The translations under genes and the position numbers were made by a program. A DNA stretch of 64,000 nt from assembly GCA_025454795.1 (NCBI GenBank), contig JALONT010000003.1, positions 1-64,000 of the forward strand, in the 5' to 3' direction. Below the pieces are notes generated by a model. The model was given only the letters and a program-made list of their open reading frames with translations. It made no database searches and had not been told where the DNA came from. Positions within the stretch are counted from its first letter, which is position 1. Each line of letters starts with the position of its first letter. The DNA comes from Bacteroidales bacterium (GTDB lineage: Bacteria; Bacteroidota; Bacteroidia; Bacteroidales; VadinHA17). This document shows positions 1 to 64,000 of this stretch, piece after piece.

Positions 1-46
1 CATTCCAAAAAAAATCGAGATAATTATTTCCGGCCCTCTTCTTCAT
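1..46 (-). CDS. possible N-terminus of a gene running off the left edge
   Basis: Reading leftward from an ATG at 46 there are 15 open codons (MKKRAGNNYLDFFWN) before the window ends. A well-formed promoter lies upstream on the same strand at 125-154, and the bases before the ATG are purine-rich. This suggests a real gene transcribed out of the window. Too little protein is visible to name a family, and a second ATG in another frame sits at base 3, so the start is uncertain. Confidence 0.35.
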   Translation of the reverse strand, partial: MKKRAGNNYLDFFWN

Positions 47-124
47 TCCTGTTCCCCTCTTCCCTGACCGGAATCTTATCTCTTTCCTATCCCTTCAACC
101 AACTTCTTCGCCTAAAAGCGGGTG

Positions 125-154
125 CAAAGATATTAAATGATTTATTTAATGCAA
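125..154 (-). promoter_or_regulatory. Bacteroidota-type promoter facing the left edge
   Basis: On the minus strand the sequence shows TTG, then 19 bases, then TATCTTTG. This matches the Bacteroidota housekeeping pattern of a -33 TTG and a -7 TAnnTTTG. Transcription would start near base 118 and leave about 70 nt of leader before the ATG at 46. It lies downstream of the Omp85-like gene ending at 201, so it gives the next gene its own transcript. Confidence 0.65.
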
Positions 155-200
155 GAATTGATTCAAAAAAACCCTGATAAAAAATATAAAGATTTTTCCA

Positions 201-1610
201 TCAGCGAAATGCAGCTTTCCAGTGAATGAACAAACCACTCTCTCCCAGTGCATTGAAAGAATAATCCAGGCGAAAGACCTTATCATAATAAGTTACAAAA
301 TCTAATCCTATTCCGGTACTGTACATCATTTTGTTTACAAGAATGTTGTTATAAGTTTTATAAAAGCTATTCCTGTCATTTACATACCCGGCATCAAAAA
401 AGATGTTCGCATATATCTCCAGCGGAATCTTATTAAACTGATATAGCCTCCTGATTGGCCAGCAATTTAATTTAATGACTTTAACAGGTAATAATTCGTA
501 CTTAAGCAGGCTCTTAAACAGGAAAGCATTATCCCCGTTTACAGCATAGAATTCATACCCTCTTACATACTGAAGATACCCTAAACCTGTCTGTCCGGAA
601 AAAACATAATCATCAGAAAAGACTGAAGAAAACCAGATCCCTGACGCCAGATAGACTCTGTTGACGATCTTATTATACAGGTATAAATTGCCATAAATTT
701 CCATGGCATTAAATTCTCCGGGAATTATATGAAACCCTTTCTTATTAATTCCTGCCGTCAGAAGATGTCCGGTTTTTGGATAAATACGGGAATCGCGGTT
801 ATCTCTAATGAACTCATATCTCAGGTTGAAAAACCGCTGTCTGACATTATCCAAACCTGCATAATAAGGATTCAGTGAACTGATTGTATCGCTAATCCTG
901 TAATCAGTAAACCCCAGTTCAACAGATTGTATATTAAAATAATTTTTTCTGTATCTGTATTTTGCCGAGAGATTTATACTTTTAATAAGAGGATAATCCT
1001 CTTTCATAAACAATTGCTTATCGGATGCAATCATATATGGCAAAAATTTCTTTGCCGACCAGGAAGCAAGAAACGACAAAGAATTTCGTTCTGCCTTATC
1101 CAGAAAGATTCCTCTGTAATCAAGTTCAATTTTAGTGAAGTTCCCAAACCTGTAATTCAGAACCAGGGTCTCTCCCATTCCCCGGAAATTGTTAATTTTC
1201 AATCCGACACCATATTCCAGTTTATTGAGGTCTTTCGTACGCCACCATTCACTGAAATTCCGGTCAGTATGATTGAGATACACATTGGGCCAGACATACC
1301 AGCGCTCTGTCAGCCTGAGTCTTACGGTCAATGAACCATCTCCTTCCTCACTGACCTCCATCTCAACAAAATTAAACAACGATGTTTTTGTTAAATTATT
1401 GATGCTGGTAATTCTCAGATAATCAATTTTATCCCTGCTTACGGTCTCATCTGTTTTAAAGGTAAGCTCACGGAAAATCAGCTTCTTGTCAGTTCTGTAG
1501 TTACCTTCAATTATTATCTTCCTTACAACCAGACTATCCGGTGAATTGTACCCGGAACAAATTATTTCCGGCTGAAGGCAGAACAATAATATGACAGGTA
1601 AAAATTTCAT
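201..1610 (-). CDS. single-POTRA Omp85/BamA-family outer-membrane protein
   Basis: The 469-residue protein has a signal peptide (about residues 1-19) and one POTRA-like module around residues 27-105 with the typical VRKIIIEGNYRTDKKLIFREL opening. An aromatic-rich beta-barrel fills the rest. The motif VRGYEFYAVNGDN at about 349-361 matches the conserved (V/I)RG(F/Y) loop of Omp85 barrels. It is much shorter than BamA, which carries five POTRA domains, so it is probably not the main barrel-assembly protein. It could be a specialised Omp85 member for secretion or insertion of a particular surface product. It is the last gene of the minus-strand run starting at 4816, after a GT39-like enzyme and a GtrA protein, which hints at an envelope or glycan role. 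The substrate is unknown. Confidence 0.8.
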   Translation of the reverse strand: MKFLPVILLFCLQPEIICSGYNSPDSLVVRKIIIEGNYRTDKKLIFRELTFKTDETVSRDKIDYLRITSINNLTKTSLFNFVEMEVSEEGDGSLTVRLRLTERWYVWPNVYLNHTDRNFSEWWRTKDLNKLEYGVGLKINNFRGMGETLVLNYRFGNFTKIELDYRGIFLDKAERNSLSFLASWSAKKFLPYMIASDKQLFMKEDYPLIKSINLSAKYRYRKNYFNIQSVELGFTDYRISDTISSLNPYYAGLDNVRQRFFNLRYEFIRDNRDSRIYPKTGHLLTAGINKKGFHIIPGEFNAMEIYGNLYLYNKIVNRVYLASGIWFSSVFSDDYVFSGQTGLGYLQYVRGYEFYAVNGDNAFLFKSLLKYELLPVKVIKLNCWPIRRLYQFNKIPLEIYANIFFDAGYVNDRNSFYKTYNNILVNKMMYSTGIGLDFVTYYDKVFRLDYSFNALGESGLFIHWKAAFR

Positions 1611-1681
1611 TGACAGATTAATGCTTTCTCTATCTTAAACCTCGCAGATATCCTGCTTAATTTATTTTGGAGTATAAACAG

Positions 1682-2068
1682 TTACCTGAATGTTACCAGG
1701 TAATTCATTACAAAGTTCCAGATTGTTACAATTCCTATCGCAAAAAGTTTGGATAGATAAAAGTTCAGTCTGAGCTTATCATTAAGCAGGAAAATTATGA
1801 AGTTATTAATTGCAAGACCAGCCAGAGAAATAAGAATGAATGAGAAGTACTCGGTTACATACTGTTTGTTTTCACTGTGGAAAGTCCAGAACCTGTTCCA
1901 TATATAGTTCGAAGTCGCAGCAAGAATAAAACCTGTGGAATTGGCAATATATTTGTTTATCCTGACTTTTTCCTTTAATAACCATGTTGTGCCAAAGTCA
2001 ATAAACATCCCTGAAAAACCAACAATGCAAAACTTCAGAAATTTTATCAGTAACAGCTTGTCAATCAT
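1682..2068 (-). CDS. GtrA-family small membrane protein
   Basis: The 128-residue protein has four predicted membrane helices and the family pattern FLKFCIVGFSGMFIDFG near the N-terminus. NYIWNRFWTF marks the end of the second helix. GtrA proteins are thought to help flip polyprenyl-linked sugars across the inner membrane. The start codon overlaps the stop of the upstream glycosyltransferase gene by 8 bases, so the two are translationally coupled. The context suggests that it presents a lipid-linked sugar to that enzyme. The sugar is not evident. Confidence 0.85.
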   Translation of the reverse strand: MIDKLLLIKFLKFCIVGFSGMFIDFGTTWLLKEKVRINKYIANSTGFILAATSNYIWNRFWTFHSENKQYVTEYFSFILISLAGLAINNFIIFLLNDKLRLNFYLSKLFAIGIVTIWNFVMNYLVTFR

Positions 2069-3767
2069 AATTCTTTATCGTGATTTTTGTAAAACGGCTG
2101 TTTGGTGAAGGATCAAAGAATGAGTTCAGGCAAATGCCAAAACTATAATCTCCATCCGGAAGTTGCGGGATGACTGCCGTAAGACTTCTTTCAATGGTTT
2201 TGCCTCCGTTTATAATTGCAACAGGTTCTGAAAGTGACACATCCTGAACATATATTTTTTTACCCTTAATTAGTACCATGCACACACTTGCCGGAAATGC
2301 ATGATGATTGAAATCAATATCATATTCATAGGTATTCTGCAAGGTAAATGAGATCATGACTGAATCACCAGTTTGATATGTATCTTCAACAAGATCATAC
2401 TTAATTTTAATCCTGTTAACAGTCTGAAGGCTGTCAGCTATAAATCCACTAAACTGCAGAGGCCCTGAACCATACACCTGTGAAATACCCTCTACATTGA
2501 TACAGACAAAAACCGGTTTGTTATGATATTTTCTTTCGAATTGCCAGATATCAAACTGCGTTTGTCTTGAATAAACTGAACTTATCACTGTTGCCTCGTT
2601 ACCCGTAAAAAACTGGTAGAGGGAGGGTTTCTGAAATGAACCTGCATAAATTACAGGTAACTCTTTTGCAACTGATCCGATATTTTCAAATTTTTCCCTC
2701 TTCCCGCTGAAACCTGTAGTTTTGACGAACGGAAAATCGGTCAGCAGTAATATTCTCAGGACAAGCATCAGAAAAATCATTGGCAAAAGAAACATCCGGA
2801 TGTACCTGAACAATGAGGGATTTTCAGCACTCTTTTCAGTAAGAAGAAGAATAATTGGAACAGAACAGGCTACAGTCCAGTGCGGTTCAACATGACCACG
2901 AAATGATGTAATCCAGAAGAAGCCAATAAATCCGATGATCTGGAAATAATTGCTCCTGTTGAACTCATCTGAAGGTTTGAATTTTAAGAGCACATATATT
3001 GCAGCTCCGAGTGTAAAAGGATTAAAAACAGCCATCTGGTTGGGCAGATATTCAATTAAATATTTCCAATTAAATCCTGCTGATCTGTCAATAAGATGAT
3101 ACTGCAGACTTGGAAAACCATTTGAGATCTGCCAGTAAATATGCGGCGTGAGAAGTACAAGAGCCAGAATCCCGGCAAGCCAGAATCTGAATTCCCTGAG
3201 CAGGCGAAAGTTGGATAGGATCACAAATCCTATTACAAGCACAGCCTGGTATTTACTATAAACAAGCCCTGCCATCGAGACCGCAAGCAATAAAGTTGAA
3301 GACCAATCCTGGTTGCCAATAAACTTTTTATAAGCAAATAAAAATAAGGCCGTAAAGAACAGCAGAGGGGCATCAGGTGAAGTGATTACTCCGTAGGCAG
3401 AAAACATGGGGATTGAAGCGGCAACAATAAAAAAGGTATACAGATTCCAGGATTCCGGCTCATTGTTATTCAGTGTTTTCCAGATGAGGATTAATGTCCC
3501 CATCTGTAGAAAAACTGTCATAAACCGGATACCAAGATTCCCTGAAAAAATAAAAGAGCTGATCCGGATTAAAAAAGCAATCATCGGGGGATGATCATAA
3601 TAGCCCCAGTCAGGATTTGCAGCATACAATCCGTAATAGGCCTCATCGCTCATTATTTCCATGAAGTAAGCCTGAACCAGGTTAATCATGAACCATGCAA
3701 CCAGGAGTATAAGAAATGTCCTTTTGAAATTCCTGATTTTAATCTGCGCGGCTTGAGACTGATTCAT
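2061..3767 (-). CDS. GT39/ArnT-like polytopic membrane glycosyltransferase
   Basis: This 568-residue protein begins with a membrane helix followed by the acidic loop MSDEAYYGLYA and a DHPPMIAFL motif at about residues 39-66. This is the hallmark of GT-C fold enzymes of the PMT/ArnT type, which use polyprenyl-phosphate sugars. Around ten hydrophobic helices follow. The last 150 or so residues look like a soluble, beta-rich, Ig-like domain outside the membrane. It probably transfers a sugar to a lipid or protein on the periplasmic face. It sits 14 bases after the barrel gene starting at 4816 and overlaps the GtrA gene. The acceptor cannot be told from sequence. Confidence 0.82.
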   Translation of the reverse strand: MNQSQAAQIKIRNFKRTFLILLVAWFMINLVQAYFMEIMSDEAYYGLYAANPDWGYYDHPPMIAFLIRISSFIFSGNLGIRFMTVFLQMGTLILIWKTLNNNEPESWNLYTFFIVAASIPMFSAYGVITSPDAPLLFFTALFLFAYKKFIGNQDWSSTLLLAVSMAGLVYSKYQAVLVIGFVILSNFRLLREFRFWLAGILALVLLTPHIYWQISNGFPSLQYHLIDRSAGFNWKYLIEYLPNQMAVFNPFTLGAAIYVLLKFKPSDEFNRSNYFQIIGFIGFFWITSFRGHVEPHWTVACSVPIILLLTEKSAENPSLFRYIRMFLLPMIFLMLVLRILLLTDFPFVKTTGFSGKREKFENIGSVAKELPVIYAGSFQKPSLYQFFTGNEATVISSVYSRQTQFDIWQFERKYHNKPVFVCINVEGISQVYGSGPLQFSGFIADSLQTVNRIKIKYDLVEDTYQTGDSVMISFTLQNTYEYDIDFNHHAFPASVCMVLIKGKKIYVQDVSLSEPVAIINGGKTIERSLTAVIPQLPDGDYSFGICLNSFFDPSPNSRFTKITIKNYD

Positions 3768-3781
3768 GATAATTGCAAATG

Positions 3782-4816
3782 TTAACGCTTAAATCTCAGA
3801 CTATTAAGGTTCACGGAGACTTTCAATGCCTGTTCATGATATGTTGTGTTTTCAGCGAAGTGCAATGAATAAATCAATCTTGTACTTATTGTATTGTTCT
3901 TAATAAAGTCTATATAAAAATCTGAGCGGTTATATGTTTTTGCCCTGTAAATCGGGTCACCCCAATAGAGCTCATTATCATGATCATCGTAATAATGCAT
4001 CTGTCCGGTGCCAGAATATAATGTATTAAAAAGGCCTGTTCGTTTATATTCAATCCTCGCTTCAGAAAGAAAGCCATGCTGAACAATCCAACCCGTATTA
4101 TCTGACCTGGCACGGTCGAGACCAGCAATCCATCCTGCATTGATTTCAAGTTTGCTGAAGATTGATTTATCCGAAAAATCAAGTCCCACTGAAGTATGTA
4201 AAAGCCCGTTATCATGTAAAGCTTCATCAACCACAGGGTCCATCTTGCCGGCGAAGTGGAACATATAAGTATATTCCTGCAGGTAGAAAATCCCAATTTT
4301 GTACTTCCCGGAAAAACCTATAAAAAATGCTTCGTGGTCATTAACAGATTGACGGCTTGTCCAGTCGAGCCAAAGATTCAGGAAAAGTTTGCCGGATGAG
4401 TATTCCCAGAGTATCCCGTTAATATTGGGACGATAATAAGCTAATGAATCCTGAAAAAATATGCGCGGATATCTTTCTACCGCGTAGCTTCTGGGGAATG
4501 CACCCATTAAAAATCTGAAAGGTTTTTTGTCGAACTGGTAATAAGCTGTCGGGAAAAAATCACCCACAGCTTTGTTACTGCCGAACTCATGCAACATATT
4601 ACATCCGAATGTGATACTATTAACAGAGTCCCATCTCACTCCCAGCTCCGGAGCAAAACGAACACCTGCCATTGTCTGAGGTATCTGAAAGGATGAATGT
4701 CCAAATTCCGTATTATCAAAGAAGGAATACAAACCTGCCTTCCAGAAAGTTTCCTGTGCAAGCCCGTCAGAAGATACTATCAAAAAGAGCAGGGTTACCC
4801 TCAGTAAGATTTTCAT
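3782..4816 (-). CDS. outer-membrane beta-barrel protein, family not recognised
   Basis: The track opens this ORF at a TTG (4825). An in-frame ATG at 4816 starts a clean signal peptide (MKILLRVTLLFLIVSSDGLAQ), so I use it and obtain 344 residues. The mature part has alternating hydrophobic and aromatic strands typical of a barrel and no enzyme motif. It is the first gene of the run that continues with the GT39-like enzyme, GtrA and the Omp85-like protein. A -7-like TAATTTTG lies at 4837-4844. A porin or a surface-glycan partner is possible, but this is inferred only from context. Confidence 0.65.
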   Translation of the reverse strand: MKILLRVTLLFLIVSSDGLAQETFWKAGLYSFFDNTEFGHSSFQIPQTMAGVRFAPELGVRWDSVNSITFGCNMLHEFGSNKAVGDFFPTAYYQFDKKPFRFLMGAFPRSYAVERYPRIFFQDSLAYYRPNINGILWEYSSGKLFLNLWLDWTSRQSVNDHEAFFIGFSGKYKIGIFYLQEYTYMFHFAGKMDPVVDEALHDNGLLHTSVGLDFSDKSIFSKLEINAGWIAGLDRARSDNTGWIVQHGFLSEARIEYKRTGLFNTLYSGTGQMHYYDDHDNELYWGDPIYRAKTYNRSDFYIDFIKNNTISTRLIYSLHFAENTTYHEQALKVSVNLNSLRFKR

Positions 4817-4961
4817 ATTAAACAATTTCCGGATGACAAAATTAGAATTATTAATTATTTTATTCCCACCCAGATCAGTATATTTTACAGAATCAATCTG
4901 ATGTCTGACCTTTATAAAAAGGAGTCAGCTGGCCGGCTGTACCAAATAATCGTTTAATTTA

Positions 4962-4991
4962 TTGATCATTAACTGAATTTATGTATTTTCG
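4962..4991 (+). promoter_or_regulatory. promoter of the GT2-pyrC unit
   Basis: TTG at 4962-4964, a 19-base spacer, then TATTTTCG at 4984-4991 closely matches the Bacteroidota TTG-N19-TAnnTTTG pattern, with one mismatch. A start of transcription near 4998 would leave a leader of only about ten bases before the ATG at 5008. Confidence 0.6.
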
Positions 4992-5007
4992 TAGGTAATT
5001 ACCCTAT

Positions 5008-5739
5008 ATGGCGAATTTAGTTATAATCCCGACATACAAGGAGAAAGAAAATGTTGAAGCGATCATCAAAACAATTTCTTCCCTGGGTGTCCCTTTTGAT
5101 ATTCTGATAATTGACGACAATTCCCCTGACGGAACAGCTTCCATCGTTAAAAGTCTTCAGGCTACCCATAAAAATCTTCATCTTCTGGAGCGACCTGGAA
5201 AAATGGGTCTTGGAACAGCCTATATTACAGGATTTAACTGGGCTCTTGAAAACAACTACTTATATATTTTTGAAATGGACGCCGATTTCTCACATAATCC
5301 CCGTGATCTCATAAGGCTCTATAAAGCATGTCATGAGGATGGCGCTGACGTGGCTATCGGTTCAAGATACATAAGTGGTGTGAATGTGGTAAACTGGCCG
5401 TTATCCCGCGTTCTTATGTCATATATTGCTTCAATCTATGTAAGACTCATTACCGGGATGAAGATAATGGATACAACGGCCGGATTTATTTGTTACAAAA
5501 AAGAAGTTCTTGAGAATATCAGACCTGCACATATCAGGGCAATTGGTTATGGTTTTCAGATTGAGATGAAATTCACAGCATGGAAATTCGGTTACAAAAT
5601 TGTTGAAATACCTATAATATTTACCGACAGGAAATTTGGTTCCTCGAAAATGTCCGGAGGCATCTTTAATGAAGCTTTATGGGGAGTGCTACTGATGAAA
5701 ATAAGGAGCATGTCCATAAAGTATCGGAAAAAAGCTTAA
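5008..5739 (+). CDS. polyprenol-phosphate mannosyltransferase-like GT2 enzyme
   Basis: The 243-residue protein is a GT-A fold family 2 glycosyltransferase of the dolichol-phosphate-mannose synthase type. Visible motifs are IPTYKEKENVE at the N-terminus, DDNSPDGTA around residue 37, and the metal-binding EMDADFSHNP near residue 90. GSRYISGV, TTAGFICYKK and DRKFGSSKMS follow. There are no strong membrane helices, so it would work at the inner face of the membrane. It would charge polyprenyl phosphate with a sugar from a nucleotide donor. Such lipid-sugars feed GT-C enzymes like the one at 2061-3767, which is divergently encoded next door. pyrC follows after 43 bases, a common Bacteroidota pairing. 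Confidence 0.9.
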   Translation: MANLVIIPTYKEKENVEAIIKTISSLGVPFDILIIDDNSPDGTASIVKSLQATHKNLHLLERPGKMGLGTAYITGFNWALENNYLYIFEMDADFSHNPRDLIRLYKACHEDGADVAIGSRYISGVNVVNWPLSRVLMSYIASIYVRLITGMKIMDTTAGFICYKKEVLENIRPAHIRAIGYGFQIEMKFTAWKFGYKIVEIPIIFTDRKFGSSKMSGGIFNEALWGVLLMKIRSMSIKYRKKA

Positions 5740-5782
5740 CGGCACAAAGGTTCAAAGGCAATATAATTTTCATATACATCTG

Positions 5783-7126
5783 ATGTCCAGCATTTTAATT
5801 CAAAATGCCACAATAATAAACGAAGGGAAATCCTTCAGGGGAGATCTTCTTGTTGCAAATGAGACCATTTCAGCTATAGGCTCTCCCGGGCATCTCAGAT
5901 CAAAATCCGAAACCAAAGTTATTGATGCAGCAGGCTTGCTCCTCATTCCGGGAGTGATCGATGACCAGGTCCATTTCCGGGAACCCGGATTAACTCACAA
6001 AGGGGATATTTTCAGTGAAACAAAGGCTGCAGCTGCGGGCGGGATAACATCCTTCATGGATATGCCAAACACTATTCCCCAGACAGTTACTATTGAATAT
6101 CTAAATGAGAAATACCGGTTAGGTTCTGAAAAATCAATCATAAACTATTCATTTAATATAGGTGCAACGAACAACAACCTTCTGGAGATCATGAAGGTAA
6201 ATCCTTCAGAGGTTTGCGGAATCAAGCTTTTCATGGGATCCTCAACAGGAAATATGCTTGTCGATAATGAAAAGGCTCTCAGGGAATTATTCAGAAATGC
6301 TCTTATACCGATCAGCGTTCACTGTGAAGATGAACAGACAATCAGGAAAAATATTCAATTCTACCGTCAAAAATACGGCGAAGATATACCTGTAAAAATA
6401 CATCCTCTGATCAGGAGCCGTGAAGCTTGTTTCCTCTCATCATCTCATGCTGTAAATCTGGCAAAGGAATACAATACACGTCTCCATATTTTTCATCTTT
6501 CAACTGCGGATGAGATGAAGCTTTTCAGTAATGAAATTCCCCTTGAGCAGAAAAGAATAACTGGTGAGGTATGTATTCATCACTTATGGTTTGATGACTC
6601 ATTTTATGAGAAACTGGGATCAAAGATCAAATGGAATCCTGCGATAAAAACGAGGTTCGACCGCGACGCACTGATCGACTCTGTAAACAGCGACCTTATT
6701 GATGTAATTGCTACAGACCATGCGCCTCATACTATTGAGGAAAAAGCAAACAGTTACTTCAAATCACCTTCAGGAGGACCACTTGTTCAGCACTCACTGG
6801 TTGCAATGCTTGAAATGTGGCACAGAAATATTTTCACCCTCGAAAAGATAGTTGAAAAGATGTGCCATAATCCGGCTATTCTGTTCAACATAAGAGACCG
6901 TGGATTTATCCGGGAAGGTTATAAGGCTGATCTTTGCCTGATTGATCCTGAAAATTCCTGGACTGTTTCAAAAGAAAATATTCTCTACAAATGCGGCTGG
7001 TCGCCATTTGAAGGAACAACATTCAAATCAAAAGTAGTTCAGACAATTGTAAACGGAACCGTTGTATATAATAATGGTATGATAAATGAAGATTACCGGG
7101 GTCAGAGATTATTCTTTGACCGTTAA
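5783..7126 (+). CDS. pyrC: dihydroorotase, Bacteroidota type
   Basis: The 447-residue amidohydrolase interconverts carbamoyl-aspartate and dihydroorotate in pyrimidine synthesis. It has the metal-site signatures GVIDDQVHFREPG (about residue 58), GIKLFMGSS with the lysine expected to be carbamylated (about 150), SVHCEDE, IFHLSTADE and IATDHAPHTIEEK near residue 315. The first histidine of the usual DxHxH motif reads as glutamine here (DDQVH). As far as I recall this is shared by Bacteroidota dihydroorotases. It lies 43 bases after the GT2 gene in a probable two-gene unit and is closed by the inverted repeat at 7134-7225. A related hydantoinase/allantoinase role is less likely. Confidence 0.88.
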   Translation: MSSILIQNATIINEGKSFRGDLLVANETISAIGSPGHLRSKSETKVIDAAGLLLIPGVIDDQVHFREPGLTHKGDIFSETKAAAAGGITSFMDMPNTIPQTVTIEYLNEKYRLGSEKSIINYSFNIGATNNNLLEIMKVNPSEVCGIKLFMGSSTGNMLVDNEKALRELFRNALIPISVHCEDEQTIRKNIQFYRQKYGEDIPVKIHPLIRSREACFLSSSHAVNLAKEYNTRLHIFHLSTADEMKLFSNEIPLEQKRITGEVCIHHLWFDDSFYEKLGSKIKWNPAIKTRFDRDALIDSVNSDLIDVIATDHAPHTIEEKANSYFKSPSGGPLVQHSLVAMLEMWHRNIFTLEKIVEKMCHNPAILFNIRDRGFIREGYKADLCLIDPENSWTVSKENILYKCGWSPFEGTTFKSKVVQTIVNGTVVYNNGMINEDYRGQRLFFDR

Positions 7127-7133
7127 GTTTTTT

Positions 7134-7225
7134 GCCACTAAGTCACAAAGACACTAAGGATCACCAAGTTGTAATTCTCTAAAATCTGATCTTTGTGGTA
7201 CTTTGTGACTTAGAGCCTTTGTGGC
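7134..7225. repeat. intergenic inverted repeat, CTAAGTCACAAAG type
   Basis: CTAAGTCACAAAG at 7138-7150 pairs perfectly with CTTTGTGACTTAG at 7201-7213, and GCCAC/GTGGC pair further out. The repeat fills the gap between the convergent pyrC and aspartokinase genes and could end transcription from both sides. It resembles the CTCTGTG family elsewhere in the window in having short CAAAG-containing units, so it is probably a dispersed palindromic element rather than a plain terminator. Confidence 0.7.
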
Positions 7226-7230
7226 ATTTT

Positions 7231-8487
7231 CTAATTCTTTCGTACAACAAACCTGACTGTACTTCTGGTTCTTTGCTCAAGCAGGATCTTCCTGTCTTTG
7301 GTTATTCTTTCAATTGCTTCCTGTGTATAATGCCTGATTGAAAGCAATTCAATATTCTCATTATATAAAGCTGAGTATTCTGTTTCAAGATCAGTGAGCA
7401 GAGCTTCAACCTTTGGCCTTTCATCATCCACACATACATCAATGCTTACAGCACTGGCTTCAACAAGATTTACCTTTATCCCGTGAAGTATGAATGTATG
7501 AAATATCCTGCTCAGGTTGTCGCCCATGACAAATGAGAAGTCTTTCGGAAGTATAGAGATCAGTATCTGATCTTCCTTCCTTATGAATACAGGTATAACT
7601 TTCCTGAGAGCTGCATCAGCCTTTACAATAGTTCCTTTTTCATCAGGAACAAGAAATGATCTTACATGAAGTGGTATGTTTTTGTTTTGAAGAGGCTTGA
7701 TTGTTTTGGGATGGATGACTTTCGCCCCGGAAAAGGTCATCTCAACTGCTTCTTTATACGATATCTCATCTAGTTTCTGAGCATCCGGCAGCCATTTTGG
7801 ATCGGCATTCAGTAGTCCGGGAACATCTTTCCAAACAACAACCTCCTCAGCATCAAGAATATTTGCCAGGATAGCAGCAGTGTAATCGGATCCTTCACGA
7901 CCCAGGGTGGTTGTCCGTCCTGCTACTGTGCCACCAATAAAACCTTGTGTAACATAAACAGGAAATCTCCTGAAATCGAAAACCGTTTTAATACGGTTAG
8001 TGCTTTCATTCCATAATATTTCTGCATCCCTGTACCTGTCATCTGTCAACAGGTTTCCCCTTATATCTATCCAGTCAGCATTTAACCCTGACTTTTTAAG
8101 GAATTCTGCAACAATAATTGTTGACCACACTTCACCATAGGAGACAATCTGGTCATATTCAAAATCATAAATTGATTTTTTTGCTGAAGAAAGATACTCT
8201 TTAAGCCTGGAAAAAGAGAGATCGATTTTACTTCTGGCACTATTACCCGACGGGAAAAGTTCGTCAGCGATCGAAGAGTGGTAACTGTAAATATTTTCCA
8301 GATGGTCTTTATATCCAATGTCTCCTGCAAGCCAGGCTTTAAGCACTATTTCGAGTGCATTTGTAGTTTTCCCGAAAGCGGAGACTACAATAACTAGCTG
8401 ATCATTTACCTTTGAAACTATTTTTGCCAGGTTTTTGATACCAGCAGCATTATTTACCGAAGCCCCTCCAAATTTAAAGATTTTCAT
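7231..8487 (-). CDS. monofunctional aspartokinase
   Basis: Aspartokinase phosphorylates aspartate in the first step toward lysine, threonine and methionine. The track ORF starts at 8532, but the kinase begins MKIFKFGGASV at the in-frame ATG at 8487, giving 418 residues. Signatures are KFGGAS at residues 4-9 and TTLGREGSDYTAAI near residue 195. Two regulatory ACT-like regions follow after about residue 290. There is no homoserine dehydrogenase part, so it is not the fused ThrA type. It faces fbp divergently, a neighbourhood known in Bacteroidales. End-product control through the ACT domains is expected from the family. Which amino acid acts is not visible. Confidence 0.92.
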   Translation of the reverse strand: MKIFKFGGASVNNAAGIKNLAKIVSKVNDQLVIVVSAFGKTTNALEIVLKAWLAGDIGYKDHLENIYSYHSSIADELFPSGNSARSKIDLSFSRLKEYLSSAKKSIYDFEYDQIVSYGEVWSTIIVAEFLKKSGLNADWIDIRGNLLTDDRYRDAEILWNESTNRIKTVFDFRRFPVYVTQGFIGGTVAGRTTTLGREGSDYTAAILANILDAEEVVVWKDVPGLLNADPKWLPDAQKLDEISYKEAVEMTFSGAKVIHPKTIKPLQNKNIPLHVRSFLVPDEKGTIVKADAALRKVIPVFIRKEDQILISILPKDFSFVMGDNLSRIFHTFILHGIKVNLVEASAVSIDVCVDDERPKVEALLTDLETEYSALYNENIELLSIRHYTQEAIERITKDRKILLEQRTRSTVRFVVRKN

Positions 8488-8665
8488 AACTGAGAATTTG
8501 TGTAAAATTAGAACTTCAAACCTAAAAATCAATTCAATTCATCCTTGTTTTTCAATGTTTGAAATCCATTGACCAAAAAGGTAGCAAAGTTTAACGCAAA
8601 GCACGTAAAATGTTGAAATAAGAATTATTATCTTAGAGCGTTGAATTCTAATAATTTATAACCCG

Positions 8666-9682
8666 ATGAATTCATATAAAATAACCACGCTGAATGATTT
8701 TGTAACGCTGCGCCAGAAAGATTTTCCTTATGCGAAAGGGGAACTTTCCAGCCTTCTGCATCATATTGGTACTGCTGCCAAGATTGTGAACAAGAAAATT
8801 AACAAAGCAGGGCTCGTAGACATTATCGGAAATATTGGATCAGTGAATATACAGGGAGAGAACCAGCAAAAACTGGATGTCTTTGCAGATAAAGTCTTTA
8901 CAGATGCTCTCCTTGCCAGCGGTGACTGCTGCGGTGTAGCAACAGAAGAGAACCAGAGTGAAATTGTTTTCACTGAAAAATTTGCAAGGAAAGGGAAGTA
9001 TGTAGTCTGTATGGACCCTCTTGATGGTTCATCGAACATTGATTATAATGTATCGGTCGGCTCAATTTTTTCAGTCTTCAGAAGAATAACACCTCGTGGG
9101 GAGAAGGTTAATAATGAAGACTTTATTCAGGAGGGATCGAAACAGGTAGCTGCCGGTTATATAATTTACGGATCATCAACAATGCTTGTTTATACAACCG
9201 GGAACGGAGTTAACGGATTTACACTCGATCCTTCAATTGGGGAATTTTGCCTTTCCCATCCCAACATCAAGACCCCTGATTCCGGAAGGATTTATTCAAT
9301 AAATGAAGGCAACTATATTTATTTCCCACAGGGTATCAAGAGATATATTAAGTATTGCCAGGAGAAGGATGAAGCCACCTGCAGACCATATACTTCCAGA
9401 TATATAGGATCACTGGTCTCTGATTTTCACAGGAATCTGCTGATGGGTGGTGTGTTTCTTTACCCTGAAAACGAGAAGGCCCCTGAAGGTAAGCTAAGAA
9501 TAGTGTACGAATGTAATCCGATATCACTGATAGCAGAGCAGGCAGGGGGATCAGCTTCAAACGGGAAGGGTAGAATTCTTGATATAATCCCGGGATCGCT
9601 TCACCAGAGATCGCCGTTTTATGCAGGATCAAAAAAAATGGTCAGTAAAATAGAAGCATTTCTTACCGGGGATACCTTTTAA
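8666..9682 (+). CDS. fbp: fructose-1,6-bisphosphatase, class I
   Basis: The 338-residue enzyme removes the 1-phosphate of fructose-1,6-bisphosphate in gluconeogenesis. The catalytic and metal site [20 protein letters not shown] is near residue 115. The late signature [15 protein letters not shown] is near residue 285, and the length fits class I. The ATG at 8666 follows an AT-rich region with CAAAG-containing repeats (8579-8612). An 8-bp hairpin AATTAGAA/TTCTAATT at 9687-9711 follows the stop but lacks a T tract. It is transcribed away from aspartokinase. Confidence 0.95.
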
Positions 9683-9762
9683 GATCAATTAGAAAAGATC
9701 AGCTTCTAATTATCATTGAGGATAACTAGTGTCGTGTCAACTCAATTCTGACCGAATATTAA

Positions 9763-9867
9763 AAGTTGGCAGTTTGCAAAAAGCAGTTGGCAGTAGTTAT
9801 GAATATAGTTTGCAAAAGAGCATTTGCATTGACTCATTGCCACCTGCACATTGCCAATTGCCAACTT
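9763..9867. repeat. intergenic TTGGCA/TGCCAA repeat cluster
   Basis: The fbp-mfd gap carries AAGTTGGCA at 9763-9771 and its complement TGCCAACTT at 9859-9867. Between them are further copies of GTTGGCAGT and ATTGCCAA. The translated minus ORF 9742-9972 over this area is a by-product of the repeats. The function is unknown; it may form a long imperfect hairpin. Confidence 0.6.
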
Positions 9868-9887
9868 AAGATTTGTGACAAAATAAA

Positions 9888-9919
9888 TTTGACTTGACAT
9901 TATTACATTATTAAATTTG
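9888..9919 (+). promoter_or_regulatory. mfd promoter
   Basis: TTTG at 9888-9891, 20 bases, then TAAATTTG at 9912-9919 fits the Bacteroidota -33/-7 pattern. Because the TTG at 9917 used by the ORF track lies inside the -7 element, the promoter supports the later ATG at 9938 as the true start. Confidence 0.6.
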
Positions 9920-9937
9920 CAGCCATTATCCCACCAG

Positions 9938-12900
9938 ATGAGAAAGAATGAAATTGCAGATCTGTATGACAATCACCCCGGTTTGCTCCGGGTCGTAGAA
10001 TCATTAAATGATCCGTCAGTTAAAAGACTCCGTCTCGAAGGATTACAAGGATCTTCAAAATCAATTTTGCTTGCAGGAATCTTTGACAGAACACAGACAA
10101 CTCACCTGGTTATAATCCCTGAAAAAGAGGATGCTGCATATTTTTACAATGATCTGGTCTCCCTGGCCGGGGAAGAATCGGTATTCTTTTTCCCCTCAAC
10201 ATATAAACGATCTGTACAGTACGAACAAACCGAACCGGCAAACATTGTTCTCCGCACGGAAGTTTTAAACCATCTCGCTTCCGGAAAAAGAAAAGGGATA
10301 ATTGTTTCCTACCCGGAATCGGTTATGGAGAAAGTTGTCAGCAAAAAGAACCTTAAGAGGAATACATTCCAGGTTAGCAAAGGCGACAAATTATCGATAG
10401 AGTTCCTTGAGGAGATGCTCCAGGAATACAATTTTGTGCGCGTCGACTTTGTCTACGAGCCCGGGCAATATTCAATAAGAGGGAGCATTGTTGACGTATT
10501 CTCTTTCTCTGGCGATCTCCCCTACCGTATTGATTTTTTCAGCGAGGAAGTGGATACTATCCGGTCATTTAACACTGACGACCAGCTCTCTGTCAGCACT
10601 CAGAACCAGATTCAGATCATTCCCAATATCCAGGATATTTCCATTGAAGAAATAAATGACTCGTTTACCGACTTCCTGGCTCCTTCATCAATTATATGGA
10701 TGGAGGATCCATTTTTCATAAAGGAGAAGATCAATTCAATATATTTCCAGACTGTCGAGAGGGAAGAATCAGGGCATATTTCAGGTAAGAAAGAAATAGT
10801 GATGACCGGGAACAGGTTCATTGAAGAGTGTGAGAAGTTCAGGTTGGGACTGTTCGGGAAGCAGGTATTCACCGAAAACGATAAAATAATTGTCTTCCGG
10901 ACAGAAGCGCAACCTGTCTTTAATAAAAATTTTGAGTTCCTTTCCGGGAAGCTCCTTTCAAATAATCTTTCCGGCTACAATACATTCATCATTTCTGAAA
11001 GCCAGTCACAGATCGACAGGTTAAGAGATATTTTTTCGGAAATTAATCCTGAGGTTCATTTTAACCCTTTGCTTGTCAATCTGCATGGAGGCTTCACAGA
11101 TCATGACCTCATGGTGTCAGTATTCACTGATCATCAGATATTTGACAGATATCATAAATTCAGGATAAGAGGTTATTTTACAAAAAAGGAGAGTATCTCT
11201 GTTAAAGAATTAACAGGACTTAATCCGGGAGATTATGTAGTTCACATTGATCATGGAATAGGCAAATTCGGAGGCCTTGAGAAGATTGAAGTAAACGGGA
11301 AAATACAGGAGGCAATAAAGCTTGTTTACAGGGACAATGACATTTTATATGTAGGGATACATTCGCTTCACCGCATTTCAAAATACAAGGGAAAAGACAA
11401 TACAGAGCCTAAGATCTATAAGCTCGGGTCCGGGGCATGGCAAAAGCTGAAGCAGACGACCAAAGGCAGGGTTAAAGATATAGCAAAGGATCTTATTCAG
11501 CTTTATGCAAAAAGGATGGCATCGGATGGGTTTTCTTTTTCACCGGATTCTTACATGCAGCGTGAGCTTGAAGCTTCATTCATTTATGAGGATACTCCTG
11601 ATCAGCTGAAAGCTACTGTTGCGTTTAAAGAAGACATGGAAGCACCACATCCGATGGACCGTCTTGTTTGCGGGGACGTAGGTTTCGGCAAGACAGAGGT
11701 AGCTGTCAGAGCTGCTTTCAAATCGGCTTCCGACAGCAAGCAGACTGCAATATTGGTCCCTACGACAATACTTGCTCTTCAGCATTATAAAACATTTTCC
11801 TCCCGTCTGAAAGGATTTCCATGCAATATAGAATATCTGAGCCGCCATAAAAAACCAGTGGAGCAGAAAAAAATCATAAAAAATCTTGAAGAAGGGAAGA
11901 TAGATATCATAATCGGAACGCATAAACTTGTCAGTCAGGATGTTAAATTTAAAGATCTTGGATTGCTTATCATTGATGAGGAGCAGCGATTTGGCGTTTC
12001 GGTAAAAGAAAAACTTAAGAAGTTAAAGACAAATGTTGATACCCTTACCCTGACTGCTACGCCAATTCCGCGCACGCTGCAATTTTCGTTAATGGGTGCC
12101 CGCGATCTGTCGATAATAAATACGCCTCCGCCTAACAGGATGCCAATTGTTACAGAGCTGCATGGTTTCAATGAGGAGATAATCAAGGAAGGAATTGAAT
12201 ATGAAGTCTCAAGGAACGGACAGGTTTTTATTATCCATAACAGGGTTGAAAACATTAAAGAGATCCAGGCAAAGGTCAATCGTATCTGTCCCAATGTCAA
12301 ATCTGCAATAGTTCATGGTAAGATGGACGGGAAGGATATTGAAAATGTAATGTTCGACTTTATCGAGGGCGACTATGATGTGCTTATTGCCACCACGATC
12401 ATTGAATCGGGACTTGATATACCCAATGCCAATACAATATTCATAAATGAGGCTCATCATTTTGGGCTCTCTGAGCTGCATCAGTTGCGAGGCCGTGTAG
12501 GGCGCTCAAACAAAAAGGCTTTCTGTTATCTCCTTGCACCTCCGTTAACCACTCTTACACATGATGCGCGTCGTCGCCTTAAAGCAATTGAAGAGTTTTC
12601 GGAACTTGGCAGCGGATTTAACATTGCAATGCAGGATCTTGACATCAGGGGTTCGGGGAATCTGCTCGGAGGTGAACAGAGCGGCTTTATTGCTGATGTG
12701 GGATTTGAAACTTACCAGAGGATCCTTAATGAGGCAATGCTTGAGCTCAGAGAATCTGGTATTAAAGAAACAACATTGGAAACTGAAGAGGTAAAAGTGA
12801 CCGGGAAAAGTGGACCTGTCAGGGATTATGTCTCTGATTTTCAAATTGATACTGATCTGGAGATAATGTTCCCGGATGAATATATATCAAACATCTCCGA

Positions 12901-13288
12901 ACGCATAAGGCTTTATAAAGAGCTGAATGATATTGAAAATGAAGAGTCTTTATCGATATTTGAGAAGAAGCTGGTCGATCGTTTTGGCCCGGTTCCTCCT
13001 CCCTCAGAGGCTCTTCTCGATATTGTCAGGATAAAATGGATTGCGGTTAAGCTGGGTATTGAAAAGATTTTGCTTAAGAACAACCTCCTTATAGCCAGTT
13101 TTATCTCTGATCCTAAATCACAATTCTACCGGAGTGCCCTATTTGTTTCGATAATGAATTACGTAAACAGACACCAGAAGAGAATGTCAGTAAAACAGAG
13201 GGATTCAAAATTGAGTCTTACTGTCTCAAATGTGACTTCTGTTAAATCTGCGATTTTATTTCTTAATGAGATCGTAGAAAGTGCCTAG
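9938..13288 (+). CDS. mfd: transcription-repair coupling factor Mfd
   Basis: Mfd removes RNA polymerase stalled at DNA lesions and recruits UvrA. This 1116-residue protein has the UvrB-like N-terminal modules and the polymerase-interaction domain beginning GDYVVHIDHGIGKFGG (about residue 430). The RecG-like motor shows GDVGFGKTE (Walker A, about 580), DEEQRFGV (about 680) and LTATPIPRTLQ. A TRCF C-terminal domain follows. I use the ATG at 9938 instead of the TTG at 9917, which falls in the promoter. The stop codon lies within the long inverted repeat 13279-13359. The gene appears to be transcribed alone. Confidence 0.96.
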   Translation: MRKNEIADLYDNHPGLLRVVESLNDPSVKRLRLEGLQGSSKSILLAGIFDRTQTTHLVIIPEKEDAAYFYNDLVSLAGEESVFFFPSTYKRSVQYEQTEPANIVLRTEVLNHLASGKRKGIIVSYPESVMEKVVSKKNLKRNTFQVSKGDKLSIEFLEEMLQEYNFVRVDFVYEPGQYSIRGSIVDVFSFSGDLPYRIDFFSEEVDTIRSFNTDDQLSVSTQNQIQIIPNIQDISIEEINDSFTDFLAPSSIIWMEDPFFIKEKINSIYFQTVEREESGHISGKKEIVMTGNRFIEECEKFRLGLFGKQVFTENDKIIVFRTEAQPVFNKNFEFLSGKLLSNNLSGYNTFIISESQSQIDRLRDIFSEINPEVHFNPLLVNLHGGFTDHDLMVSVFTDHQIFDRYHKFRIRGYFTKKESISVKELTGLNPGDYVVHIDHGIGKFGGLEKIEVNGKIQEAIKLVYRDNDILYVGIHSLHRISKYKGKDNTEPKIYKLGSGAWQKLKQTTKGRVKDIAKDLIQLYAKRMASDGFSFSPDSYMQRELEASFIYEDTPDQLKATVAFKEDMEAPHPMDRLVCGDVGFGKTEVAVRAAFKSASDSKQTAILVPTTILALQHYKTFSSRLKGFPCNIEYLSRHKKPVEQKKIIKNLEEGKIDIIIGTHKLVSQDVKFKDLGLLIIDEEQRFGVSVKEKLKKLKTNVDTLTLTATPIPRTLQFSLMGARDLSIINTPPPNRMPIVTELHGFNEEIIKEGIEYEVSRNGQVFIIHNRVENIKEIQAKVNRICPNVKSAIVHGKMDGKDIENVMFDFIEGDYDVLIATTIIESGLDIPNANTIFINEAHHFGLSELHQLRGRVGRSNKKAFCYLLAPPLTTLTHDARRRLKAIEEFSELGSGFNIAMQDLDIRGSGNLLGGEQSGFIADVGFETYQRILNEAMLELRESGIKETTLETEEVKVTGKSGPVRDYVSDFQIDTDLEIMFPDEYISNISERIRLYKELNDIENEESLSIFEKKLVDRFGPVPPPSEALLDIVRIKWIAVKLGIEKILLKNNLLIASFISDPKSQFYRSALFVSIMNYVNRHQKRMSVKQRDSKLSLTVSNVTSVKSAILFLNEIVESA

Positions 13289-13359
13289 AGTTTGGAGTGC
13301 CTAAAGTACTTAAAGTTTGTTGTTTTTAACTTTAGGCACTCCAGGCACTCTAGGCACTT
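13279..13359. repeat. long two-tier hairpin over the mfd stop
   Basis: Two perfect nested arm pairs are present: AAGTGCCTAGAG (13279-13290) with CTCTAGGCACTT (13348-13359), and GGAGTGCCTAAAGT (13294-13307) with ACTTTAGGCACTCC (13329-13342). The arms are built of direct repeats of GTGCCTA-like 10-mers and include the mfd stop codon. It could end mfd transcription, but the internal repetition is more like a dispersed palindromic repeat. Confidence 0.75.
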
Positions 13360-13398
13360 CAAACTGTTTTTCCTACCTTTGTAATATACTTATTAGCT

Positions 13399-14121
13399 AT
13401 GAATCTGGTTTTTGACATCGGGAATTCGGGCACAAAGATGGCCTTATATGATGGCCGGAAGAAAATTACCTCTTTCAGGACGAAAGAGTTCAGCTGCGAG
13501 AGACTGCATAAGAAAATGTCTCATTACCAAATCGATAAAGCAATAGTCTGTTCCGTCAGGGATATTCCTGAGTTTATCTTTGACCTGCTTACCAGGGACA
13601 TACCTTTTATTCATGTTCTTTCTCATGAATCGAAGCTGCCGTTCAGGAATGAATATGAGACGCCTGAAACGCTCGGACCTGACAGAATTGCTGCTGTTGC
13701 AGGAGCATATGAGCTTTTCAAAGGTGAGAAAGTTCTTATAATAGATGCAGGAAGTGCTATTACTTATGATTTCCTTTCAGGCAAAAGCTATAAAGGAGGA
13801 AATATATCGCCAGGGCTCAGAATGAGGTTCAAGGCCTTGCATAAATTCACAGGAAAGCTACCGCTGGTTGACCCTGAAGAAAAATATACTTCCCCGGGTA
13901 AAAATACATCCGAAGCAATAACAGCGGGAGTAATCAACGGGGTGACATATGAAATAAATGAGTATATTCGCACGTTTGAGAAAAAGCATGTCGGTATTAA
14001 TGTAATACTATCAGGCGGAGACAGCGAATATTTAAAAGGGAAAATTAATCATCGGATCACTTATGTGCCTGATATTGTGGTTGATGGTTTAAATTATATT
14101 CTGGAGTATAATGCAAAATAA
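13399..14121 (+). CDS. coaX: type III pantothenate kinase
   Basis: CoaX phosphorylates pantothenate, the first committed step to coenzyme A. The 240-residue protein shows the ASKHA-fold phosphate loop FDIGNSGTKMALYDG at residues 4-18 and ETPETLGPDRIAAVAGA around residue 90. LIIDAGSAITYDF (about 115) and GGNISPGLRMRFKAL also match the type III enzyme. A -7-like TACCTTTG sits at 13374-13381 without a clear -33. The last 11 bases overlap the start of the following barrel gene, which points to coupled translation. Confidence 0.93.
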   Translation: MNLVFDIGNSGTKMALYDGRKKITSFRTKEFSCERLHKKMSHYQIDKAIVCSVRDIPEFIFDLLTRDIPFIHVLSHESKLPFRNEYETPETLGPDRIAAVAGAYELFKGEKVLIIDAGSAITYDFLSGKSYKGGNISPGLRMRFKALHKFTGKLPLVDPEEKYTSPGKNTSEAITAGVINGVTYEINEYIRTFEKKHVGINVILSGGDSEYLKGKINHRITYVPDIVVDGLNYILEYNAK

Positions 14122-15394
14122 ACTTTTAACCTTCTTTTTAACCATTTTTATTTTATTTTTTGAACCGGCCTCCGGCCAGAAACTTGTAAACTCACCTCTT
14201 TCCAGGTTCAACCTGGGTTCAATAGAACCAGCAGGATCATTCAGGAGCATTGGAATGGGAGGCATAGGAACGGCAATCAGGGATAACAACTCGATCTACT
14301 TTTCCAATCCTGCATCTTACAGCAGTCTTGATACCAATTCATTTGTTTTTGACTTTGGCCTTGATTATGGAATAAACCATCTTTCTGAAGGTACAGACAA
14401 TTATGTTTCTGAAGATCTTAATTTTGATCATCTTCTGATGGGATTCCCTATTAACAAAGGTTGGGGCATTGCAATAGGAGTTTACTCTCTGAGCAACGGT
14501 TATTATAAGATAATCCGGACAATTCCTGAGAATCCAATTGATCATACCGGAGAATATATAGAATACAATGCCGGGGAAGGAAGTTTAACAAACTTCTTCC
14601 TTGGGACGGGTTCTAAAATTACAAAAAACTTCTCTGCCGGAGTAAACATGTCGGTCCTCTTTGGAAGTATTAATAGAGCAAACCAGATTAATTTTGCCGA
14701 CTACTACAATGTTTTTAGTACAAACGCCACAGAAAAGCTTCGTTTATCCGGGATAAACCTTGATTATGGACTTCAATACACGGGTAATTTAAAAAAGGAC
14801 TATTTCATTAACGCAGGTATCTCATTCAGTTCAGGGAAACACTGTAAATCTGATTATGAGAAAATGGCTTTCAGGTTTACTCCATACGGATCATCGTCGG
14901 ATACAATACCAGGTACATATGTGTCAGATGATTCTACAAAGGCCTTCATCCCGGGAACTTTGAGAGCAGGGCTCGCCTTCGGAAAGAAGAATAAATTTGT
15001 AGCGGGCATTGATTATGTATCAACAAAATGGTCTGATGCAATAATCAAGGGTGCGGAAGGATATCTTGGAGACACAAGGTCCCTGCTTTTCGGCGTTGAG
15101 TATATACCTGATAAATCTTCAAATTACAGTTTTGTCAAAAGGATGGAGTACCGTCTTGGTGGACATATCGAAGATAATTATCTTGTGCTTAATGGAAAAC
15201 AGGTAAAAGAATTTGGAATAAGTCTCGGAGTAGGAATTCCGATGAGACGAACCTTTTCCAAGGCCAATCTGTTTGCAGATTATACAAGGAAATCGGTTTC
15301 AACCGGAGCTGATCCGTACCTGGAAAACTACTTTACAATGGGGATAAGCCTGAATCTCTACGATTTCTGGTTCATCAAGCGTAAATATGATTAA
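14111..15394 (+). CDS. outer-membrane beta-barrel protein of the coaX-lptC neighbourhood
   Basis: The 427-residue protein has a signal peptide cut after about residue 22 (PASGQ). The barrel-like mature sequence opens with NSPLSRFNLGSIEPAGSFRSIGMGGIGTAIRDNN, which resembles FadL/PorV-like barrels in Bacteroidota. No enzyme motif is seen. The start overlaps coaX by 11 bases, and lptC follows after a repeat-filled gap. The placement beside coaX and lptC is one I recall from other Bacteroidales genomes. The transported substrate is unknown. Confidence 0.7.
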   Translation: MQNKLLTFFLTIFILFFEPASGQKLVNSPLSRFNLGSIEPAGSFRSIGMGGIGTAIRDNNSIYFSNPASYSSLDTNSFVFDFGLDYGINHLSEGTDNYVSEDLNFDHLLMGFPINKGWGIAIGVYSLSNGYYKIIRTIPENPIDHTGEYIEYNAGEGSLTNFFLGTGSKITKNFSAGVNMSVLFGSINRANQINFADYYNVFSTNATEKLRLSGINLDYGLQYTGNLKKDYFINAGISFSSGKHCKSDYEKMAFRFTPYGSSSDTIPGTYVSDDSTKAFIPGTLRAGLAFGKKNKFVAGIDYVSTKWSDAIIKGAEGYLGDTRSLLFGVEYIPDKSSNYSFVKRMEYRLGGHIEDNYLVLNGKQVKEFGISLGVGIPMRRTFSKANLFADYTRKSVSTGADPYLENYFTMGISLNLYDFWFIKRKYD

Positions 15395-15425
15395 TCAGGT
15401 GCTTGAATATTAATCATTTACACCG

Positions 15426-15495
15426 ATCCGCCAGTTGGCGGATATAATTGATTTTCTTCGCACCCTTTAGAGTCGGGGCAATCGAAGAAAATCAA
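15426..15495. repeat. two palindromes between barrel gene and lptC
   Basis: ATCCGCC (15426-15432) pairs with GGCGGAT (15437-15443). Then TTGATTTTCTTCG (15448-15460) pairs perfectly with CGAAGAAAATCAA (15483-15495). The first palindrome recurs at 27205-27222. The second could act as a terminator or processing hairpin within the operon. Confidence 0.65.
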
Positions 15496-15529
15496 AAGTA
15501 AAATATCAATAATAATCTAATGTTCATCT

Positions 15530-16096
15530 TTGAAAAGAGCGGCTACAATTAGAAAATATTACTTATTGATTCTGACTGTATCAATAACCATACTCTATTC
15601 TTCCTGTGAAAAGAAAGCGGATAAAATTGCCAATTCTGATATTCTGAACCTTCCCTCCCTTACTGTCAAAGATTTTAGTACAGTATTTACCGACTCCGGA
15701 AAAATACAGATGATAATGGCTGCTCCCCTGATGGAGAGCTACGATAATAAGGAGGAACCATATTCTGAATTCAGAATGGGAATGGATATTATTTATTATG
15801 ATGGCAAAAAGGATTCTGTCGGCAGGGTTACTTCCAAATATGCCCGCTATACAAACAAAAAGAAATTATGGGAGCTCAGAGACAGTGTAGTAGTAACAAA
15901 CTTTGATTCCAACTACAAGATCGAAACTGAGGAGCTTTTCTGGGATCAGCAAAAAGACATTTTTTTTAATGACAGGTTCTTAAAATTCTCGAGTGATGAT
16001 CAGATAGTTTATGGAAACGGTTTTGAATCGGATTCCCGTCTTAATAAACGAAAAATAAGGAATGTTTCAGGACCAATTTATCTGCGTGATGAGTAA
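15530..16096 (+). CDS. lptC: LPS export periplasmic protein LptC
   Basis: LptC passes lipopolysaccharide from the inner-membrane LptBFG transporter to LptA. The 188-residue protein has an N-terminal hydrophobic segment ending in LYSSC at residues 22-26, so it may be lipid-anchored. The beta-jellyroll pattern that follows includes DSVGRVTSKYARYTNKKKLW and VVVTNFDSNYKIETEELFWD. The only usable start is the TTG at 15530, because a stop codon lies four codons upstream and the nearby ATG is out of frame. It belongs to the run coaX-barrel-lptC-CBS protein. Confidence 0.85.
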   Translation: MKRAATIRKYYLLILTVSITILYSSCEKKADKIANSDILNLPSLTVKDFSTVFTDSGKIQMIMAAPLMESYDNKEEPYSEFRMGMDIIYYDGKKDSVGRVTSKYARYTNKKKLWELRDSVVVTNFDSNYKIETEELFWDQQKDIFFNDRFLKFSSDDQIVYGNGFESDSRLNKRKIRNVSGPIYLRDE

Positions 16097-16153
16097 GAAA
16101 TTTCTATTTACCTGGCTGCGTTACAGGTAGAGAAAAAAAGCTAACTTTGGTGG

Positions 16154-17416
16154 ATGAATGCTATCATTGTCATACTTCTGGCAATACTTTTTTCTGCTTT
16201 CTTTTCGGGCATGGAGATTGCATTTGTCTCATCAAATAAGCTTCGGATTGAACTGGATAAAAAGCAGGGTGTATTCGGCTCTGAAATAATTAAAATATTC
16301 ACAAATAATCCGGGCAAGTTCATTGCAACGATGCTTATCGGAAATAATATTGCCCTGGTAATCTACGGATTGTTCTTTTCAAGGTTGCTGGGACCTGTGC
16401 TTACACCCGTTCTTGACTCAGATCTTCTTACACTTATTGTCAATACAATCATTTCTACGGCAATCATCCTTCTTGTAGCTGAGTTTCTTCCAAAAACGAT
16501 CTTTATAATTTCACCAAATTTTTTTCTGAAGACGTTAAGCGTTCCTACTCTTTTCTTTTACTGGATCTTCTATCCTATAAGCAAATTCACTCTTGCCGCT
16601 TCAAATTTTTTCATAAAGATTCTTTTTAAGAATAAACCGGGAGAAAAAGTCAGGGAGAACATTGTTTTCAGTAAAGTCGATCTCGATCATTTTGTTAATC
16701 TTAGTAAACAGAGCCTTGAAGAGTCAGAACCTTTTCATCATAATATCAGGATTTTTCAGAATGCCCTTGATTTCTCGAATGTTAAGCTCAGGGAATGCAT
16801 GGTACCCAGGACAGAGATCGATGCTGTTGAGTGTGGCTCCCCTGTTGCAGAACTTAAGGAAAAGTTCATTGAAACACAACATTCGAGGATCCTTGTCTAT
16901 AATGAAACCATTGATAATATAATCGGGTATTTTGAACTCAAGGATATTTTCAGAAATCCTCCCGATATTAAATCCAGCATCAGAAAGCTGGCCATTGTTC
17001 CTGAGACTATGGCTGCGAATAAACTGTTGAAAGTATTTGTTGATGAGAAAAAGAATATTGCCCTTGTAGTTGATGAGTTTGGTGGGACTTCCGGAATAGT
17101 AACCATTGAGGATGTCCTGGAGGAAATTGTCGGGGATATTGAAGATGAGCATGACACCAATGAGCTTATTGAGAAGATCATAGGTAATAATGAATATGTT
17201 TTCTCCGGCCGCCTTGAAATTGATTATCTTAATGAGAAATATCACCTTGGTCTTCCTGAAGAGGATGATTATGAAACCCTTGCAGGCATGATACTCTATC
17301 ATCATGGCAGCATACCAGGGATCAATGATATTATCCGTATCAGAAACCTGGTTTTCAGGATTATCAAAACCACCCCAACAAGGGTGGAGCTGGTGAATCT
17401 GAAGATCGATTATTGA
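16154..17416 (+). CDS. CNNM/CorC-type membrane protein with CBS domains
   Basis: The 420-residue protein has an N-terminal DUF21 membrane domain of four helices (residues 1-160). Two CBS domains (about 205-330) follow, including CMVPRTEIDAVE and VVDEFGGTSGIVTIEDVLEEIVGDIEDEHD. A CorC_HlyC C-terminal domain ends the protein. Family members, often called hemolysins, are linked to magnesium or cobalt export; some Bacteroidota relatives belong to gliding machinery (GldE). The adjacent lptC fits the common non-gliding version. A -7-like TAACTTTG at 16142-16149 lies just before the ATG. Transcription ends at the hairpin 17431-17462. Confidence 0.88.
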   Translation: MNAIIVILLAILFSAFFSGMEIAFVSSNKLRIELDKKQGVFGSEIIKIFTNNPGKFIATMLIGNNIALVIYGLFFSRLLGPVLTPVLDSDLLTLIVNTIISTAIILLVAEFLPKTIFIISPNFFLKTLSVPTLFFYWIFYPISKFTLAASNFFIKILFKNKPGEKVRENIVFSKVDLDHFVNLSKQSLEESEPFHHNIRIFQNALDFSNVKLRECMVPRTEIDAVECGSPVAELKEKFIETQHSRILVYNETIDNIIGYFELKDIFRNPPDIKSSIRKLAIVPETMAANKLLKVFVDEKKNIALVVDEFGGTSGIVTIEDVLEEIVGDIEDEHDTNELIEKIIGNNEYVFSGRLEIDYLNEKYHLGLPEEDDYETLAGMILYHHGSIPGINDIIRIRNLVFRIIKTTPTRVELVNLKIDY

Positions 17417-17430
17417 GACTTATCCCATAC

Positions 17431-17462
17431 AAAAAAGGTGTCCTTTTGGGACACCCTTTTTA
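17431..17462. terminator. bidirectional intrinsic terminator
   Basis: AAAAAAGGTGTCC, a TTTT loop, then GGACACC with a following T run form a strong GC stem flanked by an A tract and a T tract. It sits between the convergent CBS-protein gene and the Calx-beta lipoprotein gene, so it can stop transcripts from both. Confidence 0.9.
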
Positions 17463-17480
17463 AGTTATCATCCAGCCTAT

Positions 17481-18833
17481 TTAACGAACTGGTTTTTGTG
17501 GCAATTTACTCATCACGGATGACATATTTTTCGAATCGCTGATTGATATGCTCTTACCGGTGGAAGCAGGAGTTAATGTTGCAACAAAGAGGCCGCCAAC
17601 GTACTCTCCGATACTCCAACCATCTTCTGAATATTTTATGTCGTATTCAATTGTTAACACCGGTTCTGCTCCACACAGACTTAGCTTGCCTGTACCAACA
17701 ATGTTATAGTCGTAATGAACTTTAGAGAATACGGTTGTAAAGTAATACTGATCTTCAATCTCAACGGCACCCAATGAGGACCAATCAAATAACAGAGGAA
17801 CAGCGTCATGTGCAGTAACAGGTTCACCCCAATAATTTTCAATCATATCGACTCCCAGACCATAAATAAACAGTGTATCATCTATCAGAGTTATGTTTAC
17901 ATCATAATTAAAATCATACTGATCTGTACCCGTCCATGGTCCTTGGAGGCTCGCAAAGTCAGCAGACCATTCAGCCTGGACACTTTTCTCAATAGTGTAC
18001 GAGGTCCCCGCTTTTGTAACTGTGGCAAGATAAGTTCTGTATGCATCACACGGATTTTCATTTGTCATAACATCCGGAAAGTCCAGAGTTTCATTATTTA
18101 TTACTCCCGGTTGATTAAACTCAAGAGATAAACTCAATGTCACTGGAGCATTTATATCACCAAAATCCAATGTGGCATAGAAATCGGCCGCAACCCTGTA
18201 AACACCATCAGGAAGAGCATTAAAACCTGCCCAGCTCTCAAAGGCTGCACCATCTGCACCGTCAACAATATCGCCGTTTGAATCAACTATAAGCAGTCTC
18301 ATATCCGCAACCTCAATTGGTGTTAGATCAACTCCGACTGCATCTAACACATCAGTATCCCATGACATATCAACAGATAATTCATCTGTCGATGAGTTCT
18401 GGATGGTAAATGTCACATTAACCGGGGTAAATGCAGCATTTGCAGTAGTCTCATTTCCAATCTGTACTGTAGCAGTTTCTGTGACTTCTTTCACATCATC
18501 AGCAAGTATTTTAAGTTTAAACTGTCCGGTTGTTGCGCCGGCCAGAATCGTCAGTTTACCTGCATCATTCAGAATCTTAAAATCTTCACCTTCTTTTGCA
18601 GTACCTGAAATCTGTTTTGCAACTAATACAACATCCACAACCTGAGCAACAGACATTGTTACATTAAAGGTGAATGTGGAATCCTTTTCAACAAAATTAA
18701 TATTTGCCGGTATCCCGGTCACAGTAATCGTAGGTGCAGTAGGTACAATAGTACTATAACCTGTAAAATCTTCTTTGTCGCAGGAGATCATCATCAATGC
18801 GAACAAAACACTATATATAAATATCTTTTTCAT
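17481..18833 (-). CDS. surface lipoprotein with Calx-beta-like domain
   Basis: The 450-residue protein has a lipoprotein signal with cysteine 18 (MMISCDKED). The acidic residues after the cysteine resemble the Bacteroidota surface-export signal. Residues about 35-150 resemble a Calx-beta repeat (FVEKDSTFTFNVTMS, SGTAKEGEDF, DDVKEVTETATVQI). The C-terminal 300 residues are beta-rich and unrecognised. It is the last gene of the SusC-SusD operon and occupies the place of a SusE/SusF-like surface binding protein. The ligand cannot be told. Confidence 0.75.
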   Translation of the reverse strand: MKKIFIYSVLFALMMISCDKEDFTGYSTIVPTAPTITVTGIPANINFVEKDSTFTFNVTMSVAQVVDVVLVAKQISGTAKEGEDFKILNDAGKLTILAGATTGQFKLKILADDVKEVTETATVQIGNETTANAAFTPVNVTFTIQNSSTDELSVDMSWDTDVLDAVGVDLTPIEVADMRLLIVDSNGDIVDGADGAAFESWAGFNALPDGVYRVAADFYATLDFGDINAPVTLSLSLEFNQPGVINNETLDFPDVMTNENPCDAYRTYLATVTKAGTSYTIEKSVQAEWSADFASLQGPWTGTDQYDFNYDVNITLIDDTLFIYGLGVDMIENYWGEPVTAHDAVPLLFDWSSLGAVEIEDQYYFTTVFSKVHYDYNIVGTGKLSLCGAEPVLTIEYDIKYSEDGWSIGEYVGGLFVATLTPASTGKSISISDSKNMSSVMSKLPQKPVR

Positions 18834-18856
18834 GTTTAAAAGTTTTAAGGTTAAAG

Positions 18857-19780
18857 CTATTCTACAATTTTTTCAAGTACCTGGTAGAATGTTCTCGGAC
18901 CAGAGCCAGGAGTATAATACCCGTATGACTGGTGCAATTGATCCCTGCCATTAATGTCGTCCTTAACAATTTTGTTGGAAGTAGCACAATGAACTGTAAT
19001 CATATCGACAGGACTACCTTCACATGTGATTATGGGCTGATCATTAATAATCTGTGCCACATCTTTCCACTTTTCCGGGTAAGTGATTTTCCCGGCTGCA
19101 TCAATCTGAAAATACAGTGTATTGCCGAGGAATGGTTCGAAATCAGTCATTTTATATGTGATAGCATCAACAGATTCAACTGTAACCTCAGAAGGCCAGT
19201 CTGCTAAATAATAAGTAGGTACTCCTATCCTGTAGTACTCTGCAGCAATTGGTTTATATTTACCGGCAAACCTGGTAGCGACAGTCATCTTAACCTTTAC
19301 AGCCTGTTCAACTTCTCTTCCGCCCGTCGTTTCAGAAACTACACGGAAATAAAAGGCATCACCAATGCTGAGGTTCCCATCATTAGCTGGCAAGGCTTTA
19401 CCGTTGAGGGTAAGATTTTTGATCAAAGCTGCATATGAATAGCCCGGTGATATCATCTGATGGGTTTCCATGTTTGTAACGTCAAGAGTAGTCTCCAGGA
19501 CTTCATTTGACCAAGGTTTACCTTTCACAGTATCGTCAAGGACGCTGTAAAAAGATTTATAAAATTTCATCTTTGTGATCTTATCGGGTCCCTGATAGAC
19601 CTTTACTGTGAATTTATACTCCCCGCTATTTCCCACTACATAATTCAGGGATGGGGTTATGATATCCATCAGCCCTCCTTCTTTTGCATCTCCGGTCATC
19701 AGATTATCCTCTGAATCGCATTGAGTGAAAAAGAATGCTGTGAAGGCTATTAAACTTAAGATATATAAATATTTCTTCAT
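18857..19780 (-). CDS. SusCD-associated lipoprotein, unknown family
   Basis: The 307-residue protein has a lipobox ending at cysteine 21 (FFFTQCDSEDN), with acidic residues that suggest export to the cell surface. It has a beta-rich body and no catalytic motif. It lies 24 bases after the susD-like gene and 23 before the Calx-beta lipoprotein gene. A role as an accessory ligand-binding lipoprotein of the SusC/SusD complex is inferred from position alone. Confidence 0.65.
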   Translation of the reverse strand: MKKYLYILSLIAFTAFFFTQCDSEDNLMTGDAKEGGLMDIITPSLNYVVGNSGEYKFTVKVYQGPDKITKMKFYKSFYSVLDDTVKGKPWSNEVLETTLDVTNMETHQMISPGYSYAALIKNLTLNGKALPANDGNLSIGDAFYFRVVSETTGGREVEQAVKVKMTVATRFAGKYKPIAAEYYRIGVPTYYLADWPSEVTVESVDAITYKMTDFEPFLGNTLYFQIDAAGKITYPEKWKDVAQIINDQPIITCEGSPVDMITVHCATSNKIVKDDINGRDQLHQSYGYYTPGSGPRTFYQVLEKIVE

Positions 19781-19804
19781 ATCATTTTTTTTTATAAGTT
19801 CAAA

Positions 19805-21244
19805 CTATTTTAACCACCAGAATTTGGTTAATAAATCATCGCTGCCCATCGCAGTTTTTGCAGCTTCCCAGTTTGTAGCATTAACAGACTGTTCAATTAC
19901 CGGATAACTGTATCTGGAAGGAATTTCATCTACGACAGCATCAATTGCTTTGGTAAGAACAGGATATTTTGTTCTTCTCCATTCTGTCCACGATTCTATG
20001 CCCTGGCAAAATAATGCAATCCAGTTCTGTTCAGCAATTTTCTGCAAGCCCGTGGCGGCATTATAAGCAACATTACCCTGAGCAATATATGAAGCATAAT
20101 CATCAATTAATCCATTAAATATAAATGATGCTTCAATTCCTTTATTGTAGTAACCAGCTGCAGTGCCGGTAGAGATAAAATTTTTCTGCCGCGCTTCTGC
20201 CATTAAAAACATAAGTTCAGAATAAGTCATAAAGAAGCCGGGAAACTCAGGATCAAGATATTTTTCCCCGATTGCCGAAACATTATCGTAATCCCAATCC
20301 TTGTTGGGAACTTCTTCAATACCGGATGGTTTTCCCCTGTACTCATCATTGTTATTCTTCTGAGCATAAACAGGTAATCTTGGATCTGTTAATGAAACAA
20401 GCATATCAACCATCACTTTGTTTATTTTATACTCGAACCGTGATCCATAAACAATGGATTCGAATATCGGATTTGCGTTAGGGTCGGCTGTCAGATATTT
20501 TACGCCTGCATCGTCACTGTTTGAAGTGAAAACAGCCCGGTTTGTAACTATATCCTGCAATTCGGCACCAACACCTGTCCTCTTTTTGGAAACGCGCATC
20601 AGCAGTCTGAATTTCAGTGAGTTTGCAAATTTTTGCCATTTTGCCGCGTCACCGCCGTATAACAGATCATTATTAACATTTATTTCACCTTTTGATGATG
20701 AAAGAAGAGTATTGGCGTTGTCCAGCATTTCAAAAATTCCGGCATAAACGCTCTCCTGAGAATCATATTTTGGGGTAAGATTACCATCTTCCCCCTTAAG
20801 TGCATCTGAAAATGGAATATCTCCAAACATTTCGGTCAGGAGAGAGAAGCCATAAGCCTGCATCACAAGTGCAACTCCCTGACTCAGATCATTACCCTCA
20901 GCCTTAGCCAGTTTTTCCATTGATCTTGCATCAGCTACAACATCCTCGTACATTCCCTTCCAGCAATAATCCTGTATAACTGACGGGCGTACTTTGTATC
21001 TCTCTTCATCTTCGTAGTTTACTTTAGCCCATTGTTGCGACCAGCATGATCCCATGTCGCCTCCAACAAATGTACTGTAAGTGTAGTTCCCGCAACTGGC
21101 AATAAGGGTGCCAAGTATTAAGCCGGAAGGAACAACAGTAGGTTCATTTGGATTTTTATTCAATTCTTCAAATCCTTTATCACATCCATTAAATATGAAC
21201 GAACCTGCAAGAATTACCGATAGAAATATTTTTATATTTTTCAT
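19805..21244 (-). CDS. SusD/RagB-family substrate-binding lipoprotein
   Basis: The 479-residue lipoprotein (cysteine 21, FIFNGCDKG) begins with the family sequence FEELNKNPNEPTVVPSGLILG and fits the SusD-like group 2 in length and start. SusD proteins form the lid of the SusC channel and hold the ligand through a TPR-like helical scaffold. The gene follows susC after 21 bases. No glycoside hydrolase, peptidase or regulator is next to it, so the ligand (glycan, peptide or other) is open. Confidence 0.93.
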   Translation of the reverse strand: MKNIKIFLSVILAGSFIFNGCDKGFEELNKNPNEPTVVPSGLILGTLIASCGNYTYSTFVGGDMGSCWSQQWAKVNYEDEERYKVRPSVIQDYCWKGMYEDVVADARSMEKLAKAEGNDLSQGVALVMQAYGFSLLTEMFGDIPFSDALKGEDGNLTPKYDSQESVYAGIFEMLDNANTLLSSSKGEINVNNDLLYGGDAAKWQKFANSLKFRLLMRVSKKRTGVGAELQDIVTNRAVFTSNSDDAGVKYLTADPNANPIFESIVYGSRFEYKINKVMVDMLVSLTDPRLPVYAQKNNNDEYRGKPSGIEEVPNKDWDYDNVSAIGEKYLDPEFPGFFMTYSELMFLMAEARQKNFISTGTAAGYYNKGIEASFIFNGLIDDYASYIAQGNVAYNAATGLQKIAEQNWIALFCQGIESWTEWRRTKYPVLTKAIDAVVDEIPSRYSYPVIEQSVNATNWEAAKTAMGSDDLLTKFWWLK

Positions 21245-21265
21245 AATATTAATTTTTCAGGTTGC

Positions 21266-24200
21266 TTAGAAATTCAAATTCAGATTAAATCCCAAACTTC
21301 TCACAGACGGGATCTGACCAAACTCCATCCCCAGGTCAGAATTCTGAGAGCTGAAAGCAGTTTCAGGATCAATATGAGGTGCATTTTTGTAAATAATTGC
21401 AAGATTACGTCCTACAAATGACAGAGAAACTTTCTTTATCGGGAAATTTACTAACCACTTTGAGGGCAGGCTGTAACCGATTATTATCTCGCGCCACTTT
21501 ACATAAGATGCGTCAAAAACTGACCCTTCTGCAACGGCATTATCAAATGCAATCTGGTTATACCTCTTGGCAGAAACTACCACATCGTTGGGTACATAGG
21601 TTACTCCGTCAGCAGCTAGTTTTACTCCTGTTCCGACAAGACCGGTCTCACGGCCAAGCAGTGTTTCTTCAAGAACCCCGGCATATCGTCCCCAGGTTGT
21701 TGTCATTGAGTAAACATCACCGCCAATCTTGGCATCAAGAGTAGAGTTTAATGTAAATCCTTTATATGTAAGATTCATTGAAACACCACCTCTCCAGTCG
21801 GGTTGATAGTTACCTAAGATCTGATAATCCGGATCAATAAGCGGGACTCCGTCTTTATGAACTATATTTCCATCAGGATCCTTCAGATAACCGGGACCAA
21901 ATATTACACCGTATGGCTGATCTTCCCTGGCTTCCACATTAACGTTCCATTGACCGCCAAGAATCAGTGTTTCAAGCCCTCCTAATGAAGTAACTTTATT
22001 ATAATTCTTGTAGAAGTTAAATTCCAGATCCAGTTTAAGACCTTTACTTGTTGCTATCGGGGTTAAACCTAATGTTAGTTCAACACCCTTGTTTGTCATT
22101 TCTCCCACATTATCTTTTGCGTAGACAAAACCCGAAGCTGCAGATATTTCAACATCAACAATCAGATCTGAACTCTTCATGTCATAGTAAGTGGCATCAA
22201 GCCGGATCTTATTTTCAAGAAATCTCAGTTCAAGACCAATTTCAGTCGAAGTTTTTGCTTCAGGTTTAATTTTTGAGTTAGCTAATAAATCAGGATTAAA
22301 CATAAAAGTAACATCACCCCATTTATCATCTCTGTAAACAAATGTTTGCTCAAGCTGATATGGACTCAGAATACCTGTGCTACCAACCTTTGACCAGCCT
22401 CCGCGTAACTTTGCATAGGTGAGAATTGGCGAATTGATCTGTAACAGATCGGTAATAATAGCACTCAGGTTAACTGAGGGATAGAAGAATGAGTTTCCAC
22501 TGACCGGTAAAACACTTGCCCAGTCATTTCTACCGGTAAATTCCATAAATATTGCATCTTTATAGGAGACAGATCCAAAACCATAGATGCTGTTTATTTT
22601 CTCCTCATCAAAATAGTTGCTGAGATTGGTAGTAACTCCCGCTTTAACATTAGACAGAGAGTACAGATTTGGTAGCTCAAGCTGGGGTGCAGTACCTGAT
22701 AATCTGGAATATTTTCTGTACATGGTATTTCCGCCAACATTAAAGCTGAAGTCAATAAATTCAGAAAGAGCTTTATTGAAACTCACTAATATTTCAGTAT
22801 TAGATTCCAAATATCTTCTTGCATTTTCTCGATAATAGCCATCCGGATATTCGTTGGTCCCGATAGCTTTCTTTTCGGTCGTCAGCTGTGAATACTGGTC
22901 AAGGCTGGTTTTAGCGGATACTTTCAAATAATTAGTGAATTCGTATGCAAAGTTCAGGGCTCCAAAAACCCTGTCCTTGTCCAAAGCGTTCTTATTGTTG
23001 TCGAGCACCCAGTATAAATTATTCTGGAACTGAGTGTTCCAGTTAATCGGAGTGCCTTCAGCAGGTGTCCCGGCTGCAGCTAACGGCAGGTTTTTATAAT
23101 CCTTTAATGCTGCAAAATCAACATTACGCCCTGACCACATAGTTTGCTGAAGCGGGTTTTCACTTGTATATCCGATTGTCGGCAGATTATCACTGGTGTG
23201 TTTTATGTAATTAATATTGAATGAAGCGCTTAATTTCTCGGTAAATTTGTAGCTTCCATTACCGGTTATATTATATTTCTGGATATTTGTTGTGGGAATA
23301 ATACCGGTTTGATCTGCGTAACCCATAGATAACCTGTACCCTAACTTATCGGTACCACCTGTAAGGGAAACGTTATTTGTTGTAGAAACACCTGTATTAT
23401 ATATGCTTCTGACATTATCAGGTTTTGACACCCAGGGCAATGGAGCCCCGTCAACAGTATAAGAATTCCATTGGGTAAAGTATAAACCTCTGTCAAGAGG
23501 AGGACCCCAGCTCTCATCGACACCGCCATCGTCACTTGTACCATCAACCCAATAGAAGAAATCTTTGTTCGGCCCCTGCCCGTAAGAATTCTGGAATGAA
23601 GGTATTACCAAAGGAGTTTCAAATGAAGTAGTGGAGTTAATTGAGATCCCAATGTCTTTCCTTCCGGCTACGCCTTTTTTGGTGGTAATAACAATAACAC
23701 CATTAGCAGCCCTTACACCATATAAGGCAGCCGCATTGGGGCCTTTGAGCACGGAAATTGATTCGATATCATCAGAACTTACGTCGGCTATACCATTGGG
23801 AGTATCAAATCCCCCGCCATTAAGTGAGCCATCCGATGAAGCTGAAAGAATGTAGTTACTGTTGTCCATTGGTATTCCATCAACTACATATAATGGTTGA
23901 CTATTTCCCGTAATTGATGATGCACCTCGTAATTCAACCCTTGAGGATGCACCTACTGCACCTGAACTGGAAGTAATATTAACACCAGCAATCTTGCCGG
24001 AAAGAGAATTAATAACGTTAGCCTCGCGGGCCTTGGTCAGATCTTCTCCTTTTACATCCTGCACAGCATAACCCAGAGCTTTTTTATTGCGGGTTATTCC
24101 TAAGGCTGTTACAACAACCTCACTCAAACCCATGATATCAGGCTCCATTACGACGTCTACAACAGAACGGCCACCAATCTGAACCTCCTGTCTCTTCATC

Positions 24201-24439
24201 CCGATATAGGAGAAAGCAAGAACAGTTGCATTTTGTGGTACATTAGGTATGCTGTATTTCCCGTTTACATCGGTATAGGCACCGATCGTAGTACCTGGAA
24301 CAGAAACAGATACTCCGGGAATAGCTCCTTCCCCTTCAACTGAAGAGGTAACCGTACCTGTAATAACTTTTGTCTGTGCCACCAGGGTTGAAGCACCCGC
24401 AAACACAAACAAAGCAATCAGCAGAAATAGTTTCTTCAT
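21266..24439 (-). CDS. SusC/RagA-family TonB-linked outer-membrane transporter
   Basis: The 1057-residue protein has a signal peptide (residues 1-21) and a carboxypeptidase-like regulatory domain at about 25-105 (GTTIGAYTDVNGKYSIPNVP). A TonB-box/plug region from about 107 (LSEVVVTALGITRNKKALGY, INSLSGKIAGVNI) and a large beta-barrel follow. It takes up ligands bound by SusD using TonB energy. It is the first gene of the four-gene operon and has its own promoter at 24472-24501. No anti-sigma/sigma pair or hybrid sensor lies beside it. Confidence 0.95.
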   Translation of the reverse strand: MKKLFLLIALFVFAGASTLVAQTKVITGTVTSSVEGEGAIPGVSVSVPGTTIGAYTDVNGKYSIPNVPQNATVLAFSYIGMKRQEVQIGGRSVVDVVMEPDIMGLSEVVVTALGITRNKKALGYAVQDVKGEDLTKAREANVINSLSGKIAGVNITSSSGAVGASSRVELRGASSITGNSQPLYVVDGIPMDNSNYILSASSDGSLNGGGFDTPNGIADVSSDDIESISVLKGPNAAALYGVRAANGVIVITTKKGVAGRKDIGISINSTTSFETPLVIPSFQNSYGQGPNKDFFYWVDGTSDDGGVDESWGPPLDRGLYFTQWNSYTVDGAPLPWVSKPDNVRSIYNTGVSTTNNVSLTGGTDKLGYRLSMGYADQTGIIPTTNIQKYNITGNGSYKFTEKLSASFNINYIKHTSDNLPTIGYTSENPLQQTMWSGRNVDFAALKDYKNLPLAAAGTPAEGTPINWNTQFQNNLYWVLDNNKNALDKDRVFGALNFAYEFTNYLKVSAKTSLDQYSQLTTEKKAIGTNEYPDGYYRENARRYLESNTEILVSFNKALSEFIDFSFNVGGNTMYRKYSRLSGTAPQLELPNLYSLSNVKAGVTTNLSNYFDEEKINSIYGFGSVSYKDAIFMEFTGRNDWASVLPVSGNSFFYPSVNLSAIITDLLQINSPILTYAKLRGGWSKVGSTGILSPYQLEQTFVYRDDKWGDVTFMFNPDLLANSKIKPEAKTSTEIGLELRFLENKIRLDATYYDMKSSDLIVDVEISAASGFVYAKDNVGEMTNKGVELTLGLTPIATSKGLKLDLEFNFYKNYNKVTSLGGLETLILGGQWNVNVEAREDQPYGVIFGPGYLKDPDGNIVHKDGVPLIDPDYQILGNYQPDWRGGVSMNLTYKGFTLNSTLDAKIGGDVYSMTTTWGRYAGVLEETLLGRETGLVGTGVKLAADGVTYVPNDVVVSAKRYNQIAFDNAVAEGSVFDASYVKWREIIIGYSLPSKWLVNFPIKKVSLSFVGRNLAIIYKNAPHIDPETAFSSQNSDLGMEFGQIPSVRSLGFNLNLNF

Positions 24440-24471
24440 ACGAATTAGTTTTAGGTTTTAACTTAACGTGC

Positions 24472-24501
24472 CAAAGATACTTTTTTTATTTAACAAACAA
24501 A
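24472..24501 (-). promoter_or_regulatory. promoter of the SusC/SusD operon
   Basis: On the minus strand TTTG, an 18-base spacer and TATCTTTG agree with the Bacteroidota promoter pattern. It leaves a leader of roughly 25 nt before the susC ATG at 24439. The upstream region to 24700 is AT-rich and shows nothing else recognisable. Confidence 0.65.
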
Positions 24502-24703
24502 AACAAGTGATTTTTTTTTTGTAAATCAGTATTTATCAGTCTTTGATGCTGTTTTACGATTACAATTTTTATTATCATTATATATACTTTATAAATTAAA
24601 GGTATTCCCTAAATTTATTTGAAAAGATTTTTAAAGATGTTCCGCTTTCAATAAGAAATGATAAAATTTTCAGGTAAAAATGTGAAAAAGGAAGAAATGA
24701 ATT

Positions 24704-25273
24704 CTATCTTTTCCTCATCTCTTCCGCTGCAATACACAATTCATTATATATATCTTCACCAAGTGCCCTTAAAAACGGTTCTTTAAGAAACTCATAAACA
24801 TAAACGCCATCCTCTTTCCCTTTTTCACAGGCTGCGGAACATATAGCCAATTCCTGGTAATTCACTGCTTTGAAATCCGAAAAGTGCTTGATCCTTACCG
24901 GGAAAAGATGACAAGAAAGAGGTTTCCGGAAGGAAATCTTTCCCTCCGTCCATGCCTTCTCAATTGCGCATATAAAAATTTTGCCCTTCATTATTGTATA
25001 GGCACACTCTTCATTATTAATTAAAGGTGTTACCTTCTCATTTTCAAAATCATTTATGGCTGTCCCGCCTTCTTCAATTACCTTTATCCCTTCCGGTCTG
25101 AGATACTCCTTTAATACAGGCCAGATCTCATTGAGAATTTGTACTTCAGAATTTAGCAGCGGTGCTCCTGAGTCGCCATATCTGCAGCAGCTTCCGAGAC
25201 ATTTCGGAAGATCGCATCTGAATTTTTTTTCAAGAACATCAAAACTGAAAATGGTATCTTTTATTCTAAGCAT
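24704..25273 (-). CDS. DUF3109-family cysteine-rich protein
   Basis: The 189-residue protein has clustered cysteines in the DUF3109 pattern: CDLPKCLGSCCRYGDSG near residue 20, ECAYTI and IFICAIEKAW in the middle, then LSCHLFPVRI and LAICSAACEKGK. The pattern suggests a bound metal or iron-sulfur cluster, but the biochemical role is not established. It has no signal peptide. It is followed by a CTCTGTG-type hairpin and gpmI reads in the same direction. The gene is widespread in Bacteroidota, so it is probably core. Confidence 0.85.
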   Translation of the reverse strand: MLRIKDTIFSFDVLEKKFRCDLPKCLGSCCRYGDSGAPLLNSEVQILNEIWPVLKEYLRPEGIKVIEEGGTAINDFENEKVTPLINNEECAYTIMKGKIFICAIEKAWTEGKISFRKPLSCHLFPVRIKHFSDFKAVNYQELAICSAACEKGKEDGVYVYEFLKEPFLRALGEDIYNELCIAAEEMRKR

Positions 25274-25300
25274 CTCAATTTATATCATTCTCTAAATTCT

Positions 25301-25400
25301 ATGTGGAACTCTGTGTATTCTCTGTGTAGCTCTGTGCAAGTTCTTTTTTTGTCACACAGAGGGACACAGAGTAGGCACAGAGAGACACAGAGAGAACAAG
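25301..25400. repeat. CTCTGTG/CACAGAG hairpin, copy 1
   Basis: The left arm holds three CTCTGTG units at about 14-bp spacing and the right arm holds four CACAGAG units, with a T-rich loop between. It lies between gpmI and the DUF3109 gene, both on the minus strand. Related copies occur at 51383-51464 and 55926-56029, and half copies flank the GxxExxY gene. Confidence 0.75.
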
Positions 25401-25405
25401 AGAAA

Positions 25406-26926
25406 CTAGATTAATACTTTCCCTGTCATTTCCTTTGGGATCTGTAATCCCATAATCGTCAGTAAAGTAGGTGCCACATCCGCAAGGATCCCCTCTTTAA
25501 TAAGCTTATAATCATCGCTTACAAGTATGCATGGCACAGGGTTAAGAGAATGAGCGGTATTTGGAGAGCCATCCTCATTAATTGCCTTGTCGGCATTACC
25601 ATGGTCGGCAATGATCATAACATCATAGCCCTTTGTGCGCGCAGCTTTAACGACGGCACCGGCACATTCATCAACAGTGACAACTGCCTTCATTATTGAA
25701 TCATAAACACCAGTATGGCCTACCATATCACCATTTGCAAAATTCAGACAGATAAAATCAAACTTTTCCGAATCAATGGCTTTAATTACAGCATCTTTAA
25801 CAAGGTATGCACTCATCTCAGGTTGAAGATCATATGTGGCAACTTTCGGTGAAGGAACAAGGATCCTTTCTTCATTCTTAAAAGTCTCCTCCCTTCCTCC
25901 TGAAAAGAAAAAAGTTACATGTGCATACTTCTCGGTTTCCGCAATCCTGAGTTGAGATTTTCCGGCAACTGCAATTACTTCACCTATTGTATTGTCTGCA
26001 TTCTCCTTAGGATAAATCACATGCAGCCCTTTAAAAGTTGCATCATAAGGGGTCATTGTGCAATAATACAACGGGAGAGTTTTCATTCCATGTTCAGGCA
26101 TATCTTTCTGAGTAAGAGCGATTGTAAGCTCTTTTGCCCTGTCGTTCCTGAAATTGAAGAATACGATAACATCTCCTTCTTTTACTAGTCCAACAGGTTT
26201 CCCGGTGCTGTCAATAATAACTATCGGTTTCATGAACTCGTCAGTGACTCCCGAGTCGTATGACTTCTGCATTGCGTCAAGGATATCAGTCGAAGGGATT
26301 CCCTTTCCGTCAACAATGAGGTCATAGCCCTCCTTTACCCTTTCCCACCTTTTGTCCCGGTCCATTGCATAATATCTTCCTATAAATGATGCAACAATAC
26401 CATTTGATATCTTAAGATGATCAAGAAGGTTTTTCATATATAAAATACCACTGCGCGGATCTGTATCACGACCATCCCCGAAGCCATGAATGAACACTTT
26501 CTTAAGGCCATACTCTTTTGTCATATCACAGAGGGCATACAGGTGCCTGTCAAGCGAATGAACACCTCCGTCAGACATCAGCCCAAGAAAATGGACCTGT
26601 TTGTCATCTTTGCGGGCATACGAAAATGCTTCGGTCAGAATTTTGTTTTTCCGGAGCTCTCCTGTCTTGCATTCCTTGTTTATTTTAACCAGGTCCTGGT
26701 AAATGATCCTTCCTGCACCAATATTAAGGTGTCCTACTTCCGAGTTGCCCATTTGTCCTTCAGGAAGTCCGACATCTTCACCGGATGCAAAGAGGCGAGA
26801 GTTCGGATAATTCTTTTTCAATGCAGTGATCTCCGGGGTTGGAACAGAACTGATTACATCAGATCTGGAACCATCGCCGATTCCCCATCCGTCGAGTATC
26901 ATTAAGATTATTTTTTTATTATTCAT
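25406..26926 (-). CDS. gpmI: 2,3-bisphosphoglycerate-independent phosphoglycerate mutase
   Basis: The 506-residue enzyme interconverts 3- and 2-phosphoglycerate in glycolysis without a cofactor and needs manganese. The N-terminal metal motif [12 protein letters not shown] is at residues 9-20 and the catalytic serine lies in [16 protein letters not shown] near residue 62. The [14 protein letters not shown] loop follows, and the late [15 protein letters not shown] and IADHGNADK metal motifs are present. Length and order are typical. The leader carries a TGTTCAG/CTGAACA hairpin at 26973-26991 and a -7-like TATTTTTG at 26997-27004. Confidence 0.96.
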
Positions 26927-26996
26927 CTTTTAATTAAGTTCTTGTTTACAATCAACACAGATAAAACATCCTTGTTCAGGTTTTCTGAACAGGGTG

Positions 26997-27004
26997 CAAA
27001 AATA
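26997..27004 (-). promoter_or_regulatory. possible -7 element of gpmI
   Basis: TATTTTTG on the minus strand fits TAnnTTTG, but no TTG stands at the right distance upstream. The short hairpin at 26973-26991 would fall in the leader, so an early transcript structure is possible. Confidence 0.35.
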
Positions 27005-27204
27005 GATAAAAAAAGGATTAGTAGTTTAATGCAGATTTAAAATGAATCTGATAAATAATTATTTCAAGTACAAACAGAATATTAAAAGTTCGATTTTCAC
27101 TAATAAATCAAGGCTACAGTCAGGAAATAGAAAGAGATTCCTCGCTGACGCTACTAATGACAACATTTTGTAACCGATTGGTTTATAATACGATGAGATC
27201 CCTC

Positions 27205-27364
27205 ATCCGCCGGCTGGCGGATTCGGTATGACATGGTTACTTTTTGTGGATTGGGGAGGGAAGCAGTGGCGTTTCGAACTGGAGTTGGAATAGTCAAGGA
27301 AGAATTATACGAAACGCCACTGCTTCCCTCCCCTCTTAGAAATAAAGTACCCTGTCATTCCGAA
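27205..27364. repeat. nested palindromic element in the 514-bp gap
   Basis: The gap 26927-27440 has no gene. It holds the palindrome ATCCGCC-ggct-GGCGGAT (27205-27222). Next come outer arms TTCGGTATGACA (27222-27233) and TGTCATTCCGAA (27353-27364), which match at 11 of 12 positions. Inside them lies a perfect 24-bp inverted repeat (27253-27276 with 27310-27333) around a 33-nt loop. The layered arms look like a non-coding mobile or REP-like element rather than a terminator. Confidence 0.75.
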
Positions 27365-27398
27365 TGAAGTTTTAATTTGTCATATCGTCATGAGTGCA

Positions 27399-27418
27399 AG
27401 GGTTTTTGAATAAACCCT
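27399..27418. repeat. small hairpin after the large surface-protein gene
   Basis: AGGGTTT pairs with AAACCCT across a six-base loop, 23 bases downstream of the stop of the 27441-32222 gene. It may end the six-gene transcript, but it lacks a proper T run. Confidence 0.35.
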
Positions 27419-27440
27419 CGGAATCCCATTATTTTGTTCT

Positions 27441-30400
27441 TTAATTCCCCGAAACAATCAGCTTTCTGAATCCGGGATTGATACCTCCGCATGTAATCCT
27501 TACCAGGTAAATACCTTCCCTGAGCCTGATATTTTCAATAGTGAATACTGACTCTCCAGAAGCAACTTTATATGTTGATAAAACCACTCCCTGTAAATCG
27601 TATATCCTGATATCGGCACCAGATGCAAGATTGTTATTAAATTCTATTGTCAACTTTTCAACCGCAGGATTCGGATACATGCTGAAGCAGGTGGCTGTTT
27701 CCTTTGAGGTATCTTCAGCTCCGTCCTTAACTTCATCCGGCGGCACTAAATTATTATTAGCTGATTTCAAAGTAGTTAATGCTTCCGAATTGGCCTGATA
27801 GACCTGTTTTGTCTGGCTGTTCTGGATAAAAGCTATAACCTCAATATCTGAAGATTGCTTAATTTTCTCGATTATCCAGGTCTGTTCCGGAATAGAATAG
27901 GTCTCTCCCTTAGTCCAGTTATTGACAAGTTCTATTCCCCCGGCATCGGGAATAAATTTCCTGAATACGTTATAAAAGTCCTTTTCTCCGGAAGCACCCG
28001 TATGATCGCTGTTTTTCTTCTCAGTTACAACCAAATAGAGCATAAGGTTATCTGAATTGAATTCATCAACAGCAGTCAGGGTACAATTAATCTTCAGAAC
28101 TTCGCCGGCAATTTTTGGCAAAACTGAAATATTAAAACGGGTATCCATCAAACTTCTTCTTGAAAGATCATTGCTGTCGAGAGGTTCTGTTATATTATCC
28201 GAAAGAGTTGCATAATCAGCCTGGCTGTACCCTCCATCAATTAATGAATAGGGCACTCTTGAAAGACCATATGAAAAGATCCTTGCACTTGCATCACCCG
28301 GATTATATGTAAAGAAAGGATCATCGCCAGGGAAATTGGTATGATATTGAATATTAATGACATCTTTCTCTCTGCCATTAATTATTTCATTAACAGTCTT
28401 TGTGGCTTTACTCCCCCGTTTGGAAGCCGTATTGGTAAAGTGTTCCAGCAATACTTTTCTGCTTCTCTCGCCAATCCACACATCATCAAAAGCGATACCT
28501 TCATTCTCGGGGGTGGAACCATCTGATCCATAGGTAATTCTGAACTTGATATTCTTCTTTCCCCTGAGAGAATCAAGCTCATGCCGTGTATCTACCCATG
28601 TCTTGTCAGGTTCTCCAATTTTTGTCCAGCCTGTCTTTTGCCATCCGGGTTTGCCATTTATCTCGGTTGAATTATACCAGCTGATCCCGTCATCCAGGGT
28701 TCCCACTAAATTCCAGGTGTTATTATAATCTGTTTTGTATTGCAATGCGGCCCCATTCCATTTTTTGTCAAATCTCTTGAATGTTTTAAGAGCGATCATC
28801 GGGCGTTGAATATTGGTAAAGTCAAAACATTGAGAAACTACAGATGAATGCTCATTGCTCTGTTTAAGAGTATCCCAGCTGGTAAACCAGGCCGCTGAAC
28901 CCGAGGCTGCTTTATTTATCATCAATTTGTCAGGAGTTCCGAATTGCCAGATGTTTGTAGTGTCTGAATTATCTATTCCCCACCCGCCTTTTCCTGCTTC
29001 AAAATTTTCAAAATAAAAATCGTCCCTTGTTAATTTTTTAGTGGGGTGCAGATAGATATTCTTTAATACTGTGTCAGCGCAGTTCGAATATGCTGTTTCT
29101 ATGATATATTTTACATTAACAAAACCTGTATCCGGCATAGGATATTCAGGATTAAGGATTGGTGTTATCAGACTTCCATTATCGAAGTTCCATGTCCGGG
29201 AGATTACATTTAAATCCTTTGTAGCATCATACAGTTTTAATATCTCCCCGGGAAAATAACAATCATTGGTCCAGTAGAAGTCAGCTTTTGGCCTTATCCC
29301 GATATCAAAGACTGAATCTGCTTTAGATGTACAGCCGCTTACAGTTGTTGCCCTGAGTGATACCGAATGAATACCTCCTGATTTATAAAGGAAACCCGGT
29401 TCTTTCCTGCTATCAGGTTTGGCTCCAAGCTCCGAGAATCTCCAATACCATGATTGCACCGGATCATAGGATATTGTTGTATCCATATTAGTTGTATTCA
29501 TAAAATAAGTGCTGTCTGTACCCAGTTTTACAATACAGACATCCTCAGGCATGAATGAGACCTGCGGAGATTTAACTATTGTGAAATGAACTGTTGTGTC
29601 AGTTGAGCAACCTGTACTTTTATTTGTGTATTTATATGTTACTGATGTATCTCCAAGTACTTTGGAAGGATCAAGATAATTTTCGAGAACAGGACCCGTA
29701 AAGACTCCTCCCGGCCTGGATGTGTTCAGCTCAATCAGAGAAACGTTATTGCATATCCTATCACCCGGGAACAGATTATAGATTTCAACCTTGCCAAGAG
29801 AGTCAATATTCACAGATTTTGAAAACTGGTAATCAACATTATTAAGTTTATAGGAAAATATTAATGTGTCTTTTCCAGCTCCGGCCGCAGGGACGTTGTA
29901 TTCTACTTCTGTTGAGCCTGTTGTATGAATTACGGAATTTTTGGTGTTAACAAAACTGTTAACAGTTATACTGTCTGGCAATCCCGTAACTGTAACAAAA
30001 AATGTTGTGTCCCTGTAACATATTAAAGATGGAATGCCTGTAAAGGTTCCCTGCGCGTCCTGAATTATTGTCTTTTTATTAAGATCATTTTCGCAACCAT
30101 TGGCATCTTTGATATAGTAATTTATTGTATGTTCTCCCAGTCCCGCAATATTGGGATATAGTTTGCTCCCCGATACTCCATCACCTGAAAAGATTCCGGG
30201 TGACTGGACAGGAACAAGAACTGCCGCTCCACCATTTATGTTATAAAAAGGATTAAGTGAAAATGAGGGATCCGGTAATGGGTTAATTAATACACTTCTT
30301 ACAACCTGAGCAGAAGTTCCGCAGCCGGTAGCTTTTACCTGAATGTCGACATTGCCATAAAAACCATTTGCCCAGGTCATAACACCAGCAGAGTTTATTG

Positions 30401-32222
30401 ATCCGGACGATCCATTGCTTAACGACCAGATAAAACTTGTGCTGTTAACAGCCGTTGTTGCATATGTCGTAGTTGTTGAGGAATTGGTAAGCTGGCAAGT
30501 GGGATCACTCCCTGCTGAAATTGTTATAGTTGTTGGAGTTCCTACTATCGGTGTTACTGTCACCGTTGCCGTTCCTGATATATTATTTGAGCATGTTCCC
30601 CCGGGTTGATAAGCTACGCTCACCAAAATATAAATAAATGCTCCGTCAGTAGTCGTAGGAGCTTGTACAATTGCATCTTGTCCGGCACCAACGTTTATGG
30701 CAGTCTGGTTTGCTCCATTTATGTTATAAGTAATTGTAACAGCAAATGCCTGGGGATTATGAAAAGTAATATGAGGAGGAGCGGCACCATGACATACAGT
30801 GGTTGTACCGGAAATGGTTGCTGTTGGTGTTGGGTATATAGTCACCGATTTTGTCTGTGGACCACTAAATCCACAATTATTTTGTGCCTGAACAGTTATA
30901 TTAAGAGGAGAAGCAGCTGCAGCAGAGAAATCAACAATGATACTGGTTGTTCCCTGTCCTGATTTAATAGTTGCCCCTGCTGGAACTGCCCATACATAAT
31001 TTGTTGAATTCGTAACTGCATCTATTGAATAACTCACACCTGACTGGCCCTGACAAACAGGGGAGCTTCCTGTGATAGTACCTGGTATGGCAGGGGCTGA
31101 AGGATAGACTGTAACCACTCTTGTAGCAGTTGTTGTTCCACACCCGGTTGCAGTTGCGGTAATAGTTGCCACTCCGGTAAACTGATCTCTCCAGCTCATT
31201 ACTCCTGTATTTGCATCAATTAGTCCTGCTTTACCTGGACTGGTTCCGCTGGGATCAACTGAATAAACAATTGAAGTACTATATAAAGCTGTTGCTGTAT
31301 AGGTTTCATTTTCTGGATTTTTGCAAAGGGTTGTTGCTCCTGCTGTAAAGACCGGATCCTCAGTTAATGGATTAACCGTTACTGTTGTAGATATGGTACC
31401 GGATGTGCCGCAACCGTTTGCTCTTACTCTGACGGTTGCTTCTCCTGTAAAAGAAGCATCCCATGTTACTGTTCCTGTTGTGCCGGAACCTGAAATACTA
31501 TTGCCTGTTCCTGTTATCGTCCATGTATAACTGGTTGCGCTGGTCGCTGTTGTTGTATAATTTGTTGTGCCCGATCCCTGACATATCGATGTGCTGCCAG
31601 ATGGAGATGAAGGGGTACCTACTGTTGGAGTTACAGTAACTGTTGTGGATACTGATGACGATGTACCACAACCGTTTGCTATTACGCTAACTGTTGCTTC
31701 TCCTGTAAAAGAAGCATCCCATGTTACTGTTCCTGTTGTGCCGGAACCTGAAATACTATTACCTGTTCCGGTGACCGTCCATGTATAACTGGTTGCGCTG
31801 GTCGCTGATGTTGTATAATCTGTTGTGCCCGATCCCTGACATACAAATGTGCTGCCAGACGGGGCGGAAGGGGTTCCTGCGGCCGGAGTAACAATTAAGA
31901 TTCCTGTTACAGAACAATTGTCACCAGCATCAGGACCAGATAAATCTACAGTATAATTAAAAGACCCTGCTTCAGACGGTATTCCGCTGATAGTTAAGGA
32001 AGTACCAGAAACTAAGGTGGCAGTCACTCCAGAAGGCAAACCATGAGGCTCTGCTGATGTTATTGAGGTAGCGTCTGTGGTCCATGTTATTGATGTTATG
32101 TCTACATTAATACATACTGTCTGATCATTTGAACCTGATGTCAGAGTTGTTGAACACTGCCCTGCCACCTTCGCAGAAAGCAGTGACAGAGTAAATATTA
32201 ATATAAGTACGTTTGTCTTCAT
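27441..32222 (-). CDS. T9SS-exported repeat protein with Omp28-like domain
   Basis: The track start at 32240 is a TTG; the ATG at 32222 opens a signal peptide (MKTNVLILIFTLSLLSAKVAGQ) and gives 1593 residues. Residues about 25-720 are Ig/PKD-like repeats, including two nearly identical 86-residue units. More PKD-like domains follow, then a MAM/jelly-roll-like region near 1076-1240. An Omp28-like domain starts near 1255 (VLLEHFTNTASKRGSK). A type A sorting tail begins about 1512 (FSMYPNPAVEKLTIEF) and ends in KLIVSG. It should cross the outer membrane by T9SS and stay at the surface. It is the last gene of the six-gene unit, 47 bases after the lipoprotein gene. The Omp28 part lacks the usual CxxC. 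Adhesin or sensor roles are guesses. Confidence 0.85.
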   Translation of the reverse strand: MKTNVLILIFTLSLLSAKVAGQCSTTLTSGSNDQTVCINVDITSITWTTDATSITSAEPHGLPSGVTATLVSGTSLTISGIPSEAGSFNYTVDLSGPDAGDNCSVTGILIVTPAAGTPSAPSGSTFVCQGSGTTDYTTSATSATSYTWTVTGTGNSISGSGTTGTVTWDASFTGEATVSVIANGCGTSSSVSTTVTVTPTVGTPSSPSGSTSICQGSGTTNYTTTATSATSYTWTITGTGNSISGSGTTGTVTWDASFTGEATVRVRANGCGTSGTISTTVTVNPLTEDPVFTAGATTLCKNPENETYTATALYSTSIVYSVDPSGTSPGKAGLIDANTGVMSWRDQFTGVATITATATGCGTTTATRVVTVYPSAPAIPGTITGSSPVCQGQSGVSYSIDAVTNSTNYVWAVPAGATIKSGQGTTSIIVDFSAAAASPLNITVQAQNNCGFSGPQTKSVTIYPTPTATISGTTTVCHGAAPPHITFHNPQAFAVTITYNINGANQTAINVGAGQDAIVQAPTTTDGAFIYILVSVAYQPGGTCSNNISGTATVTVTPIVGTPTTITISAGSDPTCQLTNSSTTTTYATTAVNSTSFIWSLSNGSSGSINSAGVMTWANGFYGNVDIQVKATGCGTSAQVVRSVLINPLPDPSFSLNPFYNINGGAAVLVPVQSPGIFSGDGVSGSKLYPNIAGLGEHTINYYIKDANGCENDLNKKTIIQDAQGTFTGIPSLICYRDTTFFVTVTGLPDSITVNSFVNTKNSVIHTTGSTEVEYNVPAAGAGKDTLIFSYKLNNVDYQFSKSVNIDSLGKVEIYNLFPGDRICNNVSLIELNTSRPGGVFTGPVLENYLDPSKVLGDTSVTYKYTNKSTGCSTDTTVHFTIVKSPQVSFMPEDVCIVKLGTDSTYFMNTTNMDTTISYDPVQSWYWRFSELGAKPDSRKEPGFLYKSGGIHSVSLRATTVSGCTSKADSVFDIGIRPKADFYWTNDCYFPGEILKLYDATKDLNVISRTWNFDNGSLITPILNPEYPMPDTGFVNVKYIIETAYSNCADTVLKNIYLHPTKKLTRDDFYFENFEAGKGGWGIDNSDTTNIWQFGTPDKLMINKAASGSAAWFTSWDTLKQSNEHSSVVSQCFDFTNIQRPMIALKTFKRFDKKWNGAALQYKTDYNNTWNLVGTLDDGISWYNSTEINGKPGWQKTGWTKIGEPDKTWVDTRHELDSLRGKKNIKFRITYGSDGSTPENEGIAFDDVWIGERSRKVLLEHFTNTASKRGSKATKTVNEIINGREKDVINIQYHTNFPGDDPFFTYNPGDASARIFSYGLSRVPYSLIDGGYSQADYATLSDNITEPLDSNDLSRRSLMDTRFNISVLPKIAGEVLKINCTLTAVDEFNSDNLMLYLVVTEKKNSDHTGASGEKDFYNVFRKFIPDAGGIELVNNWTKGETYSIPEQTWIIEKIKQSSDIEVIAFIQNSQTKQVYQANSEALTTLKSANNNLVPPDEVKDGAEDTSKETATCFSMYPNPAVEKLTIEFNNNLASGADIRIYDLQGVVLSTYKVASGESVFTIENIRLREGIYLVRITCGGINPGFRKLIVSGN
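31435..31862. repeat. near-identical 258-bp tandem repeat inside the surface-protein gene
   Basis: Blocks starting at 31435 and 31693 are nearly identical over more than 150 bases, an offset of 258 bp or 86 codons. They encode successive Ig/PKD-like units. DNA-level identity suggests recent duplication or ongoing copy-number change. Confidence 0.8.
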
Positions 32223-32269
32223 CTTCAAAGTTTTTTCCAATATCTGCTAACTTCAAGTATGTTCAGGTA

Positions 32270-33499
32270 TTAAAACCTGATTTTAAAAAGACTGATCATT
32301 GTGTTGTTCTCAAAACTGTTTTTACCAACAGCTACAATTTCATCTGTCTCATCCGATATTACATCGTATGCAACCTGTATTCCGGTGGCACTGGTTATCA
32401 TTTCTTTACCCGAAACCTGCTTCCCTTCAGCATCTGTAACGAAAATAAGCATCTTTGCCGAAGTACCTGTTCCTGCCTGTCCAGCCAGAACAAATAAATC
32501 TGTACTGTACCTGCTTATTGCTCTCACAGCAAATGAGGATGCAGTTGAATAAGCTGAACTTACCTTGAATTTATATGTATAAATCGGGGAACTAAATATG
32601 TCTTCAGGAATTCTGGTAAGGTAAACCCGTTGATCAGATTCTTCATTTCCAACAATTCCTGCTATGAGATATCCATCATCAAGCACCTCTAAATCAGACG
32701 CATATTCGTAATCCGTTGTTCCCAGTATCTTGATCATCGTCGGCTCTCCATAGAGATTGGTCTTCAGAATAAATATATTAGTGAAATCCTGATATGGCCA
32801 TGAATTGTCAGTAGTTCCTGTAATTACATAACCTCCGTTTATATCATTCTTGATAGCAACTGCCTGATCATTCCCGGGCCAGCCATTTGCTATCGCACCC
32901 AGCGGCTCCAGATTATTATCAATCCTCAGCAGATAAATATCACTCTTCCCCGAAGCATTACCTATAGAATCAGCAATTCCTTCGCGGGCCTGATCGGTTG
33001 AACCCAGAATCATAAATCCTTCAGCTGTCTGAAGAATATCAATGCCATACTGATTGCCTGGTTCAGCATAGATCCTTTCTGAGGAACTCAACCCGTCTGC
33101 CGAGACTTTCACAATATAAATATCCTTTTGATTTGCAATAGCAGTATCCAATACATATCCTGTTGAAATAACCGATCCATCCTGCAATGCCAGTACTTTT
33201 GTTCCGACCGCAGCGTTATTACCAAAACTTCGTTTCCAGATGCGGTTCCCATTTTTGTCAGTTTTAATAACTGCCATCCTTTTCACCGAACTATCTGTTA
33301 TGATGTAATTCGCCTTATTCCTGGTTACTTCAGTAAACTGCCCTCCGATGTAATACCCGTTTTCAGTCATCGAGATACTATAGCCTATATCCTCAAGTGC
33401 ATCCCCATACAGCTTAAGTGTCGGAATGTTTTCAGTTGAATTCTTCTCACATGAGGTAAGAAATAACATTACTGCAATAAATATGTAAATTCTTCTCAT
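32270..33499 (-). CDS. surface lipoprotein with propeller-like repeats
   Basis: The 409-residue protein has a lipobox at cysteine 17 (LFLTSCEKN). The body has repeated strands such as AVIKTDKNGNRIWKRSFG, GSVISTGYV, GFMILGSTDQ, GYVITGTTDN and GYLIAGIVGN. This is the pattern of beta-propeller proteins that report values along a chain, although no named family is certain. It is the fifth gene of the six-gene unit, 9 bases after the barrel gene. It may sit at the cell surface and bind the large T9SS-exported partner; this is inferred from context only. Confidence 0.7.
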   Translation of the reverse strand: MRRIYIFIAVMLFLTSCEKNSTENIPTLKLYGDALEDIGYSISMTENGYYIGGQFTEVTRNKANYIITDSSVKRMAVIKTDKNGNRIWKRSFGNNAAVGTKVLALQDGSVISTGYVLDTAIANQKDIYIVKVSADGLSSSERIYAEPGNQYGIDILQTAEGFMILGSTDQAREGIADSIGNASGKSDIYLLRIDNNLEPLGAIANGWPGNDQAVAIKNDINGGYVITGTTDNSWPYQDFTNIFILKTNLYGEPTMIKILGTTDYEYASDLEVLDDGYLIAGIVGNEESDQRVYLTRIPEDIFSSPIYTYKFKVSSAYSTASSFAVRAISRYSTDLFVLAGQAGTGTSAKMLIFVTDAEGKQVSGKEMITSATGIQVAYDVISDETDEIVAVGKNSFENNTMISLFKIRF

Positions 33500-33508
33500 A
33501 TCTTCCGG

Positions 33509-34576
33509 TTACTTTTTTGAGGGTTTGTAAAATATCTGAGTGTAGCCGATAGTAAAGTTTATTGCATTCAGGTTAAATGCATCATCAGCATAATAGTAGT
33601 AGAATGCCAGTTCCTGCTCTTCCGGTGAGGTCCCTGCGTGAATTACCTGGTTATAGAATCCAAAACCTGATCGCAATTCAGAAAAGATATAACCGCCGGG
33701 AGTTTTGAACTTTATACCTGCTCCCGCCTGCGCAAACAAGTCGAGAGAAATCCTTGATGCTTCCCTGTTAATATCCGATCCTGTATGAGAAGTGCCATTA
33801 AGATCTGACGGTTTAAAATCGGCTGTGGCTATTGTTCCGAGCGATAATGCCGGTCCTGCTCCAAGCCTCGCATAAGGTGTAAACTTTCCAAAATTCCTGA
33901 AATTAAAGGTTGCACTCAACGGTATTTCAAGTCTGCTCTGATTTTCGATATATGAAGTAGTTCCAATCCCTAAGAAGTCCCTTTTATTTGTGAATGACAG
34001 TTGTGAATACCCAACTTCGATATTGGCTTCAATATTATTCCTTATCTCAAATTTAGCTTCTATTGAGCCATAAAAGTTCAGGAGACCTGAACTGTATTTA
34101 TTTGAGCTCTTTTCACTTGCAACGGACGCGGGGTCACTGTCTGTTAAAGTGAGGAAAGGGTAATTAGTTCCAAGATGGACAGAGATCTTAACCAGAGGCT
34201 CAACTTTAAAATTATTGAAAAGGAAAACAAAGCTTGAATGGTCAGTCGGACTAAGCTGATACTCAGGATTACTTCTGAGGAAGGCCAGCATGGCAGAATC
34301 GGCCTGTTCCAGCTTATCCTCAAAAAGATACGACTGAATAAGCAGCTTATAAGCAGAAAGTTGTTCCTCCCTGTTGAACCCTGATTTCATGCATTCGCGA
34401 AGCATGGAAGACACCTGTTCAACCTGTCCTTTGTCGAAGAGTAACTGTGACGCTTTCAGATTCTCTGCACAGGTACTTTTCTCCTGCGCTAAAACAATAA
34501 GCGGAAATGAGAGGATGAAAGCAGCCATCAGAAACTTTAAAACCATTAAATTTATATATCCGGATTTCATTTCCAT
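33509..34576 (-). CDS. PorT-like outer-membrane barrel protein
   Basis: The 355-residue protein has a signal peptide ending near LAQ (about residue 31). A short helical, TPR-like part (about 35-115; CAENLKASQLLFDKGQVEQV) is followed by a beta-barrel of the PorT/outer-membrane-beta-barrel type (about 130-355). That part includes ARLGAGPALSLG and AGAGIKFKTPGGYIFSELR. It would place the cluster at the outer membrane and could connect periplasmic and surface parts. It is separated from the nSTAND gene by 8 bases. The N-terminal helical part ahead of the barrel is unusual. Confidence 0.72.
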   Translation of the reverse strand: MEMKSGYINLMVLKFLMAAFILSFPLIVLAQEKSTCAENLKASQLLFDKGQVEQVSSMLRECMKSGFNREEQLSAYKLLIQSYLFEDKLEQADSAMLAFLRSNPEYQLSPTDHSSFVFLFNNFKVEPLVKISVHLGTNYPFLTLTDSDPASVASEKSSNKYSSGLLNFYGSIEAKFEIRNNIEANIEVGYSQLSFTNKRDFLGIGTTSYIENQSRLEIPLSATFNFRNFGKFTPYARLGAGPALSLGTIATADFKPSDLNGTSHTGSDINREASRISLDLFAQAGAGIKFKTPGGYIFSELRSGFGFYNQVIHAGTSPEEQELAFYYYYADDAFNLNAINFTIGYTQIFYKPSKK

Positions 34577-34584
34577 GATCCCTT

Positions 34585-37500
34585 CTATCTTACTAAATTA
34601 ACTTTAATATTATAACCCTGATCTATGCATGTCTTTTCAAGTGGGATATCCCTTCCCACATAGGTATTCCATTCGTCCTGAGTCATATTCCTCGTAACAA
34701 GTGTACATATATTGTTCACAAGGTTGTCAACATGGGCAGGACGGCTCACCAGGTTCCGGGTACCTTCATATGTCCCGGAGACGATTAATTGTCCATCGGG
34801 ACTGAACTGCATCACAAGTACGAAACCCTCATTATCGGAAAGGGTTATGGGGGGCTCGGTAAGATCAGTTATATCATTAATATTGAATATCTTAAGAGTC
34901 TTATCATTACTTGCGGTTGCCATTTGCCTCAGGACAGGATTAAACTGAATGTCGTTCACCTGTGCTGTATGTGCTTTGACTTCTGAAATCTTTCTGCGAG
35001 TAATGACGTCCCATAATTCAACATTCCCGTTTATATCGCCAATGGCAAGGATATTTTCTTCGGGTTTGAACCTTATCACCTTTATATTTTTACCTGTAGT
35101 TTCTATCCTGAAAACGGCAGAGCTGTTTTCTGGCTCCCAGAGAATTACATTCCCTGTATCACCCACTTTATTTATCCCTGCCAGGTATTTTCCGTTCGAC
35201 GATATATCAATAGATGTGATCTTCATTGAACCTGTTGTCATATCCTTACTGGTTCTTGTAGTAAGATCCCATTGGAGTACTTTTCCATCCAGTGATGCCG
35301 AATAGAGTGATTTACCATCGAAGGAGAATATTAGTGATTTGATATTGCCTTTATGACCAATAAGTTCATATTGCATTGTGTTCCCTTTCAGCGGTATCAT
35401 GCGTATTGAGGAATTAGCACTACCGCATGCCAGCCAGGAAGCATCCGGACTTACAGCGAGCACTTCAATAATTTCTGCTCCTGAATAGATAACCTGATAT
35501 GTCTGATCCTGACCTTCTGTCGACCACCTAAGTACCTGTCCGTCATCGCCGGAAGTATAGAATTCCTTCTTTCCGGGTACAAATGCAATACTTTTAATCT
35601 GACCACTATGTCCCTTGAAAACCTTATAGTCTGCATTTCCGTACTGGCGGGCAACATTATAAAGACCAGTATATATATCAGCGTCATTTTCAGCACCTTT
35701 ATTATTCCTATTGAAAAGATATGCCTGATATGCAAGCAGGGTTTGAAGATCTTTTTGCCCCTGGACCTGAAGTGATTTTACCGACATTGATTTCCCTATA
35801 GCAAGCATTCTGAGACGCAAGGCGTTGATTTTCTGTTCTGTGGCGATGGCTGCATTCTGGTCAGCCCTGGTACTTGCTCTTTTTGCAGAATCGGATTGAA
35901 TAAGGGCAATCTGTTCCTGTCGCTTTGCCTCCTCTGCGTTTATTTCAGCAAGTGTCTGTTGTCTCAAAGCATTTTCTCTCTGCCTCAATGCTTCAGCTTC
36001 ATTTTGTTTCGCTATTGATGCATTAAGGTCTGCCCGGACACTTGCCCGCTGGGCTGAGTCAGACTGCACTATTGCTATCTGCTCCTGCCTTTTTGCTTCA
36101 GCAGCATTTCTTTCGGCCAGTACAGTCTGCCTGTCGGCTGCAATTTTCTGAACAAAAGCAAAAAGCATGAAGCCTATTGATATGATTGCTGCTGTACCAA
36201 GTATAATAGTTACTATTTTGGCTCTTCGGATCTGTCGTTTCTGCAGACGGATCTTGCCCTCCTCCTCATCGAGAAAAGCACGTTCACTTGTCCTCAGATA
36301 CACCATGGCACGTTCAAAGGCAGGGTCATAACGCTGAGCCCACGTAAGCGTTGGCTTATGCTGATCGCGCCAGTTTATTGCAAGTTGAAGGTCAGGGGGT
36401 CTCCAGAGACTTGTTTTCCCTTGCTGGTACATAGCAGATGCTTCAGAAAGACGAAGGTACATTTGTACCGCGGTAGCCTCATCATCCACCCACTCCCTAA
36501 GTCGATCCCACAATCGCATCAGACTTTCATGGGACAAATCAATGATGGAATCTTCGTTCAGAGTAATATCCTGCCTGGGTGTTATAAAAGATTTCGAGGG
36601 GACCCTGAATTTTTCAACAACATTAGAAAGCTCTTCGCTCGTACACTGAACTACTGATTTGATTGTTGAAAAAGATGAAGGATGTCGGATTCCTTTGTTA
36701 TCAGTGCCTTTCTCAGTAATAGATTTGAACATTTTCTCACAGATCTCCTTGCCGCCCAGATCAAGCTCCTCATAAGCTTCATTGGCATGTCTCGACATTG
36801 CATCGCTCATGGTCCCAACCGCATCATAATCTGTAAAACTTAAAGGACGATCAGGCTCATCAAGCTCCTGCCAGTAGGTCCATGTCCTCATGAGAGCATG
36901 CTGCAGGACTGGCAGTTGATCGGTCCTTTCACCTATATCATCAAGAATTGTATCAACAAGTTTTGTTTCAATTGACGCTCCCGCATAATTCACAGGACCT
37001 TCAATAGCCTGTCTGTAGTTTTCCCTGTCCATATGAGGGACAAGATAGTTACTGTTATTTATTAATTGCGTAAATCCTTGATAATGTGCACATTCCCCTA
37101 TAAAGTCAGAACGCATGGTAATGATCGCAAGGACTCCTGAATCAGGCTGGCTGACTGCTTTAACAATTTTTTCAACAAACTCTGCAGCCTGTCTCCCGTT
37201 TGTTCCATCCTGGCTTAAAGCGCTGTATCTGAACAGCTCCTCGAACTGGTCAATGACCAGCAGAACTTTTCCATTGCCTTTTATTAAATGTTTCTTAAGG
37301 GCAGAAGTTATCCCGTCGGAATTCAGATGTATGTCTAAGAGAAGATTATCCATCCCGACTTTTTCCAGACCCGATTCAGCCATATAGTCGATTATGGATT
37401 TACCCAGGTTGCCCAGAGGATCATTTCCCGGTCTGAAAGTGATTATCCTCCATAGTGAAGAATCATCGTGTCCCAGGTCTCTAATTTCCGGAAGTACGCC

Positions 37501-37689
37501 GCAGTAAATAAGCGATGATTTTCCGCTTCCGGAAGCTCCTATAACTGTAATGAACCTGTTCCTGAGAAGTTTATCTAAAACTTCCTTGCTCTCCTTTTCA
37601 CGTCCGAAGAACAGATCGCTTTCTTCCGGTGCGAACGGTCTGAGCCCGGGAAAGGGATTGAAATTCCGGGTCTCTTTGTTTGATGCCAT
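34585..37689 (-). CDS. membrane-anchored nSTAND NTPase with WD40 propeller
   Basis: The 1034-residue protein opens with FPGLRPFAPEESDLFFGREKE, the usual start of nSTAND1 proteins. Walker A GASGSGKSS is at residues 51-59 and Walker B LLVIDQFEE at about 143-151. A helical part to about 480 is followed by one membrane helix near 490-511. An alanine/glutamine-rich coiled coil with repeated EAKRQEQIAIVQSDSA units comes next, then a seven-bladed-type WD40 region from about 690. STAND proteins are switch ATPases that assemble when a ligand binds the propeller. If the N-terminus is cytoplasmic, the propeller lies in the periplasm. The gene is fourth in the six-gene unit. Confidence 0.88.
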   Translation of the reverse strand: MASNKETRNFNPFPGLRPFAPEESDLFFGREKESKEVLDKLLRNRFITVIGASGSGKSSLIYCGVLPEIRDLGHDDSSLWRIITFRPGNDPLGNLGKSIIDYMAESGLEKVGMDNLLLDIHLNSDGITSALKKHLIKGNGKVLLVIDQFEELFRYSALSQDGTNGRQAAEFVEKIVKAVSQPDSGVLAIITMRSDFIGECAHYQGFTQLINNSNYLVPHMDRENYRQAIEGPVNYAGASIETKLVDTILDDIGERTDQLPVLQHALMRTWTYWQELDEPDRPLSFTDYDAVGTMSDAMSRHANEAYEELDLGGKEICEKMFKSITEKGTDNKGIRHPSSFSTIKSVVQCTSEELSNVVEKFRVPSKSFITPRQDITLNEDSIIDLSHESLMRLWDRLREWVDDEATAVQMYLRLSEASAMYQQGKTSLWRPPDLQLAINWRDQHKPTLTWAQRYDPAFERAMVYLRTSERAFLDEEEGKIRLQKRQIRRAKIVTIILGTAAIISIGFMLFAFVQKIAADRQTVLAERNAAEAKRQEQIAIVQSDSAQRASVRADLNASIAKQNEAEALRQRENALRQQTLAEINAEEAKRQEQIALIQSDSAKRASTRADQNAAIATEQKINALRLRMLAIGKSMSVKSLQVQGQKDLQTLLAYQAYLFNRNNKGAENDADIYTGLYNVARQYGNADYKVFKGHSGQIKSIAFVPGKKEFYTSGDDGQVLRWSTEGQDQTYQVIYSGAEIIEVLAVSPDASWLACGSANSSIRMIPLKGNTMQYELIGHKGNIKSLIFSFDGKSLYSASLDGKVLQWDLTTRTSKDMTTGSMKITSIDISSNGKYLAGINKVGDTGNVILWEPENSSAVFRIETTGKNIKVIRFKPEENILAIGDINGNVELWDVITRRKISEVKAHTAQVNDIQFNPVLRQMATASNDKTLKIFNINDITDLTEPPITLSDNEGFVLVMQFSPDGQLIVSGTYEGTRNLVSRPAHVDNLVNNICTLVTRNMTQDEWNTYVGRDIPLEKTCIDQGYNIKVNLVR

Positions 37690-37710
37690 AGTTTAAAATA
37701 TATTGCTTTA

Positions 37711-39675
37711 CTAAATTTTAATACCTATTACAAGGATGTCATCAACCTGGTCATTGTTTCCTTTCCATTCCAAATGTCTGGTCTTCAGAGACTCCCTCTG
37801 AACTTCCACAGGCTGATCGTGAATCTCCAGCAGCAAATCTTCAAATCTTTTGAACATGAATTTCTTGTTCTCAGGTCCGCCAAACTGGTCAGCATAACCG
37901 TCTGAAAACAGGTAGAGGGTGTCTCCCCGGATAAGTTCAATTTCATTGTTGACAAACAACTGGGATTTGCTTCCTTCAAAAGCCCCGATCGGGAATTTGT
38001 CGCCTTTATATCTTATGAGCTCATTATTCCTTATAATGAAGAGAGGATTATTGGCGCCTGCAAATTCAACCTTCCCCTCTTCAAGATTGAAGACGCACAG
38101 TGCCATATCCATCCCGTCCTTGATTGAACCGTTACTGGTATTTTCGTTCAGCGTAGTGATAACCCCTTTATTGAGTTCATCGAGGATTACGCTTGCCGAC
38201 CTTGCTTTTTTAACTGTTACAGCCTGATTGAGCTGGTTAAAACCGACTATGGACATGAATGCTCCTGGGACCCCGTGACCTGTACAGTCAACAGCAGCCA
38301 CCATGAATAATTCTTCGGTTTCATGTACCCAGTAAAAGTCACCGCTGACTATATCTTTAGGAAGATACAGTATGAAGTAATTCTCCAGGTGATTACTAAT
38401 AAGATTGAATGACGGAAGTATGGCATTCTGTATCCGGCGCGCATAATATATGCTATCCATTATATGTTTCTTCTGCTCTTCAATCTCCTCTTTCTGTTTT
38501 TCAATTTTTAAGGTTCTCTCCTTAACCTTTTCCTCAAGCTCATAATAATAGCTTTCCAGTTGTGCTATCATCATATTGAATTTCTCCGAAAGCTTTGTGA
38601 TCTCATTATTGCCGGTAACATTCGCTCTCTCTCTCAGGTTCCCGTTTGTTATCCTGTCGACATTCTCAACCAGTTTTTTTATGGGGAGGGTAATTAAACG
38701 TGTCTTCCGGTAAATAAGATATGCCACAATGAGTATCGTAATGCCAAAGATCAGAATAAACCTTAAAGCCTCTTTCCTGAAAAGAGCTTTCTGAGCAGTA
38801 ACATCTGAGATTATCCTTACCACAGAACCCTCATAAAGATTGGAAGATGATCTTTCCATGTACATATACTGATACTGGTACCATAAGTCTCCGCTTTGCT
38901 CAATAACGGTTGTATCCCTGTTTTTAAAAGCTGCCAGCAGCAGTTCTTTGTGACCAGGAACTTCCTTCACATTCTTATTCATGGTGAAGGGTTCATCTGC
39001 CATAAGAAACAATTCAACATCAATAATACCTCTGGATTCATTCTTAATGTCAACTTTTGTCTGCTCTATTATATCAATAATCTCATCTGCTCTCTTTGAA
39101 TACACTCCCAGCTCAACTAAATATTTTCTGTCTTTCGTTGGCTGGTAGGTATATTTTTTAGGCCTTTTGGTTTTGGCCTCAATTGCAAACAGCTCGGTCA
39201 CAAAATCTTTTGTCCTGAAAACGTCAAGAAGGTAATTTTTAAACTTTTCACCCAGGCTATATAGGTTTACGCCAAAATCCTGCTGAAAAGTAGTATTAAC
39301 AACAACCCCGTCTCTCCGTATGATGTATATATCCTCGTTATCTTCATCCATTCCTATTTTATTTGCAATTTCCCTGAGGTCGAGTTTATCGATGTTGTCT
39401 GTGTTTAAAAAGTATTTGTCGACAAGAAGGTTACTAAGTGATTTCATCCTGCTTTCCATCTCCTCATCAATCAGCTTAAAGGTAATATCCTGGAATTTAA
39501 GGATCTTTTTGACTTCGTTCGACAGAAGTTGGTTCTTTTCATATGTACCTGTGGTAAGTATTGAACGGGTCCTCTGGAAATTAATCCCTGAAAAAACAAG
39601 AAGAGCAAGCAATGTTGGTATAACAATATTGAGAATTAGTTGCCTGAAAATAGTTGTCTCTCTGCTTTTTGCCAT
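37711..39675 (-). CDS. membrane sensor with HAMP and SpoIIE/PP2C phosphatase
   Basis: The 654-residue protein has a membrane helix at about 12-30, a large extracytoplasmic sensor region (possibly Cache-like) to about 300, and a second helix at 302-320. A HAMP domain (LPIKKLVENVDRITNGNLRERA), a coiled coil (KVKERTLKIEKQKEEIEEQK) and a SpoIIE-type phosphatase domain follow. That domain has VSGDFYWVHE near 443, AAVDCTGHGVPGAFMS near 465 and LFSDGYADQFGG near 590, so the metal-binding aspartates are kept. It should dephosphorylate a serine/threonine-phosphorylated partner in response to an envelope signal. No anti-sigma kinase or STAS gene lies nearby, so its target may be within the cluster. Confidence 0.9.
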   Translation of the reverse strand: MAKSRETTIFRQLILNIVIPTLLALLVFSGINFQRTRSILTTGTYEKNQLLSNEVKKILKFQDITFKLIDEEMESRMKSLSNLLVDKYFLNTDNIDKLDLREIANKIGMDEDNEDIYIIRRDGVVVNTTFQQDFGVNLYSLGEKFKNYLLDVFRTKDFVTELFAIEAKTKRPKKYTYQPTKDRKYLVELGVYSKRADEIIDIIEQTKVDIKNESRGIIDVELFLMADEPFTMNKNVKEVPGHKELLLAAFKNRDTTVIEQSGDLWYQYQYMYMERSSSNLYEGSVVRIISDVTAQKALFRKEALRFILIFGITILIVAYLIYRKTRLITLPIKKLVENVDRITNGNLRERANVTGNNEITKLSEKFNMMIAQLESYYYELEEKVKERTLKIEKQKEEIEEQKKHIMDSIYYARRIQNAILPSFNLISNHLENYFILYLPKDIVSGDFYWVHETEELFMVAAVDCTGHGVPGAFMSIVGFNQLNQAVTVKKARSASVILDELNKGVITTLNENTSNGSIKDGMDMALCVFNLEEGKVEFAGANNPLFIIRNNELIRYKGDKFPIGAFEGSKSQLFVNNEIELIRGDTLYLFSDGYADQFGGPENKKFMFKRFEDLLLEIHDQPVEVQRESLKTRHLEWKGNNDQVDDILVIGIKI

Positions 39676-39686
39676 TACTGATTATT

Positions 39687-42600
39687 TTATTTCACGTTAG
39701 TTTCAATAAATTTTAAAATAACACCAGATTTCTCAGGGAACAGGTAATTATATTCTTCTACAAATCTCAGCGGCAGCAAGTAACAGTAACCTCTGACATT
39801 CTTTCCTGGTCTCTCTCCGTCTTTTGTCTGAGTTTCGTAAATTATTTCCACATTCTCAGGATCTCCTCTCCATATAATATATCCTCCTTCATCAGTTAGA
39901 AGTTCCGGATTGATTTCTTTTGAATATTCAAGTTTCCCTGCCAGCCAGAGCAGATCTTCCTCAATCATACCTTCAATGCAGAATGAGAGGAACCTGACTT
40001 TCTCATACAATAATTCATTTTCGTTTGTTTCATCGGATACTATTTTATCAAGTTGTCTTCTTGACTGCACAGGAATTCTGACAGAAGCAGATTTATAAAG
40101 TTCTTTGCCGGACCTGGCAATCAGTTTTACCGATTCTTCCTTCAGGATTGTTTCCGGGCTGAAGAGAAGAGCAACAAGGGACTCTTTAAGCGGCTCTCTT
40201 TCAATTTCAGGCATATTTCTGATTGCACAGGCCCTGATCCATATTCCCAGGAGATTATAATCGCGGTTGATGATATCCTCCATAAGCTTCTGTTTCTCAT
40301 GAATTTCACCCGGAAAAAACTGGTAAAGATTCTTTACTTTCTCTTCATCAGAGATGATATCAAGGAGAGGAATCAATTTTGGTTTTATGGAATCATCGAT
40401 TACCATATCTATCATCTCAAGAGCGTAGTTAACACTCTCAACTGTGCCACTGCTGAGATTCTCCCTTATCCTCTGTATTGATCCTGAATCATAAGTAATT
40501 GAAAGAATATTAAAGAGAAAAGTGTTCCACCGTTCAATCTCCTTGTGCAATGCTTCAAGGACCAGGGTTTCATTATTCCGTTCAAGACAGATCTTTGTTG
40601 AAAGATTCCAGACCATTATCCCGATTATGTCAGTAATAAGCTGATGGAGCCGGTCTTTCTCCTCCTCTGGTGCTTTGTACCCGCAATCAATAAGCCATCC
40701 TGCTGTTGCTTCCCTGATCTGCCGTGAGTTGGACCAAAGTCTTGAAAAAAGGAAACTCTGGTTCTCTTTCCGGCAATTATCGCTCATGAGTTGAAGAATG
40801 GTTTTACTTATGGCCGGGTTACCGGCTGAAATGAGATAATACCTCGACAGAGCCTCATCTGCATTTTTTCCTAAGCCTCTCAGAACACTGGCTGCCTGTA
40901 ATTCAAGTCCGGGAATATTCAGGCATTCACATACTTCAGAGATCATGTCAGTAATCCTGAATTTGCCTATCATAAAGATCGCAAGCTTCTTCGACTCCGG
41001 GGAATTATCTCTAAGAAGTCGTAGTATCTGGGTTGTCTGGGGCTGTCTGGTTCCGGCAAGTATCTTCTGTGCATTTAATATCTTATCTTCTTTTTGCTGC
41101 CCTGCTGTCAGCAAAATTTCCAGACTTTCAGCAATAACCGCTGATCTCTGCCGTGATTCTGCATCAGCTCCGGAATGGGAAGTTATGAACCTTAGTGCCG
41201 GTAATAAACTGATATCCCTATTCTTATCAGCATGCTCCAGTATCTTACTGACCAGGAGGCTGTTACTATCTTTTGTCATACTGGTGTGGTTGCCCGATAT
41301 CAGGTTGAAGTATTCATTGTTAAATGCCAGTGCAGCAGAAAACCTGCTTTTTAATACTTTATCCCCCGTTTGCAGGTTAATATCGTGTTTTTCCTGACCA
41401 CCGGATTCCAGGGCTTTCCTTATAGATTTCCTGTATCCTGTATATAGCTTTACAGCAACAAAAATCCAGAGGAGAGTTATTATGAAGAGTACCAGCGAAA
41501 AATGTATAAGTTTAATGAAGCTCAGGATTCCAAGTCCTGCCAGGAGCAGTCCGGAAGCAAGAGCCGCCATCTCATTTACTGTACCGTCCATCGAAGACTG
41601 AACTTCATATCGGTTTTTCTCGTCAATTGTCTGGTAAATTACTTTAAGCGACGGTGATTCAATTGAGTCTTTAATCGACTTGGAAAAGAGACGGCTCAGG
41701 GCAAGCATCATGAAAAAGAGCATAAATCCACTTGTGGCCGGAGTGTAGCCCATAATCATCCCAATAGTTACTGCAATAACTGTAAAGGCTGCAACCAGGA
41801 CAGGCGACAGGGCCAGGCAGGTACGCAGCCCGTAATTTCTTATCAGGTATGAGAAAACAAGCAGCTTTATCAGCAGTGTAAATATCATCATGCTACCGGT
41901 GAAGATCCCAAGGAAGCGGGCCATATCTTCCTCGGCAGGATATTGTTCACGTGTAACAGCCATAAATGAATACTGGACAAAGAATGCTGTCATCACGGAG
42001 AGGGCAATGAAAAGACCCATGATCCTGATATAGGAATCTTCGAGGAACAGTTCCCCCAATGATTTTTTCTTCCCTATGGTTCTGGTTTCCTGGGTACTTT
42101 TTACCGGTGCTGAAAGAAACCTTTTCCCGATAATAATCTGGATAAAACTCCCGGACAGAACAGCTGCTGAGCTAATAAGCAGAATATTATGTGACTCAAA
42201 ATTCAGAGAAAGTAAAACCGGTATGGCATAACAACTGATGATAATACCAATAATTAATCCGGCATCGACAAGACCGAATAAACGCTTTCCCTGTCGGAGA
42301 GTAAACAGACGGCTCACTGTTCCCCAGAAACCCAGCATTGCCAGAATATTCAGAGGACCCAGCATAATAAAGACCAGGAAGATGACACCTCTTGAAGGAG
42401 CCAGAAGCAGAAGGAACCAGAGAATCAGTGTAAGAGAAGCGACAAAGAACAGGTTCCCTGTCGCAAAATTTCTGAAGATCATCCTTGTCTGCATACGGGT
42501 ATAAACAGAGGTAAGGATTATTCCTGCCAGACCTGACAGGACATATCCTCTTGCCATCATTTTTTCGTCAAAAATTGAAAGGAATAGTGAATGTGCACTG

Positions 42601-42713
42601 ATATCAAAGGCTCCGAAATAGATACCCAGGAAAACAGATTGAGACAAGAGTACTGATACCATAGACTCCTCTCCGGATTCAATCCCAAGGAGGGTAAGAA
42701 ATCTGTCTTTCAT
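39687..42713 (-). CDS. nucleotide-translocase-like membrane protein with HEAT-like tail
   Basis: The track ORF begins at a TTG (42725); the ATG at 42713 gives 1008 residues. The first 420 residues hold about twelve membrane helices (FGAFDISAHSLFLSIFDEK, RLFGLVDAGLIIGIIISC, SIKDSIESPSLKVIYQTIDEKNRYEVQ). The pattern resembles the Npt/ATP-ADP translocase group of MFS-like carriers. Residues about 430-1008 are soluble helical repeats (ESLEILLTAGQQKED, AASVLRGLGKNADEAL) of the HEAT type. It is the first gene of the six-gene unit. Nucleotide transport is a family-based guess; a sensor or scaffold made from a transporter is equally possible. Confidence 0.72.
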   Translation of the reverse strand: MKDRFLTLLGIESGEESMVSVLLSQSVFLGIYFGAFDISAHSLFLSIFDEKMMARGYVLSGLAGIILTSVYTRMQTRMIFRNFATGNLFFVASLTLILWFLLLLAPSRGVIFLVFIMLGPLNILAMLGFWGTVSRLFTLRQGKRLFGLVDAGLIIGIIISCYAIPVLLSLNFESHNILLISSAAVLSGSFIQIIIGKRFLSAPVKSTQETRTIGKKKSLGELFLEDSYIRIMGLFIALSVMTAFFVQYSFMAVTREQYPAEEDMARFLGIFTGSMMIFTLLIKLLVFSYLIRNYGLRTCLALSPVLVAAFTVIAVTIGMIMGYTPATSGFMLFFMMLALSRLFSKSIKDSIESPSLKVIYQTIDEKNRYEVQSSMDGTVNEMAALASGLLLAGLGILSFIKLIHFSLVLFIITLLWIFVAVKLYTGYRKSIRKALESGGQEKHDINLQTGDKVLKSRFSAALAFNNEYFNLISGNHTSMTKDSNSLLVSKILEHADKNRDISLLPALRFITSHSGADAESRQRSAVIAESLEILLTAGQQKEDKILNAQKILAGTRQPQTTQILRLLRDNSPESKKLAIFMIGKFRITDMISEVCECLNIPGLELQAASVLRGLGKNADEALSRYYLISAGNPAISKTILQLMSDNCRKENQSFLFSRLWSNSRQIREATAGWLIDCGYKAPEEEKDRLHQLITDIIGIMVWNLSTKICLERNNETLVLEALHKEIERWNTFLFNILSITYDSGSIQRIRENLSSGTVESVNYALEMIDMVIDDSIKPKLIPLLDIISDEEKVKNLYQFFPGEIHEKQKLMEDIINRDYNLLGIWIRACAIRNMPEIEREPLKESLVALLFSPETILKEESVKLIARSGKELYKSASVRIPVQSRRQLDKIVSDETNENELLYEKVRFLSFCIEGMIEEDLLWLAGKLEYSKEINPELLTDEGGYIIWRGDPENVEIIYETQTKDGERPGKNVRGYCYLLPLRFVEEYNYLFPEKSGVILKFIETNVK

Positions 42714-42722
42714 AAGTTTTCC

Positions 42723-42754
42723 CAAAGGCTAATAAAGGCACACTAAATTAACAA
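42723..42754 (-). promoter_or_regulatory. possible promoter of the six-gene unit
   Basis: On the minus strand TTG (42752-42754), 20 bases, then TAGCCTTTG (42723-42731) loosely fits the Bacteroidota pattern. It lies 10 bases before the ATG at 42713. The -7 element is one base longer than ideal, so the call is weak. Confidence 0.3.
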
Positions 42755-42785
42755 TTTAATCCTATTTAATATAATATCAAAATCA

Positions 42786-42808
42786 TTTTTTGACGAACCG
42801 TCAAAAAA
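42786..42808. repeat. perfect palindrome upstream of the six-gene unit
   Basis: TTTTTTGACG and CGTCAAAAAA pair over 10 bases around a three-base loop. It lies between the aroK stop (42852) and the first gene of the six-gene unit. It may terminate the parE-parC-aroK transcript or serve as an operator of the downstream unit; the sequence alone does not decide. Confidence 0.6.
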
Positions 42809-42851
42809 CAGTGATTTTCGTAAAGCGTAAATGTAAAAGTGGATATACAGG

Positions 42852-43376
42852 TCAGTTTTTCTGATTAGATCTTATGATTGAGGTCAAAAGACTAATATCC
42901 AGATTAATACCTTCGATTATAACAGTGGCTTTGCTATACCATCTTTCCCGGCTGGCAAGTTTTTTCTCAATGAAGCTGTGAAGATGATCATCCGGTATGT
43001 TTTTGATCAGCGGTCTTTCTCCCGATGATTCAAGCAGGCGGCTTGCCAGCTGACCCGGTGTCATTTTAAGATAAACTGTCAGTCCGGTTGCAAGCATAAA
43101 ATCCATATTATCACCATGACAGGGAGTTCCGCCGCCAGTAGATATAATTGTCTCTGAGAGTGGTTTCATGCTTTTCAGAACTTCGGTTTCGATCATCCTG
43201 AAATGATCCTCCCCTTCCTGTGAAAATATCTGAGGAATTGTTTTACCCGCTCTCTCTTCGATTTTCCTGTCAAGATCTATAAAATTCCATCCGAGTATGG
43301 CTGCCAGCTTTCTTCCTGCGGTTGATTTGCCGCTGCCCATAAAGCCGATAATATATACTAGTCCTTTCCCTGGCAT
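42852..43376 (-). CDS. aroK: shikimate kinase
   Basis: Shikimate kinase phosphorylates shikimate on the way to chorismate. The ATG at 43376 (174 residues) is preferred to the GTG one codon earlier used by the track. Motifs are GFMGSGKSTAGRKLA (Walker A, residues about 11-25), DLDRKIEERAGKTI, FRMIETEVL, the substrate loop ISTGGGTPC and ERPLI in the lid. Its ATG shares one base with the parC stop codon, so translation is coupled. Confidence 0.93.
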   Translation of the reverse strand: MPGKGLVYIIGFMGSGKSTAGRKLAAILGWNFIDLDRKIEERAGKTIPQIFSQEGEDHFRMIETEVLKSMKPLSETIISTGGGTPCHGDNMDFMLATGLTVYLKMTPGQLASRLLESSGERPLIKNIPDDHLHSFIEKKLASRERWYSKATVIIEGINLDISLLTSIIRSNQKN

Positions 43377-45994
43377 CACAATTCTAGCTTCATCTGTGCA
43401 GGGTCCTCATTTGAGGGATTCTTTGGCTCCTCATTCTCTTCATCATCCTTCTCAGTAACAAGTGGAGCGCTCTCCTTTTTTATTACCGGCTCTAATTCAT
43501 GGATATTGTCAACCATGAAGCTGGTGAGTCTCTTTCCCTTTGCTTTATAGCTCTTCACTCCAATAAATTCGGCTACTTCAATAATTTCATTGTCACGTGT
43601 TTTATGCTTTCCGCCAAACTGTATTTCGAATCGCGGATACTCTACTTCTGTAATACTTATCAGCTTTGATTCCGGATCTTCATTAATAAAACACTGGAGT
43701 TTCTCCGACTCCTCAAGCATAAATCTCTTGACATAATAAAACTTCTGTTCCGCATCCCAGTAAACAACCGAATAAACTTTTCCCGGCTTATACTTTTCAA
43801 TACTAAGGATATTATCCTCAAAATGGTTCGACAGGTCGAATCCCGTATGTCTGAAGTATCCGTTCTTTGTTATCACCTGTATCTTATCATCACCTCCAAA
43901 TTCACCGAGATAATTTCCTCTGCCGTCAACATTAAGCCTGAAGACAGCATCGTCGAACCATACTTTTCTGCCGCCTAGTGTTGATAATCCTTTCTCTTTC
44001 AAAGCTATCTTATGAACGGCATTCTTTGTCAGGATATTCCCCATTGAGGATTTTCCCTTTATGTTAAGCTGTCCGAAATCAAATTCAAATTCAAGCTTCT
44101 TCAGACGTGCTTTCGGCTTATGATACACCCTTATGACCTCGGCTTCTCCGTTGGGATTTGCACTGAAGTAAACGATTTTTGAACCTGCGGTGCCTCTTGT
44201 CAGATTGTATTCCTTGTCACGGGTAAGTCCTGTGATTGCACACCGTTTTGCCAGCATAGGACCATCCTTCCCATCCTGGTAAACAACGTTATATATTGTG
44301 CGTTCATCATTCTTCAGAAACACCTGGGCATACAGGATATCGTTGCCCACAAATACCTTATCCGCCACTTTTGTTATAAGGTAAACGCCATCTTTTCTTA
44401 TGACTATTATATCATCAATGTCGGAACACTCACATACAAATTCATCTTTCTTCAGACCGGTTCCGATAAACCCTTCCTTGAAATTGGCATATAACCTGGC
44501 ATTATTTGCAACAACTTTGGCTGCCTGAATTGTATCAAAATTTCTTATTTCGGTTTTTCTTTCCCTTCCCTTTCCGTATTTCTTCTTTATCTGCTTGAAA
44601 TAATTTATGGTGTATGGTATAATGTTCTTAAGATGATTTTTTACCTCCTCAAGTTCTGTCTCAAGTCCTTTGATATGCTCATCAGCTTTTTTGACATCAT
44701 ATCTGGAAATCCTCTTGATCTTAATTTCAGTAAGCTGAATGATATCCTCTCTTGTGACTTCCCTCAATAATTTCTTTTTAAATGGCTTCAGCCCTTTATC
44801 GATAGCATTGATCACACCTTCCCAGGTCTCAACCTCTTCTATATCGCGATAGATCCTCTCCTCAATAAATATCTTTTCCAGTGACGATATATGCCACTCT
44901 TCCTGAAGTTCTCCCTTCCTGATCTCAAGTTCCGTCTTCAGCAATTCAACTGTCCTTTCGGCTGAGTGTTTCAGAATCGAGGAGACTCCCATGAATGAGG
45001 GCTTATTGTCAGCAATAACGCATGTATTGGGTGAAATTGAAAATTCACAATCGGTAAAAGCATAAAGGGCATCGATAGTCATATCCGGAGAGACTCCCGG
45101 CATCAGCTGGATCACTATTTCGACATTGGCGGCGGTATTATCATCGATCCTTTTGATCTTGATCTTCCCCTTATCATTTGCCCTGATAATTGACTCAATC
45201 AGAGATGATGTTGTCTTTCCGAATGGTATCTCTGTGATTATCAGCTCCTTTTTGTCAACTTTTTCGATTTTTGCCCTTACCTTTATGACTCCTCCGCGCT
45301 GTCCGTCATTGTACTTCGAAATGTCAATCATCCCTCCTGTCGGGAAATCGGGATAGAGGACAAAATCCCGGCCCTGCAGATGTTCAATTGTTGCATCAAT
45401 CAACTCATTGAAATTATGAGGCAGTATTTTTGAAGCAAGACCGACTGCAATACCCTCAACACCAAGAGAGAGAAGAAGGGGAAATTTAACAGGCAGAGTG
45501 ACCGGTTCCTTATTGCGTCCGTCATATGAGAGCTTCCATTCTGTCGTTTTAGGATTGAAAACCACATCAAGGGCAAACTTTGAGAGCCGTGCCTCAATAT
45601 AACGGGCAGCAGCAGCGCTGTCTCCGGTGAGGATATTTCCCCAGTTACCCTGGGTGTCTATCAGAAGATCCCTCTCTCCGATCTGAACAAGAGCATCGCC
45701 GATCGAAGCATCCCCGTGAGGATGGAATTGCATTGTATGCCCGATTATATTTGCAACCTTATTGAACCTTCCGTCATCCATTCTTTTCATTGAATGAAGG
45801 ATGCGCCTCTGAACAGGTTTAAGTCCGTCAAAGAGATGAGGAACTGCACGCTCAAGAATGACATAGGAAGCATAATCGAGGAACCAGTCCTGGTACATCC
45901 CTGAAAGTGCTGTTACCGAATGCAGTGCAGCATGACCCTGCTGGATCTCTCCACCTCCTTCAGGTTTATCTGTCTCAAGTTCAAAATCTTCCAT
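43376..45994 (-). CDS. parC: topoisomerase IV subunit A (GyrA/ParC family)
   Basis: The 872-residue subunit breaks and rejoins DNA when decatenating chromosomes. It has the breakage-reunion domain with DGLKPVQRRILHSM and DSAAAARYIEARL, whose tyrosine (about residue 131) is the expected catalytic residue. A coiled-coil arm around 430-480 and a beta-propeller C-terminal domain follow. The acidic tail (EKDDEENEEPKNPSNEDP) is species-specific. It follows parE by 26 bases and overlaps aroK. Pairing with the adjacent B subunit, rather than with a gyrase B, supports topoisomerase IV. Confidence 0.92.
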   Translation of the reverse strand: MEDFELETDKPEGGGEIQQGHAALHSVTALSGMYQDWFLDYASYVILERAVPHLFDGLKPVQRRILHSMKRMDDGRFNKVANIIGHTMQFHPHGDASIGDALVQIGERDLLIDTQGNWGNILTGDSAAAARYIEARLSKFALDVVFNPKTTEWKLSYDGRNKEPVTLPVKFPLLLSLGVEGIAVGLASKILPHNFNELIDATIEHLQGRDFVLYPDFPTGGMIDISKYNDGQRGGVIKVRAKIEKVDKKELIITEIPFGKTTSSLIESIIRANDKGKIKIKRIDDNTAANVEIVIQLMPGVSPDMTIDALYAFTDCEFSISPNTCVIADNKPSFMGVSSILKHSAERTVELLKTELEIRKGELQEEWHISSLEKIFIEERIYRDIEEVETWEGVINAIDKGLKPFKKKLLREVTREDIIQLTEIKIKRISRYDVKKADEHIKGLETELEEVKNHLKNIIPYTINYFKQIKKKYGKGRERKTEIRNFDTIQAAKVVANNARLYANFKEGFIGTGLKKDEFVCECSDIDDIIVIRKDGVYLITKVADKVFVGNDILYAQVFLKNDERTIYNVVYQDGKDGPMLAKRCAITGLTRDKEYNLTRGTAGSKIVYFSANPNGEAEVIRVYHKPKARLKKLEFEFDFGQLNIKGKSSMGNILTKNAVHKIALKEKGLSTLGGRKVWFDDAVFRLNVDGRGNYLGEFGGDDKIQVITKNGYFRHTGFDLSNHFEDNILSIEKYKPGKVYSVVYWDAEQKFYYVKRFMLEESEKLQCFINEDPESKLISITEVEYPRFEIQFGGKHKTRDNEIIEVAEFIGVKSYKAKGKRLTSFMVDNIHELEPVIKKESAPLVTEKDDEENEEPKNPSNEDPAQMKLEL

Positions 45995-46020
45995 TATCGT
46001 GACTGGAGCTTCCGGTAAAA

Positions 46021-47868
46021 TTACTTTTGTTCATCAACTATATCCTCTTCAATCCGCAGGTTATCTATAATAAAATCCTGCCGCTCAGGAGTATTCTTCC
46101 CCATATAAAATTCCAGATAATCATTTATTGCATCATTCTTCTTCATTCTCACTGGTTCGAGCCTCATATCCTTCCCGATAAAATACTTGAATTCATCCGG
46201 GGATATTTCACCAAGTCCCTTAAACCTCGTTATTTCCGGATTCGGTCCCAGAAGTTTTATAGCCTTTGCTTTTTCTTCAGGAGAATAACAATACTTAGTC
46301 TCCTTTTTATTTCTTACCCTGAAGAGAGGTGTCTGCAGGATATATACATGACCTTTCCTGACAAGATCGGGAAAAAACTGAAGAAAAAATGTAAGAAGAA
46401 GTAACCGGATATGCATACCATCAACATCAGCATCAGTTGCAATTATGACGTTATTGTAACGAAGGTTTTCAATATCCTCTTCAATGTTCAGTGCAGCCTG
46501 AAGAAGATTGAACTCTTCGTTCTCATATACAATTTTTTTTGTCAGACCGTATGTGTTGAGAGGTTTACCCCTGAGGCTGAATACAGCCTGTGTCTCTACA
46601 TTCCTTGACTTTGTAATTGAACCGCTTGCCGAATCTCCCTCAGTAATGAAGATCGTCGAATCGAGTTTATTTGTGTCATTTGTATTATAATGCGCCCTGC
46701 AGTCTCTAAGCTTTTTATTATGAAGGCTTACTTTTTTTGCCCTCTCCCTTGCCAGCTTCTGGATCGATGAAATTGCCTTCCGTTCTTTTTCAGAATCCTG
46801 AATCTTCTGGAGAATGATCTTTGCAGTTTCAGAGTTCTTATGAAGGTAATCATCGAGCTGTTTTTTCAGGAATTCAGAGATAAAATTTCTTACAGAAGGG
46901 CCGTTGGGTCCCATATCTTTTGACCCGAGCTTGGTCTTTGTCTGCGATTCAAAAATGGGTTCCTCAACTTTGATGCTGATTGCCGCAATTATCGACGACC
47001 TTATATCAGCAGCATCATAATCCTTCTTATAAAAGTCTCTTATTGTCTTCACTAACGCATCTCTGAATGAAATAAGATGTGTACCTCCCTGCGTTGTGTT
47101 CTGTCCGTTGACAAAACTATAGTAATCTTCACCGTACTGTACTCCGTGAGTAAATGCCACTTCGATGTCATCACCCCTCAGGTGGATAAGAGGATAAAGT
47201 CCCTCTTTGTTCATATTTTCGTTCAGAAGATCAGCCAGCCCATTCCTTGAAAAGAATTTGTTGCCGTTGAAATTGATTACCAGTCCTGAGTTCAGATATA
47301 CGTAGTTTTTCAGCATGGAATCTACATATTCCGATATGTAGAAATAGTTGCCGAACAACTCTTCATCGGGCTGGAATATTACCTCGACTCCGTTCTCTTC
47401 ATTTGTCTGTTTCAGGGAATGATCTTTAATAGTAACACCATGCTCAAATTCTGTTACTTTGATCTGCCCGTCGCGCATTGACCGGATGACGAACTTTGCT
47501 GAAAGTGCATTTACTGCCTTTACCCCTACACCGTTCAGACCAACTGATTTTTTAAAGGCTCTGGAGTCATATTTTGCACCGGTGTTCATCCTCGATACGG
47601 CATCGAGTACCTTTCCAAGAGGAATACCGCGGCCATAATCACGAACCCGCACTTCTTTTCCGTTTATCGAGACATCGATCTTCTTCCCGAAACCCATCAT
47701 ATACTCATCGACGGCATTGTCCATCACCTCTTTCAGCAGAACATAAACGCCGTCATCCTGCGATGAACCGTCGCCCAGCTTACCTATATACATACCAGGT
47801 CTCAACCTGATATGTTCGCGCCACTCAAGGGTTTTAATATGTTCTTCAGAATATCCTACAACTGACAT
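46021..47868 (-). CDS. parE: topoisomerase IV subunit B (GyrB/ParE family)
   Basis: The 615-residue ATPase subunit has the GHKL site ([24 protein letters not shown] and [12 protein letters not shown]). The transducer domain is followed by the TOPRIM motifs [10 protein letters not shown] and [17 protein letters not shown]. The length matches ParE without the long GyrB insertion. It provides ATP-driven strand capture for ParC, encoded just downstream. A -7-like TATATTTG lies at 47886-47893. Confidence 0.93.
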
Positions 47869-47885
47869 TTTGCAGAAATTTTGCG

Positions 47886-47893
47886 CAAATATA
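47886..47893 (-). promoter_or_regulatory. possible -7 element of parE
   Basis: TATATTTG on the minus strand matches TAnnTTTG and lies 18 bases before the parE ATG. No TTG stands at the usual spacing upstream, so the promoter is only partly supported. Confidence 0.4.
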
Positions 47894-48042
47894 ACTAATT
47901 AAGGAAGCCCGCAGCCGGCAATTTTTCAACAATGAGTTTGAATTTAATACCAGGGTAAATGACAAAAAGACAGTAAATAAAATATCTAACTGATTGACCG
48001 ACAATTACATTGTCAGCAGAAGTGTTAATAAATGGTAATATT

Positions 48043-49842
48043 TTAAATAATCCCCATCTGTCTCATAAGTATACCTGCATTCATGTGCTGAGTAATTCCG
48101 TCACGTAACTTATAGTCAAATGAAATATTCTCACCATCAATTTCCACCTCAAAACATTTGTTAAAAATCTTCCCGGGGAATTCTTTTTCCATATCCCCCA
48201 GTGAAATATCATGTGTTGCAATTAACCCTGTACCATTATGAGCTGCAAGCTTCCCGAGAAATAATTTTGAACCGGTGCTTTTATCTGTTGAGTTTGTTCC
48301 TTTAAGTATTTCATCAAGAATAAAAAAGAGCTCCACTCCTGACTCAAGTCTCTCCTTCAGGATCTTAAGTCTTTTCAATTCAGCATAGAAGTATGACTCA
48401 TTATTGCTCAGTGAGTCGGTGGTCCTCATACTTGTAAACAGGAAGCATGGTGTAAAATTAAATTTATCGGCACATACCGTTGTCCCGGCCATACCAAGGA
48501 TCATATTTACGGCTATCGTCCTGAGATAAGTACTCTTACCGGCCATATTAGCCCCTGTTATGATGCAAATCAAGCCTTTATGTCCAATTAAAAAATCATT
48601 ACAAACCCTGCTTTTCTCATCTATAAGCGGATGCCCGAGATTTATAGCATCAATTACCGGCTCCCCGTCTGATATTTCCGGGAACACGTATCCGGGATTA
48701 TTACAGGCATGATTTGACAGACTGATAAGACTGTCAACCTCTCCGATTATTTCAAGCCATAACGGAAGTAACCCTGCTGTCTCATGCTTCCATTTCTCAA
48801 GTCTGACTATACATTGAAAATCCCATAAAACCAGTCCGTTAAGGATAAGACCTACAAACATATTCAGGCGGCTGTCGTATGCCTGTAATATCTGCTTAAG
48901 TTCCCTGATCTTCATCGATGCCGATATGTTTCCTGAAAATAATTTTCCGGAAGCCCCGGTCAGAATCTGTGACCTGAACTGCTCATTTCCGAATGAAGAG
49001 ATCAGTTTTTCGAATGAGGAAAGGAAAAGGTATTTTCCGGATACCCTGGAATGTATCTGGTTACTTCTTTTCAGGTAAACACCCACAACTGACAAGTTTA
49101 AAATGAACAGAAGACCGAAGAAATTAAATGGAATCAGCTTTACTGAGGCCAGGATCAGTATGATAATTGTTATAACAGGAGATGTCAGGACAATCAGTTT
49201 CATCAGGGATGATGAAAAAATTTTCTCTTTTTCCGCCAGCCATTTTCTGAGACTTTCAATATCTTCTTTTTCAAGCGGTTTCCCAAGGCCATGCGCCATA
49301 AACTCCTGGCGCCATCTGATCTTCGCAGCAAGCTCTTTAACAGCTTCCTGCCTTGCTGTTATAAAATTCCTGAGTAAATACGGATCAGATAACCAGCCTG
49401 CAAGTATCTCCCTGCCGTATCCTGTTACTGTTCTGTTAAGATATCTGAAAAGGGAGTCTTCTCCGAACAGGTCTGTGTCATTTGAAAAATCATGTTCCTG
49501 ATCCTTCCACTCAGATCCCCCGTTATAAGCAGAATAGTCACCGTCAAAAGCTTTTAACTCAGAGGTATTGATACTGATCAGGTTATTTACGAATTGAATT
49601 TTTTCGGAAAGCAAAATATAGTATTTTACCAGCATCAGAAAAAAGGCGACAGATAAGAAAAGTATTATTATCCCCAAAGTAACTGAATCACTGAATGCCC
49701 GGACTGCAGATATTAATCCTGCCACAAATACTATAAGACGGAATATGGAGATAATAAAAAGTCTTCTTTTCAGTGTCCCCACCAAAACCTCATTTTCATC
49801 AATAAGGTCCTGATATATATTCTTTATTTTCTCCCTCTCCAT
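48043..49842 (-). CDS. MutS-like ATPase with N-terminal membrane helices
   Basis: The 599-residue protein carries the MutS ATPase domain at the C-terminus: Walker A ITGANMAGKSTYLRTIAVNM near residue 430 and FFILDEILKGTNSTDKSTGS as Walker B and signature. The N-terminal 260 residues hold two pairs of hydrophobic helices (IISIFRLIVFVAGLISA, ITLGIIILFLSVAFFLMLV, then VLTSPVITIIILILASV and LLFILNLSVVGVYL). There is no mismatch-binding domain. It is a known but poorly studied Bacteroidota branch and is unlikely to be the mismatch-repair MutS. It follows the 49844-50620 gene by one base. Confidence 0.85.
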   Translation of the reverse strand: MEREKIKNIYQDLIDENEVLVGTLKRRLFIISIFRLIVFVAGLISAVRAFSDSVTLGIIILFLSVAFFLMLVKYYILLSEKIQFVNNLISINTSELKAFDGDYSAYNGGSEWKDQEHDFSNDTDLFGEDSLFRYLNRTVTGYGREILAGWLSDPYLLRNFITARQEAVKELAAKIRWRQEFMAHGLGKPLEKEDIESLRKWLAEKEKIFSSSLMKLIVLTSPVITIIILILASVKLIPFNFFGLLFILNLSVVGVYLKRSNQIHSRVSGKYLFLSSFEKLISSFGNEQFRSQILTGASGKLFSGNISASMKIRELKQILQAYDSRLNMFVGLILNGLVLWDFQCIVRLEKWKHETAGLLPLWLEIIGEVDSLISLSNHACNNPGYVFPEISDGEPVIDAINLGHPLIDEKSRVCNDFLIGHKGLICIITGANMAGKSTYLRTIAVNMILGMAGTTVCADKFNFTPCFLFTSMRTTDSLSNNESYFYAELKRLKILKERLESGVELFFILDEILKGTNSTDKSTGSKLFLGKLAAHNGTGLIATHDISLGDMEKEFPGKIFNKCFEVEIDGENISFDYKLRDGITQHMNAGILMRQMGII

Positions 49843-49843
49843 C

Positions 49844-50620
49844 TCAAAGCATTATTGCAGCGACCTTTAAAACTGATTTTTTCTGAATATAATCATCCCC
49901 TAAAAGATCGAAATCCCATATCCAATCCTCCCTTATCATACCTGCGGGGAGTTCAGTTACAACGGTATTATTCTGAAAAGAATCTCCACCGACCCTTGTA
50001 AAAACCTCAGCTATATCTGATATAATGACAGACTTATGCTTTTCCAGGAATTTGATATGTTTGAGCTGAATCTCCTTTCTGAAGTTCATGAAATCTTCTT
50101 CGGATACCCTGCTCTTCTTTTTTAAAAGTTTCTCCGGCAGGGTCTCGAGTTGTGTAAGAATATTAAGTGATATTGTCAAACCCGGGTCATCAACAGGCTG
50201 ATATTCAGGGATAGATATACTGCTAAGAGAAGTGAGCCTGTTAAAATATGTTTTGTTTCCTGCTTTTTTCCAGACCTCTTCAATTAATCCTCCGGTAACA
50301 TCTTCTTCAACAAGCTGAATATTCTTAAAACCTGCAGTCTGGGTTATCACTTCAGGCGGATGAATAATATCGACGAGGGAGATCCTGTTTACTCTTTCTG
50401 CCATCTCAGCAAGAGGAAGGTCCAGTAGCCAGCCGCTGCCATAAACCGTCACTTTTCCGGGTTTATAATAATCGAGAGCCTTAATGATAAAATTTCTGCA
50501 ATGTTGCTCATGACTTATCCATCCTTTATCCTGGTTCAGATGACGATAAATTAATCCCTGCTGGTAGTTGTAATAACCCATCTTATGAAGAATCCTTCTA
50601 TATGCCGGGTTTAAAGTCAT
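49844..50620 (-). CDS. Rossmann-type protein, possible methyltransferase-like
   Basis: The 258-residue protein contains a glycine-rich nucleotide-binding-like strand (KVTVYGSGWLLDLPLAEMAE, about residue 54) and a following acidic turn (ISLVDIIHP). Together they recall an S-adenosylmethionine-type Rossmann fold, but the later catalytic motifs are not recognisable. It overlaps plsC by four bases (ATGA) and sits one base before the MutS-like gene, so the three may be one unit. The function is unknown. Confidence 0.6.
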   Translation of the reverse strand: MTLNPAYRRILHKMGYYNYQQGLIYRHLNQDKGWISHEQHCRNFIIKALDYYKPGKVTVYGSGWLLDLPLAEMAERVNRISLVDIIHPPEVITQTAGFKNIQLVEEDVTGGLIEEVWKKAGNKTYFNRLTSLSSISIPEYQPVDDPGLTISLNILTQLETLPEKLLKKKSRVSEEDFMNFRKEIQLKHIKFLEKHKSVIISDIAEVFTRVGGDSFQNNTVVTELPAGMIREDWIWDFDLLGDDYIQKKSVLKVAAIML

Positions 50621-51363
50621 TGCAACCGGTTTTCGTTCCTCAACTCCTGAAGTGCATCTTTCATCATCTCCTGGAATTTCAATGCAAGTTCATCGCAATC
50701 TTTTGTTCCGAAGGCTGATGGTTCAACCGGATCAAGTACCCTGATGGTTATTTTGTGAAGTCCTCTGAAAATATGCCCGTGCTTTGGCAAAACATCTCCG
50801 CTACCGTCAATCAGCACGGGAAGTAATGGCGTATTAGTTGAAATTGCAAGCTGAAAAGCACCTCTCCTGAAAAAACTGATCTCTTTGTCTGAAGACCTTG
50901 TTCCTTCAGGAAAAAGCATTATTGAAATACCCTTCTGAAGACAAGAGTAAGACTCCTCCATCATCTTCTCCTTGCTATCCTTATCTCCCCTGTCGACAGT
51001 AATGTAGTCAGCCATCTTAAGGTACCAGCTGAGAATGGGCACTTTGTTAATCTCAATTTTTGAGATCCATTTAAACCGGTAGCGAAGGCAGTTAACCAGG
51101 AGAATATCGAGACTCGACTGGTGGTTGGAGATTATTACATAGGTTTTTCCCTTAACAGCTTTATTTCTTCCTTCGACCTTTACTTTCCAGATGGGTAATA
51201 TATTTGAAATGATGATTGCCTGGTATATAAGCAACATGTGGACTACGGTGCGGTTTCTGTCGAATGGCAGAACCAGCAGCCATATAATAAATGTTACCGG
51301 AAAGAATACCACAATAAATGTAAATCCAACCAGCCAGACTAATAATGATTTTAAAATATCCAT
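50617..51363 (-). CDS. plsC: 1-acyl-glycerol-3-phosphate acyltransferase family
   Basis: PlsC-type enzymes add the second acyl chain to make phosphatidate. The track start at 51444 lies in a repeat; the ATG at 51363 (MDILKSLLVWLVGF) gives 248 residues with one or two N-terminal membrane helices. Motifs are ISNHQSSLDILL (NHxxxxD), KIEINKVPILSWYL and the lipid-binding FPEGTRSSDKEI, then PLLPVLIDGS. Most features fit PlsC, but a lysophospholipid acyltransferase of other use cannot be excluded. Confidence 0.88.
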   Translation of the reverse strand: MDILKSLLVWLVGFTFIVVFFPVTFIIWLLVLPFDRNRTVVHMLLIYQAIIISNILPIWKVKVEGRNKAVKGKTYVIISNHQSSLDILLVNCLRYRFKWISKIEINKVPILSWYLKMADYITVDRGDKDSKEKMMEESYSCLQKGISIMLFPEGTRSSDKEISFFRRGAFQLAISTNTPLLPVLIDGSGDVLPKHGHIFRGLHKITIRVLDPVEPSAFGTKDCDELALKFQEMMKDALQELRNENRLQ

Positions 51364-51382
51364 ACAATATCTCTTCCACTTT

Positions 51383-51464
51383 GGATCTCTGTGTTTTCTC
51401 TGTGGTTCTCTGTGTAGCAAAATAGAACCTGCACCAAGTTTCACAGAGGAAACACTGAGATTGG
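51383..51464. repeat. CTCTGTG/CACAGAG hairpin, copy 2
   Basis: The left arm ATCTCTGTGTTTTCTCTGTGG continues with TTCTCTGTGT. The right arm is CACAGAGGAAACACTGAGAT, and the arms pair imperfectly. It lies between the lipoate ligase and plsC, both on the minus strand. The inflated N-terminus of the plsC ORF in the track is translated repeat. Confidence 0.7.
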
Positions 51465-51492
51465 ATCAGCAAATTAATTATTTATTCCAGAA

Positions 51493-52440
51493 TCAGAAAT
51501 AATTATAAATTATACTTTCCTTTTGTTCTATTTTTACTTTTTGAAATATTTCCAGCATATCATCAACCATATGCCGGCAGCCAATAAGGTTTTCTCCTGC
51601 GCCACTTATGGTATCTGACCCTTTAATCTCACATTCCCGGATGATCCCATCCTTAACGAACAGGTGGCAGGTATGTTGTATCCCGTTTATCTCAAACTGG
51701 TTATTAAAATGATATTCAGGACCATATGCATAGTTCCATTCACGTGTCCGGTATTTTGTAATGGAGAGTGATTTAATTTCATTTTTTTCTTCAACTGACA
51801 GATCAATCAGTTTATAACCATTTTCATCAAGGAAGAAAATCACCATCTGCGATCTGAGATCATTTATATCCTTTACCTCCGGGATCAGTTCTTTCAGATT
51901 CATTACCGGAGATGGGTTGGAACTGACAGCACGCGTTAAATATTTTGAATGATCCTTTCTTAATGAGCCTTTGAGAAAATCGAGCCGTGCATCATAAAGC
52001 AGGGTGCCATGGTGCAGAACCCTGTTACGAAAAACATGTTCTGAATTACCTGAAATTTTCATACCCCTAACCTTAAGATCATTCTTGCCTTCAAACCTTA
52101 CTTCAACACCCACCACAGAAAGAAATTTTATTACCGGGAGTGTATATTTTCTGAAATCGATCTGTTTACCTTCATTACTTTGTGAGATAAAGGAAAAATT
52201 GAGATTTCCTTCATCATGAAAAACGGCTCCGCCTCCCGAGATCCGTCTTAAAACCGGAATATTATTCTCTGTCACAAATTTTGTATCTGCCTCTCTGTGA
52301 GCAACCTGGTGTTTACCAATTATTACAGAGGGAGTATTTATGTACAAAACAAGAAAATCCTCCTTCCTGTTTTTAAGAAGATATTCTTCGAGTGCGAGGT
52401 TGAAGAAGGGATCAGTTGACTGGAGGCTGAGACAGAACAT
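51493..52440 (-). CDS. lplA: lipoate-protein ligase
   Basis: The 315-residue enzyme activates free lipoate and attaches it to lipoyl domains. It has the family start STDPFFNLALEEYLLKN and the lipoate-site motif RRISGGGAVFHDEGNLNFSF (about 70-90). KISGNSEHVFRNRVLHHGTLL follows around 140, and a C-terminal accessory domain is present. The first 29 bases overlap the end of the PAP2 gene. Together with lipA and lipB at 61-63 kb the cell has both scavenging and synthesis routes. Confidence 0.92.
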   Translation of the reverse strand: MFCLSLQSTDPFFNLALEEYLLKNRKEDFLVLYINTPSVIIGKHQVAHREADTKFVTENNIPVLRRISGGGAVFHDEGNLNFSFISQSNEGKQIDFRKYTLPVIKFLSVVGVEVRFEGKNDLKVRGMKISGNSEHVFRNRVLHHGTLLYDARLDFLKGSLRKDHSKYLTRAVSSNPSPVMNLKELIPEVKDINDLRSQMVIFFLDENGYKLIDLSVEEKNEIKSLSITKYRTREWNYAYGPEYHFNNQFEINGIQHTCHLFVKDGIIRECEIKGSDTISGAGENLIGCRHMVDDMLEIFQKVKIEQKESIIYNYF

Positions 52441-52987
52441 TGAATTTTCTATCAGTCAGTTCATAAAGCTTATACAAACTCCATCCTATAAGTGCACCAA
52501 GGATAGAGCCGAAGAAAACATCTCCCGGGTAATGAACGCCCAGGTAGATCCTGCTATACCCTATAATTGTTGCCCAGGAAATAATGCTGATAGTATACCA
52601 TCTCTTCTTAATTAACAACAGGCTTATAAGGGCAACATTGAATGAATTTGATGCATGGGAGGATACAAATCCATAGAGCCCGCCGCATTCACCATTTACA
52701 AGATGAACCATCCTCTCCAGTGAAGGTTCGTGGCACGGCCGTAATCTCTGAAACAGATTCTTGAACAACTGAACAGAGACCTGATCTGCCAGTACAACTG
52801 CAAGAATAATAAATGGAAGTATTAAAAAGAATTTCTTTTTGTACTTAATACCTATATATAAAAGTATTCCAAGGTAGAGCGGTGCCCAGATTACTTTCCC
52901 GCTTATTACAAACATGACTTTATCCCAGAATGGTGAATTTATGGAATTCAGAAAAAGGAAAAGCTGTTGATCAAAATGTTCAAGCAT
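52412..52987 (-). CDS. PAP2-family membrane phosphatase
   Basis: The 191-residue protein has about five membrane helices and the three PAP2 motifs KNLFQRLRP, FVSSHASNSF and SRIYLGVHYPGD, with the catalytic histidines kept. Family members remove phosphate from phosphatidate or undecaprenyl diphosphate. The small size and placement with obg resemble undecaprenyl-diphosphate phosphatases of the PAP2 kind, but the substrate cannot be decided. It overlaps lplA by 29 bases and starts 7 bases after the obg stop. Confidence 0.88.
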   Translation of the reverse strand: MLEHFDQQLFLFLNSINSPFWDKVMFVISGKVIWAPLYLGILLYIGIKYKKKFFLILPFIILAVVLADQVSVQLFKNLFQRLRPCHEPSLERMVHLVNGECGGLYGFVSSHASNSFNVALISLLLIKKRWYTISIISWATIIGYSRIYLGVHYPGDVFFGSILGALIGWSLYKLYELTDRKFNVLSQPPVN

Positions 52988-52994
52988 AAAGGGA

Positions 52995-53990
52995 TTATTT
53001 ATAATTTGTCATTTCTTTCCAGAGCAAATCCTTGAGAGTTGTCAATCCCAGACCTGTTATTGATGAAATGAATACCCTCGGAAGATCCGGAAGGTCTTTC
53101 CTGGTCTCGATCATCAGCTCTTCGTCGAGGAGATCGGACTTTGAGATTGCCAGAACCCGTTTCTTGTCAAGCAGTTCAGGGTTATAAGATTTTAGTTCAT
53201 TGAGAAGTATCTCATACTCCTCCCGGACGTTTTTGGTGTCGGCAGGTATGACAAACAGTAATATTGAATTTCGTTCAATATGCCTTAAGAACCTGATCCC
53301 AAGCCCTTTACCTTCATGAGCTCCTTCAATTATGCCTGGAATATCGGCCATTACAAACGATTTATTATCGCGGTAACTGACAATCCCGAGATTGGGGGTA
53401 AGAGTTGTAAAAGGATAATCGGCGATCTTTGGCTTTGCTGCAGAGACGACTGAAAGAAGGGTCGATTTACCGGCATTGGGAAAACCCACAAGGCCTACAT
53501 CAGCAAGGATTTTCAATTCAAGGATGAACCAGTCTTCAACACCATCTTCACCAGGCTGGGCATAACGCGGAGTCTGGTTTGTAGCAGATTTGAAATGTAC
53601 ATTACCCTGTCCGCCCCTGCCTCCCTTTGCAAGAATTTTTTCTTCACCGTGGTTGGTGATTTCGAATATTATCTCCTCTCCTTCAACAGTTTTTGCGATT
53701 GTACCAAGCGGAACTTCAATGATCACATCTTTTCCGTCTGCGCCTGATGACGTTTGTGCTCCGCCACTTATCCCGTGATCTGCAAAAATATGCCGTTGGT
53801 ATTTAAGGTGTAACAGTGTCCACATCTGGCTGTTACCCCGAACAATAACATGTCCGCCCCTGCCACCATCACCTCCATCAGGTCCACCTTTGGGCTCAAA
53901 CTTCTCCCTCCTGAAATGTGCTGATCCGGCACCACCGTCACCTGCACGGCAGAAGATTTTAATATAATCAACGAAATTTGATCCTGACAT
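52995..53990 (-). CDS. obg: ribosome-associated GTPase Obg
   Basis: The 331-residue protein has the glycine-rich Obg fold ([20 protein letters not shown], residues about 16-35). The GTPase domain has [19 protein letters not shown] (G1, about 165-183), [25 protein letters not shown] and SKSDLLDE. It acts in late assembly of the large ribosomal subunit and stress control. It is followed by PAP2 after four bases beyond the stop region and preceded by adk with a repeat between. Confidence 0.95.
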
Positions 53991-54003
53991 GTTTATTTTT
54001 TTG

Positions 54004-54075
54004 ATGGGGAGAAGTGGTGAGGGGGTGAGGGGGTGAAACTTTAATCCCCCACTCTCCCACTCACCCTGTCTCCCC
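54004..54075. repeat. G-rich/C-rich inverted repeat between adk and obg
   Basis: GGTGAGGGGGTGAGGGGGTG on the left faces CCCCCACTCTCCCACTCACC on the right and folds into an imperfect hairpin. It contains the same GAGGGGGTGAG core as the repeat at 63198-63271. The element interrupts an otherwise close hpt-adk-obg run on the minus strand. Confidence 0.65.
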
Positions 54076-54085
54076 CTCCTTATAT

Positions 54086-54664
54086 TTACTTCAAATATCT
54101 TTTCATATTCCTGCTGAGTCTTTCAAAGATATCCTCAATACTTCCCATGCCATTAACCGGCTGGTATGTCCCCCTTTTTCGGCAGTAGTCAATAATGGGC
54201 TCAGTCTTTTCCTTATAGACATCAATCCTGTTTTCGATTACATTCGGATCTTTGTCATCAGGTCTTCCTGAAAGCTCCGCTCTTGTAATCAGCCTTTTAA
54301 CCAGCTCATCATGATCGACATCAAGGACAAGCATGCTGTCAATTTTCATGCCCCTGTCATTCAGCATCTTTTCAAGAGCAATCGTCTGTGCAACAGTCCT
54401 TGGAAAACCGTCAAAAAGGAAACCTGCACATCCTTTTGTACTGTCTATCTTTGAAGCAATCATTTCAATCACAACCTCATCAGGAACAAGCTCCCCCTTT
54501 GACATAATTGAACTCATTTTCTTACCAAGCTCCGTGCCGGCTGAGATCTCTGCACGAAGCATATCGCCTGTGGAAAGATGTGTCAGATTGTATTTTTCAG
54601 CAAGTCTTACCGACTGTGTTCCCTTACCTGATCCGGGAGGACCAAAAATTAAAAAATTAACCAT
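54086..54664 (-). CDS. adk: adenylate kinase
   Basis: The 192-residue enzyme interconverts ATP, AMP and ADP. It has Walker [20 protein letters not shown] (residues 7-25) and the AMP-site [22 protein letters not shown] follows at about residue 80, and the lid is short ([13 protein letters not shown]) without zinc cysteines. Length fits the short-lid type. It is placed after hpt with a 33-base gap filled by GAATTAT repeats. Confidence 0.95.
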
Positions 54665-54697
54665 AGATTAAATGAATAATGAATTATGAATTATGAA

Positions 54698-55234
54698 TTA
54701 TTTAATCAGAGTGTAAACAGATGGAAGATTGCGTCCGTATCCATCATAATCGAGTCCGAAACCAACTACGAAATCATTCGGTATCTCAAAGCCGATATAA
54801 TCGATCGGAATCTTTTTAGTGTATGCTTTGGGTTTAAAAAGCAGTGTTGCTACCTTTATTTCCGCGACATTTCTTATAGTGAGCTCCCCGATAATTCTTT
54901 CCAAAGTGTGACCGGTATCAACAATGTCTTCAAGGACTATTATTACTTTCCCTTTTATATCTTCATTCCATCCGATCAGCTCTTTTACCGATCCGGAAGA
55001 TCTTGTTCCTTCATATGAGGCAAGTTTTACAAACGATATTCTGGCTTTCAGGTCAATTTTTTTAAATAGTTCTGCTGTGAACAGGAATGCCCCGTTCAAT
55101 ATCCCCAGAAACACCACCTCTTTCCCCTTAAAGTCGCGGTTTATCTCTTTTGCCATTTCTTCAATTCTTTTATTGATCTCATCGCCGGAGATCATCTCCA
55201 TGAATTTTTTATCAAGTATGACAGTTTCTTTCAT
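54698..55234 (-). CDS. hpt: hypoxanthine phosphoribosyltransferase
   Basis: The 178-residue enzyme salvages hypoxanthine (and likely guanine) to nucleotides. The PRPP-binding motif VIIVLEDIVDTGHTLERI lies near residue 100, FLGILNGAFLF near 45 and FVVGFGLDYDGYGRNLP at the end. It is the first gene of hpt-adk-obg. purE is divergent on the other side, so the shared gap at 55235-55408 holds signals for two purine genes. Confidence 0.93.
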   Translation of the reverse strand: MKETVILDKKFMEMISGDEINKRIEEMAKEINRDFKGKEVVFLGILNGAFLFTAELFKKIDLKARISFVKLASYEGTRSSGSVKELIGWNEDIKGKVIIVLEDIVDTGHTLERIIGELTIRNVAEIKVATLLFKPKAYTKKIPIDYIGFEIPNDFVVGFGLDYDGYGRNLPSVYTLIK

Positions 55235-55330
55235 GCTGGAAATTTTTGAACTGCAAGCCAGTGCGAAAATATAAAAATAATAGCGTATTTTTGTCCTTAT
55301 CAGTAAGTTAAATTTAATTATTCAGGATGA

Positions 55331-55381
55331 AACCTCCTTATATTATTTACAAAAACACAAATAATGTACACTAAGGAGGTT
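55331..55381. promoter_or_regulatory. hairpin with CCTCCTTA/TAAGGAGG arms upstream of purE
   Basis: AACCTCCTTA (55331-55340) pairs perfectly with TAAGGAGGTT (55372-55381), and inside it TTATTT pairs with AAATAA. The left arm equals the anti-Shine-Dalgarno tail of 16S rRNA and the right arm is a full Shine-Dalgarno match. It lies in the divergent hpt-purE gap, 27 bases before the purE ATG. It could be an operator, a leader switch or a chance terminator-like hairpin. Confidence 0.55.
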
Positions 55382-55408
55382 GCATTATACCTTTAAAATA
55401 ATTTGTTT

Positions 55409-55918
55409 ATGATGAAACCACTGGTCAGTATAATAATGGGAAGCACCTCCGACCTTTCTGTAATGGAGAAAGCGGCCCAGGTCCTTAACGATTTTAAAAT
55501 CCCTTTTGAGATGAATGCCCTCTCGGCTCACAGAACCCCTGAGGATGTTGGTAAATTTGCAAGGGAAGCTTCCGGGAGAGGGATTAAAGTGATAATTGCA
55601 GCAGCCGGAATGGCGGCTCATCTTCCCGGAGTAATCGCTGCCATGACCCCGGTACCTGTCATCGGCGTGCCAATCAATGCATCGCTTGAAGGTCTCGATT
55701 CAATTTTTTCAATACTCCAGATGCCTCCCGGAATACCGGTTGCAACGGTGGGAGTCAATGCTTCACAGAATGCAGGCATCCTTGCTGCCCAGATCATAGG
55801 CGCAGGTGATAAAGCTGTCATGCAGGAAGTTATAAAATATAAGGAGAGCCTGAAAAAGAAGATCGTGGAAGCAAATAAAGAACTGAAAAAAGTCAAATTT
55901 CCTTTCAAAACCAATTAG
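55409..55918 (+). CDS. purE: N5-CAIR mutase PurE
   Basis: PurE moves the carboxyl group of N5-CAIR to make CAIR in purine synthesis. The track start is a TTG (55403); the ATG at 55409 fits better and gives 169 residues. Signatures are IMGSTSDLSVMEKAAQVL at the N-terminus, SAHRTPEDVGKFA and AAGMAAHLPGVIAAMTPVPV. QMPPGIPVATVGVNASQNAG closes the core. The size is that of a free PurE of class I. It is followed by a CTCTGTG repeat, so it is probably a one-gene unit. Confidence 0.95.
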   Translation: MMKPLVSIIMGSTSDLSVMEKAAQVLNDFKIPFEMNALSAHRTPEDVGKFAREASGRGIKVIIAAAGMAAHLPGVIAAMTPVPVIGVPINASLEGLDSIFSILQMPPGIPVATVGVNASQNAGILAAQIIGAGDKAVMQEVIKYKESLKKKIVEANKELKKVKFPFKTN

Positions 55919-55925
55919 TTGCTTT

Positions 55926-56029
55926 TCTCTGTGTAACTCTGTGCCTTCTCTGTGTAATCTCTGTGAAAGTTCCTGGATTTTTTTGTTACACCAAGGGCCA
56001 CAGAGGAGACACAGAGGAAACACAGAGTT
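55926..56029. repeat. CTCTGTG/CACAGAG hairpin, copy 3
   Basis: The left side carries four CTCTGTG-type units and the right side three CACAGAG units, joined by a T-rich loop. Near the ends AACTCTGTG (55935-55943) pairs with CACAGAGTT (56021-56029). It follows purE and could end its transcript, but the size and unit structure match the other copies. Confidence 0.75.
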
Positions 56030-56097
56030 AAAATTTTAAATCAATCCTGTCATCTGGATTGATTTTTTTTGTATCTTAGTAGTTTATACTGAAACAG

Positions 56098-56913
56098 TTG
56101 AGCTCGCTGCTGAAAATTTCTGTTTCTATTTTATTATTATTTCTGTCTGTTACCGCTTCCGGCAATCCTTACCGCTTTTCAGCCGGAGCCGCAGAAGCAG
56201 GAATGGGATCGTTTTGCATTACCGGGAACGGTTTCTGGTCATCGTTCAGAAACCAGGCACTCCTTGGCTTTAACAATTCATTTTCTGCAGGTGCAAACTA
56301 CGAAAACAGGTTCGGCATCAGTGAACTTGGAACCCGGACTGCAGGAATGATCATCGCGGCGGACAGGACTTCTCTGGGTATTGTTTATTCACATTTCGGG
56401 TATCCGGATTTCAGAAGAGAAATGGGAGGGATCTCATGTGGTATGGCCCTTTCCGATAAGATCTCCGCAGGTGTCCAGATCGACTATTTCTCTGAAAAGA
56501 CATCTGGAGAATATGATAACAATAGAATACTTACATATGAAGCAGGTCTGCTGATCATACCATCAGAGAAGATCAGGGTCGGGATACATATATTTAATCC
56601 TGTACCTAATTCTTTAAGAAAATCTTCTTTACCTTCTACACTAAGAGCTGGCGCGGGAATTGAACTTAGCAAAGTCCTGTATGCCGGTGCGGAGGCAGAA
56701 ATGAGTTCGGGAGAAAAGCTGATTCTCCGCACAGGCTTCGAGTATGAGGCATTTAAGAAATTCTGGCTCAGAGGTGGATTCAGCAGTGAAAATACATCAT
56801 TCACATTCGGAACGGGATACCTCTTTAAATCAATAAAGCTCGATCTTAGTTTTGCAACTCATGAAAGATTGGGGGTAACCTCATCCGTTTCCTTAATTTT
56901 TAAAATCCATTAG
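56098..56913 (+). CDS. outer-membrane barrel protein (PorV-like family)
   Basis: The 271-residue protein has a signal peptide (about residues 1-22) and a barrel body. FSAGAAEAGMGSFCITGNGFWSSFRNQALLG recalls the PorV/UPF0164-type barrels of Bacteroidota. No ATG is available near the front, and a stop codon lies six codons upstream of the TTG, so a TTG start at 56098 is used. It reads in the same direction as the HhH/barrel protein starting at 57525. The two appear to be natural neighbours now separated by the GxxExxY cassette. Confidence 0.68.
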   Translation: MSSLLKISVSILLLFLSVTASGNPYRFSAGAAEAGMGSFCITGNGFWSSFRNQALLGFNNSFSAGANYENRFGISELGTRTAGMIIAADRTSLGIVYSHFGYPDFRREMGGISCGMALSDKISAGVQIDYFSEKTSGEYDNNRILTYEAGLLIIPSEKIRVGIHIFNPVPNSLRKSSLPSTLRAGAGIELSKVLYAGAEAEMSSGEKLILRTGFEYEAFKKFWLRGGFSSENTSFTFGTGYLFKSIKLDLSFATHERLGVTSSVSLIFKIH

Positions 56914-57007
56914 CCAATAAAATGAAACCCATTATCCAAAAGCGTAAAATCCATTAACCGCAAAGGTCGCAAAGAATAACAAAGTCCGCTAAGGAAGATA
57001 TAAAGAA

Positions 57008-57494
57008 CTTACACTGAGAAACACAAAGAAGACACAGAGAACCACAGAGTAGACAAAGAAGTATCTATATAATAATATTATGGAAAGAAATGAAATTACC
57101 CGGAAAATTATTGGATGTGCAATCGAAGTACATAAAATCCTTGGTCCTGGATTACTGGAATCTGCTTATGAAGAGTGTTTGTCTTTTGAATTAAAAAAAG
57201 TTGGATTAAGCATAAAAAGGCAAGTACCAACACCTGTGGTATACAAAGATGTAAAGCTAGAGTGCGGTTATCGGATAGATATTCTGATTGAAGATACTGT
57301 TGTTCTTGAATTAAAAGTTGTCGATGAATTTAATCCTGTGCATGAGGCGCAAATTCTGACTTATATGAAATTTTCAAGAAAGCAAATCGGATTAATGATA
57401 AATTTCAATGTAACCATACTTAAAAATGGAATCAGGAGATTTATTTTTTAATCTCTGTGGAACTCTGCGCCTGCTCTGTGGAACTCTGTGTAAC
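57008..57494 (+). mobile_element. candidate GxxExxY cassette with inverted terminal repeats
   Basis: A 44-base stretch left of the GxxExxY gene (57008-57051) and a 44-base stretch right of it (57451-57494) are inverted repeats, matching at 31 of 44 positions. The outer ends read TTACAC and GTGTAA. The gene fills the space between them. The cassette lies between two envelope genes and has no transposase. The arms use the same CTCTGTG units as the solo hairpins, so part of the match comes from unit periodicity. Confidence 0.4.
57080..57451 (+). CDS. GxxExxY protein (PD-(D/E)XK-like family)
   Basis: The 123-residue protein has the family motif GPGLLESAYEECL at about residues 22-34. A nuclease-like core with ECGYRIDILIEDTVVLELKVV around residues 54-74 has an aspartate and an ExK pair as in PD-(D/E)XK folds. 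The biological role of these small proteins is not established, and they often occur in several copies per genome. The ATG at 57080 follows a short AT-rich leader after the left repeat. The stop codon touches the right repeat. No toxin, methylase or transposase lies beside it. Confidence 0.9.
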   Translation: MERNEITRKIIGCAIEVHKILGPGLLESAYEECLSFELKKVGLSIKRQVPTPVVYKDVKLECGYRIDILIEDTVVLELKVVDEFNPVHEAQILTYMKFSRKQIGLMINFNVTILKNGIRRFIF

Positions 57495-57524
57495 AATAGA
57501 ATAACTATAAATCTCCAGTTGATC

Positions 57525-59549
57525 TTGACAAAAAAATATATAATATTATTCAAAGCGGTTAAATTTGGATTTACTTATTATAGAAAAGCAATCTTATTTA
57601 TCACTGCTATTATTCTTAGCGGCATTTCTTTCTGCCAGAATGAAAAGCTCTCGGAAATAATAATAAATATTGCCGAGGATATGGCATCAGAAGAATCGGA
57701 TCCTGAAGCTGCATCGCTCTTTATCGAACAGCTTCAGGAGCTGGCAGATAATCCTGTCAGGATCAACTCGGACGATGAAACAGAAATATCCCGTCTTTTC
57801 TTTCTATCTGATTTTCAAATTAAAGCACTGGCAAACCATGTCAGGTCCTCCGGAAAGATAGTATCCGTTTATGAATTAGCCGGCATTCCCGGGTTCGACC
57901 GTCAGAGTGCCGAACTGGTTATACCGTTTATTTCCCTTGAAGCCCGCACATTCAGCATCAGTGATTCAATAAGAATAAGAAACACCCTGTTATCCAATCT
58001 GATCTTCAAACCCGGAGAAAAAGACACTGCGTCTCCGGGCTCCCCCCTGAAAATCCTGACTAAGTACAGGTTCCTTGCCGGACATCTTGAAGGAGGTTTT
58101 ACATTTGAAAAAGATCCGGGAGAAACATTCTTTACCGGATCCCCGCCGCTTCCTGATTTCCTTTCCGCACATCTTGCCTGGTCAGCTAAAGGGATCATCA
58201 GGAAGATAATTGTCGGTGATTTTGCAGCAAGGTTCGGGCAAGGCACAAATATTAATACCGGAATCCGAACAGCTATATCGTTGACGGCTCCAGGTTATAT
58301 GCCGGGAAGGGACGAAATAAAAGCCTACACTTCAACTGATGAAAATAACTATTTCAGGGGTGCGGCGGCCGAATTCGCCTTCCGGAAAATCGGGCTTTTG
58401 CTTTTCTGGTCACAAAATAAAATTGACGCAGCCATTGGATCAGTATCAGATACGTCAATGTTTTTCATTGAAAACCTTTATCTCTCCGGACTGCACAATA
58501 CCTCATCATCCATGCTTAAAAGAGATGCGCTGACTGAGAATACCTATGGAATGAACTTTACATGTAATTTCAGCTCCGTAAAGGCAGGACTGAGCCTGTC
58601 GGAAAACAGGTTTTCCCTTCCTTTTAATTCTGAGAAAGAGAATCCGGAAAAGCTTTTCGATTTCGAAGGAACCCGAAACAGAATTGTTTCAGCTTATTAT
58701 AACAGTTTGATCAACAGAATATTATTATATGGGGAATTCTCCATGAACTTTCCCCGGAATTTTGCTCTCATTCAGGGTATAACCTTAAGACCTTCAGACA
58801 GGCTTTCAATAAATTTCCTTTACAGAAACTATACTCCGGGATTTACTACCTTCCACGGTAATGGACCTGGAAGCGGTTCTTCCACAAGTAATGAACAGGG
58901 ATTGCTCGGCAACTTTACTTTTGAAGCAGCCAGGCATTTCTTTATAAGTGCCGGTTGCGATATAAGCAAACATCCATGGCTAAGATACAGATCCAGCTTC
59001 CCATCATTGGGAAAAAAGGAGGAGATCCGTCTGAGATATCTTCCATCGGAAAAAATCACATTTGACCTCTCTTATTACTTCAGGTACTCAATGTACAATA
59101 ATGTTGAAACCACTGGTATTGCAGGTGTTGAAGAGAACAGAAGCAGGACAATCAAAGTTCAGATAAAATATTCACCGAATGAATCCCTTTCAGCTGCCAC
59201 CCGTATCGATCATAAAGTTGCAGAACCATCCGGCAGCAAGGGTACACTGTTATCGCAGGATTTAATCTGGAGGTGCCGGCAAGTACCCGTTACACTATGG
59301 TTCAGGTACTGTATATTCAGTACCCGTGATTGGGATTCAAGGCTTTACACTTATGAAAATGACCTTCTCTACAGTTTTAGTATCCCGGCTCTTTCAGGTG
59401 AAGGAAGCAGAAGCTATGCAATGTTAAAATGGGAAGTGGGTGATTATGCTGAACTGAGAGTCAAATACAGCATTACCTCCCTGATTGAAAATGTAAACGA
59501 TTTTCAGGACAGGGATGAAGTTAAGATGCAATTCCGGGTTTGGTTCTGA
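57525..59549 (+). CDS. helix-hairpin-helix protein with outer-membrane barrel
   Basis: The track begins at 57426, inside the GxxExxY gene, and its first 30 residues are translated repeat. TTG codons at 57519 and 57525 precede a better N-terminus with a signal-like helix (AILFITAIILSGISFC). I use 57525, giving 675 residues, with low certainty on the start. Residues about 55-140 look like paired helix-hairpin-helix modules (LFFLSDFQIKALANHV, VYELAGIPGFDRQSAELV), and the rest is barrel-like. Such HhH/barrel proteins are common in Bacteroidota and not understood. An exact DNA-related role is unlikely outside the cell. Confidence 0.72.
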   Translation: MTKKYIILFKAVKFGFTYYRKAILFITAIILSGISFCQNEKLSEIIINIAEDMASEESDPEAASLFIEQLQELADNPVRINSDDETEISRLFFLSDFQIKALANHVRSSGKIVSVYELAGIPGFDRQSAELVIPFISLEARTFSISDSIRIRNTLLSNLIFKPGEKDTASPGSPLKILTKYRFLAGHLEGGFTFEKDPGETFFTGSPPLPDFLSAHLAWSAKGIIRKIIVGDFAARFGQGTNINTGIRTAISLTAPGYMPGRDEIKAYTSTDENNYFRGAAAEFAFRKIGLLLFWSQNKIDAAIGSVSDTSMFFIENLYLSGLHNTSSSMLKRDALTENTYGMNFTCNFSSVKAGLSLSENRFSLPFNSEKENPEKLFDFEGTRNRIVSAYYNSLINRILLYGEFSMNFPRNFALIQGITLRPSDRLSINFLYRNYTPGFTTFHGNGPGSGSSTSNEQGLLGNFTFEAARHFFISAGCDISKHPWLRYRSSFPSLGKKEEIRLRYLPSEKITFDLSYYFRYSMYNNVETTGIAGVEENRSRTIKVQIKYSPNESLSAATRIDHKVAEPSGSKGTLLSQDLIWRCRQVPVTLWFRYCIFSTRDWDSRLYTYENDLLYSFSIPALSGEGSRSYAMLKWEVGDYAELRVKYSITSLIENVNDFQDRDEVKMQFRVWF

Positions 59550-59552
59550 ATA

Positions 59553-59608
59553 GTCTTGCGGTCGTGCAGTCATGTGGTCATGCAGTCATGCAGTCTTGCA
59601 GTCATGCA
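59553..59608. repeat. seven-copy 8-bp tandem array
   Basis: Seven consecutive 8-mers fit GTC(A/T/G)TG(C/T)(A/G): GTCTTGCG, GTCGTGCA, GTCATGTG, GTCATGCA, GTCATGCA, GTCTTGCA and GTCATGCA. The array lies between the convergent HhH gene and recJ. An imperfect hairpin AGGCTGCGG/CCGTAGCCT (59617-59644) follows and may act as a terminator. Confidence 0.85.
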
Positions 59609-59652
59609 GGGAGTACAGGCTGCGGGCTTTGCCATCCGTAGCCTCAAAAGCT

Positions 59653-61371
59653 TTATTTATCCGGTGTTTTTATATCGCGGATATTAAGCTGCAGGTTCCT
59701 GCTGCCACGGAATTCATTCATCTCCAATGAATAACAGATATCGAAGGGATTACCTCCTTTAATATATTCAAAGTAATCAGCCTGTCCGAATGCTATGGCA
59801 GGGAAAGTCATTGTTCCTGTTGATTCCTGGCAAAGTTCAAGTTTGAGGTGTTCCCCGTTAGATCCTACCATGCGTCCGGTTCCGCTGTCAAAGACATTCC
59901 TGGAAATGAATATGGGGGACATATTTTCAGGTCCAAAAGGCTGGAACTGGCTCATAACTTTAAAGTACTCTTCGTTTATTTCAGAGAAGGAGAGTTCGGT
60001 GTCAATGAAAATCCTTGGTAAGAGCTGATCTTCTGATATAGTATCGTTCACATACTGCTCAAACCTTTCAATGAATTGCTGGATGTTCTCTTTTTTCAGT
60101 GTAAGTCCTGCTGCGTACATATGTCCTCCAAAACTTTCAAGCAGGTCGGAGCAAGCTTCTATTGCCTGGTAAAGATCATAACCCTGGACCGATCTTGCAG
60201 AACCGGTTGCAAAACCATTCGATTCAGTAAGGATGACGGTTGGTCTGTAATAGGTTTCGATGAGTCTGGAAGCAACTATGCCGATAACCCCTTTTTTCCA
60301 TGATGGGTTGTAAAGGACTGTCGTTTTTGAATTTACTCTCCGCTGATCTTCAGATATCATCCTCATTGCTTCGCTGGTGATTGAGCGGTCGACACTTCTT
60401 CTTTCGATATTGAAGCTGTTGATCTCTTTGCTGAAACCCGTGGCCAGTTTTGTATCACTGGAGATAAGAAGCTCCACAGCTTTGCCTCCTGTTTCCATCC
60501 TTCCTGCAGCATTGATCCTTGGACCGATTTTAAATACAATATCTTCAATTGTAAGGACTCTGAATACTTCAGCCTCCTTTATAATCTCCTTTAAACCTGT
60601 CCTCGGGGCTTCATTCAGTTGTTTAAGACCAAAATATGCCAGGATCCTGTTTTCTCCGGTTATGGGAACAATATCAGATGCTATGCTCACAGCAACAAGG
60701 TCAAGGTAATGGGCAATTGAGCTGAAAGGAGTACCCTGTATCTTCGAATATGCATGAATAAGCTTGAAACCTACACCGCATCCTGACAGCTCTTTATAGG
60801 GATAGCTGCATCCTGGTTGCTTGGGATCAAGGACAGCAATCGCTTTAGGGATCTCATCGCCGGGATAATGGTGGTCGCAGACTATCACATCGATCCCTTT
60901 TGTCCTTGCGTACCCGATCTTTTCAACTGCTTTTATTCCACAGTCGAGAGTTATGACTACTTTGCAGTTGTTCTGGAAAGCAAAATCTACTCCCTGGAAT
61001 GAAACGCCATAACCCTCCTTATATCTGTCAGGTATGTAATATTCCACATTTGAATACTGTTCTTTAAGGAATGAATATACAAGGGCTACTGCCGTGGTGC
61101 CGTCAACATCATAATCGCCGTAAACAAGTATTTTCTCATTTTTTTTGATTGCAGTTGATAGTCTTTCGACCGCTATATTCATATCCTTCATCAGAAAAGG
61201 ATCATGAAGGTAATCAAGACCTGGATTAAAAAATGCCCTGGCTTCATCCGGAGAAGTTATACTCCTTTGCACCATAAGATTTGCAAGTGATTCAGATACA
61301 CCCAGTGCTTCTGCCAGCTGTTTTACAACCACAATATCTCCCCTCTCCTTAATTACCCATCTTTTTTCCAT
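59653..61371 (-). CDS. recJ: single-stranded-DNA exonuclease RecJ
   Basis: RecJ digests single-stranded DNA 5' to 3' in recombination and repair. The 572-residue protein shows the DHH-family motifs LVYGDYDVDGTTAVAL (about residue 80), VITLDCGIK, VCDHHYPGDEIPKA (about 165) and VAVSIASDIVPI. The DHHA1 part has FGGHMYAAGLTL, and an OB-like end is present. Its ATG shares one base with the lipB stop, so it is coupled to lipA-lipB. The pairing of recJ with lipoate genes looks incidental. Confidence 0.95.
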   Translation of the reverse strand: MEKRWVIKERGDIVVVKQLAEALGVSESLANLMVQRSITSPDEARAFFNPGLDYLHDPFLMKDMNIAVERLSTAIKKNEKILVYGDYDVDGTTAVALVYSFLKEQYSNVEYYIPDRYKEGYGVSFQGVDFAFQNNCKVVITLDCGIKAVEKIGYARTKGIDVIVCDHHYPGDEIPKAIAVLDPKQPGCSYPYKELSGCGVGFKLIHAYSKIQGTPFSSIAHYLDLVAVSIASDIVPITGENRILAYFGLKQLNEAPRTGLKEIIKEAEVFRVLTIEDIVFKIGPRINAAGRMETGGKAVELLISSDTKLATGFSKEINSFNIERRSVDRSITSEAMRMISEDQRRVNSKTTVLYNPSWKKGVIGIVASRLIETYYRPTVILTESNGFATGSARSVQGYDLYQAIEACSDLLESFGGHMYAAGLTLKKENIQQFIERFEQYVNDTISEDQLLPRIFIDTELSFSEINEEYFKVMSQFQPFGPENMSPIFISRNVFDSGTGRMVGSNGEHLKLELCQESTGTMTFPAIAFGQADYFEYIKGGNPFDICYSLEMNEFRGSRNLQLNIRDIKTPDK

Positions 61372-62108
61372 CAGATATTTATATTAGTCCAGTTCAGATC
61401 AAAGACTTCCCCGAGTCTCTTTCTGACTATGTTTTTTACTTTTTCAATATTTTGTTTCATTCCCATCTCTTTTTCAAGGGATGTGACCCCTTTATCTGTG
61501 AAACCGCAGGGATTAATATGGTTAAAATAAGCAAGGTCGGTATTAACATTGAAGGCAAATCCATGCATTGTCACAAATCTGCTGGCCTTAACTCCTATTG
61601 CACATATCTTTCTTGCTTTTCCCTGAATATCCGGGTCAAGCCATACTCCAGTTCCCCCCTCAAGCCGTGAGCCGGACAGACCATACTCTCCGATGGTTTT
61701 TAATATGGCCTCCTCGATGCGGAAAACATATTCTTTCAAACCTATCCTGATTGCCTCCAGATCAAAAATCGGATATCCGACAATCTGACCCGGACCATGA
61801 TAGGTAATATCTCCGCCTCTGTCGATCCTGTAGAATTTTGCATCCCTTGCACGGAGCTGAATATAATCCAGAAGCAGGTTGTTTTCTGAGCCACTTTTTC
61901 CAAGTGTATATACATGAGGGTGCTCAACAAAGATCAAAGTGCCAGGTTTCGAATTACTTTCCGCACCATTTTTTTTGTTATCCACAAGTTCTTTAAAGAC
62001 TTCAGCCTGATAGTCCCAGGTTTCTTTATAATCCTTCAGGCCAATGTCCTCATATTTAACGCTATAGCTCAAATAATATCCTCTCTTTCTGCTGTTGTAA
62101 TATAACAA
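61371..62108 (-). CDS. lipB: octanoyltransferase LipB
   Basis: LipB moves octanoate from acyl carrier protein to lipoyl domains. The protein has VEHPHVYTLGKSG, RGGDITYHGPGQIVGYPIFDL and KICAIGVKASRFVTMHGFAFN. INPCGFTDKGVTS carries the catalytic cysteine. The annotated start at 62108 is a TTG; another TTG at 62072 (SYSVKYEDIGLKDY) gives a length (233) closer to relatives, so the first 12 residues may not be real. It lies directly after lipA. Confidence 0.93.
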   Translation of the reverse strand: MLYYNSRKRGYYLSYSVKYEDIGLKDYKETWDYQAEVFKELVDNKKNGAESNSKPGTLIFVEHPHVYTLGKSGSENNLLLDYIQLRARDAKFYRIDRGGDITYHGPGQIVGYPIFDLEAIRIGLKEYVFRIEEAILKTIGEYGLSGSRLEGGTGVWLDPDIQGKARKICAIGVKASRFVTMHGFAFNVNTDLAYFNHINPCGFTDKGVTSLEKEMGMKQNIEKVKNIVRKRLGEVFDLNWTNINI

Positions 62109-62111
62109 ATA

Positions 62112-62966
62112 TTAACCGGATCTTACATGTTTCTCAGCATGAAAAGAGGATCGGACAAGTGGATTACTTTCCACAAAATCAAAACCCTTCTCAAGTGCCG
62201 ATTCCCTGTATTCATTAAACCTGTCGGGAGAAATATATTCTGCCACATCAATATGAGCCGGTGACGGTTTAAGATATTGCCCAAGAGTCAGAATTCTGCA
62301 TCCTGCATGGAAAAGATCATCTATGGTTTCATATATTTCATCCTCTTTCTCCCCGAGTCCAAGCATAAATCCCGACTTGGCAGTTTTCCCCATCTGAGAA
62401 ATATATTTTATAACGGTAAGGCTTCTGTCATATTTTGCTTTTGTGCGGATTATTGGAGTTAATCTTCGAACTGTTTCTATGTTATGAGAAATAACATCCG
62501 GGCCTTCATCAATTATCTTTTGTATATTTTCCGGATTGCCGTCAAAATCAGGGATGAGAGTCTCTATTGTGGTTCCCGGATTTATTCTTTTCACAGAATG
62601 GATCACCTCAGCCCAGAATGATGATCCGCCATCGGGAAGATCATCCCGGTCGACAGATGTTATCACGCAATGCCGGAGTTTCAGCGTCTTAATTGCTTTT
62701 GCAAGACGCTGAGGTTCATTTGGATCAGGGGGCAGCGGTTTTCCTGTTTTCGTATTACAGAATTTGCATGCTCTGGTGCAGATATCGCCGAGGATCATGA
62801 AAGTTGCCGTGCCTGCATTCCAGCATTCACCTATATTAGGACAGTTACCGCTTGTACAGATTGTGTGAAGATGATTATTCTCAACAAGCCTTTTGACCCT
62901 GGAATAATTTTCCCCGCTTGCCCTCTGCATTTTAAACCATGCCGGTAATCGCCTGAGTCGTTCCAT
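62112..62966 (-). CDS. lipA: lipoyl synthase LipA
   Basis: LipA inserts two sulfur atoms into the octanoyl chain using radical SAM chemistry. The 284-residue enzyme has both cluster motifs. The auxiliary set is CTSGNCPNIGEC (about residues 37-48) and the radical SAM set is CTRACKFC (about 62-69). It ends with PLVRSSFHAEKHV. It begins the lipA-lipB-recJ unit, with a -7-like TACCTTTG at 62986-62993. Confidence 0.96.
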   Translation of the reverse strand: MERLRRLPAWFKMQRASGENYSRVKRLVENNHLHTICTSGNCPNIGECWNAGTATFMILGDICTRACKFCNTKTGKPLPPDPNEPQRLAKAIKTLKLRHCVITSVDRDDLPDGGSSFWAEVIHSVKRINPGTTIETLIPDFDGNPENIQKIIDEGPDVISHNIETVRRLTPIIRTKAKYDRSLTVIKYISQMGKTAKSGFMLGLGEKEDEIYETIDDLFHAGCRILTLGQYLKPSPAHIDVAEYISPDRFNEYRESALEKGFDFVESNPLVRSSFHAEKHVRSG

Positions 62967-62985
62967 CTATATAATTATTGAGACT

Positions 62986-62993
62986 CAAAGGTA
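62986..62993 (-). promoter_or_regulatory. possible -7 element of lipA
   Basis: TACCTTTG on the minus strand, 20 bases before the lipA ATG, fits TAnnTTTG. The -33 TTG is not visible, so confidence is limited. Confidence 0.4.
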
Positions 62994-63197
62994 CAAAAAC
63001 TCTGTGTTTCCGGATGCTAATATGTGGATCGCTTTATGTCAGGAGAAAAACTCATTCTGAATAAGCCATAAGAAACCGGGAGTTTCATAAAGCCAAAAAT
63101 ATATTATATTTGCCTGATCTGAAAAACTTTAACTCTGAACAGATAAAATTTTTCAACAATTGAAAACTCATTCTAAAAGCTACTCAAATTCCCACGC

Positions 63198-63271
63198 ACT
63201 CACCCCCTCACGTCCCCCACTCTACGGCGTAGAGAGGGGGATACCTGAGCTTAGCGAAGGAGGGGGTGAGT
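63198..63271. repeat. two-tier palindrome in the 458-bp lipA-63425 gap
   Basis: Outer arms ACTCACCCCCTC (63198-63209) and GAGGGGGTGAGT (63260-63271) match perfectly. Inside them CCCCCACTCTAC pairs with GTAGAGAGGGGG across GGC with one A-A mismatch. The rest of the gap (62967-63424) is AT-rich and has only a lone TATATTTG at 63105-63112. The arms share a core with the repeat at 54004-54075. Confidence 0.75.
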
Positions 63272-63424
63272 ACATATGAAAAACATATGAATCACTATAT
63301 TTTATTAAATAAATCAATAATATAATTTCAGCCCCTTTTTTGAAAAGAAGCTTTTTAAAATTGCTGAAAAACACTAAGTTATTTTGAATTTTTAAATTTT
63401 AATCGGACACTAGTGATAGATTAT

Positions 63425-63874
63425 ATGGATAATTTACCCGAAATTAAAAAAATTGAGATTGAAGACAATACCCTTAAAGATCTGAACATAACCAGTAAAT
63501 GGACAATGTTTCTTGCCATTCTCGGATTTATTTTTACAGGAATTATGGTAATCATTGGTTTATTCGCAGGAGTATTCCTGGCAGTTTTCAAAGCCGGTGA
63601 TTCACCTGTCGGATTTCCGGAATGGCTTATTTTTGTGATAATCCTGATCTTTGCAGTACTCTACTTCTTCCCGGTACTTTATCTGTTCAGGTTTTCAAAA
63701 CATACATCAAATGCAGTAAAGACTCTCGACAAACATGAACTTCATAAAGCTTTTAGAAACCTGAGATCTTATTATGTGTATACAGGTATCTTATTAATTG
63801 TTGTCCTGGTAATTTATGTAGTTGGCTTTATTGTAGCAGGAGCTTCAGTTGCATTTCTGAAGGACCTTGGATAG
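63425..63874 (+). CDS. small membrane protein (DUF5362-like)
   Basis: The track begins with a GTG at 63413, but the ATG at 63425 (MDNLPEIKKIEIED) looks like the natural start and gives 149 residues. Three or four membrane helices are visible (TMFLAILGFIFTGIMVII, WLIFVIILIFAVLYFFPVLY, YYVYTGILLIVVLVIYVV). A short cytoplasmic-type loop KHTSNAVKTLDKHELHKAFRNLRSY lies before the last helix. It resembles Bacteroidota DUF5362 proteins; the function is unknown. Confidence 0.65.
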   Translation: MDNLPEIKKIEIEDNTLKDLNITSKWTMFLAILGFIFTGIMVIIGLFAGVFLAVFKAGDSPVGFPEWLIFVIILIFAVLYFFPVLYLFRFSKHTSNAVKTLDKHELHKAFRNLRSYYVYTGILLIVVLVIYVVGFIVAGASVAFLKDLG

Positions 63875-63882
63875 AGGATTAC

Positions 63883-63922
63883 ACCTTAACGCCTTTATAC
63901 CTTATCGCCTTTATACCTTTTA
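63883..63922. repeat. 16-bp tandem repeat before the aminotransferase
   Basis: ACCTTAACGCCTTTAT and ACCTTATCGCCTTTAT follow each other directly, and a third partial copy (ACCTTTT) ends just before the ATG at 63925. The copies occupy the leader and probably influence start-site context. Confidence 0.7.
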
Positions 63923-63924
63923 GT

Positions 63925-64000
63925 ATGAGTACAGCATATTTCAACGGAAAGTTCCTTCCCAAAGAAGAAGTAAAAATCAGTCCTGATGACCGGGGATTTC
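63925..64000 (+). CDS. class IV aminotransferase, N-terminal fragment
   Basis: The visible 25 codons read STAYFNGKFLPKEEVKIS and PDDRGF after the start methionine. This is the usual beginning of PLP-dependent class IV enzymes such as D-alanine or branched-chain aminotransferase. The gene continues beyond the window, so the substrate group cannot be decided. It follows the tandem repeat at 63883-63922. Confidence 0.78.
   Translation, partial: MSTAYFNGKFLPKEEVKISPDDRGF

Follow-up and report, generated by a model that had tools for sequence, protein, structure and literature searches.

We examined six open reading frames that follow one another on the minus strand at positions 27441–42713 of the window, the whole 64,000-nucleotide stretch of DNA that was analysed. 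An ORF check recovered all six at the expected coordinates, and the intergenic gaps of 11, 21, 8, 9 and 29–47 bp agree with the short spacing of 8–47 bp described in the first-pass annotation. The range of the last gap depends on the start of the surface gene (TTG at 32240 or ATG at 32222); the translocase was taken to start at the ATG at 42713, with the mechanical ORF reaching a TTG at 42725. Genes for topoisomerase IV subunit A and shikimate kinase lie upstream, and gpmI lies downstream. The genes and associated features, in 5′ to 3′ order, are as follows.

42784..42810, minus strand: hairpin between the shikimate kinase gene and the unit
39687..42713, minus strand: translocase-HEAT protein, with an ATP/ADP-carrier-like membrane domain (about residues 20–440), HEAT repeats and a degenerate cyclic-nucleotide-binding-like C terminus
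37711..39675, minus strand: SiaA-like sensor phosphatase, with two transmembrane helices, a putative Cache-like periplasmic domain, HAMP and PP2C/SpoIIE domains
37690..37710, minus strand: phosphatase/ATPase junction, the site of a TIR-like gene in relatives that is absent in the window
34585..37689, minus strand: nSTAND1 ATPase, with a predicted cytoplasmic NTPase, a single transmembrane helix (residues 495–513), a coiled coil and a predicted periplasmic WD40 propeller
33509..34576, minus strand: barrel protein, with a periplasmic TPR-like helical domain and an 8-stranded OmpA-type outer-membrane barrel
32270..33499, minus strand: lipoprotein, with lipobox LTSC and a beta-propeller
27441..32222, minus strand: surface protein, with a signal peptide, PKD-like repeats, an Omp28-like domain and a type A sorting tail of the type IX secretion system (T9SS)
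27221..27365: 56-nt inverted repeat 3′ of the last gene, between the unit and gpmI

The hairpin is a possible terminator of the upstream operon, and the inverted repeat possibly marks the end of the unit. A sigma-70 promoter scan, which is uninformative for Bacteroidota, returned 48 matches compared with 40.3 ± 7.1 in shuffles, with no excess. Pfam matches were obtained for four of the proteins (Por_Secre_tail and PKD_6; OMP_b-brl_2; nSTAND1 and WD40; HAMP and SpoIIE). The window copies of the translocase and the lipoprotein had no Pfam match above cut-off and were identified by other means: the former by a PDB match to ATP/ADP carriers and by HEAT repeats in relatives, the latter by a profile match to a beta-propeller.

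A relative of the translocase-HEAT protein is present in 51 of 198 sampled genomes of the same order. The order translocase, phosphatase, nSTAND ATPase, barrel, lipoprotein and surface protein, usually with a TIR-like gene between phosphatase and ATPase, was found in eight families besides that of the window, at least nine in all, bearing out the earlier expectation that the genes would co-occur in other genomes. The conserved order was read in ten of the 20-kb stretches around the best relatives, some of which do not contain the whole surface gene. Because this order recurs across families, the arrangement is more than chance, and the six genes are a genuine, widely conserved envelope-spanning unit. 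The phosphatase had a match at 1e-80 in 38 of 98 genomes of the family; no full-length orthologue was found in the 395 other genomes of a phylum sample (strict threshold of E ≤ 1e-110, three candidates scored per genome), a sample of 396 with the window's own that is sparse for this order and speaks only to other orders. Identity to relatives in the genus falls from the inside to the outside of the cell: 67–75% for the ATPase, 67–77% for the phosphatase, 55–66% for the translocase, 50–60% for the barrel, 40–55% for the lipoprotein and roughly 42–49% for the alignable C-terminal parts of the surface protein. In some other families, surface genes occur without an adjacent phosphatase (four loci), so the link between these two is not absolute, and one further locus (L072) carries translocase and phosphatase with no ATPase nearby.

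The genus of the window provides a natural deletion series. Wherever both flanks were visible, the cluster is flanked by shikimate kinase and gpmI, and a full-length phosphatase orthologue was found within it in 11 of 43 sampled genomes. At the same site, two genomes carry the translocase-HEAT protein and the ATPase, six a HEAT-only protein and the ATPase, two the ATPase alone and three none of the unit. The phosphatase, barrel, lipoprotein and surface genes are either all present or all absent at this site. Their loss requires two separate deletions, because the phosphatase gene precedes the ATPase gene and the other three follow it. Mapped onto the ATPase tree, the pattern represents four independent joint losses of these genes, each with the ATPase retained. 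A sign test on co-loss found four of five usable pairs consistent, none opposite and one uninformative (p = 0.125, too few pairs). ATPase tip branches are mostly longer in reduced lineages than in full ones, which fits a changed constraint. In the reduced genomes, barrel orthologues of comparable strength were not found elsewhere; one of the two genomes that keep the translocase-HEAT protein and the ATPase has a diverged barrel paralogue in a different nSTAND pair. The first-pass proposal of an envelope-spanning unit is supported, and its surface proteins, NTPase and phosphatase are inherited together.

The ATPase carries an nSTAND1 domain (PF20703, E = 1e-92) with Walker A and B motifs, as well as a WD40 match; in the window genome, one nSTAND1 protein scores above cut-off. 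Walker A is intact in all 42 orthologues, and each of these has one transmembrane helix near residue 495 with a positive-inside charge distribution (net charge +4 to +9 before the helix and −2 to +4 after it). By the positive-inside rule at this single conserved helix, the NTPase is placed in the cytoplasm and the propeller in the periplasm, where it should face the helical domain of the barrel. The initial assignment of the protein to the cytoplasm and inner membrane is corrected for its WD40 part, which should be periplasmic. Predicted counter-invader systems are the setting in which the nSTAND1 class was defined (PMC8195603); the window protein shares with them an NTPase with intact Walker motifs and a C-terminal propeller; a TIR partner occurs in its relatives. 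It differs from them in being transmembrane, with a predicted periplasmic propeller, in lacking an effector-associated domain and in its linkage to outer-membrane and T9SS proteins.

Relatives outside the lineage of the window usually have a seventh gene between phosphatase and ATPase, one that could not be seen at first pass. This gene encodes a protein of 425–504 amino acids that has a DUF4062-like central part and one or two segments resembling TIR, most of these matches falling below threshold. It is absent from the window, its genus and four further genera (g151, g154, g157 and g158), and is kept by two genera of the same family (g161 and g153). Its presence and absence require two changes on the phosphatase tree; the TIR-like gene was lost in the lineage of the window, and lost twice. 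Relocation within the genome was rejected after a search of the window's own genome, run without a positive control, did not find the gene.

These features raise the possibility of a conflict system, directed against phage or other bacteria, in which the nSTAND1–HEAT core would be an NLR-like sensor, the TIR-like protein a former effector and the surface parts detectors of attackers. The origin of the nSTAND1 class, the TIR-like protein that adjoins nSTAND in many families, the patchy distribution within the genus and the faster divergence of the outer parts would all suit such a role. Several observations argue against it. Only about half of the aligned proteins keep the putative catalytic TIR glutamate, and the gene has been lost twice. 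Pfam, other profile and PADLOC searches revealed no nuclease, other effector or effector-associated domain in the window's unit, and membership in a PADLOC defence system was rejected, as no system matched; the one weak hit was to HEAT-ARM_XIII over the WD40 region. The fixed site and vertical pattern are also not those of a defence island. We regard a conflict system as unlikely.

The membrane domain of the translocase is homologous to the plant and Chlamydia-type ATP/ADP carriers of the NTT/TLC family (E = 1.9e-12; PDB entries 9j3j and 9j3n, E = 1e-12 to 1e-10). It differs from them in its added HEAT and degenerate cyclic-nucleotide-binding-like regions; the family profile matches HEAT/alphaRep and PKG/HCN cyclic-nucleotide domains, HEAT_2 was found in 12 of 15 relatives, and the degenerate end also occurs in relatives. 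The protein is predicted to reside in the inner membrane with its HEAT part facing the cytoplasm. At six loci, the whole transporter domain has been lost, and the remaining HEAT-only protein still adjoins the nSTAND gene at the same chromosomal site. The charged carrier residues E245, E385 (which we take to be important in these carriers) and K527 are replaced by P124, Q251 and A388, respectively, as matched with a numbering offset of 84 deduced from the agreement of three charged residues; carrier K155 falls outside the alignment. Within the family, P124 is invariant and A388 nearly so. In NTT1, mutant data give E245 and K527 a role in exchange and ATP binding (PMC3306366). The label 'translocase' needs correcting, as charged residues required for nucleotide exchange have been lost. 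A system for nucleotide import or exchange, with this protein as the main actor, would explain the match to ATP/ADP carriers; given the substituted residues, and six reduced clusters in which the HEAT part persists but the translocase is gone, we consider it highly improbable, and rejected nucleotide transport. With the three residues needed for ATP/ADP exchange lost, a role as sensor or scaffold is probable.

The barrel matches PF13568, and its AlphaFold2 model (pLDDT 80) was matched to OmpA by Foldseek (E = 3e-8). The lipoprotein family profile matches the CylK propeller (E = 7e-27). The surface protein has about 1,600 residues; its Omp28-like domain is of thioredoxin fold and contains the segment LEHFTN, with no CxxC. 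Every intact orthologue that we found has the same layout, with the Omp28-like segment and a type A tail. The tail is that of T9SS cargo, and the genome encodes the T9SS core (SprA, on another contig) together with 35 sorting tails, which identifies the protein as cargo. The unit differs from T9SS machinery in that Pfam and other profile searches found no core T9SS part among the six genes.

Such a gene set might instead serve to assemble or anchor the large surface adhesin, with the ATPase powering or controlling display of the T9SS cargo through the barrel and lipoprotein, and the phosphatase regulating only expression or the state of the biofilm. A T9SS cargo of one architecture does close every intact copy, and Pseudomonas SiaA controls aggregation (PMC7647112). 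Against this, HEAT protein and ATPase persist without any surface gene in several members of the genus, and we rejected the barrel as an export channel because it has only 8 strands, and 8-stranded barrels are not export channels. To our knowledge, T9SS cargos elsewhere need no dedicated ATPase. We hold such an assembly or anchoring machine to be as unlikely as a conflict system.

The phosphatase (PF07228 and PF00672) is closest, by both fold and sequence, to SiaA of Pseudomonas aeruginosa (6k4e; 33% identity, target TM-score 0.88; full-length model of moderate confidence, pLDDT 71). It has the two transmembrane helices, HAMP domain and PP2C fold of SiaA, and it scores 253.6 bits against the SiaA model, below the curated equivalog cut-off of 700. 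That its periplasmic part is Cache-like is suggested by the secondary structure of this region and by weak matches of the region to models of chemoreceptors. SiaA dephosphorylates SiaC at T68, and SiaB opposes it (PMC7647112). Three SiaA residues placed by modelling at the contact that holds phospho-SiaC (F612, R618 and R652) correspond to K604, R610 and V644, with one of the three kept. The unit has in common with SiaABCD the two-transmembrane HAMP–PP2C phosphatase and, in the same genome, SiaC and SiaB homologues; it differs in lacking SiaB, SiaC and SiaD and in linking the phosphatase to STAND, HEAT and surface genes instead.

We surveyed the 3.3-Mb window genome for the missing partners. 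It encodes 13 SpoIIE, 10 SiaC and 3 DUF6272 (SiaB-type) domains, distributed over contigs C1, C19, C24, C52, C62, C69 and others, and includes one SiaB–SiaC gene pair on C24; the SiaC homologues keep the phosphorylated Thr/Ser motif (YFNTSS). SiaC genes also lie near the translocase in three relatives and are most similar to the SiaC of the C24 pair. The first-pass suggestion that the phosphatase may act on a member of its own unit was not supported and was rejected, as the unit contains no gene for a SiaC or STAS protein and the ten SiaC genes lie elsewhere. SiaC is a plausible substrate, and the phosphatase probably acts on one of these ten SiaC-like proteins, although two of the three modelled contacts with SiaC are changed.

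Related genes recur in other arrangements. A sister cluster at five loci, with domains tested in two (L048 and L081), comprises nSTAND-WD40, a TPR/TonB-dependent receptor, a formyltransferase-like protein, a translocase-HEAT protein and a Y_Y_Y sensor histidine kinase; in L080 and L081, an RsbW-like kinase, a STAS protein and a cyclase-like protein adjoin it. At L057, a translocase-HEAT gene lies directly 5′ of a large Y_Y_Y sensor gene whose product has a SpoIIE-like C terminus, and similar pairs occur at three more loci. The genus also has a further diverged nSTAND and barrel pair (three loci), 5′ of which is a protein of about 348 amino acids without a confident Pfam family. One stretch with the conserved order (L078:6557–9064) has a second, diverged phosphatase-like sensor gene (835 amino acids) between translocase and phosphatase. 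In additional types of cluster, too, the gene after that for the ATPase encodes an outer-membrane protein whose N-terminal region is TPR-like.

We propose, at a probability of about 0.5, that the unit is a device that signals across the envelope and has a SiaA-type output. The T9SS-secreted surface protein and the propeller lipoprotein would sample the outside, and the helical domain of the barrel would pass their state to the periplasmic propeller of the nSTAND1 ATPase. The ATPase and the HEAT/transporter-like inner-membrane protein would then switch or oligomerise together on ATP, and the phosphatase would oppose a SiaB-type kinase by dephosphorylating a member of the SiaC family encoded outside the unit; signalling would run from the surface to the cytoplasm. 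We suggest these contacts mainly because pairs of nSTAND with a TPR-bearing outer-membrane protein, and of translocase-HEAT with a sensor or output protein, recur. Conserved gene order, co-loss, the topology common to 42 of 42 ATPases, SiaA as the top fold, the SiaC and SiaB genes of the genome, the SiaC genes near the translocase in relatives and the one nSTAND1 protein of the genome are consistent with a signalling device; we count against it the surface genes without phosphatase, the locus without ATPase (L072), the changed SiaC-contact residues and the small number of co-loss pairs. Between signalling and conflict, the fixed site, the spread across many families and the lack of an effector in the window or a PADLOC system lean towards signalling, and conflict is favoured by the TIR-like protein in relatives and by the nSTAND1 class. 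More tentatively, the unit may be a bacterial NLR-like machine spanning the inner membrane, with the barrel and a T9SS-secreted sensor giving it access to the cell surface, partner switching of the SiaA/SiaC type as its output and TIR as an ancestral partner.

For each candidate known system, the unit fails at least one tested feature; the open-licence literature yielded no paper on this gene combination, in line with the first impression that it matches no named system. On that literature, the gene system is new and its domains are not: the parts come from known families, and no described system that we found matches. STAND ATPases are mostly regarded as cytoplasmic sensors of invaders; here, the ATPase should span the inner membrane, and its gene is co-inherited with those for an outer-membrane barrel, a surface lipoprotein and a T9SS protein. 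Little is known of how Bacteroidota relay surface signals to the cytoplasm, a question made testable by a single site that, within one genus, occurs in full, reduced and empty natural versions.
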